Shown: one piece after another, positions 1 through 31,826 of the stretch
Layout of the letters: every line of letters starts with the position of its first letter
Position numbering within the stretch: the first letter of the stretch is position 1
DNA from: a virus
Virus record (IMG/VR): IMGVR_UViG_3300013006_000088
Coordinates: 1 to 31,826 of that record
Length of the DNA: 31,826 nucleotides
Reading direction: 5' to 3' (one strand)
Translations under genes and position numbers: made by a program
The notes under the pieces: generated by a model
What the model was told of the DNA's origin: nothing
What the model saw: the letters and a program-made list of their open reading frames with translations, nothing else
The model's database searches: none

Positions 1-1182
1 GGCGGTGCGGCTATTAACACCAGCGGAACGCAGTCTGGCATTCAGACTATATCTCCTAGAGGTATTGATATTGTTCAATTAGGCGGCGCATCAGATTGCC
101 CAACTATTCAAAACTTCATTTTTGTTGCTGACGTAAGCCGGTTTGTGTTTGCGTTTGGATGTAACGACTACAGCAGTACAGTCCAAGATCCTATGTTGAT
201 TCGCTGGTCTGACCAAGAATCTGTAACAAACTGGACACCATCAGCCACAAACCAAGCCGGTAGTATCCGCCTGTCCCACGGCTCAGAGATTATTACTTGC
301 GTACAGACCCGCCAAGAGATTGTGGTTTGGACTGACTCATCTTTGTATTCACTCCAATATCAAGGCCCGCCAGCAGTTTGGTCTAGTCAGCTTCTAGGAG
401 ACAACATCTCCATCATCGGCCCTAATGCGGCTGTTGTTGCATCTGGCGTGATTTACTGGATGGGCGTAGATAAATTCTATAAGTACGATGGTCGCACTCA
501 AACTTTGCGTTGCGATCTGCTCCGTCATATCTACCAAGACATTAACTTAGCGCAGGCATCTCAAGTGTTTGCTGGGACTAACGAAGGCTTTAACGAAGTC
601 TGGTGGTTTTATTGTTCTGCTACTAGCTCTGCCATTGACCTGTACACAATCTATAACTACGCAGAAGATGTCTGGTCTTATGGGACACTGGCCCGTACAG
701 CATGGCTTGATTCAGGACTGCGTAATTACCCACTAGCCGCTACATACTCTTATAACCTTGTTGACCATGAGCAGGGTAATGACGATAACGTAAGCGGTAC
801 ACCGGCGGCTATTTCTGCCATCATTGGTTCTGCCGAGTTTGACATTGACGATGGCGATCACTTTGGCTTTGTCTGGAGAATGCTCCCAGATATTACATTC
901 CGTGGGTCAGATGCGGCATCTCCTCAAGTCACCATGACACTGATCCCCATGCAGAACTCAGGCTCTGGATATAACAATCCTATCTCTGTAGGCGGTAACT
1001 CAAGTGCTACAGTAACCCGTACATCTACCTCAGTGATTGAGCAGTTTACGGGTCAGGTGTACGTCAGGGTGCGAGGCCGTCAGATGATTATTCAAATTGA
1101 ATCTAATCAACTAGGATGTGCTTGGCAGTTGGGTTCACCTCGTATTGACATTAAACAAGATGGTCGCAGAGGTAACACATGA
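1..1182 (+). CDS. Tail nozzle/DNA-stabilisation-like virion protein, 5' end cut by window edge
   Basis: The frame is open from base 1 to a TGA at 1180-1182, giving 393 visible codons, so the true start lies outside the window. A GTG at 145 is not a likely start because coding continues upstream without a break. The protein has no low-complexity sequence. It is rich in beta-strand-like Trp/Tyr/Ser segments such as IRWSDQESVTNWTP and VYVRVRGRQMIIQIES. This pattern is typical of phage tail-tube or nozzle proteins (T7 gp12 or P22 gp10 type), in which a beta-propeller-like fold closes the portal channel. The fold assignment is inferred from resemblance, not from a catalytic motif. It is the first visible gene of the late operon and overlaps the next gene by ATGA. 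Confidence 0.6.
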   Translation, partial: GGAAINTSGTQSGIQTISPRGIDIVQLGGASDCPTIQNFIFVADVSRFVFAFGCNDYSSTVQDPMLIRWSDQESVTNWTPSATNQAGSIRLSHGSEIITCVQTRQEIVVWTDSSLYSLQYQGPPAVWSSQLLGDNISIIGPNAAVVASGVIYWMGVDKFYKYDGRTQTLRCDLLRHIYQDINLAQASQVFAGTNEGFNEVWWFYCSATSSAIDLYTIYNYAEDVWSYGTLARTAWLDSGLRNYPLAATYSYNLVDHEQGNDDNVSGTPAAISAIIGSAEFDIDDGDHFGFVWRMLPDITFRGSDAASPQVTMTLIPMQNSGSGYNNPISVGGNSSATVTRTSTSVIEQFTGQVYVRVRGRQMIIQIESNQLGCAWQLGSPRIDIKQDGRRGNT

Positions 1183-1520
1183 TTGTTATTTCTGACTTTG
1201 AGATCAATCAGGTAGCCGCACCTAACCTACCGCTGTCTCCGTTTGAGTATGACAGGCTGTATGTCGATCAGCTAAACAACGTGCTTCGCCTGTACTTTAA
1301 CAGAGTTGATGCTATTTTGAACCAGCTAAAGACAGATGAGATCATCCCAGCCTTGACTAACTACACAGTGGCAACGTTGCCAAGCGCGGTTACATCTGGC
1401 AAGGGCGCGAGGTCTTTTGTTACTGATGCTTTGGCTCCTGTATTTGGAGCAACCGTTGCGAGTGGTGGCGCTACTGCTACGCCCGTATACTCTGACGGAA
1501 CGAATTGGAAGGTTGGATAA
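1179..1520 (+). CDS. Small tail-associated virion protein (113 aa)
   Basis: The start overlaps the upstream stop (ATGA), indicating translational coupling. The N-terminal half (about residues 20-60) looks helical: FEYDRLYVDQLNNVLRLYF. The C-terminal half ends with a Gly/Ala/Thr-rich module (LPSAVTSGKGARSFVTDALA, then PVYSDGTNWKVG). Similar C-terminal modules are common at the ends of phage tail, fibre and baseplate proteins. The role is probably structural, perhaps as an adaptor in the tail. No enzyme motif is visible. Its stop codon overlaps the next start as TAATG. Confidence 0.65.
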   Translation: MIVISDFEINQVAAPNLPLSPFEYDRLYVDQLNNVLRLYFNRVDAILNQLKTDEIIPALTNYTVATLPSAVTSGKGARSFVTDALAPVFGATVASGGATATPVYSDGTNWKVG

Positions 1521-4500
1521 TGGCATTAGACCCGAACACCGCAGCATCTCTTGCTCAAGCATACGAGCAAGGTGACTTTGACCAAGTAAATAATATCTTG
1601 GGTGGCGGGGGCATTAGTGCAAACGATGTTCAAAGTTACTTTAACTTTAACAAATCTCAGATGTCGGATTTAGGAAGCGCTGGAATTAACTTTGCGCCAG
1701 CTCCTACAGAAATTGATTATTTTGCGCAACAGTTTGCTCCAGATAGTTATGCTGACGTTTTATCTGCTGTATCTGGTGGTGGGGGGTCTGTTTTAGAAGA
1801 TACCTCAACTTTTAATGATAGTGGAGCCACTGCTGTCTACCAACCGCCAGAAACGTCAACTGGGTTCAAGGCTTCTGGAAGCTCTGGTGATTACGAGGTT
1901 GAGCCTCCTCCGCCGGAAGACCCCACAAAAATAACCCCCCCGCCCATCCCTATTCGTACTTTTACGGATACCGTTAAGACCCCTACCGGAATAGCGTCTT
2001 TACCTATTACAAACACGGTGGCTGCGGCTGCAACTACGCCAAATAAACCCTCAGACACAGACATTGTTAAGTTTCTTACTGATAACCCAAAAATAACCGA
2101 TGCAGAAATTGCTAGGATTATGGATAGCACTGGGTTAAGACCAGAAGATATTGCACGAGCCACAAACAGTAAAGTAGAAGATGTAACCGCTAGGTACGAG
2201 GCAGTAACTCCAACTGCGCCCGCTGCACCCGCCGCTCCTACAACTACGCCTGCTAGTGCTGTTACTCCACCAGCAGACACTACTGCCGCATCCGACAAAA
2301 TAAAACAACAAATCCTTGGTCAAGGCATAACCAGCAAATGGTCTGGTGAAGGGTTTGGCTCGGCTGAAGCCAATGCTGCGGATATGGCTAAGATCATGGC
2401 CGGAATCGGTATCACAGACATTAAACAGTTTGGTAGGGTTCCTATTCTTGAACAAGCCGTAGTGAAACAAGGTTACAACGGTCAAGCCGCTCAACAAGAT
2501 GAAGATGGTAACTACTTCATTGTTCAACCTTCTGGTGAGTATGACAGTGAAGGTAATCAGATTTCTACAAGAGTTAATGTAGATCCATCTAAATTAGAAA
2601 AAGTATACGGGACTTACCAAAATTTAAGCGGTAACCCTGAAGAAGTTTCAAGTTTTGTTGCTGTTGACCCATCTAAAGTAATTACAAAAGATGGCGTGTC
2701 AATGGTTCAAACCGGCACTACTTTTGGCAATAAAGAAACTGGTCAAGCTGTACCAAACACTTATAGCGAACGCCAACAAGGAAACTTCTTTGGTGGAACC
2801 TTTGCGGGTAAAGGTAACACTGGCTATGGTGTCCAGTTTGATGCGCAAGGTAACCCCATCTTTTACACACAAGGCGCGTCCTCAAATGACCTAGCCAACA
2901 TCATGAAGGATCTGGGCCCTATTGGGCAGATCGGCTTGGCTATTGCAACTGGTGGTTTATCTATCCCACAGCAGATTGCCGCGAACATGGCAATTCAAGT
3001 GCTCAGTGGTAAGGATATTGGTGATGCCATAAAAAGTGCCGCAATTAGCTTTGCAGGTTCTCAAATTCCCGGCATGGATTTTATGTCAGATGGTGCTTCG
3101 TTTATTAAAGACCTTGGCCTATCACCTGATCTTACAAAAACCTTAACCAGTTCTTTCCAAAATGCCGCAGTCTCTGCTGGTACTGCGTTACTTAGTGGGC
3201 AAGATGTTGGCGAAGCGATGATTCGTGGTGCTACTACTGGCGGTGTTAACGGCGCTGTTAACTCTTTATTAGGTAACATTGAAGGGTTTGGAGATCTAAC
3301 TGCTAACCAAAAGAAAATAGTTACTAATGCCGTAACTGGTGTAATTTCAGGTAAACCTTTAGATCAGATTGTTATTAACAGTGCTATTGCCGCAGCTAAT
3401 AATGCCGTTAAAGAAGCAAAAACAACTAATGTTTCTGACGGTTCAGATGTAATTAGTACATTACAGAATGCTGGATTAACTGAAGATCAATTGGCTGATG
3501 CAAATTTATTTGGAACTGGTGAAAAGTTAACAGTATCTGCTGATGCTCAAGGTATTATTGATGAATTAGCCGCTATTAAACCTGATGAGTTAGCTTTTGT
3601 TGGGCCTGCTTCTGGACTTGGTAGTGCCGCTGCAACGCAAACTGCCGCATTGTTACAACGTGCTGCCGCTACTCCAGCGGGGCAAGAGGCTTTAAGACAG
3701 GCCGCTACTGTTAGTACTACTGTCCGTGATGCACTCATAGCTTCAGGTGTATTTACTGCCGCTGGCTTAACATCTTTTATTGCTGGTAATCAATTAGTAC
3801 CGGCTAAGATTAATACTGTTACTCAAACTACCAACAGTGATTTAGTAAATCAGATTCCTACTGACACTATTGCGGGTATATTAAATAAGACTGTTACACC
3901 CACAACAGCAGTTCAGACCGCAACAGTACAACCTAATACACAAGTAGCTACTACAGCACCAACTACTTATGTAGTACAGCCCGGTGATTACACAGATACC
4001 ACTGAAGTTGTCCAACCTTGGCAGTCAATAAACCCAACAACTCAAGTAGCCCAGCCTGATGCCAGTCGTTTCGCCTCTATGCTTGGAGTAAATGTAGATA
4101 CTGCGACTAATTTATTAAGAATATATCCCTCATTATTTGGTGAGGATGAATCATTTACACCTGCTGATATTGAGAAAATGACGAGTACAGATATTCGTCT
4201 AATGCAGAGTGCTGGTGGTGGAGCAGACGATAATATTATTACTCAGAAACCTTCTAATAATACTGTTGTTGCTAGAGATTCTGAAGGTCAGCCAATTACT
4301 TATGGTGATTTAGTTAATATTATTGGAAGTAATAAAGTTACTACTCAGCCTACTGTTCAAGCTACAACTACAACGCAGCCAACAGTTACAGTAAGTCCAA
4401 CAACATCACCAACTGTAACTACAGAAGCTACAACTTCACCAACCGCAACTACAAGAGCTACAACATCGCCAACTACGTTTATTACTACAGAGGTTACAAC

Positions 4501-5536
4501 TACACCTACTACTTCAACAACTACCAAGCCTACTACTGTTGTTACTACAGAAACTACTCCTACTACTGAAGTTACTACTAAAGTTACTCCTACTACTGAA
4601 ACTACAACTAAACCAACGACAGCAACGCAAACAACTGTTGAGCCAACGACTTCAACTCAAACAACTACAAAACCAACTACGGCTACGCAAACTACAACTA
4701 CGCCAACTGCCGCTACTCAGACTACGACAACTCCAACGACGGCCACGCAAACAACTACAAAACCAACAACTGCGACCCAGACTACAACTACCCCTACAGC
4801 CGCAACGCAGACTACTACTACTCCAACCACAGCTACGCAGACAACAACAACCCCAACTACTGCGACTCAGACAACTACAACTCCGACAACCGCAACTCAA
4901 ACAACGGTTACGCCTACTACAGCAACACAAACTACCACCACTCCAACGACTGCCACCCAGACAACGACTACACCTACAACAGCAACACAAACCACTGTTG
5001 AGCCAACAACTGCTACACAAACAACTACAACGCCTACTCCTACCGTAACAGTTACTCAGACTCCAACTCCAACTGCAACAGTTACTCAAACTCCAACGCC
5101 TACAGCAACAGTTACTCAAACTCCAACAGCAACAGTTACAACGACACCAACCCCAACAACTACGCCAACAGTTACAGTCAAACCAACGGTTACTGTAAAA
5201 CCAACGCAAACTACAACTACACCTGATGTTTCTATGCCTCAGGCACAGGCAACTGCCGCCGCCCTAGGTATTCCTGCCTTGGCTAATGTGTTCTATTACG
5301 GCAAAGAGTTTGGGTCTAAGAAGCAAAAACTTAATGAAAAAGGTGAGTTGATTGATGAGGACTACAAACCCCTAAGTGTTACCAAAGCGGGAGCAGAGGG
5401 AGAACTTATGGAAGAGATTGCCGAAGAGAAGAAAACAAAGGAAAATAACACCGATGACGCACTTGATTTGGTCTTAGGTAAATCCAGTGATTCAATGTCG
5501 TTTGACGACTTACTTAATATTGTGAAGGGAGCCTAA
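1520..5536 (+). CDS. Large Thr/Pro-repeat virion protein (1338 aa)
   Basis: I chose the ATG at 1520. It overlaps the previous stop (TAATG) and has an AAGG ribosome site 7 bases upstream; a TTG at 1505 in frame is less likely. Visible parts, in order: an acidic, Pro-rich N-terminus; a helical module at about residues 178-230 (KITDAEIARIMDSTGLRPED) that recurs in the next gene; a long Gly/Ala/Ser-rich middle with helical stretches such as GPIGQIGLAIATGGLSIPQQ; a Thr-rich tract from about residue 950; 14 tandem 10-residue repeats (consensus TTTTPTTATQ); then shorter TPTPTATVTQ repeats; and a charged C-terminus ending in FDDLLNIVKGA. The Thr/Pro tract would be extended, like a stalk or mucin. The protein is presumably a virion component because of its place in the late operon. 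No enzyme domain is recognised. Fibre stalk and internal ejected protein are both possible. Confidence 0.7.
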   Translation: MALDPNTAASLAQAYEQGDFDQVNNILGGGGISANDVQSYFNFNKSQMSDLGSAGINFAPAPTEIDYFAQQFAPDSYADVLSAVSGGGGSVLEDTSTFNDSGATAVYQPPETSTGFKASGSSGDYEVEPPPPEDPTKITPPPIPIRTFTDTVKTPTGIASLPITNTVAAAATTPNKPSDTDIVKFLTDNPKITDAEIARIMDSTGLRPEDIARATNSKVEDVTARYEAVTPTAPAAPAAPTTTPASAVTPPADTTAASDKIKQQILGQGITSKWSGEGFGSAEANAADMAKIMAGIGITDIKQFGRVPILEQAVVKQGYNGQAAQQDEDGNYFIVQPSGEYDSEGNQISTRVNVDPSKLEKVYGTYQNLSGNPEEVSSFVAVDPSKVITKDGVSMVQTGTTFGNKETGQAVPNTYSERQQGNFFGGTFAGKGNTGYGVQFDAQGNPIFYTQGASSNDLANIMKDLGPIGQIGLAIATGGLSIPQQIAANMAIQVLSGKDIGDAIKSAAISFAGSQIPGMDFMSDGASFIKDLGLSPDLTKTLTSSFQNAAVSAGTALLSGQDVGEAMIRGATTGGVNGAVNSLLGNIEGFGDLTANQKKIVTNAVTGVISGKPLDQIVINSAIAAANNAVKEAKTTNVSDGSDVISTLQNAGLTEDQLADANLFGTGEKLTVSADAQGIIDELAAIKPDELAFVGPASGLGSAAATQTAALLQRAAATPAGQEALRQAATVSTTVRDALIASGVFTAAGLTSFIAGNQLVPAKINTVTQTTNSDLVNQIPTDTIAGILNKTVTPTTAVQTATVQPNTQVATTAPTTYVVQPGDYTDTTEVVQPWQSINPTTQVAQPDASRFASMLGVNVDTATNLLRIYPSLFGEDESFTPADIEKMTSTDIRLMQSAGGGADDNIITQKPSNNTVVARDSEGQPITYGDLVNIIGSNKVTTQPTVQATTTTQPTVTVSPTTSPTVTTEATTSPTATTRATTSPTTFITTEVTTTPTTSTTTKPTTVVTTETTPTTEVTTKVTPTTETTTKPTTATQTTVEPTTSTQTTTKPTTATQTTTTPTAATQTTTTPTTATQTTTKPTTATQTTTTPTAATQTTTTPTTATQTTTTPTTATQTTTTPTTATQTTVTPTTATQTTTTPTTATQTTTTPTTATQTTVEPTTATQTTTTPTPTVTVTQTPTPTATVTQTPTPTATVTQTPTATVTTTPTPTTTPTVTVKPTVTVKPTQTTTTPDVSMPQAQATAAALGIPALANVFYYGKEFGSKKQKLNEKGELIDEDYKPLSVTKAGAEGELMEEIAEEKKTKENNTDDALDLVLGKSSDSMSFDDLLNIVKGA
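4601..5020 (+). repeat. 14 x 30-bp in-frame tandem repeat (10-residue TTTTPTTATQ units)
   Basis: Fourteen consecutive 30-base units each encode ten residues of the form TT(T/V)(T/K/E)PT(T/A)(A/S)TQ. At DNA level the units differ mostly at third codon positions (aca/act/acg/acc), so the protein repeat is better conserved than the DNA. A second, shorter Thr/Pro/Val repeat (TPTPTATVTQ) follows to about 5130. The array lies wholly inside the large virion gene, has no unique spacers and is not CRISPR. Confidence 0.9.
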
Positions 5537-5537
5537 G

Positions 5538-6596
5538 ATGGATGATTATGGACAAGACTTTGGTTACAGCGATACCACAGAAGAGATCCCTAGCTGGATG
5601 GGTGGCAACCGAGAACTGGAAACTGGAAACTGGTACTCTGGTTTAAATGAAGCCAACTCAGGTACTAACCTTGAGTCAATGGCTGGTTACACATTTAAAG
5701 ATGGAGTATGGACTTCTCCACAGGGACTTACTTTTGATACAAAAACTAATACAGGATCATTAGCCGACCTCTTTAAAAATGGTGGAATTGGCAGTGTATT
5801 AGGTATTGCGGGAGCTGCTGGTTTAGCTCAACAACTAATGGGCGGTAGCGGTGGTGGTTATGCAGGATATCAAGGTGGTATACCCAGATACACAGCCCAG
5901 CGTACCCAATATGCTTTACCAGTTACACCATTACCTGCTGATCAGCGAGCTAAAGTAACTGACGCATCTATTAAAAACTTTGTAAATCAAGAAGGTTTGG
6001 GTGCTGATCGTGTAGCCAGAGCTATGGTCAAATATGGCATTACGCCTGAACGCATGGCTGGAATTACTTCTTTGCCAGTAGCTGACATTGCAAGTAGATA
6101 CCGTGAAGCTCTTGGCCCTAACCAGTCTCTGGCTAATCCAATTTATGGAACGCCTGGTCGTCGTCCTGGATCTGGCGGTATTACATACTTTAGTCCTATG
6201 CAGTACAACGTTGTTCCTACTGTTGCTCCTACAACTGTTCCAACTACAGTAGCAACTGAACCCACAACTCAACCTACAGTTGTAGCGGCTGGTGGTGGAA
6301 TGATGCATGGTGGCATTTCAAGTTTGGGAGGATACTCCGATGGTGGTCAGTTATTGCGTGGCCCTGGAGATGGTGTATCTGACAACATCCCTGCAACCAT
6401 TGGCAACAAACAACCTGCCCGTCTTGCTGATGGTGAGTTTGTTGTGCCTGCTCGTATTGTTTCTGAACTTGGTAATGGTTCAACCGAGGCAGGAGCACGT
6501 AAACTCTATGCCATGATGGATCGTATTAAGAAGACACGAGCCAAGGCTAAAAACATTGCAGCTAATACCAAAGCTGATAAACATCTTCCCGCTTAA
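5538..6596 (+). CDS. Virion protein with C-terminal DGEFVVPA module (352 aa)
   Basis: Starts one base after the upstream stop, with AGGGAG 9 bases before the ATG. The middle (about residues 140-196) repeats the helical module of the preceding large protein. Next comes a short Thr/Pro/Val linker like the Thr tract upstream. The C-terminal 90 residues carry a module I recognise from aquatic phage virion proteins: GPGDGVSDNIPATIG, then ARLADGEFVVPARIVSELGN, then GARKLYAMMDRI. A basic tail follows (KKTRAKAKNIAANTK). The function of this module is unknown to me. The gene order and shared module suggest it assembles with the 1338-residue protein. No signal peptide is visible; Gly-rich segments at about 95-125 could be membrane-active. 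Confidence 0.7.
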   Translation: MDDYGQDFGYSDTTEEIPSWMGGNRELETGNWYSGLNEANSGTNLESMAGYTFKDGVWTSPQGLTFDTKTNTGSLADLFKNGGIGSVLGIAGAAGLAQQLMGGSGGGYAGYQGGIPRYTAQRTQYALPVTPLPADQRAKVTDASIKNFVNQEGLGADRVARAMVKYGITPERMAGITSLPVADIASRYREALGPNQSLANPIYGTPGRRPGSGGITYFSPMQYNVVPTVAPTTVPTTVATEPTTQPTVVAAGGGMMHGGISSLGGYSDGGQLLRGPGDGVSDNIPATIGNKQPARLADGEFVVPARIVSELGNGSTEAGARKLYAMMDRIKKTRAKAKNIAANTKADKHLPA

Positions 6597-6604
6597 GGAC
6601 TAAC

Positions 6605-7519
6605 ATGGCAACCTCATATCCAGCCGCTGGCACTTCTTCCCAATCTACTCTATCCGAGTATGCAGGCCCATATGTAACGGGAATGCTTGGGAAAGCTCAA
6701 GCTATTTCTGAACAGCCTTATTCTGTTTATCAAGGCCCGATGACGGCTGGTGAATCCTCATTACAGAGCAATGTATTTAAAGGTTTGGGGGAATTAAGTT
6801 TTCCTAGCCAATTGGGTCAGACATTCAGTTCTAGTGGTGCATATACGCCACCAGCTATGTCACAAAATACTTTTGCTAATCAACCTATTGGCATGGGTGC
6901 TGGTGCTCCTATGGGAGGTGGTATTGCTGGTTTAAGTAGTGGAACTTCTACTGGTACTACTAGTGGTACTACTCCACCATTAGGTATGGCTTCTCAATAC
7001 ATGAACCCATACTTGCAGTCAGTTCTTCAGCCTCAGTTAGAAGAACTGCGCCGTCAGTCTCAAATGAATATGCAACCTAGCATGGCTAAGCTGACCCAAG
7101 CTGGTGGCTATGGTGGTGGTCGTCAAGCTATTATGGAATCTGAAGCTAACCGAAATTTGTTGCAAGCACAAAACCAAGCTATTGGTACAGGATACGCTAG
7201 TGCTTACGACAAAGCTATGCAACAGTTTAATACTGAGCAAGGTCAAGCCAAGACTTTGGCTGACATGATGAGTGGTGCTGGCGCACAACAGCGCGGTATT
7301 GAGCAAGAAGGTATTAGTGCTGACTACAATGAGTTCTTAGCTCAACGTGACTACCCACAAAAGATGTTGCAGTTCCAACAGTCTATGCTTCAAGGTCTGC
7401 CAATCTCTACAGTTTCTACCAGTCCAGCTTCTATGACTGGTTTGGGTTCATTGCAGTCTACAGTAGGTACACTAGGATCTACATACGACTTGCTTAAGAA
7501 ACTTAAAGTTATCGAATAA
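6605..7519 (+). CDS. Gln/Gly-rich virion protein, aquatic-phage type (304 aa)
   Basis: An ATG at 6605 follows AAGGA. The N-terminus (SSQSTLSEYAGPYVTGMLGK) and the central segment MNPYLQSVLQPQLEELRRQ, followed by GGYGGGRQAIMESEANRNLL, are hallmarks of a protein found repeatedly in marine and freshwater podovirus contigs. The second half is predicted long helix (Gln-rich, 150-260). A Ser/Thr/Gly spacer lies at about 95-130. It is likely a tail or internal core component, judged from operon position and composition. No catalytic motif is seen. Confidence 0.65.
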   Translation: MATSYPAAGTSSQSTLSEYAGPYVTGMLGKAQAISEQPYSVYQGPMTAGESSLQSNVFKGLGELSFPSQLGQTFSSSGAYTPPAMSQNTFANQPIGMGAGAPMGGGIAGLSSGTSTGTTSGTTPPLGMASQYMNPYLQSVLQPQLEELRRQSQMNMQPSMAKLTQAGGYGGGRQAIMESEANRNLLQAQNQAIGTGYASAYDKAMQQFNTEQGQAKTLADMMSGAGAQQRGIEQEGISADYNEFLAQRDYPQKMLQFQQSMLQGLPISTVSTSPASMTGLGSLQSTVGTLGSTYDLLKKLKVIE

Positions 7520-7528
7520 GGATAAAAA

Positions 7529-9079
7529 ATGAATCTCGTTCAAGTACAAGAGCGTTTAAAGGATATGCCTACACAGGTAATCATGTCCTATGCCAACGGC
7601 ATGAACCCAGAGGTTCCTCCTTATTTGGCTTTAGGTGAACTAAACCGTCGCAAACAGATGGAGCAGAAAGCGGCTCAACCTCCCCAAGGAACTGTTAAAG
7701 AAAACATTGAACAGCAGATGGGTGTAATGCAGTTGCAGGCGGCTAAGCAAAAGCAAATGGCTCAGCAGATGGCACAGCAGGGTGCTGAAGCTCAGATGCC
7801 TGTACCGCCTGGTATTCCTCAACCTCAAGACCAGCCTCAAATGGAAGACTCTGGAGTAGCTGGACTGCCTATGCCAGAGATGAACTTTGGCTCTGGTGGA
7901 ATTGTTGCTTTTGCTAATTTAGAAGGTAATCAACTTGTTGAAGATGAAGAGAAACGTAAGATTCAAAGAATAGCTCTTCAAAATCAAACGAAAGTACCTA
8001 ATCCTATATTGCCAGAGCCTGTAGACCCAGTAGCTGTGTTGTCTCAACGGGCTATGCAAGCTCCTGAAGAACTGCCAAATCGTGAAGCTATGATGGCTGA
8101 AGCGGTTAAGACAGATCCTTATCTTAATAAGATGCCTGGCCAAAAACTAGAGACTGGCATTGCTGGTCTTCGTCAGGGTTATGGAAAACAGCAAGAAACT
8201 TTTGATAAGAATGAGGAAGCAGCAGCTCGTGCGGCTTTGTGGAAAGGTTTGATTGAAGGCGGTGAGTCTACTCGTGGCATTAGAGGCGGTGGTCTTAGAG
8301 GCTTGGGTACTGGTGCTGGTAAGTCTTTCCTTGAGTCTATGGAAGGCGCTCGTACTCGTGAGATGGCTCAGCAAAACTTAGTCAATGAGCGTAACTTCAA
8401 CCTTACTAAGATGGAAGATGAGTTGGAGAAGTCTCGCATTGCTACCTCACAGGGTCGCTTTAACGATGCTTACAACGCTAAGATCAAGGCAGCTGAGTTC
8501 AAACAAAATGCTCAGAAGAATGCTAATGATTTGCTTGGTACAAGTGCTCAGATTAAAGGTCGTTCTGATCTTGAGAAAGATCGTCAACTCTTTGAAGCTG
8601 GTGAAGGTGTTAAGAAGCGCGACTTTGAGGCTGGTGAAAACACTAAGAGGTATGCTAATGATGTGGCACTGGAAAAGATTCGTCAATCTGCTCCGCCAGC
8701 AATGGTTAAGGAGTTTGATGACTATATTAAACGAGCTAAAACAGATCCTTCTAATGCAAACAAAACTGATTACGAACTGTATAAGCAGTGGGCTGAAGAC
8801 AAGCAGGGTACAACACCAGAGTTGAAACGTGCGGCCTTAATTCAAAAAGCCATAGACTCTTATGGTAAGTTAGATATCATGGCTGAGAAGCGTCTTGCTG
8901 CGCAAGGAATTGATACGGTTGAAAAGTACATTGATTTCTATGTCAGCAAATCAGGTAAAGTAAATGAAGGCAGTGGAGATACACCACCTATTAGTGCTTT
9001 GAAAGAAGGTGAGAAAACAACCTTTGCAAATGGACAAGTCTGGACATTAGAAAACGGCAAACCAAAACAGGTGAAATAA
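7529..9079 (+). CDS. Helical internal-virion-like protein (516 aa)
   Basis: The N-terminus (VQERLKDMPTQVIMSYANGM, then NPEVPPYLALGELNRRKQME) matches a conserved opening I recognise from aquatic phage proteins next to polyvalent ejection proteins. It is followed by Gln-rich helix (60-110), a Pro-rich bend, and long charged helix (about 270-400). A Gly-rich stretch, GGGLRGLGTGAGKSFLES, lies at about 255-272; its GAGKS resembles a Walker A core by chance, with no Walker B. Residues 340-370 carry a GEGVKKRDFEAGENTKR-type near-repeat. An ejected core protein is the most plausible role. It is separated from the next gene by one base. Confidence 0.65.
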   Translation: MNLVQVQERLKDMPTQVIMSYANGMNPEVPPYLALGELNRRKQMEQKAAQPPQGTVKENIEQQMGVMQLQAAKQKQMAQQMAQQGAEAQMPVPPGIPQPQDQPQMEDSGVAGLPMPEMNFGSGGIVAFANLEGNQLVEDEEKRKIQRIALQNQTKVPNPILPEPVDPVAVLSQRAMQAPEELPNREAMMAEAVKTDPYLNKMPGQKLETGIAGLRQGYGKQQETFDKNEEAAARAALWKGLIEGGESTRGIRGGGLRGLGTGAGKSFLESMEGARTREMAQQNLVNERNFNLTKMEDELEKSRIATSQGRFNDAYNAKIKAAEFKQNAQKNANDLLGTSAQIKGRSDLEKDRQLFEAGEGVKKRDFEAGENTKRYANDVALEKIRQSAPPAMVKEFDDYIKRAKTDPSNANKTDYELYKQWAEDKQGTTPELKRAALIQKAIDSYGKLDIMAEKRLAAQGIDTVEKYIDFYVSKSGKVNEGSGDTPPISALKEGEKTTFANGQVWTLENGKPKQVK

Positions 9080-9080
9080 G

Positions 9081-12000
9081 ATGGCTAAAGACCAGTGGGA
9101 AGTTGTATCACGAACCCCTATACAGTCTTCTAAGTCACCTTGGGAAGTTGTATCTGTAACTCCAATCGGAGAAGAGGATAGGAAAAAGAAAGAAGAGGAA
9201 GAGCGGAAGAAGCAAGGAATAGCTTCTATTCTTCCTGAGGATCCTTTTAAGCCTACTATTTTAACTAAAGACACCCGATATAAATCTGGTAAAGGTGGCT
9301 ACGACTTTGAAAAAGGTGAAATAGCTCCGACCATTAACAATACTTACTACACTCCTGAAGGTGTATTGGTTACTCGTGACCCTAAACAATCTAACCAAGA
9401 TTGGGCGGCTGAACAGAAAGCTAGAGGCGCTCAGCCTATCAGTACCTATGCAGGTATTAGCGATCTAATTACTCCGCGCTATCCACTTCCTACGCCAGTT
9501 GCTCCAGTTCAGCAAGCACCCACTCCTCCTGTTCCGCCTCCCGCTCAACCTACAGCCCAGCCTGTTGCCCCTCAAGCATTAGCTCCTACTAAACCTACCG
9601 ATGAGTTTGCTCCTTTAGAAGAGTACGGCAAACAATTTAAAGGTATGTTTACAACTGGTTTCCCCATGATGGGAGAGCAGTTAAAAATGTCTGGCGGTGC
9701 TGAGTCATTAGACATGACTGCCAAGAAGTTTACTTTAATGAATAAGATTGACAGCGGTGAGTTCACCGATGTTCGTCAGCTTCGCTCACAACCTGGATTT
9801 AGTCCTGAGGTGGGTATGTACTTTGCCTCTAAGCAAGATGTTAGAGATAAATTAAAGAATTCTGTAACCAAAGATTTGGTTAACAACAAACAGTTCATCA
9901 TGGCTTCTATGGCCGCACTTGAGAACTATAAGAAAGAAGCTGAGCAGTATCGTCCTAGAACAGACGAGTTAACCGACATCCGTATGGATGCAAACTTCCC
10001 CAAAGATTTTACAAACTATTTAGCCGCCAAAGCTGGTTCTGGCACGGCTCAATATGGCCCATTAATGTTGAGTGCTATTTTTGGTGGTGCGCCATTAACA
10101 ATGGGTCTGAGCACTAGCATGGGTATGTCAGAGACTGTTGGTAATCGTATGAAGTTTATGGAAGAGAAGTTAAAAGGACTTCCTCCAGAACAGCAAGCTC
10201 AAGCAATGGTTAAGTATTTGAATGAAACAGATGATGTCAACATGATGGTTGCCATTGCATCTGGTTCTATGGATACATTCTTTGGTTTGGCTGGTGGTCT
10301 TATTAAGAACATTGCTAAGAGCAACTTAGAAAATCAGACTAAGAAACAAGCCATGAAAGAGGCTGTTAAAGATCTTCCTAAGAACTTAAAGGGAGAGTTT
10401 GTAACTGGCGGTGCTCAAGAGGGAACTCAGATTCTTGGCGAGAAGGCTCTTGGAGAACAGAAAGATATTCTTAATGTTAAGAATGCTAAGCGTATTCTAA
10501 ACGCCGCTGCTGCCGAGGCTGCTAGTGTATTGGGTGGTGCTCCTCTTAATGTTGCGGCTGCTGGTCTTCGCGCGCCTGGTGCGCCTGCTCCTGAGGTTAA
10601 GGAAAGGATTGAGCCTACCTTAGAGATGACTCAGCGTCCTGAGAAAGAGCTACTTCCTAAAGAACCTATCGTTCCTCTTGAGGATCGAGAAAAGAGCATA
10701 GCAATTCAGACTGCTCCTACGCAGACTACACCTACTGAAACTGTACCCCCAGTTGAGGTTAAGGCGGAAGAGCAACTGCCTCAGTTCCCAGATCAAGAAC
10801 TGGACGATCTGATTGCCAAGTATGAGACTCCTGCAACTACACAAGTGACTGCCGAAACGCCTGCCGTTTTGCCTGCCGAAGTACCTGCTATTCCTTTAGA
10901 AACAACAACTTCCGAGGTGCAGGCACCTGCCGAAGCACCTGCTGTAGCACTTCCTGAATTAAAAGCACCATCTGGTTTTAAGTTAAAGAAGGGTCGCAAT
11001 GAGCAGGTAGTTTTAGCCGCTCGCCAGTTGGCTAATGGAGAAATTACCAAAGAAGAGTTTGATAAGTATGTAGATACATATACGCCTATCGCAACCATCG
11101 ACATAGATAAGATGGAGCCTCCAATTGAAGACGCTCCTATGGCGGAGATGTTGACTACCAAACTAGGTAAGGACAACAAAGATCCTGCCAAAGTCAATGC
11201 ACCTATAGCTGATGGCACTCCTGTTGGTCTGCGTATGGACATCCCCGCTTTGGATTGGGGTAAAGCTAATAAGCAGAATGGTAGCGTAGTTTCTATCCAC
11301 TATGCCTCTGATCCTAGTAATCAAGAATCTGGACGAAATCTTAGTTACAAATCGGCTGGCGCTATCACTGACGCTCAGTTTGCTATTCGTGATGAAAACA
11401 GAGCATTTAAAGTTGCACAAAGTGTAGAAGGTCGTAAGGGTAGGAAGACTCCACAGCAGACCATTGAAGGTAAGTGGGTCAACATGACTCCTGCTCAAGT
11501 GATGCAGAAGATTCAAGAGAACTTTAACAATCCAGAGTGGACGCAGGTCAGCATGGATCCCCTGCGCCATTCGTTCTTCTATAGCAGGGCTACTAAAGAG
11601 CCTGTCATTTCAGCCGATGAGGTACTTCAGGTTGGACGTTTTGTTCTGGCTAAGAATGTAAAAACTGCTCCTCGTGAACAGTTCCTCTACAACTTAGATC
11701 CTAATAGTCCAGTGGATGCGACTAACCCAGACACTAGTTACAACTTAACCGATTCTATTCTTGACTATGTTGATCAAGAGAATCAGAAGCGTTCACCTTC
11801 TTTAATTCGTGAGATCAAGACTCTTACCAATCAGCGTAACGAAGGTAGGTTAACTGACCAAGAGTACCTTGATCGTGTCAATGCTGCTATTGAAGCAGAC
11901 CAAGAAGCTAAAAACAAGAAGTTGATGAGGTCTGGTGACCGAATTCGTGGTGCTGACTTTATCCGTCAAAAGCTATTGGAAGCTAAACGCCGCGGTCAGT

Positions 12001-15000
12001 TGTCTGAGAATGCAGTTGACATGGCTGAGTGGTTCATCCTTAAGAACCCTGCTTTAGTTGATGATCTAGCCATTGGTATTAAGACCCGTAGCGAGTTTGG
12101 TGTGGGAGGTATGTACTCCGCCTTATCTCGTTTGATGATCCTTATGAAGAATGGTAGTAACGACAATACTATTGTTCACGAGATCTTGCACCACCTTGAG
12201 CGCATGATGCCTAAGGATATGCAGGATGCTATTCGTAAGGAGTGGGGCAAGGCATTACTCGCGGCAGAGAAGAAGGCTAAGACTCCAGCGGAGAAGCTGT
12301 TCTTTGCATTGCTGATGAACACCTACTTTGGTAGCAATAAGTTTGGTGATGTAGTCGTACCCCCAGAGTCTAAAGCTCTGTACGACAAGGTAAGTCGCTA
12401 TCCCATTCAGCCTTATGGTGTGAATACTTCCCCTATGGAAGTAGCACTTGATATGCTCAAGACTGGTGAAGCGTCTATGGACTTGTACCAGTACACGAAT
12501 CCTTCAGAGTTCTGGGCTGTTCGGGCTTCGGACATCGTGGCTAAACGCTTTGACATGAAGGACTCTACTGTTAACCGCATCCGCCAGTGGCTCAGAGAGT
12601 TAGTACAGAAAATCAAAGGCTTCTTCGGTCTACGATCTGACGCTCCATTGATCAAAGCTTTGAACAGTCTAGCTAAGTCTGATGGTACTTTCCAGTCTAA
12701 GAACTTACTTAGCGAGGGTAGCAAGGCGTACTCTATTCAGAAGCAAACACCTGAAGAAATTGGTCAGGAAGTCATGGAAGATATGCTCGATATGGGCAGA
12801 GCGCCAGAGGCACCAGAGCCTGGCATTCTTCAAAAGACTCGTGATGTTATCGTCAACAGTGTTTCCAATCCCAAGATTGATGTGGCTTCAGCCAAACAAG
12901 CAGCTATCAAAATGGGTAACAAGTTTGAGAATGCCGCGTTTAGTTCTGATGCGGCTTTGAACAACGATCTGGGCAGAGCTGTAAAGGAAAGCTTTACAGA
13001 TAACGCTGAGATGGTTGGAGCTATGCTTGAGACTAGCTTAAGTCAAACTGTCTGGTCGGACGCTGTTGCTAGTGCTCACCTTAACTATGGAAACTCTAGA
13101 TATAACGAAGAGTTGCACAAGTGGGAAGCTGTAGATAGTGATGCCAAACTATCCAACATCTCAAAAGAAGTTGGTGAGATTGCCCAGAAGTATGGCTATA
13201 CCCATGAGTTTGCACAACAAGTAGCACACACTGCTTTTGAAGCTCGACGTACTGGTTCTTTAAATCAGTTTAACGAAGACCTTAGGATTCGTGCTAACTC
13301 CATTCGCGCGCAAGGTGGGGTTGAGGTTGATGCCCTGCGTAACGCTGGAAATACCGATGAAGCAGATGCCTTAGAAAAGAAAGTAGAAGCTGCTGCTAGA
13401 AAGATTCTCAAAGCTAGTAAGACAATTCATCTGACTGATGAAGAGATTGAAAAAGGCAAGAACTTCTTCCGTAAGATTCCTGAACTTAAGAAGATCTCTA
13501 AGATATGGGGTGAGATGCGAGAGAACTCAGCCAAGGTCATGGTTGATAGCGGTCTTTGGAGTGCCGAAGACGCTGATAAGTTACTTAGCAACATTGACTA
13601 TGTTCCTTTCAATCGTGTCATGGATGAGACTGATGATGTGGCTCGTCAGGAAATGTTGCGTGGCCTAGTTGTTAGAGCTAAAGAACCTGGCATCAAGGGT
13701 TCTTTAAGACCTGTTAACGACATCTTTGACAACATGACTAAGTGGACTCAGTACGCTATTGGTCGTGCGGTTCGTAACCGCTCTGCTTTAGCACTGATAG
13801 ATTCTGCTGTTGATAGGGGTTTGGCTGAAAAGGTCAGTGCCAAAGACAAGGGCAAGAATGTTGTTCGTGTCTGGCGTGAAGGCAAGGAAGAGTTCTATGA
13901 CATGGTTGATCCCATGTACATAGATGCGTTCAGAGGTCTAGAGTCTGTAGCTATTCCTGCGCTAAAGTGGTTTTCTGCTCCTGCTGAAGTTCTGCGTAGC
14001 TCGATTGTGATGTTCCCTCTATTCACATTGCTACAAGTTCCTGCCGACTCCTTTGCCGCCATGTTCACATCTGGTCTAAGACCAAGATTTGCTTTGTCTA
14101 TTCCTGCTCGTGCGGCTAAAGAGTTTGCTCTTACTTTGGCTAACATGAGTAAGGCTAACCAAGAACTGGCAAGGTTCGGTGTTGTTGGTGTGAAGGATTT
14201 CTCGTCTGCCGTTGCTCGTAAGGACATTGAAGTCAGGGCTGGTTTGCGTGGCTCTCCTGGTGTCTGGAATGCAGTTAAGAATGGTCTGCACCATTTTGCT
14301 ATGGCTGGTGACAACGCTGTTCGTCAAGCTACCTTTGAAGCTACGATGGCACAGGGTAAGAAGGATAAGAAAGATCCTATCCAAACCAGAGCCGAAGCTA
14401 TTGAGAAAGCATTTGAGGTATGGAATGTACGCCGCCGTGGTACGAGCAAGTTGTTGTCAATAGCTTCTCAGGTTATTCCATTCTTTAATGCCTACCTTGC
14501 GGCTCAGAACATTGCTTATAAAATGGTGACTGGTCGTGGCATCTCTCCAACTGAGCGTAAGAATGCTTACGCTACATTGGCGGCTACGACTGGATCGGTG
14601 ATGGTTCTGTCTTTGCTGTACACCATTTTGCTTGCCGATGATCCAGACTACTTGAAGAAGCAGACTGTGGTTCGAGATCGTATGCTGATGATTCCTGGCA
14701 CTGATGGCTTGGGTATTCCTTTGCGTTCAGACTGGTACACAATGCCTAAGATCCTGACTGAGCATTTGTATTTGCTTATCACAGAGAAAGGTTATGAGGA
14801 CGCTAGGAAGTTCCGAACTTCTATGCGAGACTCTTTGGCTAACTCTTTGCTTAGTCCTACACTTATTCCTCAGGCTGTCAAAGCTCCGATTGAGGTTGCT
14901 ATCAACTACAACTTCTTCCAAGGTCGCCCACTGGTGGGTGAGTTTGAGAAGAAGAAAGAAGCTGAGCGCCAGTTCAATGAGTCTACTTCTCAGTTGGCTA

Positions 15001-15572
15001 GGCTCTTGTCCAAAGCGCCAGTTAACTACAACTTCGAGCGTGGGGAATGGCAAGGTATGTCTCCTATCGCCATCGATCACCTGATCCGAGGAATGTTTGG
15101 AACGATGGGTGGTTTGGTTTCATATACTTCTAACTTCTTCTTGCAAGACCCTGAGGTTGAAAAACCTACTGTATCTTTTAGAGAGGCTATGGCTACATTC
15201 CCTGGTGCTAGTGGTGTGTTCACTAAGGATCAGGAAGCTGGTCTGAAGAACGACTTCTATGTCTTGCGGGATGAGACTAACAAAGCCGCTGCTACATTCT
15301 CGGACATTAAGAACCGTAGTCCTCAAGAGATTGACAAAATGTTAAAGGATGAAAAGTTCATAGCTCGTTATGGCATGAATAAGAGTGTAGAGAAGATTGC
15401 CAAAGAACTGTCTGACATTCGTAAACAGATTAATCAAGTATCTAACCTTCCCAAAGACATTATGAAGAGGGAAGAAAAAGATAAGCTGATTAAACAATTA
15501 AGGGCATCTGAGTCTGAGATCCTTAAGACTATCAATGTTAAGGAACTCAGGAAAGAAGCCAAAATTGAATGA
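9081..15572 (+). CDS. Giant polyvalent ejection-type protein with HExxH peptidase motif and LPD38-like C-terminal domain (2163 aa)
   Basis: This is the largest gene, about a fifth of the window. In order: an N-terminal duplicated motif, WEVVSRTPI and WEVVSVTPI (residues 6-28); a Pro-rich linker (about 130-170); a helical domain with an amphipathic or hydrophobic Gly-rich segment (about 315-350); a Pro/Glu/Ala linker (500-640); a domain of unknown type (about 640-1000); a zinc-peptidase signature HEILHH at 1033-1038; and a helical C-terminal half with a hydrophobic, membrane-like segment at about 1836-1855. The region about 1540-2020 resembles the large polyvalent-protein-associated domain LPD38. 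Such proteins are carried in the virion and injected with the DNA to build a conduit or act in the host. The peptidase may cut peptidoglycan cross-links or host proteins; its target is not visible. It is the last gene of the late operon. Confidence 0.8.
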   Translation: MAKDQWEVVSRTPIQSSKSPWEVVSVTPIGEEDRKKKEEEERKKQGIASILPEDPFKPTILTKDTRYKSGKGGYDFEKGEIAPTINNTYYTPEGVLVTRDPKQSNQDWAAEQKARGAQPISTYAGISDLITPRYPLPTPVAPVQQAPTPPVPPPAQPTAQPVAPQALAPTKPTDEFAPLEEYGKQFKGMFTTGFPMMGEQLKMSGGAESLDMTAKKFTLMNKIDSGEFTDVRQLRSQPGFSPEVGMYFASKQDVRDKLKNSVTKDLVNNKQFIMASMAALENYKKEAEQYRPRTDELTDIRMDANFPKDFTNYLAAKAGSGTAQYGPLMLSAIFGGAPLTMGLSTSMGMSETVGNRMKFMEEKLKGLPPEQQAQAMVKYLNETDDVNMMVAIASGSMDTFFGLAGGLIKNIAKSNLENQTKKQAMKEAVKDLPKNLKGEFVTGGAQEGTQILGEKALGEQKDILNVKNAKRILNAAAAEAASVLGGAPLNVAAAGLRAPGAPAPEVKERIEPTLEMTQRPEKELLPKEPIVPLEDREKSIAIQTAPTQTTPTETVPPVEVKAEEQLPQFPDQELDDLIAKYETPATTQVTAETPAVLPAEVPAIPLETTTSEVQAPAEAPAVALPELKAPSGFKLKKGRNEQVVLAARQLANGEITKEEFDKYVDTYTPIATIDIDKMEPPIEDAPMAEMLTTKLGKDNKDPAKVNAPIADGTPVGLRMDIPALDWGKANKQNGSVVSIHYASDPSNQESGRNLSYKSAGAITDAQFAIRDENRAFKVAQSVEGRKGRKTPQQTIEGKWVNMTPAQVMQKIQENFNNPEWTQVSMDPLRHSFFYSRATKEPVISADEVLQVGRFVLAKNVKTAPREQFLYNLDPNSPVDATNPDTSYNLTDSILDYVDQENQKRSPSLIREIKTLTNQRNEGRLTDQEYLDRVNAAIEADQEAKNKKLMRSGDRIRGADFIRQKLLEAKRRGQLSENAVDMAEWFILKNPALVDDLAIGIKTRSEFGVGGMYSALSRLMILMKNGSNDNTIVHEILHHLERMMPKDMQDAIRKEWGKALLAAEKKAKTPAEKLFFALLMNTYFGSNKFGDVVVPPESKALYDKVSRYPIQPYGVNTSPMEVALDMLKTGEASMDLYQYTNPSEFWAVRASDIVAKRFDMKDSTVNRIRQWLRELVQKIKGFFGLRSDAPLIKALNSLAKSDGTFQSKNLLSEGSKAYSIQKQTPEEIGQEVMEDMLDMGRAPEAPEPGILQKTRDVIVNSVSNPKIDVASAKQAAIKMGNKFENAAFSSDAALNNDLGRAVKESFTDNAEMVGAMLETSLSQTVWSDAVASAHLNYGNSRYNEELHKWEAVDSDAKLSNISKEVGEIAQKYGYTHEFAQQVAHTAFEARRTGSLNQFNEDLRIRANSIRAQGGVEVDALRNAGNTDEADALEKKVEAAARKILKASKTIHLTDEEIEKGKNFFRKIPELKKISKIWGEMRENSAKVMVDSGLWSAEDADKLLSNIDYVPFNRVMDETDDVARQEMLRGLVVRAKEPGIKGSLRPVNDIFDNMTKWTQYAIGRAVRNRSALALIDSAVDRGLAEKVSAKDKGKNVVRVWREGKEEFYDMVDPMYIDAFRGLESVAIPALKWFSAPAEVLRSSIVMFPLFTLLQVPADSFAAMFTSGLRPRFALSIPARAAKEFALTLANMSKANQELARFGVVGVKDFSSAVARKDIEVRAGLRGSPGVWNAVKNGLHHFAMAGDNAVRQATFEATMAQGKKDKKDPIQTRAEAIEKAFEVWNVRRRGTSKLLSIASQVIPFFNAYLAAQNIAYKMVTGRGISPTERKNAYATLAATTGSVMVLSLLYTILLADDPDYLKKQTVVRDRMLMIPGTDGLGIPLRSDWYTMPKILTEHLYLLITEKGYEDARKFRTSMRDSLANSLLSPTLIPQAVKAPIEVAINYNFFQGRPLVGEFEKKKEAERQFNESTSQLARLLSKAPVNYNFERGEWQGMSPIAIDHLIRGMFGTMGGLVSYTSNFFLQDPEVEKPTVSFREAMATFPGASGVFTKDQEAGLKNDFYVLRDETNKAAATFSDIKNRSPQEIDKMLKDEKFIARYGMNKSVEKIAKELSDIRKQINQVSNLPKDIMKREEKDKLIKQLRASESEILKTINVKELRKEAKIE

Positions 15573-15573
15573 A

Positions 15574-15592
15574 TAAACGTTTAGTAATGCAT
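15574..15592. repeat. Left copy of a 19-bp inverted repeat (TAAACGTTTAGTAATGCAT)
   Basis: These 19 bases are the exact reverse complement of 22190-22208. The element contains two small palindromes, TAAACGTTTA and ATGCAT, separated by GTA. This copy fills the 19-base gap between the convergent late operon (stop at 15572) and the minus-strand operon (stop codon at 15592-15594). No T-tract is attached, so it is not an ordinary rho-independent terminator. Confidence 0.8.
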
Positions 15593-16428
15593 TAGTCTCC
15601 GCAGAAGCAAGCGATGGTTTCACCTGACAGGTCAAACATATCGGTTTGCTTTGTGGAGTACTCAAGCATGGAGGCGTAGGTTGGTCTATCGATCCTAAAC
15701 TTATTGGCATTACCATCTGTAAAAGTGGCAGCTAAAGTTTCCATTTTTGCCCACCAGATAGCCCGTTCAGGTTTCTCTTGGATTAAAGATTGGATCTGAC
15801 CACTTGGTTTGAGATAGCACAAGTCGCAGTTCCCTGCCAAGGTTCTGCCATTGAATGTGGTCAGTTCTAATTTGAATGGTTGGGTCGCCCAGAACGCCTC
15901 TATTTGCGCTATATCCACGCCATCCATAGCCAAGGGTGCGAGAGGCGTTTCAGCCTTCCTATCGGCTCTTAATTTGGCGGCGCGTCTTGGCTCGTCAGCC
16001 CTGATCCCAACCATAGCAGTCCACTCTTCCCAACCGATTGACTTTAGATACCTAGCCACCGCCCGAATCTTTAGCTCAGCAGTGCAGGATTTATTGATTG
16101 GGTTTGGAAGTTTGCCATAGTGTCGAATGACTTCCTCGAATGGCTCACCATCTCTACTGGCTGTCTCGTAGGTAACTTTCTTGTATCTTTGATCTGCATC
16201 CTCGTGAGATACATACTCGATCCAAGTCACAGGTACATTCCAGTTGACAGAGCAATCATTTATAAACTTCAGGGTCGCCTCTTCTTCTTTGCCAGTGTTG
16301 GCAAAACAGACAACAGCTTTAGGTGGTAGACCATTGTTCTCTTGTAGAACCCGCCACAGCATATAGGCGGATGTCCTACCGCCTGAGAAGCTGATCACTG
16401 TGGGTTCATCTATCTTGTAAGGACTCAT
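15592..16428 (-). CDS. PAPS reductase/PP-loop family protein with Cys cluster (278 aa)
   Basis: The N-terminal PP-loop VISFSGGRTSAYM (residues 11-23) binds the ATP/adenylyl group in the adenine nucleotide alpha-hydrolase superfamily. GIRADEPRR (141-149) and C115 in KSCTAELKI are typical of the PAPS reductase (CysH-like) branch. Cysteines at 115, 201, 204, 274 and 276, with the ending ACFCGD, could bind an iron-sulfur cluster. Phage members of this family are often uncharacterised; DndC-like or tRNA-thiolation-like sulfur transfer is possible. No dnd partner genes are in the window. It is the last gene of the recombination operon and overlaps the upstream HNH gene by 23 bases; AAAGG lies before the ATG. 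Confidence 0.8.
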   Translation of the reverse strand: MSPYKIDEPTVISFSGGRTSAYMLWRVLQENNGLPPKAVVCFANTGKEEEATLKFINDCSVNWNVPVTWIEYVSHEDADQRYKKVTYETASRDGEPFEEVIRHYGKLPNPINKSCTAELKIRAVARYLKSIGWEEWTAMVGIRADEPRRAAKLRADRKAETPLAPLAMDGVDIAQIEAFWATQPFKLELTTFNGRTLAGNCDLCYLKPSGQIQSLIQEKPERAIWWAKMETLAATFTDGNANKFRIDRPTYASMLEYSTKQTDMFDLSGETIACFCGD

Positions 16429-16681
16429 CTAGAAGCCTTTCTATGGTAATTGCTAGGGCATCTAACTCATCCATCTTTTTAATCGACCACATCCGTTTCT
16501 GGCCATGCCAGCCATTGAAACTTCCTTGGTGGCAATCAGTACATAAAGCAACCACAGTGAATTGCTGATGTTGCTTTACATGGTGGGCGGCGCTAGGAGG
16601 AGGGGCATCACAGACAGAGCAGGGTAAACCCTTGACTCTACCTATGTGCTCCCTTTGTTTGGTGGTTAGTTTATTGTTCAT
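16406..16681 (-). CDS. Ref-like HNH nuclease (91 aa)
   Basis: A short protein with PCSVCDAPPPSAAHHVKQHQ, then ALCTDCHQGSFNGWHGQKRM. The CxxC/CxxC pair with HH and H matches the zinc-binding HNH fold of the RecA-dependent nuclease (Ref) group and related phage HNH proteins. Its place downstream of ERF and SSB genes fits a role in recombination or in trimming DNA joints. The start is coupled to the upstream stop (ATGA). It is much shorter than P1 Ref and lacks that protein's long N-terminal basic arm. Confidence 0.7.
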   Translation of the reverse strand: MNNKLTTKQREHIGRVKGLPCSVCDAPPPSAAHHVKQHQQFTVVALCTDCHQGSFNGWHGQKRMWSIKKMDELDALAITIERLLDESLQDR

Positions 16682-16899
16682 TTCTTACTTTTAAACTTAT
16701 TCAGTTCAGCTTTAGCATCAAGCCAAGGCTGAATGTAAACCATCCGCCTGTCATGGTTCTTGTTCCACTCTTTGATAGCTATGAAAGGATTGGGAGCTGC
16801 CTCCCACTCCCTCATCCAAATGACTTCCTGTTGGGCTATCTCGCTTTGTGCGTTACTTACAACTTTCTCCAGTTGTTCAATCTGAGTTTTTCGGTTCAT
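16678..16899 (-). CDS. Small coiled-coil hypothetical protein (73 aa)
   Basis: A charged, helical protein (IEQLEKVVSNAQSEIAQQE; KAELNKFKSKK) with no recognised domain. It overlaps both neighbours by 4 bases within the recombination operon, so it is almost certainly translated. Confidence 0.65.
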   Translation of the reverse strand: MNRKTQIEQLEKVVSNAQSEIAQQEVIWMREWEAAPNPFIAIKEWNKNHDRRMVYIQPWLDAKAELNKFKSKK

Positions 16900-17090
16900 C
16901 GCTCTAACCTTTCCTTCATCATCTCTTCTGCCTGATCGTAGGAGACCTGGGCATTGTGTCGGAGGTTTTCACCCCCCGACAAACCCATCAAAGCAAACGC
17001 TGCGAAGAAGTCGAGGATAGTGATGTGCTCCAGTGGAACTGGCTCCAACCTTACCAAGCTCTCAACTCCTTCAGCCTTTCGCTTTGCCAT
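16896..17090 (-). CDS. Hypothetical protein (64 aa)
   Basis: A basic N-terminus (MAKRKAEG) precedes a hydrophobic centre (ILDFFAAFALMGLSGG, residues 26-41) and a charged tail (AEEMMKERLER). The centre is too short and interrupted for a confident membrane segment. It overlaps the upstream RHH gene by 20 bases and the downstream gene by 4. I do not recognise the family. Confidence 0.6.
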   Translation of the reverse strand: MAKRKAEGVESLVRLEPVPLEHITILDFFAAFALMGLSGGENLRHNAQVSYDQAEEMMKERLER

Positions 17091-17394
17091 TCTTACTCTC
17101 CTTATTGATGTTCTGATTAACGATCATCTCAGTTAACTTGAACTCCAAGATCTCAGCAATGGTCGTGCCTTCTAAGCTGATCTTGCTTGCCCAGTCGTCT
17201 TCATTAATAAGAGCAATTGAATCACGCACACCTTTGTTATAGCCACCATTGAACTGATCATCTCCTTCAATGATAAGGGTGATGGCATCACGCACCAGAC
17301 CCGAAGCTTTGCGTTGCCCTGCGGCCAGCTTAAGTTTGTCGTATACATCTCGCTTGAGGTGTACTGAATAGGGAACTAAACGGTTGTCTTCCAT
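17071..17394 (-). CDS. Ribbon-helix-helix-like DNA-binding protein (107 aa)
   Basis: Residues 8-43 (VPYSVHLKRDVYDKLKLAAG, then SGLVRDAITLII) fit the ribbon-helix-helix pattern: a short strand, then helix, turn and helix ending in hydrophobics. RHH proteins usually dimerise to repress promoters. The rest (EILEFKLTEMIVNQNINKES) is helical with a basic end. It could be the regulator acting at the repeated TATCAGGTAT promoter element, but nothing ties it to that site directly. Overlaps the upstream gene by 19 bases. Confidence 0.6.
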   Translation of the reverse strand: MEDNRLVPYSVHLKRDVYDKLKLAAGQRKASGLVRDAITLIIEGDDQFNGGYNKGVRDSIALINEDDWASKISLEGTTIAEILEFKLTEMIVNQNINKESKNGKAKG

Positions 17395-17795
17395 GCTTGG
17401 AACTCCTGATTGATTATGCGTAGCTGACTAGCTGCCGCTTGGTTTTCTCTTAACTCTGCTCTTGATTGAATGTTTAACTCTTCTTTAAGCCAAGCAGTGG
17501 CGATATCTTCTGAGGCATCAAAGGTCTGGCCTGCCTCCAGTAGGAATCGTTGGAACATAGGATCACGGCACAGAATGCCTGCTATCCTAACCATGTCGCC
17601 AGAGTGTTCTTGTTCTCTGATCATGGGTCGCTCTTCGTTAGTAAGTCTCACCATTACCACCTGATATCTAGCACCCACGAAGTCCCGAAGAATCTCTTCA
17701 GGTACTTCGTCAGGATGCACAGAAAGGGTAAGGATGTACCCAGTCCGGTCTTGTTTAAGGGCTACCTTCACGCCCTCGAACTTACTGATTTCCAT
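17376..17795 (-). CDS. Hypothetical phage recombination-operon protein (139 aa)
   Basis: A mixed alpha/beta protein: a beta-rich N-terminal part (VKVALKQDRTGYILTLSVHP; RYQVVMVRLTNEERPM) and a helical C-terminal half. I recognise the style from phage operons that carry SSB and annealing proteins but cannot name a function. The gene lies 2 bases downstream of the SSB-like gene. No catalytic motif is visible. Confidence 0.7.
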   Translation of the reverse strand: MEISKFEGVKVALKQDRTGYILTLSVHPDEVPEEILRDFVGARYQVVMVRLTNEERPMIREQEHSGDMVRIAGILCRDPMFQRFLLEAGQTFDASEDIATAWLKEELNIQSRAELRENQAAASQLRIINQEFQAWKTTV

Positions 17796-17797
17796 GA

Positions 17798-18082
17798 TCA
17801 GAAGGGGATATCTGAGTCGTCTTCAGGTATGGCTTTCTGCTCTGGCTTCTTGTAGGTACTAACCTTCAAGCTGAAGAACTTTCCATACTGACCTTCCTTA
17901 AGCCATGCTCCGAACTTAATGTTCACAGAATCGCCATTGTTCTCGACGGCTTCTTTGATCATCTCTTTCAAGAGTGAGACATCGATGTCCAAGTTCCCGT
18001 TGTAGTCAGGAGAGTTGGGGTTGATCTTGGGTTGCTTAGCCTTGCCGAGCATTCCTGCATTTGGGTATTTCGTAGCCATCAT
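17798..18082 (-). CDS. Minimal single-stranded DNA-binding-like protein (94 aa)
   Basis: The C-terminus PEDDSDIPF matches the acidic SSB tip (DDxIPF type) that docks partner proteins. The preceding strand-rich segment (DSVNIKFGAWLKEGQYGKFF, SLKVSTYKKP) could be half of an OB-like fold. At 94 residues it is well below the length of a bacterial SSB (about 170). The position between the ERF gene and other recombination genes supports the role. Two Met codons open the gene (MMATKYP); the start is coupled to the ERF stop. Confidence 0.7.
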   Translation of the reverse strand: MMATKYPNAGMLGKAKQPKINPNSPDYNGNLDIDVSLLKEMIKEAVENNGDSVNIKFGAWLKEGQYGKFFSLKVSTYKKPEQKAIPEDDSDIPF

Positions 18083-18759
18083 TCGCCTTTCAATTCGTTA
18101 GTGCGATTTCTAAAAAGTTTCATCAGTTCTTTGTGTTGCTCTTCATCTTCGGCTTTAAGTTTGTCGAAGATATTGCGGTTCACTTTGAACAGTTCGAGGA
18201 TGTCATCTTCACAAGTGACTTGTTCAAGTCCCTTCATGGAGATATCAAAGACTAACTTGATCCACTCATCCATTGGGTAGCCTGCATCAGCATCCAATAT
18301 AAGTTTCCAAGATTTGTCTTTACCTTCCATCTTCCGAGGTGCGGTTTTTGCTTTCGGTTCTGGTTTAGGTTCTGGTTTATCTTCCACTCGTGGGGAAGAA
18401 TCAATGATGTCATGTTCCACAATTTCCAAAGCAGCCATCCAGAGGTACCTCCGTTGGTAACTCAAAACCGCGCCCAAATTTTGGATCGGGTGAGCACCCT
18501 TCAGGTTTGCCTCGGCCATAGGAGAGGTCACAACGATCTGTGAGCCGTCTTCTGTGTCGGTGATACACAGGGTAGCTTGGATGGTATCAAACGACACCAC
18601 GCCGCACAGTCCAATATCGTCAAAGATAGTTTGGATATGAGGGATGAAGTCACCCAACTCAAAGTATGTATAGCCTGCAAACTTATTCATGCCAGACTTC
18701 TTCATCTCTGTACCTTGAAGCTTGACCCTAGCTTGCATTAGCTTTTTATGGACACTCAT
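18079..18759 (-). CDS. ERF-family single-strand annealing recombinase (226 aa)
   Basis: The N-terminal domain (about residues 1-120) has the ERF pattern: SGMNKFAGYTYFELGDFIPH, a beta region with SQIVVTSPMAEAN, then IQNLGAVLSYQRRYLWMAAL, the hallmark G-A-x-x-S-Y-x-R-R-Y segment. ERF proteins anneal complementary single strands after resection. A Lys/Pro/Glu linker (about 128-146) leads to a helical C-terminal region (150-226). The next gene is an SSB with a partner-binding tip and the upstream gene is an exonuclease, so a complete annealing pathway is encoded together. Starts with ATGA overlap to the upstream gene. Confidence 0.85.
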   Translation of the reverse strand: MSVHKKLMQARVKLQGTEMKKSGMNKFAGYTYFELGDFIPHIQTIFDDIGLCGVVSFDTIQATLCITDTEDGSQIVVTSPMAEANLKGAHPIQNLGAVLSYQRRYLWMAALEIVEHDIIDSSPRVEDKPEPKPEPKAKTAPRKMEGKDKSWKLILDADAGYPMDEWIKLVFDISMKGLEQVTCEDDILELFKVNRNIFDKLKAEDEEQHKELMKLFRNRTNELKGE

Positions 18760-19004
18760 GATGTAACCTTCTTAGTTGGACGACCTGGACTTTTCTTGGG
18801 TGTGCCATCCTTTTTCAAACCATACTTGTGGGTCTTAGCTTGAGTAACAGTCACTGTGTTAGGAGGCATCTGTTTCTTTGATGCTTCAACCTCATTAACA
18901 AGGTAATGAACTAATCGATTGACTTGCTTGAATGGCATATCTAAAAGACCAGTCAAGATTAATTCAGCTTCTTCACGAGAGACAATAATTTTTACTATGT
19001 TCAT
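18756..19004 (-). CDS. Small basic-tailed hypothetical protein (82 aa)
   Basis: I placed the start at 19004 (MNIVKIIVSR), because AAAGGA lies just upstream; an in-frame start at 19064 would overlap the nuclease gene by 64 bases. The C-terminal tail (KKDGTPKKSPGRPTKKVTS) contains a PGRP core like an AT-hook, so minor-groove DNA binding is possible. The N-terminal half is helical. It overlaps the nuclease stop and the ERF start by 4 bases each. Confidence 0.65.
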   Translation of the reverse strand: MNIVKIIVSREEAELILTGLLDMPFKQVNRLVHYLVNEVEASKKQMPPNTVTVTQAKTHKYGLKKDGTPKKSPGRPTKKVTS

Positions 19005-19876
19005 GATGTTTCCTTTGTTGATAAATACTCTTTGTACTGAGAGCAGAACTGGCTGACTTGGCAATACTTCTCGCAGCGCGTTCTCTCTCCCTCTCTAACC
19101 TCCAAGATGTATCCCTTGGTTAATACTGCCTCTGCTTCTTCGAGAGTTCTATGAACACTCTTAGCTCGCATACCGCCTTCTTTCTTGATGGCGTATGTGG
19201 TGGGCTTCTCCCACATCTCTTCTGAATTACAGTTGGCCATGTCGCCACCTGTCTCCATCTCAAACATCGCCTGTGCGTGTTTATGTATTCTTCCCTTGAT
19301 GAACTCTTCACGAGTAGCGAAGTCCCACAGTGGGATATCAATCGTAGCTACTGGTGATTGAGGATAAGTTTCCTTGGCCTGTGCATCACGAGCAGACCAG
19401 TCACGAATGATGGCAATGATCTGTAACTTACCCACAGGTTTCTTCTTGATGTGTTCCACCATCCATGCGTAGATGTTTAACTGACGATGCCAGTCATCCT
19501 TCTCGTTCATCACCGCCCACGCACCAGTGACCTTGTAGTCGGAGACAGTGATAGATCCATCGGCTTCTGTTTCTTGCAGGTCGATAGCACCTGAGATGTG
19601 CCATCCATCAAACTCGGTGTGAAGGCGTTCTTCGACTACATGGTTATCACCCTTGCCATGTTCTAAGATGTTATGAACAGCAGAGCCGAACAGTGACCAC
19701 ACCATCTCGCTTGCGTCCTGCTCAATGTCATCCCAGTGTTTGTGCTTTAGCTGCACGATACGAGGAGAGCTGATGATCTCGGTTGCAGAGATATGAGCCT
19801 TACCTTTTGAGTAGGTAGGGCGGTGTATGACATTGACGAATGTCTGTGGCAAATTGAACTTGTTTGTGAACTTCAT
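19001..19876 (-). CDS. PD-(D/E)XK exonuclease, RecB/Cas4-like (291 aa)
   Basis: Nuclease motifs: H68 in GSAVHNILEHG, D99 in HISGAIDLQ, D113-Y-K115 in TVSDYKVTG, and Q132 with Y136 in HRQLNIYAWMVE. This matches the RecB-type nuclease core (Cas4/AddB, PF12705 class). Three cysteines close together near the C-terminus (C268, C272, C278) plus C216 could hold an iron-sulfur cluster as in Cas4 and AddB. Its job is most likely resection of duplex ends to feed the ERF annealing protein two genes downstream. First gene of the minus-strand operon, with AGGAGAGG upstream and a good promoter at 19906-19934. Confidence 0.85.
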   Translation of the reverse strand: MKFTNKFNLPQTFVNVIHRPTYSKGKAHISATEIISSPRIVQLKHKHWDDIEQDASEMVWSLFGSAVHNILEHGKGDNHVVEERLHTEFDGWHISGAIDLQETEADGSITVSDYKVTGAWAVMNEKDDWHRQLNIYAWMVEHIKKKPVGKLQIIAIIRDWSARDAQAKETYPQSPVATIDIPLWDFATREEFIKGRIHKHAQAMFEMETGGDMANCNSEEMWEKPTTYAIKKEGGMRAKSVHRTLEEAEAVLTKGYILEVREGERTRCEKYCQVSQFCSQYKEYLSTKETS

Positions 19877-19905
19877 TTCCTCTCCTATGTGTTAGTTGGT
19901 GATGA

Positions 19906-19934
19906 ATCATACCTGATATATTTTAAGTTTGCAA
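19906..19934 (-). promoter_or_regulatory. Promoter of the recombination operon
   Basis: On the minus strand: TTGCAA (19934-19929), a 17-base spacer, then TATGAT (19911-19906), about 30 bases before the nuclease ATG. The spacer ends with TATCAGG, giving TATCAGGTAT across the -10 box, the same 10 bases found at the other minus-strand promoter. Confidence 0.65.
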
Positions 19935-19964
19935 TAGGTAGGTTAAAATATTTTTCATCAGGTA
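19909..19964. promoter_or_regulatory. Candidate operator region between divergent nuclease genes
   Basis: ACCTGAT at 19911-19917 and ATCAGGT at 19957-19963 are inverted copies, with TATTTTA and TAAAATA runs between them, forming an imperfect dyad about 53 bases wide. The left arm overlaps the minus-strand -10 box. The right arm lies just before the ribosome site of the VRR-NUC gene. A repressor binding both arms could shut off both directions; this is an inference. Confidence 0.4.
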
Positions 19965-19973
19965 GGAGAGACT

Positions 19974-20261
19974 ATGAGAAGAGCCATGAGAGTGGATGCA
20001 AATCAAGAGCAGATCGTGAGTGCTTTAAGGGCGCGCGGTGCGGGTGTGAGGGTGATATCACAGGGTGATGGGATACCAGATCTACTCGTAGGCTATAGGG
20101 GATTCACCATCCTAATGGAAGTTAAGGATGGTCAGAAAGTCCCATCTGCCAGGAAGCTCACGTTTGCTGAACAGAAGTTCTTTGATGACTGGCAGGGTGG
20201 GATGTTGGTCATTGTAAATTCTGTTGAAGAAGCACTTGAAACTTTGAAGAGGTGCGAGTAA
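19974..20261 (+). CDS. VRR-NUC domain nuclease (95 aa)
   Basis: A complete small VRR-NUC fold: E12-Q13 in ANQEQIVSALR, GDGIPDLLV (GxPD at 33-36) and E49-V-K51 in ILMEVKDG, then LTFAEQKFFDDW and a final helix. These are the PD-(D/E)XK catalytic residues of phage VRR-NUC proteins, which cut branched DNA such as junctions or flaps. It is transcribed away from the exonuclease/ERF/SSB operon and probably finishes the same pathway. AGGAG lies 7 bases before the ATG. Confidence 0.85.
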   Translation: MRRAMRVDANQEQIVSALRARGAGVRVISQGDGIPDLLVGYRGFTILMEVKDGQKVPSARKLTFAEQKFFDDWQGGMLVIVNSVEEALETLKRCE

Positions 20262-20322
20262 TATGTGTTCATTCCAGAGGGCTGGGTGTTTTGTAGGTTG
20301 CTTTTTTCCTTTGATTGGTTTT

Positions 20323-20350
20323 GTGGCTCCGTAACTGGGGCCACTTTTTT
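20323..20350 (+). terminator. Rho-independent terminator after VRR-NUC
   Basis: GTGGCTCC, a 6-base loop, then GGGGCCAC (8 pairs, one wobble), followed by six Ts. It lies 62 bases after the VRR-NUC stop. Confidence 0.8.
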
Positions 20351-20393
20351 CAGAGGCAATACACATGAGTATCTGGACGCTGAAACGTAAGGC

Positions 20394-20550
20394 GGACTAA
20401 CCTAGAAGCGGGAAGCCACAGTACACGCGGTCACTGTGGTAGCAAGACAGGGAAAAAGGTACTCAGTTGTGTTGGTGGTAAGCGGGTTAGCGCCGCGCGT
20501 TGTTCCTTAGTTCGGTTTTAACGCCATCACTGCTTCATGTGCCCACCAAC
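20394..20550 (+). ncRNA. Structured RNA element A (no gene before the nuclease-like ORF)
   Basis: The 211 bases between the terminator and the next ATG (20561) hold no convincing gene but several helices: CCACAGT/ACTGTGG (20416-20422 with 20433-20439); GTTGGTGG/CCACCAAC (20471-20478 with 20543-20550); and a hairpin GCGG-loop-CCGC at 20482-20496 with loop GTTAGCG. The segment CACTGCTTCATGTG (20528-20541) and this loop recur in the same order in element B near 21242-21325, where the paired arms have different sequences but still pair. An upstream part (GGACTA, GAAGCG, GGAAGCC) also recurs at 21363-21391. It resembles a tRNA D-arm but has no T-arm, so it is not a tRNA. It may be a leader of the downstream gene or a separate RNA. 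Confidence 0.5.
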
Positions 20551-20560
20551 AATCTCATTT

Positions 20561-21070
20561 ATGAACACAGAAGACAAACTAGCGTGGTGTGAGCAGGGTG
20601 AGCATGATGAGGCAGTGTTTGCTGTCAGTAGGCTATTCCAACTTGGTTTGGCTGGCCACATCAATCCGGAGAAGCTTACAAATAAATACACCCACGACCT
20701 GTTCGTACAGTTTAAATCTGACCTCAAGACAGTCAGGACTCCTCTCTTTAAATCCCAAAAGCTTTATGGTATAGACCCCCAGTATGCGGTGACCTTTAAC
20801 CTCAAGGATGGTGAGCGGTACGCCAAGCTATACCCCAATATTGTTGTGATCTTTGATGTTAAGTGGGAGCAAACGAGGATGGAGATAGGCGGTCAGGCGT
20901 ACCAGGTCAAGCCTATGCACGAGACTTACGCAGGGTTCTTGAATGACATCCGTAAGGCTATCATGAAGGGTGGTAATAAGAAGATCGAGTACGCCAGAAG
21001 GGTTGATGATGTCAGTGGTAATGCCAAAGCCAGTTGGGTATTTGATGTTAGGTTGCTACAAAAATTGTAA
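20561..21070 (+). CDS. PD-(D/E)XK nuclease-like protein between RNA elements (169 aa)
   Basis: I prefer the ATG at 20561 (MNTEDKLAWC). An in-frame ATG at 20537 lies inside the conserved CACTGCTTCATGTG of the upstream RNA element. Neither start has a Shine-Dalgarno sequence. Residues fit a restriction-nuclease fold: E17 in DEAVFAVSRLFQLG, D46 in YTHDLFVQF, and D54-L-K56 in KSDLKTVRTP. The remainder (DPQYAVTFNLKDGERYAKLY; NAKASWVFDVRLL) is mixed alpha/beta. I recognise relatives only as unnamed phage proteins, so the nuclease call is an inference from spacing of the acidic and Lys residues. It is flanked by structured RNAs on both sides and separated from the VRR-NUC gene by a terminator. Confidence 0.6.
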   Translation: MNTEDKLAWCEQGEHDEAVFAVSRLFQLGLAGHINPEKLTNKYTHDLFVQFKSDLKTVRTPLFKSQKLYGIDPQYAVTFNLKDGERYAKLYPNIVVIFDVKWEQTRMEIGGQAYQVKPMHETYAGFLNDIRKAIMKGGNKKIEYARRVDDVSGNAKASWVFDVRLLQKL

Positions 21071-21079
21071 GTAAGGTAT

Positions 21080-21109
21080 TGACACAGACTGATACTGTTT
21101 GATATATTC
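21080..21109 (+). promoter_or_regulatory. Strong promoter of a small RNA
   Basis: A perfect -35 TTGACA (21080-21085), an 18-base spacer and TATATT (21104-21109). Transcription would start near 21116, 10 bases after the preceding gene's stop begins the promoter, and no gene starts downstream on this strand before 22149. Confidence 0.7.
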
Positions 21110-21115
21110 CGATTC

Positions 21116-21236
21116 GTTACTGTTGCGAGTGACAAGTTAAGGCCACTTATGGCTATATTCCGCTTTACCTAATGCTTTCGGTAGGAGAGTCATTAGGCAA
21201 GGTCGCAACCGGAATGTAGCCTTAAGTGGCTTTTTT
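21116..21236 (+). ncRNA. Small structured RNA with own promoter and terminator
   Basis: A roughly 120-base transcript is bounded by a consensus promoter and a T6 run (21231-21236). Its core is a 21-base arm at 21143-21163 that pairs with 21210-21230 (19 Watson-Crick positions of 21). This is followed by a 7-base bulge on the 3' side and an inner stem CCTAATG/CATTAGG (21169-21175 with 21191-21197), extended by about four more pairs. The apical loop (21176-21190) contains GGTAGGAGAG, the same ten bases that form the ribosome site of the VRR-NUC gene. There is no ORF of note. Possible roles are a decoy for an RNA-binding protein or a regulator of early mRNA; alternatively it may be only an elaborate terminator with a promoter in front. 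Confidence 0.65.
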
Positions 21237-21241
21237 GTTAT

Positions 21242-21325
21242 GGGACTGGGACTGTGCAGTGGGTTAGCTCCACTGTGACGGTAAATGTTTTGAAAACACT
21301 GCTTTATGTGGGCAGTCTCAGTCTC
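21242..21325 (+). ncRNA. Structured RNA element B, paralogue of element A
   Basis: A closing helix GGGACTGGGACTG (21242-21254) pairs over all 13 positions with CAGTCTCAGTCTC (21313-21325), using two G-U wobbles. Inside are the hairpin CAGTGG-GTTAGCT-CCACTG (21257-21275), a small TGTTT/AAACA hairpin at about 21285-21297, and CACTGCTTTATGTG (21297-21310). The loop and last segment match element A (6 of 7 and 13 of 14 bases), while the helices differ in sequence but are kept as pairs, which is the mark of a conserved RNA structure. Confidence 0.5.
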
Positions 21326-21607
21326 TCCTACAGTAACTTGTCCCAAGGTTCTATCGGGTTTTGGACTAGCATGAGGGAAGCGTTGGAAGCCGAAAGGTGT
21401 AGAGCGCAGTCCACTAGTTCTACTACGTTCTTACTTGGGGCGAGAGCGCATAAGAAGATGCAAGCGCAAATGGGGGAGATGCCAGTAGTGTCCGTGGTTC
21501 GTTTCTGCGGGTGGCGGTACTGGTTCAGGCGACCATGCTAGACGAGGTTACTCTCGGAAAGCGCCTGATGGGGTGGATAAGTAATTACTTCTACCCCCAC
21601 CGGACAC
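21326..21607 (+). other. Gene-free, helix-rich stretch downstream of element B
   Basis: No convincing gene on either strand over 282 bases. Helices visible: GGACTAG/CTAGTTC (21363-21369 with 21414-21420, one wobble); CCAGTA/TACTGG (21482-21487 with 21518-21523); GTGTCCGTGG with CCA-c-CGGACAC (21488-21497 with 21597-21607); CAGGCG/CGCCTG (21526-21531 with 21562-21567); CGAG/CTCG (21543-21546 with 21553-21556); and a long hairpin centred on AAGTAATTACTT (21570-21597). The 3' arm ends exactly at the stop codon of the sigma-like gene. Possibly the rest of a roughly 370-base RNA with element B, or a replication origin. Confidence 0.4.
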
Positions 21608-22060
21608 TCAGTCAGTGGCTCCGTGGTGTAAAGTCTGCCAAGGGATTTGTCGTCCCTTAGGCAGAGCCATGTTCACCGAAGCCTTGTCGTCCACCATAGT
21701 GTAAGCCTTCCTGCGTAGTTTTCTGATAGCTTTGTCGTGGATCTGGGCGATCCTGGTGTAAGTTCGTTTAAAGCACCACCCGATCTCTGTAAAGTTTAAG
21801 TCCATGTAGTAATACATGAAGATGACTGACTCTTCTCGGACTGAGAGGACTCCTCCCTCTCGGTTTACGAGGTACATCCCATCCTTGATACTTAGTAGTT
21901 TGGTGATCAAGTCTCTATCCTCTACCCCTTCGAGGTCTGGTTCAGCAAAGCTAAAGCCGAACTCTGGCAGGGGTGGGAGTTCATCATTTCGTGTGTACCA
22001 GATATCTCTTATTCTGTGATCTAGACTTTTAATCTTTAACTTCCCATACATTGATGTCAT
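21608..22060 (-). CDS. Sigma-70 region 4-like transcription factor (150 aa)
   Basis: Residues 71-120 read VLSVREESVIFMYYYMDLNF, then TEIGWCFKRTYTRIAQIHDK and AIRKLRRKAY. This is the region 4 pattern of sigma-70 factors: LPxREExVI, a helix-turn-helix, RVxQIxxKAxRKLR. Region 2 motifs for -10 melting are absent, so it is not a complete sigma factor. It may bind -35-like sites with host polymerase, as small phage sigma-like or antitermination proteins do. The gene stands alone with its own promoter, facing away from the early operon; AGGAAA precedes the ATG. Confidence 0.75.
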   Translation of the reverse strand: MTSMYGKLKIKSLDHRIRDIWYTRNDELPPLPEFGFSFAEPDLEGVEDRDLITKLLSIKDGMYLVNREGGVLSVREESVIFMYYYMDLNFTEIGWCFKRTYTRIAQIHDKAIRKLRRKAYTMVDDKASVNMALPKGRQIPWQTLHHGATD

Positions 22061-22079
22061 GTTGCTTTCCTTTTGGCTT

Positions 22080-22107
22080 ATTTTATACCTGATACAAATA
22101 TTTTCAA
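22080..22107 (-). promoter_or_regulatory. Promoter of the sigma-like gene
   Basis: On the minus strand TTGAAA (22107-22102), 16 bases, TAAAAT (22085-22080). TATCAGGTAT (22094-22085) lies directly before the -10, identical to the element at the recombination-operon promoter. TATAAA at 22087-22082 is an alternative -10 that would place the element exactly as in the other promoter. Confidence 0.55.
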
Positions 22108-22114
22108 CTAACTG

Positions 22115-22141
22115 TTGACAATGGCAATTATAGTGTATACT
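22115..22141 (+). promoter_or_regulatory. Promoter of the early plus-strand operon
   Basis: TTGACA (22115-22120), a short 15-base spacer, TATACT (22136-22141). The start would fall at about 22148, directly on the ATG at 22149. It is back to back with the promoter of the sigma-like gene. Confidence 0.55.
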
Positions 22142-22148
22142 TCTGCAA

Positions 22149-22226
22149 ATGCGTAAACAAACTCGTAGAGAAGTGTATCATCTTGAGGTATGCATTACTA
22201 AACGTTTAGGAATGGAGGCTGTATGA
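22149..22226 (+). CDS. Possible 25-aa leader peptide, perhaps leaderless
   Basis: ATG at 22149, 25 codons (MRKQTRREVYHLEV...), with a TGA that overlaps the next ATG as ATGA (22223-22226). It is basic at the start. There is no ribosome site because the ATG sits at the predicted transcription start, so it would be a leaderless message. The right copy of the 19-bp inverted repeat lies inside it. It may be a coupling peptide for the next gene or a chance frame. Confidence 0.35.
   Translation: MRKQTRREVYHLEVCITKRLGMEAV
22190..22208. repeat. Right copy of the 19-bp inverted repeat
   Basis: ATGCATTACTAAACGTTTA, the exact reverse complement of 15574-15592. It lies in the 5' part of the early operon, between the divergent promoters and the first well-supported gene. 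Confidence 0.8.
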
Positions 22227-22423
22227 ATCCGAGGAGCGTGTATGTGAACGCATATATGGCGGGGTTGATATCGATAGATCAGCAGAACACGCCATATAAC
22301 GAGGTTGAAATTAAGGGTGACTTGGCTAGTCTTTTACAGTTTGCTGAGTTAACTATTCGGGATCGGGAGATAGATCAACATATGGAAGCAATGGAAAAAC
22401 TTATGAAGGAAAAAAATGACTAA
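22223..22423 (+). CDS. Small early protein with GDLxSLxQFA motif (66 aa)
   Basis: GGAGG lies 4 bases before the ATG. The segment VEIKGDLASLLQFAELTIRD (about residues 27-46) recurs in the 99-residue protein two genes downstream (VVEGDLGSLMQFADLVANAE), so the two are likely paralogues. The rest is charged helix. No function known to me. Confidence 0.7.
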   Translation: MNPRSVYVNAYMAGLISIDQQNTPYNEVEIKGDLASLLQFAELTIRDREIDQHMEAMEKLMKEKND

Positions 22424-22598
22424 TGAAGAAAGAGAATTGGATTTGCTAGTGGGTAACTTGGAAATGGAAGTAAAGCGTCTGAGACACATTGAGAAAACAG
22501 CCAGTCTGGTCGTCAATGTTTTTAGTAACACAATTGATTATCACATTTGGGATCAAGCTATGGATGCGCTTGAGGCTGCGCTAAAGGAGAAGCCATGA
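22416..22598 (+). CDS. Small early protein, helical (60 aa)
   Basis: AAGGAA precedes the ATG and the gene overlaps the upstream one by 8 bases. It is acidic and helical: ERELDLLVGNLEMEVKRL and AMDALEAALKEKP. No family recognised. The stop overlaps the next start (ATGA). Confidence 0.65.
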   Translation: MTNEERELDLLVGNLEMEVKRLRHIEKTASLVVNVFSNTIDYHIWDQAMDALEAALKEKP

Positions 22599-22894
22599 AC
22601 AAAGATGAAGTGATAGCCCTTGCTGAAAAGTGCAAGCTGGCCGTGCTTATACACAGTCAATGGACGCATGAAATTAGAAAGTTCACCGTGGTTGATTATG
22701 TTGTTGAGGGCGACCTTGGAAGCCTGATGCAGTTTGCCGACCTAGTAGCCAATGCCGAGCGTGAGGCGTGTGCAGACATAGCTGATTACAAATTGGACAA
22801 CAAAGGATTGACTGCATCTGACTCCCCAAAAGAATGGTGGAACTGTGCGTGTAAAAACATTGCAGATGCCATCCGAGCAAGGGGACAAGCATGA
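22595..22894 (+). CDS. Small early protein with GDLxSLxQFA and NIADAIRARG motifs (99 aa)
   Basis: Contains VVEGDLGSLMQFADLVANAE, then REACADIADYKLDN, and ends CACKNIADAIRARGQA. The REACA...AIRARG ending is frequent in small phage proteins of unknown role. It is a paralogue, by its first motif, of the 66-residue protein upstream. AAGGAG before the ATG and ATGA overlaps on both sides show operon translation. Confidence 0.7.
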   Translation: MNKDEVIALAEKCKLAVLIHSQWTHEIRKFTVVDYVVEGDLGSLMQFADLVANAEREACADIADYKLDNKGLTASDSPKEWWNCACKNIADAIRARGQA

Positions 22895-23133
22895 CTGATG
22901 ACGATGACATCCAAGAATACGCCCAACCTTGCCCAAACTGTGAGTTCCACAGGAAACGAGCACAACGCTGGCGTGAGGAAGCTTACAAACAATCGGGTTA
23001 TCCATTGCCTGAACGTGGGTGGGTAGGGCTATCGCAGGAAAACTTTTTAGAAGCTTGTCAGATTGCAGAGCGAGGCAACTATTTAGTTGCGTTTCAGCGT
23101 ATTCAACAAATTCTTAAGGAGCGCAACGAATGA
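22891..23133 (+). CDS. Small early protein with CPNC motif (80 aa)
   Basis: PCPNCEFHRKRAQRWREEAY near the start gives one CxxC plus His, too little for a confident zinc site. GWVGLSQENFLEACQIAE follows; the WVGL motif recurs in the next gene. Coupled by ATGA overlaps. Confidence 0.65.
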   Translation: MTDDDDIQEYAQPCPNCEFHRKRAQRWREEAYKQSGYPLPERGWVGLSQENFLEACQIAERGNYLVAFQRIQQILKERNE

Positions 23134-23357
23134 ACAACGAACCAGTAGCATGGCACTACCCAGACGGCAAGCCTGACCAATGCACAACAGACAAAGAGTA
23201 TGCAGAGAAAGAACCTGCTTGGACACCGATGTACTACAAGCAAGAGTGGGTAGGGCTGACTAAAGAAGAGCGACACGAAATCAGCATGGCTAATAAACCA
23301 TACGTTGCAGACATTATGGCGGCACATGAGGAAGAGCTTAAACGGAGAAACACATGA
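23130..23357 (+). CDS. Small early protein, EPVAWHYPDG type (75 aa)
   Basis: It opens NNEPVAWHYPDGKPDQC and has AWTPMYYKQEWVGLTKEERH, a layout (PVAW ... W.P.Y) that I recognise from many uncharacterised phage proteins. WVGL(T/S) is shared with the gene upstream. AAGGAG before the ATG. Confidence 0.65.
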   Translation: MNNEPVAWHYPDGKPDQCTTDKEYAEKEPAWTPMYYKQEWVGLTKEERHEISMANKPYVADIMAAHEEELKRRNT

Positions 23358-23554
23358 GCGAAGCAAGATTGAATGTATGGGAGAGGGCATTGGGTTGGCG
23401 TAAGAGGCAAATGATTATTCGTCAGCTTGACCCGATCTCTAACAAGATACGCAACGACACCTTGGAAGAGGTAGCTAAAGATTTTGAGGCTATGAAGAAT
23501 GGTGGAGACACCACGGCCAGCTTTGCTGTCTATGTAAGGAGTTTAAAAAAATAA
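23354..23554 (+). CDS. Small early protein (66 aa)
   Basis: Ends with NDTLEEVAKDFEAMKNGGDT, then TASFAVYVRSLKK, a C-terminus seen in unnamed phage proteins. The N-terminus is basic (WRKRQMIIRQL). GGAGAAA precedes the ATG, which overlaps the upstream stop by 4 bases. Confidence 0.65.
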   Translation: MSEARLNVWERALGWRKRQMIIRQLDPISNKIRNDTLEEVAKDFEAMKNGGDTTASFAVYVRSLKK

Positions 23555-23605
23555 ATAAATTTCTAGCACAACAACTGGCAATTAAAAGATTTTAAGGAGA
23601 AGAAA

Positions 23606-23761
23606 ATGGAAGAAGCAAAGAGTGCGTTTGAAGCCTTGATGGTAACCAAACAAAAGAATGTATCTGACCTATGGGATGGCAAGGCATATACGAACAAGAA
23701 CATTCATACCAAGTGGAGTTACTTCCTCATGGGTTGGACTATGGCTAAACAAGGAAAATAA
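23606..23761 (+). CDS. Very small early protein (51 aa)
   Basis: The ATG at 23606 has AAGGAG 7 bases upstream; 51 codons end at a TAA immediately before the ATG of the ParB-like gene. The sequence is MEEAKSAFEALMVTKQ..., then WSYFLMGWTMAKQGK. The W.YF..GW ending is a common phage pattern without known role. The strong ribosome site and coupling to the next gene support it despite its length. Confidence 0.7.
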   Translation: MEEAKSAFEALMVTKQKNVSDLWDGKAYTNKNIHTKWSYFLMGWTMAKQGK

Positions 23762-24553
23762 ATGTTATTAGATATTTCAAAACTAGATTTCAATTGCGAC
23801 ACACAAGTTCGAGTAGAAGTTGTTGAGGAGACTGTTGAAGACTATGCATACAAGATGGAAAAAGGGGTTGAGTTCACTCCGATTGATGTCTTCCACGATG
23901 GCTTGATCTACATTCCAGTCGATGGCTTTCACCGCATCTTGGCGGCTCAACGCTTGGGTCGTCAGAAGATCGAAGCAACGATCATCAAGGGAACTAAACG
24001 AGCCGCTTGGTTGTACGCAAGGAAACACGCCAACAGTAAGAATGGTATGCGTTTAACCAACGCAGACAAGCGCAAGAAAGTCAATGACTACTTGCAAGAC
24101 TATGAGTGTATGTTTTGGACAGACGCTAAGATTGCAATTGAGGCTGATGTCTCCCTTCCATTTGTCACTCGTATGCGTGGTGGCAATAAGCCTGAGAAGA
24201 TTATTGTTGAGCGCAATGGCAAAACATTCGAGCGCAAGGGTAAGAATAAGGCTAAGCTAGAGAATGTAGTTGAAGCACCGATTGAGAAGGATGATCCTCG
24301 TGATGATGTGATCAAACACCTGGCAGAAGAGAATGAGAAACTCAAGGATCAGATGATCATTGGTGCTATCGATGACACTGGCGAACAACAGACTGCATCA
24401 GAGTTAATTGAAGAACTTCGCAAAGAGAATCAGATCTTGTCTAACCAGTTGAACACAGTGAAGATCAGTCGAGACACACTCATGAATGAGAATGCTCAAC
24501 TGAAGAAACAAGTCGCTGTACTTCAACGCAAACTAAAGAGCTTGGAGTCATGA
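23762..24553 (+). CDS. ParB/sulfiredoxin-fold protein with coiled-coil tail (263 aa)
   Basis: The N-terminal domain (1-85) has the ParB N-terminal pattern: IPVDGFHRILAAQRLG (DGFHR at 54-58), after a strand-rich start. A helical middle holds LTNADKRKKVNDYLQD and SLPFVTRMRGG, resembling a helix-turn-helix. Residues about 190-263 are a coiled coil (LIEELRKENQILSNQLNTVK). Phage proteins of this type often sit beside DNA methyltransferases and may nick DNA or act in modification or host takeover. The stop overlaps the methyltransferase start (ATGA). Confidence 0.8.
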   Translation: MLLDISKLDFNCDTQVRVEVVEETVEDYAYKMEKGVEFTPIDVFHDGLIYIPVDGFHRILAAQRLGRQKIEATIIKGTKRAAWLYARKHANSKNGMRLTNADKRKKVNDYLQDYECMFWTDAKIAIEADVSLPFVTRMRGGNKPEKIIVERNGKTFERKGKNKAKLENVVEAPIEKDDPRDDVIKHLAEENEKLKDQMIIGAIDDTGEQQTASELIEELRKENQILSNQLNTVKISRDTLMNENAQLKKQVAVLQRKLKSLES

Positions 24554-25647
24554 ATGAGTTGGCTTTATTCGCGGGTGCTGGTGGAGGCATACTTGGAGGC
24601 CACCTCCTCGGATGGCGTACAGTCTGTGCAGTCGAGTGGGAAGAGTATCCCGCAAGCATATTGTGCGCCCGACAAAATGATTACCTTCTCCCGCCTTTCC
24701 CGATTTGGGATGATGTGTGCTCCTTTGACGGAACTCCTTGGCGAGGAATTGTCGATGTCATCAGTGGTGGATTTCCATGTCAGGACATTAGTGCCGCAGG
24801 AAAGGGAGTCGGCATTGATGGAGAGCGAAGTGGAATGTGGGGAGAAATGGCGAGGATCATTCACGAAGTTCGACCCCGATACGTCTTCGTGGAAAACTCA
24901 CCAATGCTCACTAGCAGGGGACTTGGACGAGTACTTGGAGACTTGGCCTCAATGGGGTTTGATGCGCGGTGGGGAGTGTTGGGAGCAGCAGACATTGGCG
25001 CAAACCATCAGAGGGACAGGATCTGGATTGTCGCCAAATGGCGTGGACAGCTTCCACACGCCCAACACCACAGGATTAGATGGTGGGAGCAACAGCAGGA
25101 AAGCATTGCGAGGTCGCATGGAGAAGCTTCCTACTCCGACTGCATCGGATCACAGATCACAACCAACGAGCAAGAGTTGGAAGGCGAAGGGGGCAATCAA
25201 CTACAAGCTGAGCAACCCAGAGATCCAAGCCAAGTGGCCAACGCCTCAGAGCAGGGACTACAAGGGGAGCAGTGGTCGCAGTTTGAAGGGGATGGAGACA
25301 GATCTACCGACCAAGGTGAAGCAATGGCCAACGCCCGATGCGAACTGCGGGATCAGGGGGACTCAGCCGAACTGGGTGCCAGTAAGGAAGTCGGGGCAAC
25401 CTGCTCAGTACTCGATCAATCAGGCGGTGAGGGACAGTCTTTACCCTACCCCATGCTCGACGGACTACAAGGGTTCGGGGAAGAATGGGGATCTGAGGGA
25501 CAGACTGGACTATGCGGTGGAGAGGGGGGCAACGAAGAGCAAGACTTATTCGCAACCTCCTCCAAGCGGGGGGCAACTCAATCCAAGTTGGGTGGAATGG
25601 CTCATGGGATGGCCTATAAATTGGACGAGTCTGGAGGCAATAAATGA
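24550..25647 (+). CDS. C5-cytosine DNA methyltransferase, lacking its last conserved motif (365 aa)
   Basis: Motif I LFAGAGGGILGG (6-17), catalytic C77 in GGFPCQDISAAGKG, motif VI YVFVENSP (ENS at 115-117) and motif VIII QRDRIW (154-159) are all present, so it methylates cytosine at C5 using SAM. From about residue 165 the protein is hydrophilic and rich in Gln, Glu and Gly (VANASEQGLQGEQ, MANARCELRDQG), the variable recognition part. It ends LGGMAHGMAYKLDESGGNK without the usual RLKAIGNGQVP motif. That motif appears downstream at about 25980-26028 in another frame, after an HNH gene. Whether the protein is active without it is unclear. The whole gene is overlapped by a second open frame. Confidence 0.85.
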   Translation: MNELALFAGAGGGILGGHLLGWRTVCAVEWEEYPASILCARQNDYLLPPFPIWDDVCSFDGTPWRGIVDVISGGFPCQDISAAGKGVGIDGERSGMWGEMARIIHEVRPRYVFVENSPMLTSRGLGRVLGDLASMGFDARWGVLGAADIGANHQRDRIWIVAKWRGQLPHAQHHRIRWWEQQQESIARSHGEASYSDCIGSQITTNEQELEGEGGNQLQAEQPRDPSQVANASEQGLQGEQWSQFEGDGDRSTDQGEAMANARCELRDQGDSAELGASKEVGATCSVLDQSGGEGQSLPYPMLDGLQGFGEEWGSEGQTGLCGGEGGNEEQDLFATSSKRGATQSKLGGMAHGMAYKLDESGGNK

Positions 25648-26059
25648 AATTGAATTCTGGTCGGAAGCAAGCACAAAGGCTTTTCAAAGCATTGATATGT
25701 CATATCTGTGGTGGGGAACAGACCCTTCACAGACACCATTTAGACCACAATCCTTTGAACAACGATCCGATGAACATTCAGATTTTATGTGTTCATTGCC
25801 ACAACAAGGAACATCGGAAGCTGAAGCCAGTTCCATGTCAGATATGCAAGAAGGAATTCCAACCGAAGAGGGCGAGGAATTCCAAGATATGCAGTTCACC
25901 GTGTTTAAAGGAGATGGGCAGACTTTCTGCTATGAAACGATGGTCATCCCCAGAGTTGCGACTGAGATAACAGCAAGAGTTGACCGCTTGAAGGCAATCG
26001 GAAATGGACAAGTCCCATTGTGTGCAAGTCAAGCCTTTAGAATCTTAAATCGTAGGTAA
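24554..26059 (+). CDS. Overlapping +1-frame protein: SSWKT/WPTP type, ending in methyltransferase motif GNGQVP (501 aa)
   Basis: This frame is open for 501 codons on the same strand as the methyltransferase. Its ATG is 4 bases after the methyltransferase ATG, at a better distance (6 bases) from GGAG. It carries strings I recognise from phage proteins annotated near Dcm genes: DFHVRTLVPQERE (73-85), KFDPDTSSWKTHQCSL (105-120), repeated WPTP/LPTP/YPTP blocks each followed by D(Y/H)(K/R), and GGQLNPSWVEWLMGWPINWT. The last 40 residues (RVDRLKAIGNGQVPLCASQA) are the methyltransferase's own C-terminal motif. Residues 375-445 lie opposite the HNH gene and look out of frame. It may be a true overprinted gene, or a passive frame fused to the displaced C-terminus. 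Confidence 0.5.
   Translation: MSWLYSRVLVEAYLEATSSDGVQSVQSSGKSIPQAYCAPDKMITFSRLSRFGMMCAPLTELLGEELSMSSVVDFHVRTLVPQERESALMESEVECGEKWRGSFTKFDPDTSSWKTHQCSLAGDLDEYLETWPQWGLMRGGECWEQQTLAQTIRGTGSGLSPNGVDSFHTPNTTGLDGGSNSRKALRGRMEKLPTPTASDHRSQPTSKSWKAKGAINYKLSNPEIQAKWPTPQSRDYKGSSGRSLKGMETDLPTKVKQWPTPDANCGIRGTQPNWVPVRKSGQPAQYSINQAVRDSLYPTPCSTDYKGSGKNGDLRDRLDYAVERGATKSKTYSQPPPSGGQLNPSWVEWLMGWPINWTSLEAINEIEFWSEASTKAFQSIDMSYLWWGTDPSQTPFRPQSFEQRSDEHSDFMCSLPQQGTSEAEASSMSDMQEGIPTEEGEEFQDMQFTVFKGDGQTFCYETMVIPRVATEITARVDRLKAIGNGQVPLCASQAFRILNRR
25644..25970 (+). CDS. HNH endonuclease inserted in the methyltransferase gene (108 aa)
   Basis: ATG overlaps the methyltransferase stop (ATGA). HNH core: CHICGG, HRHHLDHNPLNNDPMNIQ, CVHCHNKEH (residues about 19-53), with two CxxC zinc pairs. 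A second small zinc-like unit follows (CQICKKEF ... KICSSPC) and then GRLSAMKRW. This is the layout of free-standing phage homing endonucleases. It lies exactly between the methyltransferase body and its displaced last motif and overlaps the latter by some 25 bases. That suggests it invaded the gene; there is little room for a self-splicing intron. Confidence 0.8.
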   Translation: MKLNSGRKQAQRLFKALICHICGGEQTLHRHHLDHNPLNNDPMNIQILCVHCHNKEHRKLKPVPCQICKKEFQPKRARNSKICSSPCLKEMGRLSAMKRWSSPELRLR

Positions 26060-26087
26060 GCCCAAGCTATCGGGCTAGTGTGATAGC
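26059..26087 (+). promoter_or_regulatory. Two competing hairpins in the helicase leader
   Basis: AGCCC (26059-26063) can pair with GGGCT (26072-26076), while GCTATC (26066-26071) can pair with GATAGC (26082-26087). The two hairpins exclude each other and end 14 bases before the helicase ATG, next to its GGAG ribosome site. No T-run follows, so translation control is likelier than termination. Confidence 0.35.
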
Positions 26088-26101
26088 AGTTTGGAGTAAT
26101 C

Positions 26102-27577
26102 ATGGGATTGGAATTAAGGCCTTATCAAAAGGCAACGCTAGAGGCTTTGCGTAAAGGTTTCATAGCAGGGAATAGAAAGCAGATTCTCTACGCACCAACT
26201 GGTGCAGGGAAGACAGAGATGGCTATCGCATTGCTCGAAGCCACCAAGGACAAGGGTAATCGTGCGGCGATGATCTTGGACAGGATCATCCTGTGTGATC
26301 AGACAAGTCAGCGTCTTGATAAGTACAACATTGATCATGGGGTATTGCAGTCAGGTCACTGGCGAGACAAGCCATATGAAAAGATCCAAGTGTGTTCTGC
26401 TCAGACACTTGAGAGGCGCGGGGAATTTCCTGGTCTTTCTTTGTTGATCGTTGACGAAGCGCATCAGACTAGAGAAGCAACAGTTGAGTTCATCAACAAC
26501 AACCCTGATGTTCGGGTCATTGGCCTGACTGCCACTCCTTTTACAAAGGGGTTGGGAAACATCTATCAAAATGTTATCTCTACTGTCACGACCAAGCAGT
26601 TGGTGGATGACAAGGTACTCGTACCCTTAAAAGTATTCATAGCCAAAGAGATAGACATGACAGGGGCTAAGAAGATTGCGGGTGAGTGGTCGCCTAACGA
26701 GACTACCAAGAGGGGGATGCAGATCACAGGGGATATCGTAGAGGAGTGGGAGAAGAAGACGATTCAGATCTTTGGCAAGCCAGTCAAGACGATTGTGTTC
26801 TGTTCGGGCGTGGCTCATGGTGCAGACTTGGCTCAGAAGTTCGCAGCCTCAGGCTATAACTTCATTTCTATCAGCTATCAGGATGATGATGACTTCAAGC
26901 AAGAGGTGATCAAAGACTTTTCTAAGCCCGACACAGAGATTCATGGGTTGATAGCCACAGACATACTGACCAAGGGATTTGATGTCCCTGATGTGCTTAT
27001 AGGCGTATCTGCACGACCCTTTTCCAAGAGTCTGTCTTCTCACATTCAGCAGATGGGCAGGATCATGAGGAGTCACCCTGACAAAGAGTTTGCGGTGTGG
27101 CTTGACCATTCGGGGAACTATCTTAGATTCCGAGAGGATTGGGATGAGGTTTACTCTAATGGTGTACATGAGTTACTTGAAGGCAGGGAGAAACCCAAGA
27201 AAGAACCGACTCAGAAAGAGAAGGAGGCTCACAAGTGTCCATCGTGTGGCTCATTTTGGATTGGTCTATCTGATACTTGTCACAACTGTGGCTATGTGAA
27301 GATGAAGAAGTCCAAGGTCGAACAAGTGGCAGGGACATTGGAGGAACTGGGTGGGCCATCGGATAGAGATATCAAACAGAAGTGGTGGTCGATGTTGAGT
27401 TGGTATGTGCGTAATCAGAACTGGAATCCTGGCAGAGCGGCTCATCTTTACAAGGAGAAGTTCGGGGTCTGGCCTAGGTCATTGCACGATATGCCAGAGA
27501 TACCAGACAAGGAGGTTCTTAAGTTTGTGGACAACAGTATTAGGAAGTATGTGAGATCTATTCGGAGGAGTCGGTGA
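26102..27577 (+). CDS. SF2 DEAH-box helicase with zinc finger (491 aa)
   Basis: Q-motif-like LRPYQKATLEAL at the start, Walker A APTGAGKT (31-38), DEAH (118-121), TATPF (143-147), and motif VI QQMGRIMR (316-323) with ATDILTKGFDVP before it. This is a RecA-like two-domain SF2 helicase of the phage UvsW/RAD25-like or type III helicase style. After residue 375 a zinc ribbon (C379, C382, C393, C396) and a helical tail follow. It probably remodels replication or recombination intermediates. A Toprim protein follows directly, so the pair may act as the replication helicase and primase. GGAG precedes the ATG. Confidence 0.9.
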   Translation: MGLELRPYQKATLEALRKGFIAGNRKQILYAPTGAGKTEMAIALLEATKDKGNRAAMILDRIILCDQTSQRLDKYNIDHGVLQSGHWRDKPYEKIQVCSAQTLERRGEFPGLSLLIVDEAHQTREATVEFINNNPDVRVIGLTATPFTKGLGNIYQNVISTVTTKQLVDDKVLVPLKVFIAKEIDMTGAKKIAGEWSPNETTKRGMQITGDIVEEWEKKTIQIFGKPVKTIVFCSGVAHGADLAQKFAASGYNFISISYQDDDDFKQEVIKDFSKPDTEIHGLIATDILTKGFDVPDVLIGVSARPFSKSLSSHIQQMGRIMRSHPDKEFAVWLDHSGNYLRFREDWDEVYSNGVHELLEGREKPKKEPTQKEKEAHKCPSCGSFWIGLSDTCHNCGYVKMKKSKVEQVAGTLEELGGPSDRDIKQKWWSMLSWYVRNQNWNPGRAAHLYKEKFGVWPRSLHDMPEIPDKEVLKFVDNSIRKYVRSIRRSR

Positions 27578-28401
27578 TGGACTTGCTTAACTTTTGTCGC
27601 GCGCATGGCATCCTTATAGATTCAATGCCACCCATAGGAATATGGAAAAGGTTTCCGACTGAGGATCATCCACGCAGTAGAAATGGAGCGGTGAAGTTCA
27701 TGGGTGACCATGCCTTCGTTCAGAACCATGCGGTGGATGTCGAGGTAGCGGTGTGGAAGATAGACGCTACCCATATAGTTGACCATCAGAGAATTCAGAG
27801 GGATGTGCGAGAAGCTGAACGCCAAAGGCAGGAACTTCAGAGGGCTGCGATAGCCAAGACTGCGAAGATTCTAACTGAGGCACAGTTTGGCAAGCATGAT
27901 TATCTGAAGGCAAAGGGATTCCCTGATGCTGAAGGCAAGGTGTGGGTCAAGGATGGGGAGCAGTTCCTAGTCATACCCATGAGGGTTGGAGGTAACTTAG
28001 TCGGTTGCCAAATGATCGACCAGTCAGGCGGGAAGAAGTTTCTGTATGGGCAACGCACGAGCGGTGCAGAACTGGTGATCGACAACAAGGGTGTAGATAT
28101 ATTCTGCGAGGGGTATGCGACTGCGTTATCCATACAGTCTGTTTTGAGAAAGCTTAAGAGGAGATACAGGATTCATGTTTGCTTCTCGGCAATGAACCTT
28201 AAGAAGATTGCGTTAGCCATAGGGTCTGGATGTGTGGTTGCGGATAATGACAAGAGCGGAACTGGCGAGCGGATAGCTAGGGAAATCGGCTACCCATACT
28301 GGATGAGTGAAGTCTTGGGGGAGGATGCCAACGACACAATGCAGAGGATCGGAGACTTCCGCTTCGGTCAGGCAATCATCAAATCATTGAAGATTGTTTG
28401 A
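27577..28401 (+). CDS. Toprim-domain primase-like protein (274 aa)
   Basis: The start is the ATG at 27577, overlapping the helicase stop (TGATG) with GGAGGA upstream; a GTG three bases earlier is less likely. The Toprim fold is seen in VDIFCEGYATALSI (E178) and CVVADNDKSGTG (DND at 223-225), followed by GEDANDTMQ. The N-terminal part has HDYLKAKGF (about 107-115) and a segment before the Toprim domain as in phage primases. The CHC2 zinc finger of full primases is absent. The closest role is primase or primase-helicase partner. Its last 18 bases overlap the convergent minus-strand gene. Confidence 0.8.
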   Translation: MDLLNFCRAHGILIDSMPPIGIWKRFPTEDHPRSRNGAVKFMGDHAFVQNHAVDVEVAVWKIDATHIVDHQRIQRDVREAERQRQELQRAAIAKTAKILTEAQFGKHDYLKAKGFPDAEGKVWVKDGEQFLVIPMRVGGNLVGCQMIDQSGGKKFLYGQRTSGAELVIDNKGVDIFCEGYATALSIQSVLRKLKRRYRIHVCFSAMNLKKIALAIGSGCVVADNDKSGTGERIAREIGYPYWMSEVLGEDANDTMQRIGDFRFGQAIIKSLKIV

Positions 28402-28584
28402 GTAGTTGAGATACTCCACACTCAAGACTTCGGGATTCATGATCTCGGCGGCGGTGAGGTTGGCAAGTATCTCAACTCCAATTTCGTAACACATCAGGCC
28501 TTGACCGATGTGGTCAGACTTGACTGTTACGAAACCATTCTCATCTTCGACTAGGTATATGGCAAATAAGCTTCTCTTTTTCAT
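28384..28584 (-). CDS. Hypothetical protein (66 aa)
   Basis: I chose the ATG at 28584 (MKKRSLFAIYLVED), which overlaps the upstream stop by one base (TGATG). An in-frame ATG at 28629 would lie deep inside the upstream gene. It is a beta-rich small protein (FVTVKSDHIGQGLMCYEI) with no recognised domain. Its 3' end overlaps the Toprim gene by 18 bases on the other strand, leaving no space for a terminator. Confidence 0.65.
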   Translation of the reverse strand: MKKRSLFAIYLVEDENGFVTVKSDHIGQGLMCYEIGVEILANLTAAEIMNPEVLSVEYLNYSNNLQ

Positions 28585-28769
28585 CAAAACATTTTGCCTA
28601 AACAATAGCCGATTGCAATACATACGCAAGCCAACTCTAAAATTTCTTGCCAGTAGGTTGGCTTGTCACCCATAACCTCGATTGCACATCCATACCTGGC
28701 ACGATGATCTGAGTCGTCTGGGAAAGCCTCGGCCAGAGTTCGGGGGTAAGTTCGGGTCGTGTCCATCAT
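28584..28769 (-). CDS. Small protein with C-terminal membrane-like segment (61 aa)
   Basis: TYPRTLAEAFPDDSDHRARY at the start is an opening I recognise from phage hypothetical proteins. The C-terminus (EILELACVCIAIGYCLGKMF) is hydrophobic for about 17 residues with two Cys, so it may sit in the membrane. Overlaps the upstream gene by 4 bases. Confidence 0.65.
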   Translation of the reverse strand: MMDTTRTYPRTLAEAFPDDSDHRARYGCAIEVMGDKPTYWQEILELACVCIAIGYCLGKMF

Positions 28770-28978
28770 GTAGTCTCCTTGATCTCAGCGAAATTCTCAT
28801 CCAAAACCCCTGCGTCTTGCAACGCCATTTCGATGTTAAAAACGAAGTCACCTAGCATCTTTGGCATATCAAAACCCTGCTCAAGGTATGCGTCATGAAG
28901 TGACCAAACTAAATACTTGGCGTACTCTGCATCACCTTTGTAGGATAGGTATCCATTTTCTGCGTTAATCATAATCAT
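28766..28978 (-). CDS. Hypothetical protein (70 aa)
   Basis: An acidic helical protein (DAEYAKYLVWSLHDAYLEQG; DFVFNIEMALQDAG). No family recognised. Coupled by 4-base overlaps to both neighbours. Two start codons are possible (MIMIN). Confidence 0.65.
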   Translation of the reverse strand: MIMINAENGYLSYKGDAEYAKYLVWSLHDAYLEQGFDMPKMLGDFVFNIEMALQDAGVLDENFAEIKETT

Positions 28979-29139
28979 GATAATTCCTTTGCGAGTAAGT
29001 TATAAAGTCTTCCCATTTCCTCATCTGATAAATTCAGATTGTTATAGATAGGGGTTGAACATGGATTGATTAACTCATAATCAATAGTTAATCGTGCGAT
29101 TTCAAGAGCAGTTATTAAGTCTGATTTAGATAATGTCAT
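28975..29139 (-). CDS. Very small hypothetical protein (54 aa)
   Basis: ATG at 29139 with AAGGAG 8 bases upstream, 54 codons, ending in an ATGA overlap with the next gene. Sequence begins MTLSKSDLITALEIARLTID and ends DEEMGRLYNLLAKELS; it is all-helical. Translation is supported by the ribosome site and coupling. Confidence 0.65.
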   Translation of the reverse strand: MTLSKSDLITALEIARLTIDYELINPCSTPIYNNLNLSDEEMGRLYNLLAKELS

Positions 29140-29152
29140 TACATAATCTCCT

Positions 29153-29407
29153 TCATTGCCTGTCTTTATATTCAGATTGAATTTCTTCGTCTGTCATGTT
29201 GTCGTATCCCTTGACTCCAAAAGTCAAGATGTGGGCAAAGTACTCATCCTTACTGGCTGAGTTACTCCAATCGTGCAGATCGTCATAGATTAACCATTCG
29301 ATCATTTCCTCTCTGGACAGTTCTTTTTCCTCTTGGGCTGCGGAGGCATCTAACTGCCCCTGATAATGTGCCAAGAGGGCGCGGTAGTGGTCGTCTAAGC
29401 CATTCAT
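29153..29407 (-). CDS. Acidic hypothetical protein (84 aa)
   Basis: MNGLDDHYRALLAHYQGQLD, then EEKELSREEMIEWLIYDDLH, strongly acidic and helical. Highly acidic small phage proteins often mimic DNA or bind host proteins, but nothing here proves that. Starts with an ATGA overlap. Confidence 0.65.
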   Translation of the reverse strand: MNGLDDHYRALLAHYQGQLDASAAQEEKELSREEMIEWLIYDDLHDWSNSASKDEYFAHILTFGVKGYDNMTDEEIQSEYKDRQ

Positions 29408-29553
29408 TGCTTCTCTCCTAGGTTAAGGTGTACCCATTCATCCATGTCTCCATCTACCATTGAAATCTCATGTATCTCATGGTCATTCCAACTGTAGACT
29501 TCAAGGTCGGGATTCAGTTCTTGTAACTGGTTGATTAGATCTTTGACTTTCAT
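29404..29553 (-). CDS. Very small hypothetical protein (49 aa)
   Basis: ATG at 29553 preceded by AAGGAG at 7 bases; 49 codons (MKVKDLINQLQELNPDLEVY, then WNDHEIHEISMVDG). The layout resembles small phage proteins that start KVKDLIxxLxxxPxDxEV. Ends in an ATGA overlap with the next gene. Confidence 0.7.
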   Translation of the reverse strand: MKVKDLINQLQELNPDLEVYSWNDHEIHEISMVDGDMDEWVHLNLGEKQ

Positions 29554-29573
29554 TTTTCTTCTCCTTCATTTGT

Positions 29574-30131
29574 TTAGATTGATGTTCCATTGCCATGACA
29601 GTCAGGGCAATATTTATAGACAGGCACTAACCCTCCGCTATCGTCAATGTCTATACCTTGGTCAGTCCAGTAGGCCTGACAACTTTCACAACCATGCGTG
29701 TCTTGCCAAATTGATTCTGCTTGTTGCTCCACTTCTTTCAATGCCACATGAAATCGACTGCGGTATTCGGATGGTGTTTCGTCTAACTGCTTGGCTTCGA
29801 TTTCAATGTCATCAGTCCCATAATCTACGCCTTCGACAATGCTTCCCACAGTAAAAGACACCGCCAATTGACCTCGTTCATCCATCGCTTTCCATGTGCC
29901 TAATTCGTGCAAGTCATTTGGGTACATGGTTTTGCGAACCATCTGTTCATGGTAGTCATCAAAACAAGTGCCAGTTACTTCTAAGTATTCAATCGTCATG
30001 CACATATACGCACCGCAATCGGTGTACTTGTAAACTTGCCGATAAAGTTCTGCGGCACTATCAGCATCAGGAAATGCTTCGCTAAAAAAGCGATTGCTCA
30101 ATTGATCTAATTCTTGTGGATAGTCTTTCAT
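29574..30131 (-). CDS. Hypothetical protein with C-terminal zinc-like CxxC pairs (185 aa)
   Basis: The C-terminal region has CESCQAYW (about 149-156) and YCPDCHGNGTSI at the end, two CxxC pairs about 25 residues apart, the second like a DnaJ CxxCxGxG repeat. It probably binds one zinc ion. The rest is acidic, with EAFPDADSAAELYRQVYKY near the start. Role unknown. Overlaps the upstream gene by 4 bases. Confidence 0.7.
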   Translation of the reverse strand: MKDYPQELDQLSNRFFSEAFPDADSAAELYRQVYKYTDCGAYMCMTIEYLEVTGTCFDDYHEQMVRKTMYPNDLHELGTWKAMDERGQLAVSFTVGSIVEGVDYGTDDIEIEAKQLDETPSEYRSRFHVALKEVEQQAESIWQDTHGCESCQAYWTDQGIDIDDSGGLVPVYKYCPDCHGNGTSI

Positions 30132-30430
30132 CTTAAGTCTGCCTTTCCTGCATGATGTAAAGCTTCATTCCACACCGCCCATGCATCAATGAGTTTTTGT
30201 GGGGGTTGGTCTTCGTTGTTGCCTGTGATGTAGAGAACGATATCCTCGACCTCAGACTCTTTGACCACTCGGTCATAGGTTACCGCAAAAGCCCTTTCAT
30301 CCTCGTTCAATTGCTTAATCAATCCCTGTATAAAGCCCTGCTCATAGCATTCTCTGGCGAATTGAATATGCGAGTCACTCAATACGATTTTGCATCGTTC
30401 AGCGGTTTCTTCCATGATTTCTATATTCAT
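30128..30430 (-). CDS. Hypothetical protein ending in DAWAVWNEA (100 aa)
   Basis: Helical and acidic; the C-terminal QKLIDAWAVWNEALHHAG is matched by TGLADAWGVWQDAKTYFQ in the next upstream gene, so these two may be diverged copies. A middle segment (NEDERAFAVTYDRVVKES) also resembles TDDEEAFVNACLCN there. Role unknown. Confidence 0.65.
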   Translation of the reverse strand: MNIEIMEETAERCKIVLSDSHIQFARECYEQGFIQGLIKQLNEDERAFAVTYDRVVKESEVEDIVLYITGNNEDQPPQKLIDAWAVWNEALHHAGKADLR

Positions 30431-30801
30431 TTTTGTTTCTCCTGAAAATAAGTTTTAGCATCTTGCCAAACGCCCCATGCGTCAGCCAAACCTGTGTAAT
30501 ATTCCATGCCATATTCTTCGCAGAAAGAATCGTGGTTATCTGCCCTGACAAACGCCTCTATAACTTCTCTAGGCGTGTCTGCGACATTACACAAGCAAGC
30601 ATTTACAAAAGCTTCCTCATCGTCTGTAAGCTTGCGTGTGATGTCATGAACATATTGTTTAATCAGTCCGCCTCCCTGATCGTAGATGTTTACAGTAAAG
30701 TCATTATCAGTTGTGGAAATACAGACCGACCCATACATTTGTTTGTGTCCAATATCCACAACCAAAGTGTCCATTGCAAAGTGTTGATAAATCTCAATCA
30801 T
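30427..30801 (-). CDS. Hypothetical protein, paralogue of the next gene (124 aa)
   Basis: A beta-rich N-terminus (DTLVVDIGHKQMYGSVCIST) is followed by KLTDDEEAFVNACLCNVADT and the DAWGVWQDA ending shared with the downstream neighbour. AAGGAAA precedes the ATG. No function known. Confidence 0.65.
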   Translation of the reverse strand: MIEIYQHFAMDTLVVDIGHKQMYGSVCISTTDNDFTVNIYDQGGGLIKQYVHDITRKLTDDEEAFVNACLCNVADTPREVIEAFVRADNHDSFCEEYGMEYYTGLADAWGVWQDAKTYFQEKQK

Positions 30802-30814
30802 TATTTTTCCTTAA

Positions 30815-31105
30815 TTAAACAAATACTTCGGTTGGGATAGGCTTCAAAATCAATTTAAGTCTTTCGCTATAATGCTCCTGGTATTTATAAAGTATTTCAA
30901 TCTGATTTTTATTTAAATTCTCCCTATAAATTCGACCAATTAATGCACCATATTTGCAAATATTTAAATGTCGTTTTGCATAATCGGTAAATAACAATTC
31001 ATTATCACGAAACGCAGCCACAAATAATTGTGGGTTGTTTGTTTCAATTGTTTGCCTTGTATTATGGCGAGTTGGGATATTGGTATATTCAATATAATAT
31101 GTCAT
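30815..31105 (-). CDS. AT-rich hypothetical protein (96 aa)
   Basis: By eye markedly richer in A/T than its neighbours, with many AAT, ATT and AAA codons. It reads MTYYIEYTNIPTRHNTRQTI ... LNICKYGALIGRIYRENLNK. No family recognised. The composition suggests a recent arrival. It ends 13 bases before the next gene and begins 1 base after the upstream stop. Confidence 0.6.
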   Translation of the reverse strand: MTYYIEYTNIPTRHNTRQTIETNNPQLFVAAFRDNELLFTDYAKRHLNICKYGALIGRIYRENLNKNQIEILYKYQEHYSERLKLILKPIPTEVFV

Positions 31106-31106
31106 G

Positions 31107-31619
31107 TCAGCCTCCGAATGTCATGGGTGAATGTTTAAAGCCTGCTTTGGCAAAGTAAGCCTCCATGCCTGAGGTATCTTCATCGAAGGTATCTGTTTCT
31201 TCGTCATACAAGTTTTGCAAGAACTCAGGTGACTTGTCTGTGAAGTCTTTCCCTTTCTTGTAATGCCCTGCGTATTGCATACCCTGCTCAACATAGGTTG
31301 CTTCTACCTTGAAACCTTCCTCCTCCAATGCCTTATAGATTTCGATGGGGGGTGCCCATGCGGTTTCAAAGTACAGGGTTGCGGTATTTTTCTTGCGAGA
31401 TGCTGAAAGGATGGTTGCATCCCATTTAGTACCCCAGTTTTTTATTCGCCAGTCGTACCATCCATTACCTTCGAGCAGGTCTAAGGGTGTGGGTTTGATC
31501 ATGTCGAAAATTAAAGACTTGTCGCTACTGTCAAATTGCGTTTCCAATATGTCCAGAAGCTTTCGGTTACTGTCATTTGTTGCAGTAAGTTTGAGAGAGT
31601 TTGAGCACCAGTTAGGCAT
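31107..31619 (-). CDS. YubB/Api92-like ferredoxin-fold protein (170 aa)
   Basis: The opening MPNWCSNSLKLTATNDSNRK is the hallmark of the Api92/YubB ferredoxin-like family (DUF1281), found on plasmids and phages with unknown function. NGWYDWRIKNWGTKWDA and TLYFETAWAPPIEIYKALEE are the conserved central strand and helix of that family. The end is acidic (DEETDTFDEDTSG). AAAGGA precedes the ATG. Confidence 0.8.
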   Translation of the reverse strand: MPNWCSNSLKLTATNDSNRKLLDILETQFDSSDKSLIFDMIKPTPLDLLEGNGWYDWRIKNWGTKWDATILSASRKKNTATLYFETAWAPPIEIYKALEEEGFKVEATYVEQGMQYAGHYKKGKDFTDKSPEFLQNLYDEETDTFDEDTSGMEAYFAKAGFKHSPMTFGG

Positions 31620-31648
31620 GATATTTTTCCTTTAATTTATCGGTTGAG

Positions 31649-31826
31649 TTAAATCCAATCGCCATACTTTTCCATAGCTTTCTTGTACGCTGAATAGTTC
31701 TTGAACGAACCTTCGTCTAGGCAGATCTTGAGGAATCGGTCAGACATGAAATAGCCTTGAGCCAACTCATCTCCTGACATTCCCAGTTCTTCGTAAGACT
31801 CGTTGTTGTACTTCTCTTTGAGAACA
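31649..31826 (-). CDS. Hypothetical protein, N-terminus beyond the window
   Basis: The minus-strand frame is open from the right edge to a TAA at 31651-31649; 58 codons are visible (LKEKYNNESYEELGMSGDEL ... KNYSAYKKAMEKYGDWI). Charged and helical; no family recognised. Confidence 0.55.
   Translation of the reverse strand, partial: VLKEKYNNESYEELGMSGDELAQGYFMSDRFLKICLDEGSFKNYSAYKKAMEKYGDWI

Follow-up and report, generated by a model that had tools for sequence, protein, structure and literature searches.

Two short segments on either side of a gene in a linear IMG/VR virus record of 31.8 kb, analysed here over its whole length and referred to as the window, resemble each other in loops and helices, which raises the question of whether they are copies of one structured RNA and what such an RNA might do for the virus.

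Two related elements in the window

Element A (20470..20551, plus strand) is closed by helix P1, whose strands TGTTGGTGG (20470–20478) and CCACCAACA (20543–20551) pair in sequence and in the predicted fold. Within this helix lie the P2 hairpin GCGG-GTTAGCG-CCGC (20482–20496; loop GUUAGCG, 20486–20492), a variable insert (20497–20527) and the P4 hairpin CAC-TGCTTCAT-GTG (20528–20541), with its loop UGCUUCAU at 20531–20538. Element B (21242..21325, plus strand) is predicted to have the same organization, with P1 formed by GGGACTGGGACTG (21242–21254) and CAGTCTCAGTCTC (21313–21325), the P2 hairpin CAGTGG-GTTAGCT-CCACTG (21257–21275; loop GUUAGCU, 21263–21269), an insert at 21276–21296 and a P4 hairpin at 21297–21310 with loop UGCUUUAU (21300–21307). 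Taken alone, element B folds better than 200 of 200 shuffles (z -3.9) and element A is marginal against its shuffles (z -1.8). These window-only statistics are modest, and the reality of both elements is settled by their relatives elsewhere. The initial annotation of this DNA had described a hairpin loop and an ATGTG segment shared by A and B inside a closing helix; that description is borne out with slightly shifted coordinates, and comparison of sequences confirms A and B as two members of one structured-RNA family, termed T1.

The T1 family

T1 RNAs are approximately 90 nt in size and are composed of the closing helix P1, a hairpin with the loop GUUAGC(G), a variable insert and the hairpin CAC-UGCUUYAU-GUG. 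Relatives were retrieved from the viral collection with the pattern GTTAGC-N18..46-ACTGCTTYATG, which gave at least 120 matches; most of the matches listed are unmistakable members, with closing helices that are completely unlike in sequence and still pair. A covariance model (R1), the check suggested in the initial annotation, was built from 69 such sequences and finds many homologues with covariation. It scores element A at 62 bits and element B at 66 bits, and separates true members, which lie above 42 bits with one shorter match at 29 bits, from chance pattern-only loci at about 15 bits. In a second scan only the second loop and its flank were fixed, and the matches listed are a lower bound, as they are for the first pattern. 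After structural filters the family comprises at least 197 members in at least 187 loci, nearly all of them IMG/VR viral contigs, with a few Burkholderiales genomes. Since these contigs are fragments, T1 copies per genome are minima. Members were first found through their loops, so loop conservation is inflated, a bias answered in part by the chromosomal copies retrieved with the model and by scans in which loop positions were left free. The existence of the family and its structure are near certain.

T1 is a previously uncatalogued RNA family, absent from Rfam. At gathering thresholds Rfam 15 gave zero matches in the window and only tRNAs in 16 related loci, and the relaxed search gave chance-level matches only, in agreement with the earlier statement that no named RNA class matches. 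BLAST of the window region and of one array against cultured phages and plasmids returned nothing meaningful, and the literature searched, consisting of open-licence papers, holds no description of T1; an earlier description elsewhere is possible.

Helix covariation and a loop–loop contact

Across 94 distinct rows of the T1 alignment, 87% of pair cells are standard and both sides have changed in 23 of the 27 pairs. None of 500 shuffles was as good as the alignment and no slid register came close, which upholds the view that helices differing between A and B yet remaining paired reflect selected structure. P4 is likewise compensated, CAC/GTG being replaced by CGC/GCG in L106 and by CCC/GGG in L138. 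The junction and the insert vary in both length and sequence.

The two conserved loops were then compared with each other. When the fourth base of loop 1 was required to be changed and the matching position of loop 2 was left free, five contigs were retrieved, and all five combine GUUGGCG with UGCC(C/G)CAU. The reciprocal scan, with the fourth base of loop 2 required to be changed and loop 1 free, returned the same five contigs and a single match (L258) with an uncompensated loop 2 change, which is without a proper P2/P4 setting and was taken as chance. Two of the five (L253 and L256) are near-identical, which leaves about four viral instances of the loop double change; the identical change is carried by L149, a chromosomal copy that the model retrieved. 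In the retrieval based on loop 2 only, GUUAGCG is present in 98 of 98 structured members listed, many of which come from one phage lineage and are not independent. This A-U to G-C covariation between the loops, beside invariant G-C and C-G partners, indicates a kiss between AGC and GCU. It supports a model in which the loops GUU-AGC-G and U-GCU-UYAU pair with each other, which would produce a compact knotted domain. The kiss was absent from the original proposal and is a tertiary contact added here. The loop residues GUU and UYAU stay unpaired in this model and are nearly invariant, and the helices are free in sequence.

Position at predicted transcription starts

With the first base of P1 as reference point, sigma70-like promoters were scored; all promoters and terminators given here are predicted. 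A sharp peak was obtained in which the -10 box ends 5–7 nt upstream of P1. Of 94 upstream-nonredundant members, 25 have P1 starting at the predicted +1, compared with 0–4 in equal windows further upstream and a random rate of 2%; these 25, which do not include A or B, present a helix from the predicted +1 onwards and lack an unpaired 5′ overhang. Among the members away from a start site, 23 of 113 come after another array module and 17 of 113 after a T-run; A follows a module described below (module X) and B a pseudoknotted terminator. Predicted terminators reach their highest density, 0.39 per kb, in the 500 nt preceding members and are scarce downstream (0.02–0.13 per kb), which fits a location at the head of a transcription unit.

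At the operon border of the largest lineage, in two distantly related cultured phages, unrelated 16- and 9-bp hairpins also start at a predicted +1, each with a predicted promoter (Xanthomonas phage Xp15, L272, 2855–2915; Acinetobacter phage Effie, L276, 2850–2885).

Gene contexts and hosts

T1 heads early, replication, terminase and non-coding units, and its downstream genes are varied and form no regulon; gene names are from translations read by eye, except where a family search was used. The commonest context, between a SNF2-type helicase gene and a small conserved gene, accounts for approximately 100 of 192 loci, a share raised by the second pattern, which favoured that lineage. Elsewhere T1 precedes a Cro-like gene (L025, with a Cro-like context also in L092), lies between a Cro-like gene and a downstream replication-like gene (L113 and L014) or precedes terminase genes (L098 and L052). 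No partner gene common to every context was found among the loci compared. What follows most viral copies is either a gene with a ribosome-binding site or additional RNA modules.

A scan of 84,980 species genomes with the pattern gave six contigs, belonging to Curvibacter, Achromobacter dolens, Variovorax, two beta-proteobacterial/Burkholderiales metagenome-assembled genomes (MAGs) and one MAG labelled Armatimonadetes. R1 found T1 in 4 of 349 genomes of the Curvibacter family; in a draw from the class of Curvibacter, matches beyond Curvibacter were weak (22–27 bits), and the four examined were all without the family loops. T1 was not found in the parts searched of Xp15, Rollin, Effie, a Rhizobium phage, Pan3 and one spring-water phage. 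As far as seen, T1 is a feature of phages and a few Burkholderiales genomes. That its carriers are mostly viruses of freshwater bacteria is a guess based on the initial annotation and a few MAG names rather than on sample metadata. The T1 copies in sequenced Burkholderiales strains (Curvibacter, Achromobacter and Variovorax) make experiments possible.

One bacterial chromosome holds three T1 copies (L146, L150 and L151), at least two of which (L150 and L151) have nearly identical domains. Each of the three is followed immediately by a terminator-like hairpin, giving the appearance of compact stand-alone RNA genes.

The gene between A and B

The open reading frame (ORF) between the elements (20561..21070, plus strand; 169 aa), which lies outside the RNA family, had been taken for a likely PD-(D/E)XK nuclease gene, and the ensemble for a possible RNA–nuclease element or mobile unit. 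Searches of the ORF against Pfam and PHROGs gave no match and a PDB sequence search nothing significant; a fold search with its AlphaFold model (pLDDT 68) was equally empty at E ≤ 0.001. The nuclease assignment gains no support from any of these searches; a D-x7-DLK stretch (D46, D54-L-K56) is compatible with PD-(D/E)XK, a motif picked out by eye in an alignment only. The one gene flanked by two copies in the window is what such a unit would look like, but elsewhere the gene between paired copies is exchanged or absent: L035 and L121 have a glutaredoxin-like gene in this place, and in L019, L087 and L110 the paired elements are approximately 260–320 nt apart, leaving no room for a gene. Relatives of the ORF exist, mostly with no T1 nearby, and no one nuclease gene was found to accompany the RNA pair consistently. 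P1 differs between the copies, so there are no matching ends of the kind a mobile unit would have, and no TnpB match was found in the window. An RNA–nuclease or mobile unit is accordingly very improbable.

Possible functions of T1

Our preferred reading, to which we assign a probability of about 40%, is that A and B are cis-acting, knotted leader RNAs that protect and insulate phage transcription units. Comparison across the family shows that a P1 of free sequence encloses the two hairpins, that loop pairing makes them a compact knotted domain, and that in many members P1 begins where transcription is predicted to start. Stems at the 5′ terminus slow decay by RppH and RNase E. With a 5′ end that is the first base of a helix and a domain locked by the kiss, we infer that T1 would shield the transcript from 5′-end-dependent decay of the RppH/RNase E type, or would do so for the leading folded module where it belongs to a longer non-coding array; the unpaired GUU and UYAU would probably be recognized by some host or phage factor. 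Counting against this model, many members, A and B included, lie away from a start site, and the degree of loop conservation greatly exceeds what a simple protective stem would require.

Those same features, invariant loops and internal copies, suit a recognized element, and T1 may possibly, if doubtfully, be an antiterminator resembling put, a folded nascent RNA that stays on RNA polymerase through its conserved loops and renders the enzyme resistant to pausing and to termination, chiefly by Rho, across phage operons that are long or untranslated. In HK022, putL lies near the early promoter and putR after cro, and put RNA is described as having a pair of stem-loops together with a 5′ duplex and a triplex in the minor groove (PMC9378689). 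Like put RNA, T1 is a phage nascent RNA of approximately 70–90 nt with two stem-loops, located downstream of early promoters and sometimes present in two copies per genome. A position after an early promoter or cro is matched by the start-site peak, where promoters are predicted, and by L025, L092, L014 and L113, the last two reproducing the order of a Cro-like gene, the element and a replication gene; T1 is also placed before terminase genes (L052 and L098) and at the head of untranslated arrays, as an antiterminator might be. On the other hand, intrinsic terminators are not enriched downstream, A and B come after terminator-like hairpins and not before them, and R1 gave no match to the HK022 genome at E ≤ 10. 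Unlike put, for which no such design is reported (PMC9378689), T1 is enclosed by P1 and held by a loop–loop kiss, and its antitermination is putative. The comparison with Xp15 and Effie and the lack of terminator enrichment favour protection over antitermination; the internal copies and invariant loops favour a recognized element, for example a put-like one, over a plain stem.

The near-invariance of unpaired GUU and UYAU beside helices free in sequence would also be expected of an operator, at which an RNA-binding protein of host or phage origin, or else a small molecule, would dock and control the transcript in cis. We consider this unlikely, as no gene family adjoins the element in all contexts, the variable junction and insert leave no metabolite pocket evident, and the downstream genes form no regulon. 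A metabolite riboswitch in particular was rejected, the insert and junction offering no conserved pocket and the downstream genes being diverse. Less probable again is a trans-acting small RNA, in which promoter, domain and terminator would constitute a separate RNA able to titrate or mimic some host component: the terminator-like hairpins directly after the domain in L146, L150 and L151, and a T-run after P1 in L139, are consistent with it, but most viral copies continue into a gene bearing a ribosome-binding site or into further RNA modules.

Several known RNAs share parts of the T1 design. The 5′-terminal protective stem-loops of bacterial and phage mRNAs likewise present a helix from the first transcribed base before varied genes, whereas T1 adds two conserved loops that pair, a three-helix enclosed fold and internal copies. 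Kissing-loop riboswitches of the purine class also have two loop-paired hairpins inside P1; unlike these, T1 has a long variable insert between the hairpins, no conserved junction pocket, no consistent regulated pathway and no Rfam match. GOLLD and the other ornate non-coding RNAs known from phages and lake samples are structured phage RNAs, and some T1 copies have downstream of them a long RNA of broadly this type, but T1 is only about 90 nt and, apart from tRNA, the window and 16 related loci had no Rfam match. T1 adds an uncatalogued RNA family of at least 187 loci with a tertiary contact backed by covariation, and its start-site position permits a direct test of whether a bare RNA fold protects phage transcripts or steers host polymerase.

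Neighbouring RNA modules

An intrinsic-terminator-like hairpin with a T-run (20323..20350, plus strand), in an arrangement also present in L035, lies upstream of module X, a predicted closed RNA module directly 5′ of A (20359..20472, plus strand). The 3′ closing strand of module X abuts and overlaps the 5′ P1 strand of A, and the module contains the block GGACTA-GAAGCG-GGAAGCC (20394–20417) and a hairpin, GCCACAG..CTGTGG. Module X (GCGGACTAACCCAGAAGCGGGAAGCC...TGGTAGCAAGACGGGGAAA) is kept in nine other contigs (L278–L283 and L285–L287), in which the closing strands have changed and are still complementary; in eight of the nine, T1 was not found in the fetched stretch. The initial annotation had reported this second block as shared by the regions of A and B. 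The colinear chain observed was equalled in 3 of 300 shuffles, and a scan with the block returned module X in the nine contigs and two unrelated matches, whereas the region downstream of B never turned up in another copy. This part of the description is half confirmed: the repeat of the block beyond B was not reproduced, and the block upstream of A belongs to the separate RNA module X, not to T1. A TnpB guide RNA, considered for module X on account of its GAAGCGGGAAGCC and hairpin, was rejected: Cas12f1-like_TNB (PF07282) is unmatched in the window's record, which is possibly a fragment.

Upstream of B, a sigma70-like promoter identified by eye (TTGACA, 18 nt, TATATT; 21079..21108, plus strand) would run into a pseudoknotted terminator-like element (21122..21236, plus strand) and B. 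In this element GTTGCGA (21122–21128) is complementary to TCGCAAC (21203–21209), an outer helix is formed by 21142–21149 and 21223–21230, and a T-run (21231–21236) ends 5 nt before B. Complements of 7 nt with other sequences occur at similar offsets elsewhere (GTCGTAG/CTACGAC, GTGGAAC/GTTCCAC, GTAGTGA/TCACTAC and more), and the arrangement of promoter and pseudoknotted terminator is also found in L007, L032, L037, L042, L090, L110, L115, L117, L125 and L139. It probably represents a second RNA family.

In related loci the pseudoknotted terminator is followed by a long (approximately 300–400 nt) conserved untranslated sequence, often CCGTACTCCGCACGATAGCAAG... and in another flavour CAGCCGTCAGAGCGCGTTAGC... 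(L115, 2463–2790; L125, 5689–6020; L139, reverse from 3924; L049, reverse from 3895; and others). The untranslated region downstream of B (21330..21600, plus strand) occupies the corresponding place in the window and is a candidate homologue. The long sequence has no Rfam match other than tRNA in the loci scanned; that of L049 contains a tRNA-like insert (Rfam tRNA, 33.7 bits), and L042 has two tRNAs just upstream.

Elsewhere T1 is found within arrays of closed RNA modules, where helices of the forms CGCATGGGGAYTG..CAGTCCCCAGCCGTG and GTTGGTGG..CCACCAAC alternate and enclose different inserts, including T1, AATAGGAAACCT..GGGAGAACCCAGTC and others (L008, reverse 3760–4360; L014, reverse 5700–6250; L012, 1450–1850). 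These arrays are modular, putatively structured non-coding RNA loci, and they suggest that much intergenic sequence in these phages is modular structured RNA missed by protein-based annotation. One might tentatively picture, as a possibility less likely than not, a new class of phage nascent-RNA device in which a loop-locked knot at +1 would have host RNA polymerase or RNA-decay enzymes as its direct targets and would be combined with closed modules (X, T2, T3 and others) in interchangeable arrays heading early, late and non-coding transcripts.

Inside an RNA array, upstream of position 5001 in L125 and likewise in L126 and L127, a sequence ending in GGTCGCGGGTTCGATCCCCGTCTCCAACA resembles the 3′ half of a tRNA and has an unusual 5′ half; ARAGORN reported zero tRNA on L125. 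In the window, a small gene on the minus strand (21608–22060) is convergent with the B transcript; its protein carries a sigma-70 region 4 domain (Pfam E 5e-8) and could be a phage transcription factor.

Follow-up and report, generated by a model that had tools for sequence, protein, structure and literature searches.

The window analysed here, an IMG/VR virus record of 31.8 kb (IMGVR_UViG_3300013006_000088), raises the question of whether two long frames lying almost entirely on top of each other on one strand can both be genes, and what they would encode together. Frame 1, hereafter alpha, extends from 24550 to 25647 on the + strand (365 aa) and frame +1, hereafter frame 2 or beta, from 24554 to 26059 (+ strand, 501 aa), with 1094 nt in common. 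A sequence-only reading had drawn attention to this pair and had quoted strings that correspond base for base between the frames (e.g. GFPCQDIS and DFHVRTLV); the extent of the two frames and these correspondences are borne out here. The same reading had considered that frame 2 arose by overprinting of the methyltransferase in frame 1, or that it is a phantom family produced by the codon pattern of the latter. We consider it likely (probability of roughly 0.8) that the locus represents a single cytosine-C5 DNA methyltransferase, made as two polypeptides from the overlapping frames.

Organization of the locus

Alpha matches the Pfam family DNA_methylase (PF00145, E = 4.7e-31) and phrog_363 (E = 2e-59), and the C5 motifs I (24565), IV (PCQ, 24766), VI (ENS, 24880–24903) and VIII (25009–25035), read directly from the + strand, are all carried by this one chain, which has no motif X in the window. 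For beta, the matching PHROG family is 1008 (E = 5.4e-37), labelled ‘DNA methyltransferase’. Beta comprises, on the + strand, four WPTP-type recognition modules (25127–25576, starting at 25127, 25235, 25325 and 25442), a putative motif IX (LNPSWVEWLMGWP, 25577–25615), identified by position and pattern, and, in its last approximately 40 aa (RVDRLKAIGNGQVPLCASQAFRIL), methyltransferase motif X, a segment matched by phrog_363, alpha's own PHROG family. The motif X core, RLKAIGNGQVP (25985–26017, + strand), is read in the beta frame here and in frame 1 in most relatives. A third frame holds a probable HNH endonuclease ORF of 108 aa (25644–25970, + strand), located entirely within beta, with an ATG that overlaps the alpha stop codon. 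This ORF, the motif X at the beta C-terminus and the presence of LNPSWVEWLMGWP at the place of motif IX had escaped the sequence-only reading.

A Shine-Dalgarno-like GGAG (24544–24547, + strand) precedes the alpha ATG by 2 nt and the beta ATG, noted earlier to lie 4 bases after the first, by 6 nt; the median spacing in relatives is 5 nt for alpha and 9 nt for beta. Immediately upstream, the end of a ParB-like gene (phrog_1033, 23762–24553) shares an ATGA with the start of alpha, and translation of alpha and beta may be coupled to this gene. Elsewhere in the window, two long ORFs without PHROG match (1505–5536, 1343 aa; 7529–9079, 516 aa) lie beside a virion structural gene (145–1182).

Frame 2 is a gene

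All three frames were examined in about 160 IMG/VR loci, in annotated phages and in 80 loci taken from the genomes of bacteria belonging to many phyla. Among the 128 unique viral loci, 116 were classifiable by motif patterns, and in each of these beta runs without interruption from the ATG as far as motif IX; 43 of them were found by a frame-1 query and hence carry no bias toward frame 2. The beta ATG, 4 nt after the usual alpha start, is kept in 120 of 120 relatives because the second codon of alpha (Asn2) is invariably AAT (120/120), a codon that accounts for 41% of the Asn codons elsewhere in the same genes. Beta begins with MSW in all 137 members of a wider set, and the first codon of alpha varies among relatives (ATG, TTG, GTG or an upstream start).

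Selection was assessed by pairwise counts and permutations. When the synonymous codons of frame 1 were permuted within each of 95 genes, 261±12 stops were expected in frame 2 before motif VIII, and none was seen; the third frame contained 782 stops versus 633 in the null. Conversely, permutation of the synonymous codons of frame 2 led to an expectation of 435±12 frame-1 stops after motif VIII, against none seen. These 95 genes had to have both ends recognisable, and the broken copies (L194, L233, L239 and L264) were counted separately. The expected frame-2 stops are spread along the stretch from the first codons onward, an argument for initiation of beta at its own ATG and against a downstream start. 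Stops are thus excluded from both frames, and each frame shows more constraint than the other would impose on it, far beyond chance: the two families, found on the same DNA, behave as a dual-coding pair, and frame 2 is a real gene. Frame 2 is under selection and seldom interrupted in relatives, the two points on which the sequence-only reading had made the status of this frame depend.

The conserved frame changes at motif VIII

The distribution of differences over frame-1 codon positions, in DNA pairs, indicates which frame is coding along the locus. Before motif VIII, the rates at the first, second and third positions (0.074/0.038/0.181) are those of a coding frame 1, a pattern found in 43 of 43 pairs. 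Between motifs VIII and IX they become 0.312/0.131/0.110, as expected for a coding frame 2, the third position of which is the first of frame 1, and this pattern after motif VIII holds in 36 of 37 pairs. From IX to X, the values (0.124/0.043/0.169) correspond to both frames coding. Past motif VIII, frame 2 is accordingly the conserved coding frame and frame 1, though stop-free, is filler.

Upstream of motif VIII, synonymous variability falls to 0.38 of the gene-wide level in codons 41–62 and 0.34 in codons 99–140, and is higher in codons 8–40 (0.59) and 63–98 (0.70); the comparison of codons 96–150 with codons 8–95 gives p = 0.0009, without phylogenetic correction. This low variability suggests that part of the N-terminal half of beta is probably also under constraint.

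The proposal of overprinting therefore stands for the N-terminal half of beta only, since the roles of the two frames are reversed from motif VIII onward. Indeed, the correspondence of VANASEQGLQG with WPTPQSRDYKG, which had been taken along with the others, runs in the reverse direction, VANASEQGLQG being the shadow of WPTPQSRDYKG. As for a phantom frame 2, a by-product of the conserved methyltransferase codon pattern, it is true that frame-1 motifs are mirrored by the frame-2 strings upstream of motif VIII, and that these strings recur, with stops, in the single-chain enzyme of mycobacteriophage ShiLan, but the lack of stops under permutation and the change of conserved frame at motif VIII rule this explanation out for practical purposes.

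Beta carries the recognition region and motif IX

In the single-chain enzymes of the mycobacteriophages ShiLan (gp70) and prophi104-2 (gp17), motifs I–VIII, LPTP modules, the motif IX string and motif X follow each other in one frame, and the beta profile aligns to exactly the recognition–IX region of both (E = 7.7e-8 and 8.5e-7, respectively), the modules of beta being homologous to the in-frame region of these enzymes. In TaylorSipht, two adjacent frames share the enzyme, gp40 holding motifs I–VIII and gp41 the recognition region, IX and X. The second protein, previously viewed as a separate family, is thus most likely the missing half of the same enzyme. It is very improbable that frame 2 encodes an unrelated phage protein overprinted on the methyltransferase: the N-terminal half of beta does lie over the conserved catalytic region, with no relatives outside this overlap, as such a protein might, but the C-terminal half is homologous to the recognition–IX region of single-chain methyltransferases and is read in the conserved frame, and frame 1 offers no separate recognition domain after motif VIII.

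Programmed +1 frameshifting from alpha into the beta frame after motif VIII, which would yield one chain, also appears improbable. A +1 switch does give a complete motif order in the window, in L170 (described below) and in TaylorSipht; however, motif X lies in frame 1 in most relatives, for which a second shift would be needed, and frame 2 is stop-free from its first codons, upstream of any such site, behind an invariant ATG.

The recognition region of beta consists of one to four modules (four in the window), each of about 30–45 aa with WPTP at its start. We found 87 module orders among 132 beta sequences, with the same module at different places; the modules are exchangeable and are shuffled between phages. 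As they lie in an overlapping frame, each exchange must keep two frames open. The string that follows, LNPxWVEWLMGWP, is the candidate motif IX, its resemblance to the classical LTPRE...GFP being read from pattern and position. Neither in beta nor in a joined alpha–beta chain does Pfam detect motif IX, a PDB sequence search with beta gave no match below E = 0.13, and AlphaFold models of beta alone and of the joined chain reached a mean pLDDT of about 52 each, too low to be informative.

In ShiLan, prophi104-2 and Derg (L164 2730–3899, L165 1335–2585 and L255 1417–2802), LPTP modules are also present in the +1 frame right after motif VIII, upstream of the in-frame modules. These could possibly be remnants of an overlapping ancestor; if so, the single-chain form may have been derived from it.

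An insertion with a probable HNH gene placed motif X in the beta frame

Motif X of uninterrupted relatives belongs to frame 1 and follows the frame-2 string WVEWLMG at a distance of 38 nt. Motifs I–VIII and X are thus on one chain and IX on the other in 112 viral relatives, a division from which the window differs by having X on beta. Compared with its sister L082, the window contains 358 additional bases (25615–25972, + strand), with mismatches crowded at both junctions, like co-conversion tracts, and near identity farther out. The distribution of mismatches is the mark of homing with co-conversion, and the two sequences represent an occupied and an empty site in near-identical relatives. The length of the insertion is 1 mod 3 and the HNH ORF is stop-free in the beta frame; consequently, beta reads through and carries motif X, which is cut off from alpha, left with motifs I–VIII.

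The HNH ORF scores 17.5 bits against Pfam HNH (cut-off 21.4) and matches PHROG HNH families (best E = 5.5e-7). A surrounding group I or II intron was considered and rejected, as there was no Rfam match and an ORF of 327 nt in 358 nt leaves no room for one.

Three further loci bear an HNH gene or derive from one (L168, on the L085 contig, L169 and L170), and motif X is in the beta frame in all of them. No stop interrupts the beta frame across the HNH ORF of the window, of L168 or of L169; for the HNH proteins encoded there, 7.3, 5.8 and 7.6 stops, respectively, would be expected (P = 0.0005, 0.001 and <0.001); these proteins are about half identical and share a common site, so the loci are not fully independent. 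In L170, most of the HNH gene has been lost and motif IX is still joined to X in the beta frame.

The fate of frame 1 mostly follows the position of motif X. With X on alpha, frame 1 is open through the recognition region in 112 viral and 47 genomic loci, with two genomic exceptions; with X on beta, it contains stops after motif VIII in L085, L170, L213, L218 and L236, and is still open in the window. Most simply, then, the out-of-frame reading of the recognition region by alpha is kept in order to reach motif X.

The alternative that retains the most weight, though we judge it unlikely, is that the HNH insertion inactivated the methyltransferase in this phage and that the 501-codon frame is a remnant. 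Indeed, alpha lacks motif X, its conserved C-terminal string is changed and the insertion looks recent. Yet beta has remained free of stops across the HNH gene in three loci where six to seven would be expected in each, L170 has maintained the junction of IX to X after most of that gene had gone, and other loci with X in beta exist (L213 and L218). A functional split enzyme in the window remains our preferred reading. A more tentative idea, to which we give somewhat less than even odds, is that the HNH gene has been selected to be stop-free in the host frame and is translated as a linker of beta. It would then be a dual-coding homing element that spares its host without the splicing of an intron or intein, and by which a motif of the catalytic domain passes from subunit to subunit.

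A proposed methyltransferase in two chains

According to the arrangement proposed here, ribosomes would initiate at either of two ATGs, 4 nt apart and served by a single Shine-Dalgarno site. Alpha would supply the catalytic large domain with motifs I–VIII and the cofactor site, and in most relatives also motif X, by way of its out-of-frame reading; beta, from its own ATG, would contribute motif IX and the modules for target recognition. Both chains are predicted to assemble into an active enzyme whose set of beta modules would pick the sequences to be methylated, and methylation would presumably protect the DNA of the phage against restriction. The insertion with the HNH gene lies, in this phage, between motifs IX and X.

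Multispecific phage C5 methyltransferases of the SPR and phi3T type carry several exchangeable recognition modules on a single chain. The modules of beta are alike in being exchangeable, but lie in a separate, overlapping frame, and their shuffling must keep two frames open. A second point of comparison is M.EcoHK31I, whose small chain is reportedly translated, likewise, from another reading frame within the gene of the large chain. This two-polypeptide C5 enzyme (YGGCCR) has motifs I–VIII and X on the larger chain and IX on the smaller (PMC3404938), the division seen in most relatives here. However, its recognition domain is predicted in the large chain, and is found in beta here; the start of beta, moreover, lies 4 nt downstream of that of alpha, almost all of which beta overlaps, and X is on beta in the window. 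In M.AquI (two-polypeptide, CYCGRG), the small chain has a distal variable region with motifs IX and X (PMC3404938), like beta of the window, L170, L213 and L218, and like TaylorSipht gp41; a near-complete overlap is not described for M.AquI in that paper, and most relatives here keep X on alpha. Finally, nrdA of phage Aeh1 is split by the HNH endonuclease gene mobE and the enzyme stays functional as two chains, and the T4 mobE start overlaps the stop of the preceding gene (PMC2988022). In the present case, two chains existed before the insertion, which shifts a motif from one to the other and whose HNH gene is read through in the beta frame.

No description of this overlap was found in the literature searched; as far as that literature shows, the near-complete overlap, the shuffling of recognition modules in beta under a two-frame constraint, the breadth of the distribution and the transfer of motif X by an HNH insertion are new. 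Overlap on the same strand over about 1.1 kb, the greater part of both genes, becomes testable in a single enzyme with two halves that have to match each other, across more than 100 phage lineages and in prophages, and module shuffling with two frames kept open is a striking constraint. The split enzyme also accounts for a phage protein family that databases label as a ‘hypothetical protein’ or ‘DNA methyltransferase’, and without beta it is probably impossible to predict the specificity with which these phages methylate.

Occurrence and annotation of the overlapping pair

The overlapping pair is widespread in phages, prophages and plasmids; one copy belongs to a prophage of Escherichia coli strain PT62. 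Public records annotate one frame and miss the other: beta is the annotated frame in Alfacinha3 (gp46, ‘cytosine-specific methyltransferase’; L252 1409–2575) and Pseudomonas phage phPA-G (L162 3001–3729), and alpha in Acinetobacter phage ABMM1 (L163 2997–3911) and E. coli PT62 (L263 801–1538, WP_230069165.1).

A few copies are broken. L194 and L233 have a stop in alpha before motif X. L264 (801–1562, E. coli PCP07014), annotated as a pseudogene, has closely placed stops in both frames. In L239 (3000–4000, a Gallionella prophage), a frame shift within the catalytic region makes alpha and beta both change frame, and this locus is either a decayed copy or an assembly error.

Escherichia phage ESSI2_ev129 (L262 1032–2042) has a very different alpha with the same +1 beta, including WPTP modules and the motif IX string; the overlap may accordingly be older or wider than this methyltransferase family.
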